From the NCBI GenBank assembly GCA_020430865.1, contig JAGQIY010000114.1, positions 1-10,487 of the forward strand: DNA of 10,487 nt, written 5' to 3'. Numbering within the stretch: the first letter of the stretch is position 1; each line of letters begins with the position of its first letter. A program made the translations under genes and the position numbers. Below, piece after piece: positions 1 to 10,487 of the stretch. Below the pieces are notes generated by a model that was given only the letters and a program-made list of their open reading frames with translations, did no database searches and was not told the origin of the DNA. The DNA comes from Myxococcales bacterium. GTDB lineage: Bacteria > Myxococcota > Polyangia > Polyangiales > Polyangiaceae.

Positions 1-1
1 C

Positions 2-1333
2 ATGAAGTGGGCGGCGCGCGCCGCCGAAGATCTGCGCAAGGAAGGCAAGGCCGCCGAGCTCGCAGATCCCATGCTCCAGGCGTTCCTCAAGCTGAAGTAC
101 ACCAGCCAGGTCGGAGGCATCACCTACAAGGACTTGACCGCTGCGATGCTGGTGAAGCCCGAGAAGAGCTGGGCGGGCCCGCTGCGCTCGGTGTTGAGCA
201 ACGAGATCCCGAAGCCCAAGCAGGGCGACCTCGAGGTCCAGAAGACGATCAACAACCAGACCTTCTGGCAGGTAACGGCAGCGCGTATCCTCGGCGACCT
301 GAAGGACGAGGAGTCCATCGAGCCGCTGTTCGAGGTGGTGCTGGATCCGACCAAGGGCAGCGTCGCGACCACCGCCATCATGGCCCTGGTCAAGCTGGGC
401 AAACCGGCAATGGACCGCGCCGTGAAGCTGCTGAAGGGCGAGGACGAGAAGCTCAAGACCACGTCTCTCGCCAAGATGCAGAAGTTCACCGGCGCCAAGG
501 AGCCGCCGAAGGACGAGCCCTACGTGCAGATGGCCGCCATCGTGCTCGGCACCATGGGCCGCACCGAGTCCATCCCCGCGATGCTCGAGGTGATGAAGGC
601 GCAGAAGGGTGGCAACAAGGCGCTGATCGCCCAGGAGCTTGCGAAGATCCCCGCGACCGACGACAGCAAGGCAGCGTTCAAGGAGGTCTTCGAAGAGCAG
701 AGCCTCGACTCGCGTATGCCCCCTGGTGGCGCGAACTCCCTGCTCTCCCTCACCGAAGCGTCGTCCCTCTTCTACGACGCGGGGCTCGTGCCCTGGTTGC
801 TCGAGCGCGGCGAGAAGCAGAAGGGCAGCGGGGAGGATCTCAAGACCTTCCAGGCAAACCTGACGGTCACCGCCATGAAGCTGATGAAGGCCGATCAGGT
901 CGAGTCAGTGAAGGCCGCGGTCGAGAAGTACGGCACCAAGATCGAGAAGGACTCCTTCAAGCAGGCAGAGGAGCTGGTGAAGGCGTGTGGTGATCGCACG
1001 GACTGCTACCTGGAGAAGGTCGAGAAGAGCGAGAACCAGGACAAGAAGAACCAGTTCATCGGCATCAAGGCCGCCTACATGATCGGTATCCTGGGTGACG
1101 AGAAGGCACGCGACGGCTTGGTCGAGCGCCTCGACGCCATCGAGAACGCGGCCGTACGCTACGTCGTTGCGAACACCATCGATCGCCTGACCCCGAAGGG
1201 CTCGACGGAGATCGCTGACAAGCTGCAGAAGATCATCGACAAGAACGCCCAGAGCCCGGACAAGCAGAAGGCTCAAGCGGACGCGCCGCTCCAGAGTGTG
1301 GCCTACCGTATCCGCGCTCGCGCCGGCGGCTGA
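2..1333 (+). CDS. HEAT-repeat protein, probably 5'-truncated by the window edge
   Basis: The reading frame is open from the left edge to a TGA at 1331-1333, giving 443 visible residues. The first ATG (position 2) has only one base before it, so no ribosome site can be judged. The protein starts directly in helical sequence without a signal peptide, so the true start is probably further left. The chain is almost all alpha-helical with HEAT-like repeats: clear units lie at about residues 89-145 (an ARILGDL helix, then a EPLFEVV helix), 174-230 (AAIVLGTMG, then IPAMLEVM) and 350-395 (AAYMIGILGDEKARDGL). It is rich in Lys and Glu. Two cysteines, C329 and C335, sit in a charged segment before the last repeats. 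HEAT arrays are protein-binding scaffolds; nothing here names the partner or pathway. A spaced dyad follows the gene, so it is probably transcribed separately from the downstream regulator. Sure of the fold type, not of the function. Confidence 0.85.
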   Translation: MKWAARAAEDLRKEGKAAELADPMLQAFLKLKYTSQVGGITYKDLTAAMLVKPEKSWAGPLRSVLSNEIPKPKQGDLEVQKTINNQTFWQVTAARILGDLKDEESIEPLFEVVLDPTKGSVATTAIMALVKLGKPAMDRAVKLLKGEDEKLKTTSLAKMQKFTGAKEPPKDEPYVQMAAIVLGTMGRTESIPAMLEVMKAQKGGNKALIAQELAKIPATDDSKAAFKEVFEEQSLDSRMPPGGANSLLSLTEASSLFYDAGLVPWLLERGEKQKGSGEDLKTFQANLTVTAMKLMKADQVESVKAAVEKYGTKIEKDSFKQAEELVKACGDRTDCYLEKVEKSENQDKKNQFIGIKAAYMIGILGDEKARDGLVERLDAIENAAVRYVVANTIDRLTPKGSTEIADKLQKIIDKNAQSPDKQKAQADAPLQSVAYRIRARAGG

Positions 1334-1354
1334 GCGAGGTACCTCTGGCCTTCG

Positions 1355-1412
1355 CGGGCCGTGCTCCAGCGGGCTGCAGGTGCAGCCGAAGGGGCGCGGC
1401 CCGTCGTCGTTT
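1355..1412 (+). terminator. Candidate terminator: nested GC-rich dyads after the HEAT-repeat gene
   Basis: Two inverted repeats are nested here. The outer arms are CGGGCCG (1355-1361) and CGGCCCG (1397-1403). The inner arms are GGCTGCA (1372-1378) and TGCAGCC (1381-1387), a near-perfect hairpin with a two-base centre. A short T-containing stretch (TCGTCGTTT) follows, but there is no real U-tract. It starts 22 bases after the stop codon, which fits a terminator or mRNA 3'-end stabiliser. An untranslated-leader structure for the downstream regulator is the alternative. Confidence 0.4.
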
Positions 1413-1425
1413 GTCACTCCGCCGC

Positions 1426-1456
1426 TTGCCCCTGGATGGGCGGCGAGTGCTACTGT
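1426..1456 (+). promoter_or_regulatory. Possible sigma-70-type promoter for the FHA regulator
   Basis: TTGCCC at 1426-1431 resembles a -35 box and TACTGT at 1451-1456, preceded by TGC (extended -10 style), resembles a -10 box. The spacer is 19 bases, longer than the usual 17. It lies about 68 bases before the chosen ATG of the downstream regulator. This is a pattern match in GC-rich DNA only. Confidence 0.28.
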
Positions 1457-1523
1457 GGACGGCGGTTCACGGTCTCCCAATCGCGCCGGGTTTGGGGGTG
1501 AGAGGAACGCTGCGAGACCCTGT

Positions 1524-3467
<1,944 letters not shown>

Positions 3468-3742
3468 CGTCGAGCCGGCGGAGCTCAGCCCTCCAGGGTC
3501 GGGCAGCTGATGTCAACGCGGAGCAGGGGTGAAGATGGAGTGAGCGGGGCATGGGATGTATGTCGCCGAAGCGGCGCGCCACGATTGCTCGCGGCACGAT
3601 CTCGCCCCCGAACCCGAGCCCCCCGAATATCACAAGTGCTTGAAATAACGAGTGTTCTCACCTGGGCACGAGGCGGGCTTTGGGCGACGCAAGGCGGGGG
3701 ATCGATGATCACCAGGACTTCCGGGCGGCCCTCCGCGGTGGC
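3468..3742. other. Intergenic region with an AT-rich island
   Basis: This is the longest gap in the window (275 bases). I see no convincing small gene. A short plus-strand frame (3510-3746) has no ribosome site, and its Arg/Ser/Ala-rich composition looks like out-of-frame GC-rich DNA. There is no strong terminator after the FHA regulator, only a weak AGCCC/GGGC dyad near 3486-3505. The notable part is an AT-rich patch at about 3625-3660 containing CTTGAAA and a loose direct repeat (AGTGCTT at 3635, AGTGTTCT at 3651). It is the likely promoter area for the peroxiredoxin gene. Confidence 0.6.
3639..3664 (+). promoter_or_regulatory. Possible promoter of the peroxiredoxin gene (heat-shock-like -35)
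   Basis: CTTGAAA at 3639-3645 equals the consensus -35 element of sigma-32-type promoters, and TTGAAA also fits a housekeeping -35. A CACCTG at 3659-3664, 13 bases later, is only a poor match to the CCCCAT -10 element. It sits in the sole AT-rich patch of this gap, about 80 bases before the chosen start of a peroxide-defence gene. The -35 match is seen directly; the sigma factor assignment is a guess. Confidence 0.25.
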
Positions 3743-4378
3743 ATGACCCCATGCATGAGTGATCACCCCGTCTTGGCCAGCCTCGTCGCCCTGCTTCTGC
3801 TCTCGGCGTGCAACGAAACCCAGACGACGGCGGCGCCGACGCGGACCGCCACCAGTCCCACCGGCTCTGCCGGCAGCCCAGACACGCAGCCGGCTCAGAG
3901 CGGCGCGACCAAGAACAGCGTCGAGGGCGAGCTGTTGGCGGTCGGAGCCGACGCCCCGGCCATCGACGCAACCGCCCACGACGGCGAGAAAGTTTCCCTG
4001 GAGAAACTCAAGGGCAAACCGGTGATCGTCTACTTCTACCCGAAGGACGACACTCCGGGATGCACGATCGAAGCTCAGCAGATCCGCGACAGCTACGAGG
4101 ATCTGAGCAAGACCGGAGCGGTCGTGCTCGGCGTGTCCAGCGATGGAAACGACTCCCACTCAGAGTTCGCGAAGAAATACTCGCTGCCCTTCAAGCTGCT
4201 ACCAGACGAGGACCACCGCATCGCCAACGCCTTCGGTGTGAGTCTGCGCGGTGGAATGGCTGCGCGCGTGACCTTCTTGATCGACAAACAAGGAAAGATC
4301 GCCAAGGTCTTCCCCCAGGTGAACCCCGACGGTCACGCCAAAGAGCTGCTCGAGGCGCTGAAGGCCCTGCCAGAGTAG
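3743..4378 (+). CDS. Lipoprotein peroxiredoxin, BCP/PrxQ type, one-cysteine form
   Basis: This is a thiol peroxidase of the AhpC/TSA superfamily, BCP (PrxQ) branch, which reduces peroxides through a peroxidatic cysteine. From the ATG at 3743 it has 211 residues. Residues 9-23 are a hydrophobic segment ending in the lipobox LSAC, so C23 should be lipidated and the enzyme membrane-anchored outside the cytoplasm. Residues 24-70 are a Thr/Ser/Pro/Ala-rich linker. The catalytic domain (about 67-211) has the DDTPGC motif with T104 and peroxidatic C107, and the conserved Arg (R175) in ARVTFLID. The resolving cysteine usually found five residues after the peroxidatic one is a Gln (Q112), and the domain has no other Cys, so it should work by a one-Cys mechanism. 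The start is uncertain: ATG 3755 is equally possible, TTG 3680 is less likely, and none has a good ribosome site. Unusually, the short signal lacks Lys/Arg before the hydrophobic core. The next gene follows after 45 bases, probably in the same transcript. Confidence 0.93.
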   Translation: MTPCMSDHPVLASLVALLLLSACNETQTTAAPTRTATSPTGSAGSPDTQPAQSGATKNSVEGELLAVGADAPAIDATAHDGEKVSLEKLKGKPVIVYFYPKDDTPGCTIEAQQIRDSYEDLSKTGAVVLGVSSDGNDSHSEFAKKYSLPFKLLPDEDHRIANAFGVSLRGGMAARVTFLIDKQGKIAKVFPQVNPDGHAKELLEALKALPE

Positions 4379-4411
4379 CCCGGCGACTTGCGTGGGACCG
4401 CGTCAGACAGT

Positions 4412-4417
4412 AGAGGA
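4412..4417 (+). promoter_or_regulatory. Ribosome binding site that decides the start of the YcxB-like gene
   Basis: AGAGGA lies six bases before the GTG at 4424. It is the best Shine-Dalgarno match among the plus-strand genes here and favours this GTG over the in-frame TTG at 4388, which lies only 10 bases after the previous stop and has no such site. Confidence 0.65.
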
Positions 4418-4423
4418 CCGCCC

Positions 4424-5053
4424 GTGGCCAGCGCAGACGTAGCCGAGGACCTCGTCTCCGACGATGCAATGGACGACACGGGTGGGATCGCGCGAGGGCA
4501 CGTCGAGCTGATCCGAGACGACGTGTTGGAGGCGCTCAACGCTCAGCCTGGCTCGCGCTTCAAGACCGCCGTCGGCCTGGCGGTGTCCGCCGCCGCGATC
4601 ACCATCGTGGTCCAGTCGTCGCCTCAGAGCGGTGACCGTCCCTGGCTCGTGATCGGGATCCTGCTCGCGGCTCCGTTGCTGGCTCGGCTCGGCAAGCGCA
4701 TGGTCGCCACGCGGATGTTCAAGGGCATGCCAGAAGCGCAGCGCAGGATGGACATCGAGATCGATGAGCAGGGGATCGAGGTGCGCAGCGCAGGAGCGCT
4801 CACGCGGTTGCGCTGGAAGCAGCTGGTGGCCACGCGAGAGACGCCGAGGGTGTTCCTGGTCTACACCAGCGCGACGGCGTTCCTGATCCTCCCGAAGCGT
4901 GCGTTCAAGGCCAAAGGCGCTCCCAAGGTGGCGGCCTTGCTCGCGCGGCACGCCGGTGACGTCGGCAGCACCGCCAAGATGTGGCAACCCCAGCTATTGC
5001 TGTGGGCGCTGCTCGGGATCGCGATGGCGGTGATCATCATGTACATGAAATAA
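4424..5053 (+). CDS. Small membrane protein with YcxB-like domain
   Basis: The 209-residue product starts with an acidic, soluble stretch (1-45, many Asp/Glu). A probable pair of membrane helices follows (about 46-65 and 73-88), then a basic segment with RLGKR and ATRMFK. Next comes a small beta-rich domain (about 108-173: a DIEIDEQGIEVRS strand pair, then LRWKQLVATRETPRVFLVY and FLILPKRAF). The protein ends with a third membrane helix (190-208). The Trp in the LRWKQL strand and the 'ILPKRAF' ending are the pattern of the YcxB-like C-terminal domain family, which has no established biochemical role. The family assignment is by eye. The GTG start is set by a good ribosome site; an in-frame TTG at 4388 would add 12 residues. 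It probably shares a transcript with the peroxiredoxin lipoprotein gene, which suggests an envelope-related role, but no function can be assigned. Confidence 0.8.
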   Translation: MASADVAEDLVSDDAMDDTGGIARGHVELIRDDVLEALNAQPGSRFKTAVGLAVSAAAITIVVQSSPQSGDRPWLVIGILLAAPLLARLGKRMVATRMFKGMPEAQRRMDIEIDEQGIEVRSAGALTRLRWKQLVATRETPRVFLVYTSATAFLILPKRAFKAKGAPKVAALLARHAGDVGSTAKMWQPQLLLWALLGIAMAVIIMYMK

Positions 5054-5108
5054 CCGTACGGAATTCATTGCAACGTCGGCGCGCCTGTCCCTTCAGGACC
5101 TTGCCCCG
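5054..5108. other. Convergent intergenic gap
   Basis: Only 55 bases separate the stop codons of the plus-strand membrane protein and the minus-strand kinase-regulator. The gap holds small palindromes (CCGTACGG at 5054-5061, GGCGCGCC at 5078-5085) and a weak GTCC/GGAC hairpin (5087-5099, five-base loop), none with a U-tract. No convincing intrinsic terminator for either side is visible, so transcripts may overlap tail to tail or end by Rho. Confidence 0.5.
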
Positions 5109-8100
5109 CTATTGGATCCCGTACTGCTTCAGGCGTCGGTAGAAGGTGCGTCGGGGCATCCCCAGCAGCTCGGCGGCCTTGACGCGGTTCCAGTTGCTGG
5201 CCTTCAGCGCCTGCAAGATGCGTTCGCGCTCGTCCAGCTTGTGCTGGCTCAGGCTGCTGCGCACGCTGGAGCCCGAAGACGGAGGCGCGGTGGTCGTGCG
5301 GCGCCCCGTGTTGCTGGTGGTCGACGCGGCGCTCCCGGTGAGACTGCTGAACAGGGCGCTACCGGCGCGACCATCCGGGATATCGAAATCGTCTTGATCG
5401 AGCTCCGGCTTCTCGCTCAGCACCCAGGCGTTGAGCAACACGTGCTCCAGCTGGCGCACGTTGCCGGGCCAGTGGTAGCCGCGCAGGCGCTTGAGTCCGT
5501 CTCGCGTCACTGCCTTCTTGTCGCGCTTGTAGCGCGCTGCGAAGATCCCGAGGAAGTGGTCCACGAGCTGGGGGATGTCCTCGGTTCGCTCCCGCAGAGG
5601 AGGGATGCGCAGCTCGACCACGTGGATACGGTAGTAAAGATCCTCACGGAAACTTCCGTCCTCGACCATCGCCGCCAGGTCGCGGTTGGTGGCGCAGATC
5701 ACGCGAACGTCCACGGCCTCCTCGTTGGCTCCCCCAACCGGACGGACCTTGTGCTCCTGGAGCACCCTCAGCAGCCCCGCCTGCATCCGCTGAGGCATCT
5801 CGCCGATCTCGTCGAGCAGGATGCTGCCGCCTTCACCTTCCCGGAACAGCCCCTTGCGGTCGCGATCCGCACCGGTGAACGCACCGCGCACGTGACCAAA
5901 CAGCTCGCTCTCCAGCAGATGCTCGGGGATCGCACCGCAGTTGACGCCGAGGAAGGCCTTCTTCGCGCGGGGCCCGGCGCGATGGATCGCGTTGGCCACG
6001 ATCTCCTTCCCGGTGCCGCTCTCGCCGGTGATCAACACCGCCACGTCCGTATCCTTCACGCGATCGATCAACGAGTAGACCCGGCGCATGGGCTTGCTGG
6101 TGCCCACCAGCCCCATGTAGCCGAAGTGGCTGTACAGCGTCTCTCGAGCGTCGCGCAGGCGACGACGGGCGATCTTCAAGCGCTGAGTGCGCTGGTCCAG
6201 GAGCTCCTGGAGCCGGCTCTGCGCCTCTCGCAGTCGCTCGTTGGTGCGCTCGAGTTCTTCCGCGCGGCGACGGTTCTCGGTCAGCAGGCGCGCCGACTCC
6301 ATGGCGACGGCGGCCTGATCAGCGAAGGCCTGCAGCGTGGGCAGCTCGCGCTCGAAGTGGTCTCCAGGCCGATTCCGCGTCTCGACGTAGAGCGCTCCGA
6401 TTGGCTCTCCCTCGGGAGCGACGATCGGCACGCAGGCGACGGACTGCAGGTCCAGCTGGTGCACGGACGCGTACCCGCTCATGCGAGCGTCGGTCTGGGC
6501 GCTCTTGCTGACCAGGGGTGCCCCGCTGTCGATCACTTGTTGGGCGATGGAGCGCGAGAACTCCGCGTGGGTCTCGTCTCCCGAGCGTGTGCGTGACGTA
6601 TGGACGCTGAGGCTTCCGTCTTGCTCGAGCAGAATCAAGTAGCCCCGCTCTGCCTGGGCGAGCTCGATGGCGTGACCAATCACGAGGCGCATCAGGCGCT
6701 CGAGATCGCGCTCCCGAGCGAGCACCGAGTTCACCTCCAGGATGTGCGCCAGGCGTTGCTCGAGCGGAGTCAGGCTGATGCTGCTGATCAGCGAGCGATC
6801 CGCGCGAGGAAACGTCGGCGATGGGGAGAAGCCCGCCAGATCCGTGGGCGCGGACGTCATGGACTCGCGCTGAACCCGGGCGCGCAACGCGCGCCGCCGT
6901 GCGTCGTTCCAGTAGACCTCGCGGAGATCCCTGGGGAGTCGTGCGCCGATCTCCTCGAGCACCGTCAACGCCTCTTCACGATGGCGACGCGCGAGGGTCG
7001 GCTGACCGCCAGCCTCAGCGACCTCTCCCAGGACCTCCTGGGCCCGCCACAGCCATTCCTTCTGCCCTGCGACGCGCGCCGCCTCCAGCGCCTCTTCGAC
7101 GAACGTGCGCGCCTGCTGCTCCCTCCCGGCGACCCAGGCGACGCGACCACGGGCGAGCATGTAGAGCGGCTTGTGTGCCGGAGCGCTGGCCAAGGCCTCA
7201 CGCGCCTGGTCCAGCTGGCGCTCCAGCTCGATCGTATCGGGGGCTTCCGCACGGCAAGCAGTGAGCACGCCCTCGAGGCGCGCCTCGGCCGAGTCGATGC
7301 CGCGACCGACGGCCTCATATGCCGCAGCGCAGGCCTCGTACAGGCGCACGGCGCGCTCGATATCGCCAACGCGACTGGCGAGCTCGGCCTGAAGTCCCGA
7401 GAACTGCGCGTTGAGCACCGGCGGGAGACTCCCCCGCTGTTCCTCGAGCAGCTCGATGCTCTCTCGGGCGCGCGCGAGACGCCCGAGATAGAGGTCGGTG
7501 TTCGCCAGGTTGAGCAGCGCGTTGCGGGTCGTGGAGCGACGACCCGAGCGACGCCCCATGTCGACGGCGGCCTCGAAGTGCTCGATGGCTCCCGCGATGT
7601 CGCCGCTCACCTTGAGCAACCCCGCCAGGTTCAGCTGCGCCGTGCTCAGCAAGCCTGCATCCCCGGCGCGTTCACCAGCGACGATGCACTGCTCGTAGGC
7701 TTCTCGCGCCTCCTCGATGCGGTCATCACGCTGCAGCACCAGGCCACGGCTCACCAGAGCTACCGCCTCGACGCGCGGCGCGTCGTGTTGCCTCGCGCGC
7801 TCCACGGCGCTCTCCAGATCCTCGAGCGCCTGCTCGGTGTTTCCGAGGTAAGCCGCGCCCAGGCCGTGAAACGCGCTCGCTTCAGCGCCCAGCGGTCCGT
7901 CCTCGTCGACCAGCTGCACGAGCACCTCGAGCGCGCGAGAGTAGTCACCCGTCGCGACGTAGGCCCGTCCTACGTAGAGCATCCAGATCTTCGCCTCCAA
8001 GGTGCCCCGGCGCTCCTTGGCAAGGCCCGAGACCTTCTCCAGACGGGATAGCGCGGAGGTGGAGTCGCCGAGTCCCAGTTCGAGGCGAGCCCGTAGCGTC

Positions 8101-9614
8101 TCCAACCTGAGGCGCTCGGTGCGGGACTCCGGCGTGTTTGGCACCGTAGTGCCCTCCCCCTCCGATTTCACGCGGTCCACTTCATCCATCGCCTGGGCCG
8201 CGTCGTTGAAGCGGCCCCGATCCAGGAAGTAGACGGCGCGCTCGAAGGGGTTCTTCGGTAGCTCCGACTCCGGCGCCGACGACTCCCCCGCCAAGGCTCG
8301 ATCGATGTCGGCCTCGGAGGCGACAGGCTGGGCCGCGAGCGTCTCGACGAGGCCACGCAGCGCGCCGGGCCTGCCCCCCGAAGCGTCGACCACGTGAGCC
8401 AGCAGACGGCCGGTGAGCGAGGGCATCGCGCGCCGTACCAGCTCCTCTGCGTGGTGCTGATCCAGACGTGGCACCTCGAAGCGCTTTGCCCCCTCGCGAA
8501 GCTCGCTGTCGCCGACCAGCACCAGACGCGCACCGTCGGCGTTGAGCGCCTTGACCAGCTCGAGCGCCTGTTCCGCAAGGAGATGCGCATCATCGATCAA
8601 CACCGTGACGCCGCTCTTGCCTTCGAACTCGGCCAGCTCGGCTTCCACCGCGGCGGGATCTTCCACGACGTGATCGTCGATCCAGACCAGCGGGCGTCCT
8701 TCGACCCCCAGGGACCAGGCGAGGCGTCGGAGCAGCACGCTGCGACCGGATCCCAGCGGGCCATCCAGCCATAGCCTTTTTCCGCGCGATAATTTGGATA
8801 CGCGCTGCTGGAGCTGACTCGAGATGGCGTCGATGCCAAGCACCGGCCAGACCTCGTGAGCGTCGTGACGAGCACCCGACTTGAACCCAGCGGCGCGACG
8901 GATCGCCGTCGCCAGCTCGTCAGCGGAGGGGTGTCGCTCCCGAGGGTCGGTGGCGGTGGCCCGCGCCGAGACATCCATCAGCTCGCGGCGCATGCGCGGG
9001 TTGATGGTCTTCGAGGCTGAAGCGATGATGTCGGCGATGGTGACGCCGAGCGCATAGACCTCCGCGCGAACCGTGAGCGGCTTGCCCTCGAGCAGCTCCG
9101 GCGCCGCGTAGCGGGGAGTCAGCCCCTCCGGGCGAGTTCCAGTCTCGCGCCAGGGCGCAGCGAGTCCGAGATCGACCAGGGTCGCGCGGCCGCTCGGCTC
9201 GACGATGATGTTGTGAGGCTTGATGTCGCCATGAAGCATGCCGGCGCGGTGCAGCAGCGTGACCTGGTCCGCGGCGCGAATCAGCGCGCGAGTCGCGGCT
9301 TCGGCGTCTCCGGTCTCGATCAGAGCCTGCAGGCTCTCGCCATCGACCAGCTCACGCAGCATGAACGGTCGACCGCTCTTCGGCAGGCGACCGAAGCGCA
9401 CCACACGCGGCACACCCAGGCCCTCGAGACCGCTGAGCGCCACCGCCTCACGAACCAGCGCGGTCATCTCGCGCTCGCTCGCGGTGGGAGAGAGCATCTT
9501 GAGCGCGAGCTTGTCCCCGGTGTGGCGATCACGAACCGCCCACACCTCGCCACCGCCGCCCTCACCGAGGCGTTGCAGGCTGGCGTAGCGTGCAGGCAGC
9601 TCGAGCTCGCTCAC
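5109..9614 (-). CDS. Ser/Thr kinase - STAND/AAA-like ATPase - TPR - GAF - sigma-54 activator fusion protein
   Basis: Counted from the GTG at 9614 the protein has 1,501 residues. (a) Protein kinase, about 11-245: glycine loop GEGGGGEV (17-24), Lys39, catalytic loop HGDIKPHN (D130, K132, N135), DLG (D148) and an APE-type motif (171-173). All catalytic residues are present; the Arg before the catalytic Asp is Gly. (b) ATPase of the AAA_16/STAND kind, about 258-441: P-loop GPLGSGRS with Arg291 in place of Lys, and Walker B LIDD (D341-D342). (c) TPR array, about 458-916. (d) GAF, about 951-1111. (e) Coiled coil, 1111-1161. (f) Sigma-54 AAA+, about 1166-1405: Walker A GESGTGKE (1197-1204), GAFTGA (1244-1249), Walker B LLDE. 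(g) Ser/Thr-rich linker, 1417-1457. (h) Fis-type helix-turn-helix, 1461-1499. The kinase-ATPase-TPR layout recalls PknK-type regulators, but the output here is sigma-54 activation. GTG 9614 was chosen because it follows the upstream stop by 31 bases with a weak GGGGAAG site. GTG 9671 would add 19 residues and overlap the upstream gene by 26 bases without a ribosome site. Confidence 0.95.
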   Translation of the reverse strand: MSELELPARYASLQRLGEGGGGEVWAVRDRHTGDKLALKMLSPTASEREMTALVREAVALSGLEGLGVPRVVRFGRLPKSGRPFMLRELVDGESLQALIETGDAEAATRALIRAADQVTLLHRAGMLHGDIKPHNIIVEPSGRATLVDLGLAAPWRETGTRPEGLTPRYAAPELLEGKPLTVRAEVYALGVTIADIIASASKTINPRMRRELMDVSARATATDPRERHPSADELATAIRRAAGFKSGARHDAHEVWPVLGIDAISSQLQQRVSKLSRGKRLWLDGPLGSGRSVLLRRLAWSLGVEGRPLVWIDDHVVEDPAAVEAELAEFEGKSGVTVLIDDAHLLAEQALELVKALNADGARLVLVGDSELREGAKRFEVPRLDQHHAEELVRRAMPSLTGRLLAHVVDASGGRPGALRGLVETLAAQPVASEADIDRALAGESSAPESELPKNPFERAVYFLDRGRFNDAAQAMDEVDRVKSEGEGTTVPNTPESRTERLRLETLRARLELGLGDSTSALSRLEKVSGLAKERRGTLEAKIWMLYVGRAYVATGDYSRALEVLVQLVDEDGPLGAEASAFHGLGAAYLGNTEQALEDLESAVERARQHDAPRVEAVALVSRGLVLQRDDRIEEAREAYEQCIVAGERAGDAGLLSTAQLNLAGLLKVSGDIAGAIEHFEAAVDMGRRSGRRSTTRNALLNLANTDLYLGRLARARESIELLEEQRGSLPPVLNAQFSGLQAELASRVGDIERAVRLYEACAAAYEAVGRGIDSAEARLEGVLTACRAEAPDTIELERQLDQAREALASAPAHKPLYMLARGRVAWVAGREQQARTFVEEALEAARVAGQKEWLWRAQEVLGEVAEAGGQPTLARRHREEALTVLEEIGARLPRDLREVYWNDARRRALRARVQRESMTSAPTDLAGFSPSPTFPRADRSLISSISLTPLEQRLAHILEVNSVLARERDLERLMRLVIGHAIELAQAERGYLILLEQDGSLSVHTSRTRSGDETHAEFSRSIAQQVIDSGAPLVSKSAQTDARMSGYASVHQLDLQSVACVPIVAPEGEPIGALYVETRNRPGDHFERELPTLQAFADQAAVAMESARLLTENRRRAEELERTNERLREAQSRLQELLDQRTQRLKIARRRLRDARETLYSHFGYMGLVGTSKPMRRVYSLIDRVKDTDVAVLITGESGTGKEIVANAIHRAGPRAKKAFLGVNCGAIPEHLLESELFGHVRGAFTGADRDRKGLFREGEGGSILLDEIGEMPQRMQAGLLRVLQEHKVRPVGGANEEAVDVRVICATNRDLAAMVEDGSFREDLYYRIHVVELRIPPLRERTEDIPQLVDHFLGIFAARYKRDKKAVTRDGLKRLRGYHWPGNVRQLEHVLLNAWVLSEKPELDQDDFDIPDGRAGSALFSSLTGSAASTTSNTGRRTTTAPPSSGSSVRSSLSQHKLDERERILQALKASNWNRVKAAELLGMPRRTFYRRLKQYGIQ

Positions 9615-9645
9615 CCCCGACTTGGCTTCCCCGGCAGCTGGCTGC

Positions 9646-10487
9646 TCAGAGGCCGTAGTCCGCCCCCACACCCACGAAGAAACCGCTGGTGCCGAAGCCG
9701 AGATCCAGCCGCGCGACGAAGCTCTTGGCGGGCTTGAAGCGCAACCCGGTCTGCAGCGCGAGCCAGGGGAAGACGATGGGCTTGGAGCCCCCGTCCGCCC
9801 AGGACGGCTCGTTGTAGTCGCCGTAGTGGTCGTTGTCGTCTCCGCAGAAATCGCCCGGGTCTTGGTCCTGGTTGGGGCTATCGCAGCGCTCGAAGTCCTC
9901 CGGATTCCCTGCGGAACCTGGACGCGGGTAGGCCTGGACGCGGTTCAGGTCGCCGAACATGAAGCCCAGACCAACGCCCGCGCCGTAGTTGAGGCTGAAC
10001 GCGGGGCTGAACTCCTGGGACCACAGGAAGTCCGAGGTGATGTAGATCGCCTTCATCTTGCTGTTGACGATTTCCCAGGCCTTCTCGCCGTCGCTGGTCG
10101 ACTTGAACGGGGTGTCGTCCATCGCGTAGTTCGCGAACCACAGGCCGAAGTTGTACTCGAAGCCGTCCTTGCGGATACCAAACTCGGGGCCGCCCGAGTG
10201 CACCACCACCGTGCGACCGCCGTCGCCGAACAGGTTGATCATGAACTTCGGCACGATGATGGTGCGGTAGCGTAGGCCGACGAAGTAGTAGGTCTTCCCG
10301 GGCAGCTCGAGGGCGGAGTCTCCGGCGCGCGCGTCGGCGACCGCGCTGTCGTCTCCCTGGGGAACTGCTGCGGGCGGTGGCTCGACCTCGCTGTCGCCAA
10401 CCACGGCCTCGGGCTCCTTCGTCGCGGGCTCCCCTTCTGGTGTGGGATCGACACCGGGAGCCGGCTCCGCGGCGCCGGGCTCTGCCG
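9646..10487 (-). CDS. Probable outer-membrane beta-barrel protein, N-terminus outside the window
   Basis: The minus-strand frame is open from the right edge to the TGA at 9646-9648, giving 279 visible residues. A GTG at 10404 lies within the frame, but 27 in-frame codons continue upstream of it in the same Pro/Glu/Ala-rich style, so the gene begins beyond the window. The first ~60 visible residues are a flexible linker. The rest alternates aromatic and small residues in strand-like blocks (TYYFVGLRYRTIIV, FEYNFGLWFANYA, FSLNYGAGVGLGFMF, WLALQTGLRF, ARLDLGFGTSGFF) and ends with GVGADYGL, as in outer-membrane barrels. Between two strands is a very acidic loop (9808-9885) with two cysteines 13 residues apart and many Asp/Asn, which might bind a divalent cation. 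No family is recognised. The kinase-regulator starts 31 bases downstream on the same strand, so the two are probably co-transcribed. A signal peptide is expected outside the window. Confidence 0.75.
   Translation of the reverse strand, partial: AEPGAAEPAPGVDPTPEGEPATKEPEAVVGDSEVEPPPAAVPQGDDSAVADARAGDSALELPGKTYYFVGLRYRTIIVPKFMINLFGDGGRTVVVHSGGPEFGIRKDGFEYNFGLWFANYAMDDTPFKSTSDGEKAWEIVNSKMKAIYITSDFLWSQEFSPAFSLNYGAGVGLGFMFGDLNRVQAYPRPGSAGNPEDFERCDSPNQDQDPGDFCGDDNDHYGDYNEPSWADGGSKPIVFPWLALQTGLRFKPAKSFVARLDLGFGTSGFFVGVGADYGL

Follow-up and report, generated by a model that had tools for sequence, protein, structure and literature searches.

The stretch of DNA analyzed here (10,487 nt, hereafter the window) carries on its minus strand a single open frame that runs to a stop at 5109 from either of two GTG codons, at 9671 (1520 aa) or at 9614 (1501 aa). 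GTG 9614 is the better start, with a predicted product of 1501 aa, because the gene upstream stops at 9646, leaving a gap of 31 nt before this codon, because the alignment with the closest relative (L001) begins at residue 20 in the numbering of the longer form, and because a database protein of 1501 aa (P0001) is 100% identical over the scored region; P0001 is likely to be the window's own record and would thus give no independent support for the start. Domain positions and residue numbers refer to the 1520-aa form, and all named domain matches exceed the Pfam cut-offs. The features are:

5109..9614, minus strand: kinase-STAND-TPR-GAF-sigma54-HTH protein, 1501 aa (open frame, Pfam, homologues, database proteins)
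8886..9596, minus strand: Hanks-type kinase domain, residues 26-262, with K58, E75, D149, N154, and D167
8292..8831, minus strand: STAND-like nucleotide-binding and helical block, residues 281-460 (nSTAND_NTPase5, structural model)
8739..8762, minus strand: P-loop GPLGSGRS, with Arg310 in place of Lys (orthologue alignment)
6855..8249, minus strand: TPR superhelix, residues 475-939 (TPR_12, TPR_MalT; paired helices in the model)
6297..6713, minus strand: GAF domain, residues 987-1125 (Pfam)
5385..6110, minus strand: sigma-54 AAA+ domain and lid, residues 1188-1429 (Pfam and NifA model match)
5868..5885, minus strand: GAFTGA motif, residues 1263-1268 (alignment)
5121..5231, minus strand: Fis-type HTH, residues 1481-1517 (HTH_8)
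9646..10487, minus strand: upstream gene for an 8-stranded outer-membrane-type barrel, its 5' end beyond the window (model, OmpA-like fold)
1524..3467, plus strand: FHA-GAF-sigma54-HTH activator, a possible partner (Pfam; synteny)
3680..4378, plus strand: AhpC/TSA-family peroxiredoxin-like protein, start uncertain (Pfam; synteny)

The preliminary description of this DNA had proposed one polypeptide reaching from a kinase to a complete sigma-54 AAA+/Fis module with GAFTGA, and this is borne out by the continuous frame, by the Pfam domains and by the preservation of their order in homologues. The domain search it had suggested recovered Pkinase (29-220, E 1.7e-26), TPRs in the mid-protein (TPR_12 and TPR_MalT), GAF (GAF_2, 987-1125, E 8.6e-17), Sigma54_activat (1188-1354, E 3e-68, followed by AAA_lid_14 at 1360-1429), and HTH_8 (1481-1517, E 1.2e-14, 54.2 bits against a cut-off of 22), and the block behind the kinase matched nSTAND_NTPase5 (283-386, E 3e-11, 43.8 bits against a cut-off of 34). 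No HisKA or HATPase match was found among the best 25 of 32 Pfam rows at E 0.01, and residues 1188-1517 are taken up by the sigma-54 module and the HTH. The predicted structure of residues 20-980 has a pLDDT of 87.3; comparison of this N-terminal model with the PDB listed kinases only, and the STAND and TPR parts were barely probed by fold.

Of 79 loci kept from a scan of genome contigs, 22 have a homologue that spans kinase to sigma-54 module in the same order and in one frame, with 47-92% identity in the best segment (one of them, L007, ends at a contig edge before the HTH). The homologues come from genomes labeled Polyangia, Polyangiaceae, Sorangium, Labilithrix, Byssovorax, Myxococcales, and delta-proteobacteria, and three of them (L012, L014, and L019) lie on finished chromosomes of Sorangium cellulosum. 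The window probably derives from a metagenome-assembled genome, and the distant relatives L025 and L047 have their kinase and activator parts in different frames, both of which could speak for two genes joined by a sequencing or assembly error; however, the same one-frame order in 22 homologues from other assemblies indicates that the fusion is real, and we reject such a join, which the preliminary description had named as one of two possible refutations, as wildly improbable. In L025 and L047 (36% identity) the two parts lie in overlapping frames, so that either the assemblies are frameshifted or the protein is truly split there; together with L056 they were left out of the alignments, their matches being spread over several frames. 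L085, L089, and L092, identical to L002, L020, and L010, were dropped from the tree and from all counts of 30 distinct members.

The domain order, for which a survey had also been proposed, is common to many Polyangia-type genomes. Among 140 genomes drawn from the phylum, 18 have a match at E 1e-140 or better, and 11 of these (3 already met in the contig scan), as well as Sorangium So0157-2 itself, encode a near full-length protein; So0157-2 has one copy of it, alongside 93 matches to PF00158, several being weak or partial. The sigma-54 part matches 7797 sequences in the protein collection, and 110 of the best 120 carry both PF00069 and PF00158 as judged by eye. Four close relatives of the sigma-54 half (P0024, P0032, P0034, and P0102), on contigs of at least 19 kb, show no Pkinase and may be forms that lack the kinase or genes called too short; P0032 reads GAFTSA. 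Further kinase-GAF-sigma54 proteins are encoded in the same or related genomes (L094:1722-6965, L097:2251-6810, and L098:303-4436).

The kinase domain contains the catalytic Lys, alpha-C Glu, catalytic Asp, Asn, and Mg-binding Asp of a Hanks-type kinase, and K58, E75, D149 (the D130 of the preliminary description), K151, N154, D167, and E192 are invariant in 33 aligned rows (30 distinct), in agreement with its claim of intact catalytic residues. The catalytic loop reads HGD, and an HGD rather than an HRD loop makes classical activation-loop control doubtful, which we count against the explanation favored below. Mean pairwise identity (28 sequences, L001 and L008 left out) is highest in the AAA+ domain (0.74), followed by the kinase (0.62), the GAF domain (0.60), the TPRs (0.47), and the STAND block (0.42); given a kinase conserved this strongly, the domain is unlikely to be idle. 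In the paralogue L094 the kinase is degenerate (DLS for DFG) and the sigma-54 module intact, suggesting that kinase activity is dispensable in some relatives, which likewise weighs against that explanation.

The Walker A Lys and the Walker B Asp-Glu of the sigma-54 module likewise show no variation across the 33 rows (30 distinct). An exact GAFTGA is present in 25 of 30 distinct members, the window included, with GAYTGA in 2 and altered forms in 3 (GSFTSA in L001, GAFTDA in L013, and VAFSGS in L008); the altered forms also count against the favored explanation. L001:1868-6406 (+), the closest relative at 92% identity, has GSFTSA in its protein P0003 as well, and there either the sigma-54 contact is lost or altered or a low-coverage assembly has a base-call problem. 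A NifA model matches residues 972-1520 at 401.3 bits, below the NCBIfam equivalog cut-off of 528.85. One match to a sigma-54 gene was found in each of 4 related genomes searched. Scored with a -24/-12 consensus, the window has one site of at least 10/12 matches (2.2 expected) and none near the operon, and 526,751 bases from 31 loci contain 6 sites of at least 11/12 against 5.0 expected; this lack of enrichment also counts against the favored explanation. Membership in a defence system was considered and rejected: in the best 25 of 38 PADLOC rows the similarity is confined to the shared sigma-54 module (RtcR) or to the kinase (PD-T4-6 and others).

A further feature lies in the middle block, where the P-loop, GPLGSGRS, has Arg at the position usually held by Lys. 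This holds for 28 of 30 distinct orthologues, window included, so that the Lys looked for in a STAND domain is found replaced, while the Walker B acidic pair is kept (Asp360 in 33/33 rows, Asp361 in 31/33). Of the "ATPase-TPR sensor block" in the preliminary description, the nucleotide-binding kinship and the TPRs stand, but the plain ATPase label is not supported as given. The orthologue tree requires two changes at the P-loop letter, and in a larger set of 120 proteins it is Arg in 100, Lys in 8, and unreadable in 12. For a wider set we searched with the front part of the paralogue L094, from the same genome as L001, and of 92 relatives 40 carry Pkinase with Sigma54_activat, 4 Pkinase with HisKA/HATPase, and 1 a guanylate cyclase domain (all by eye). 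Setting P-loop letter against output in 75 rows, 12 of them hand-picked members of the window family, of which 56 were readable and 19 dropped for an unreadable P-loop or kinase motif, gave 31 Arg and 7 Lys among sigma-54 proteins and 0 Arg and 18 Lys among others. The association has a Fisher p of 3e-7 with kinship ignored, in a row set where the P-loop is unreadable in 16/40 sigma-54 rows and 6/23 others. A second P-loop pattern returned 21 Arg, 6 Lys, and 13 without a match for sigma-54 rows, and 1 Arg (P0212), 5 Lys, and 17 without a match for the others, so the count of no Arg outside sigma-54 proteins depends on the pattern used. The wider tree requires at least 6 P-loop changes and at least 4 output changes, and a test on independent pairs, only 3 of which lie on supported branches, has a median p of 1, the independent changes being too few; we therefore treat the tracking of sigma-54 output by the Arg P-loop as a lead rather than proof.

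Neighborhoods were read at 31 of 32 loci, leaving out L110, which has no kinase part. In 24 of the 31, the barrel gene is the immediate upstream neighbor, on the same strand and no more than 183 nt away. Its product is modeled with 8 strands (pLDDT 84.8), has OmpA, OmpX, and NspA as the nearest solved structures, and is matched by neither Pfam nor NCBIfam at E 0.01; an acidic stretch ahead of the last strands and many invariant residues were also observed. Judged by this model, the barrel is a predicted OmpA-like family, undescribed, that is tied to the kinase-activator. Five of the seven loci without it (L008, L009, L017, L022, and L106, the first four forming one clade) have instead a divergent alpha/beta hydrolase gene 155-193 nt upstream. 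A peroxiredoxin-like gene lies no more than 2 kb downstream, on either strand, in 11 of 27 loci with enough sequence. Of 25 loci that offer at least 4.6 kb, 8 have the FHA-GAF-sigma54 activator downstream on the opposite strand; 6 of 7 aligned neighbors retain the Gly-Arg and Ser-His residues of the FHA domain, which in L105 has lost the serine. These links may be plain synteny. By Pfam, the FHA-GAF-sigma54 activator of the window shows no receiver domain, which makes it too broad to say, as the preliminary description did, that enhancer-binding proteins are usually controlled by a receiver fed by a histidine kinase. A PrkA-type serine kinase gene occurs within 6 kb of the kinase-activator at 14 of 31 loci (L002, L003, L008, L013, L015, L016, L017, L020, L022, L102, L104, L105, L106, and L108). 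In a lake metagenome (L010:6589-12314, plus strand) the kinase-activator follows a GvpL/GvpF gene (Pfam E 7.2e-49) by 86 nt, a weak GvpH match also precedes it, and upstream ORFs farther away look GvpA- and GvpK-like by eye; there it may be a member of a gas-vesicle operon.

Rings of AAA+ domains that carry GAFTGA remodel the sigma-54 polymerase. The reading that we favor, and to which we give roughly an even chance, is of a cytosolic, receiver-less sigma-54 activator on a PknK/HstK-like sensory chassis, gated in cis by its own kinase. The TPR and GAF domains would bind a partner or small signal; signal binding and (auto)phosphorylation by the kinase would free the AAA+ domain to form a ring, which would engage sigma-54 by way of GAFTGA and open those promoters to which the Fis HTH is bound. 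The signal could be envelope or redox state, as suggested by the neighbors alone, the barrel upstream and the peroxiredoxin downstream. According to PMC4381067, STAND proteins alternate between a closed form with ADP and an open form with ATP; here, with an Arg P-loop, the block might rather serve as a nucleotide-binding hinge or scaffold than as an ATP-hydrolyzing assembly switch. The domains and their order, the conserved kinase and AAA+ residues, and their conservation in related genomes can be taken from sequence, but kinase activity is a prediction and gating in cis the least certain step. More tentatively, and in our view somewhat doubtfully, outputs could be interchangeable on a kinase-STAND-TPR-GAF chassis: with a sigma-54 ring the STAND Lys would have become Arg, because assembly of the AAA+ ring replaces the STAND ATP switch, and phosphorylation rather than a receiver would license promoter opening.

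Gating in cis has to be weighed against two other readings of the same architecture. The kinase could act in trans, for example on a protein read by the neighboring FHA activator, with the sigma-54 half a separate output of the same sensor and the same signal. An activator of one family downstream in 8 of 25 loci and the kept FHA residues would fit this, as would the phosphorylation of separate transcription regulators by PknK, a STAND kinase (accessible part of PMC9045387); but the FHA neighbor is absent from the available flanking DNA in the remaining 17 loci, one FHA domain has lost its serine, and shared synteny alone could account for the link, and on balance we think this reading unlikely, if well worth considering. 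Alternatively, the kinase might be a regulatory or nucleotide-sensing module whose catalysis is irrelevant, with the ligands of the TPR and GAF domains alone controlling the sigma-54 half. GAF-only activators such as NifA function without a kinase, and the degenerate kinase of L094 points the same way; an idle domain, however, would hardly keep every checked catalytic residue invariant in 30 distinct orthologues, and we regard this reading as the more improbable of the two.

The gene itself is not undiscovered, since database records already name it "sigma 54-interacting transcriptional regulator," "protein kinase," or "PknK." The combination of domains and its logic, on the other hand, seem unstudied in the literature searched: we found no description of a kinase and sigma-54 fusion in open-access papers, most subscription papers lying outside that search, so that an earlier mention is possible, and the accessible parts of PMC2877116, PMC1262709, PMC2176072, and PMC11032199 do not mention one. 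With a Hanks kinase and a complete sigma-54 activator in one chain, a direct route from eukaryote-like phosphorylation to sigma-54 transcription can be put to the test in culturable Sorangium by changing single residues, and the fusion is a direct place to ask whether a Hanks kinase switches on sigma-54 promoters within one molecule. The Arg P-loop further raises the question of whether a STAND block is functional without its lysine when another AAA+ ring assembles.

Both halves of the protein are of known kinds, and we interpret it as a chassis of the PknK/HstK type that carries a sigma-54 output. PknK of Mycobacterium tuberculosis shares the N-terminal kinase followed by a STAND/MalT-like region, but the accessible parts of PMC1262709 and PMC4381067 describe no sigma-54 AAA+ module in it. 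The window protein has that module behind its kinase-STAND-TPR part, in line with the PknK-like front half and different output of the preliminary description, and differs further in the Arg of its STAND P-loop. The HstK-type proteins of cyanobacteria (Ser/Thr and histidine kinase in one chain), judged here from P0183 and not from HstK itself, combine kinase, AAA_16, TPR, and GAF, but their output is HisKA/HATPase and not sigma-54 AAA+, and P0183 retains the P-loop Lys. NifA and other GAF-containing sigma-54 activators share GAF, AAA+, and Fis HTH, whereas the window protein has kinase, STAND, and TPR parts in addition and scores under the NifA cut-off. In AfsK/AfsR of Streptomyces a Ser/Thr kinase also controls an NB-ARC/TPR transcription regulator, but these are two separate proteins, and AfsR is described with trans_reg and BTAD rather than a sigma-54 AAA+ domain (PMC2877116 and PMC1262709). 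The other kinase-GAF-sigma54 proteins of the Myxococcota (L094, L097, L098, P0138, and P0139) have the same general order, but differ in the low identity of their front halves, in the degenerate kinase of L094, and in L097 and L098 showing no P-loop.
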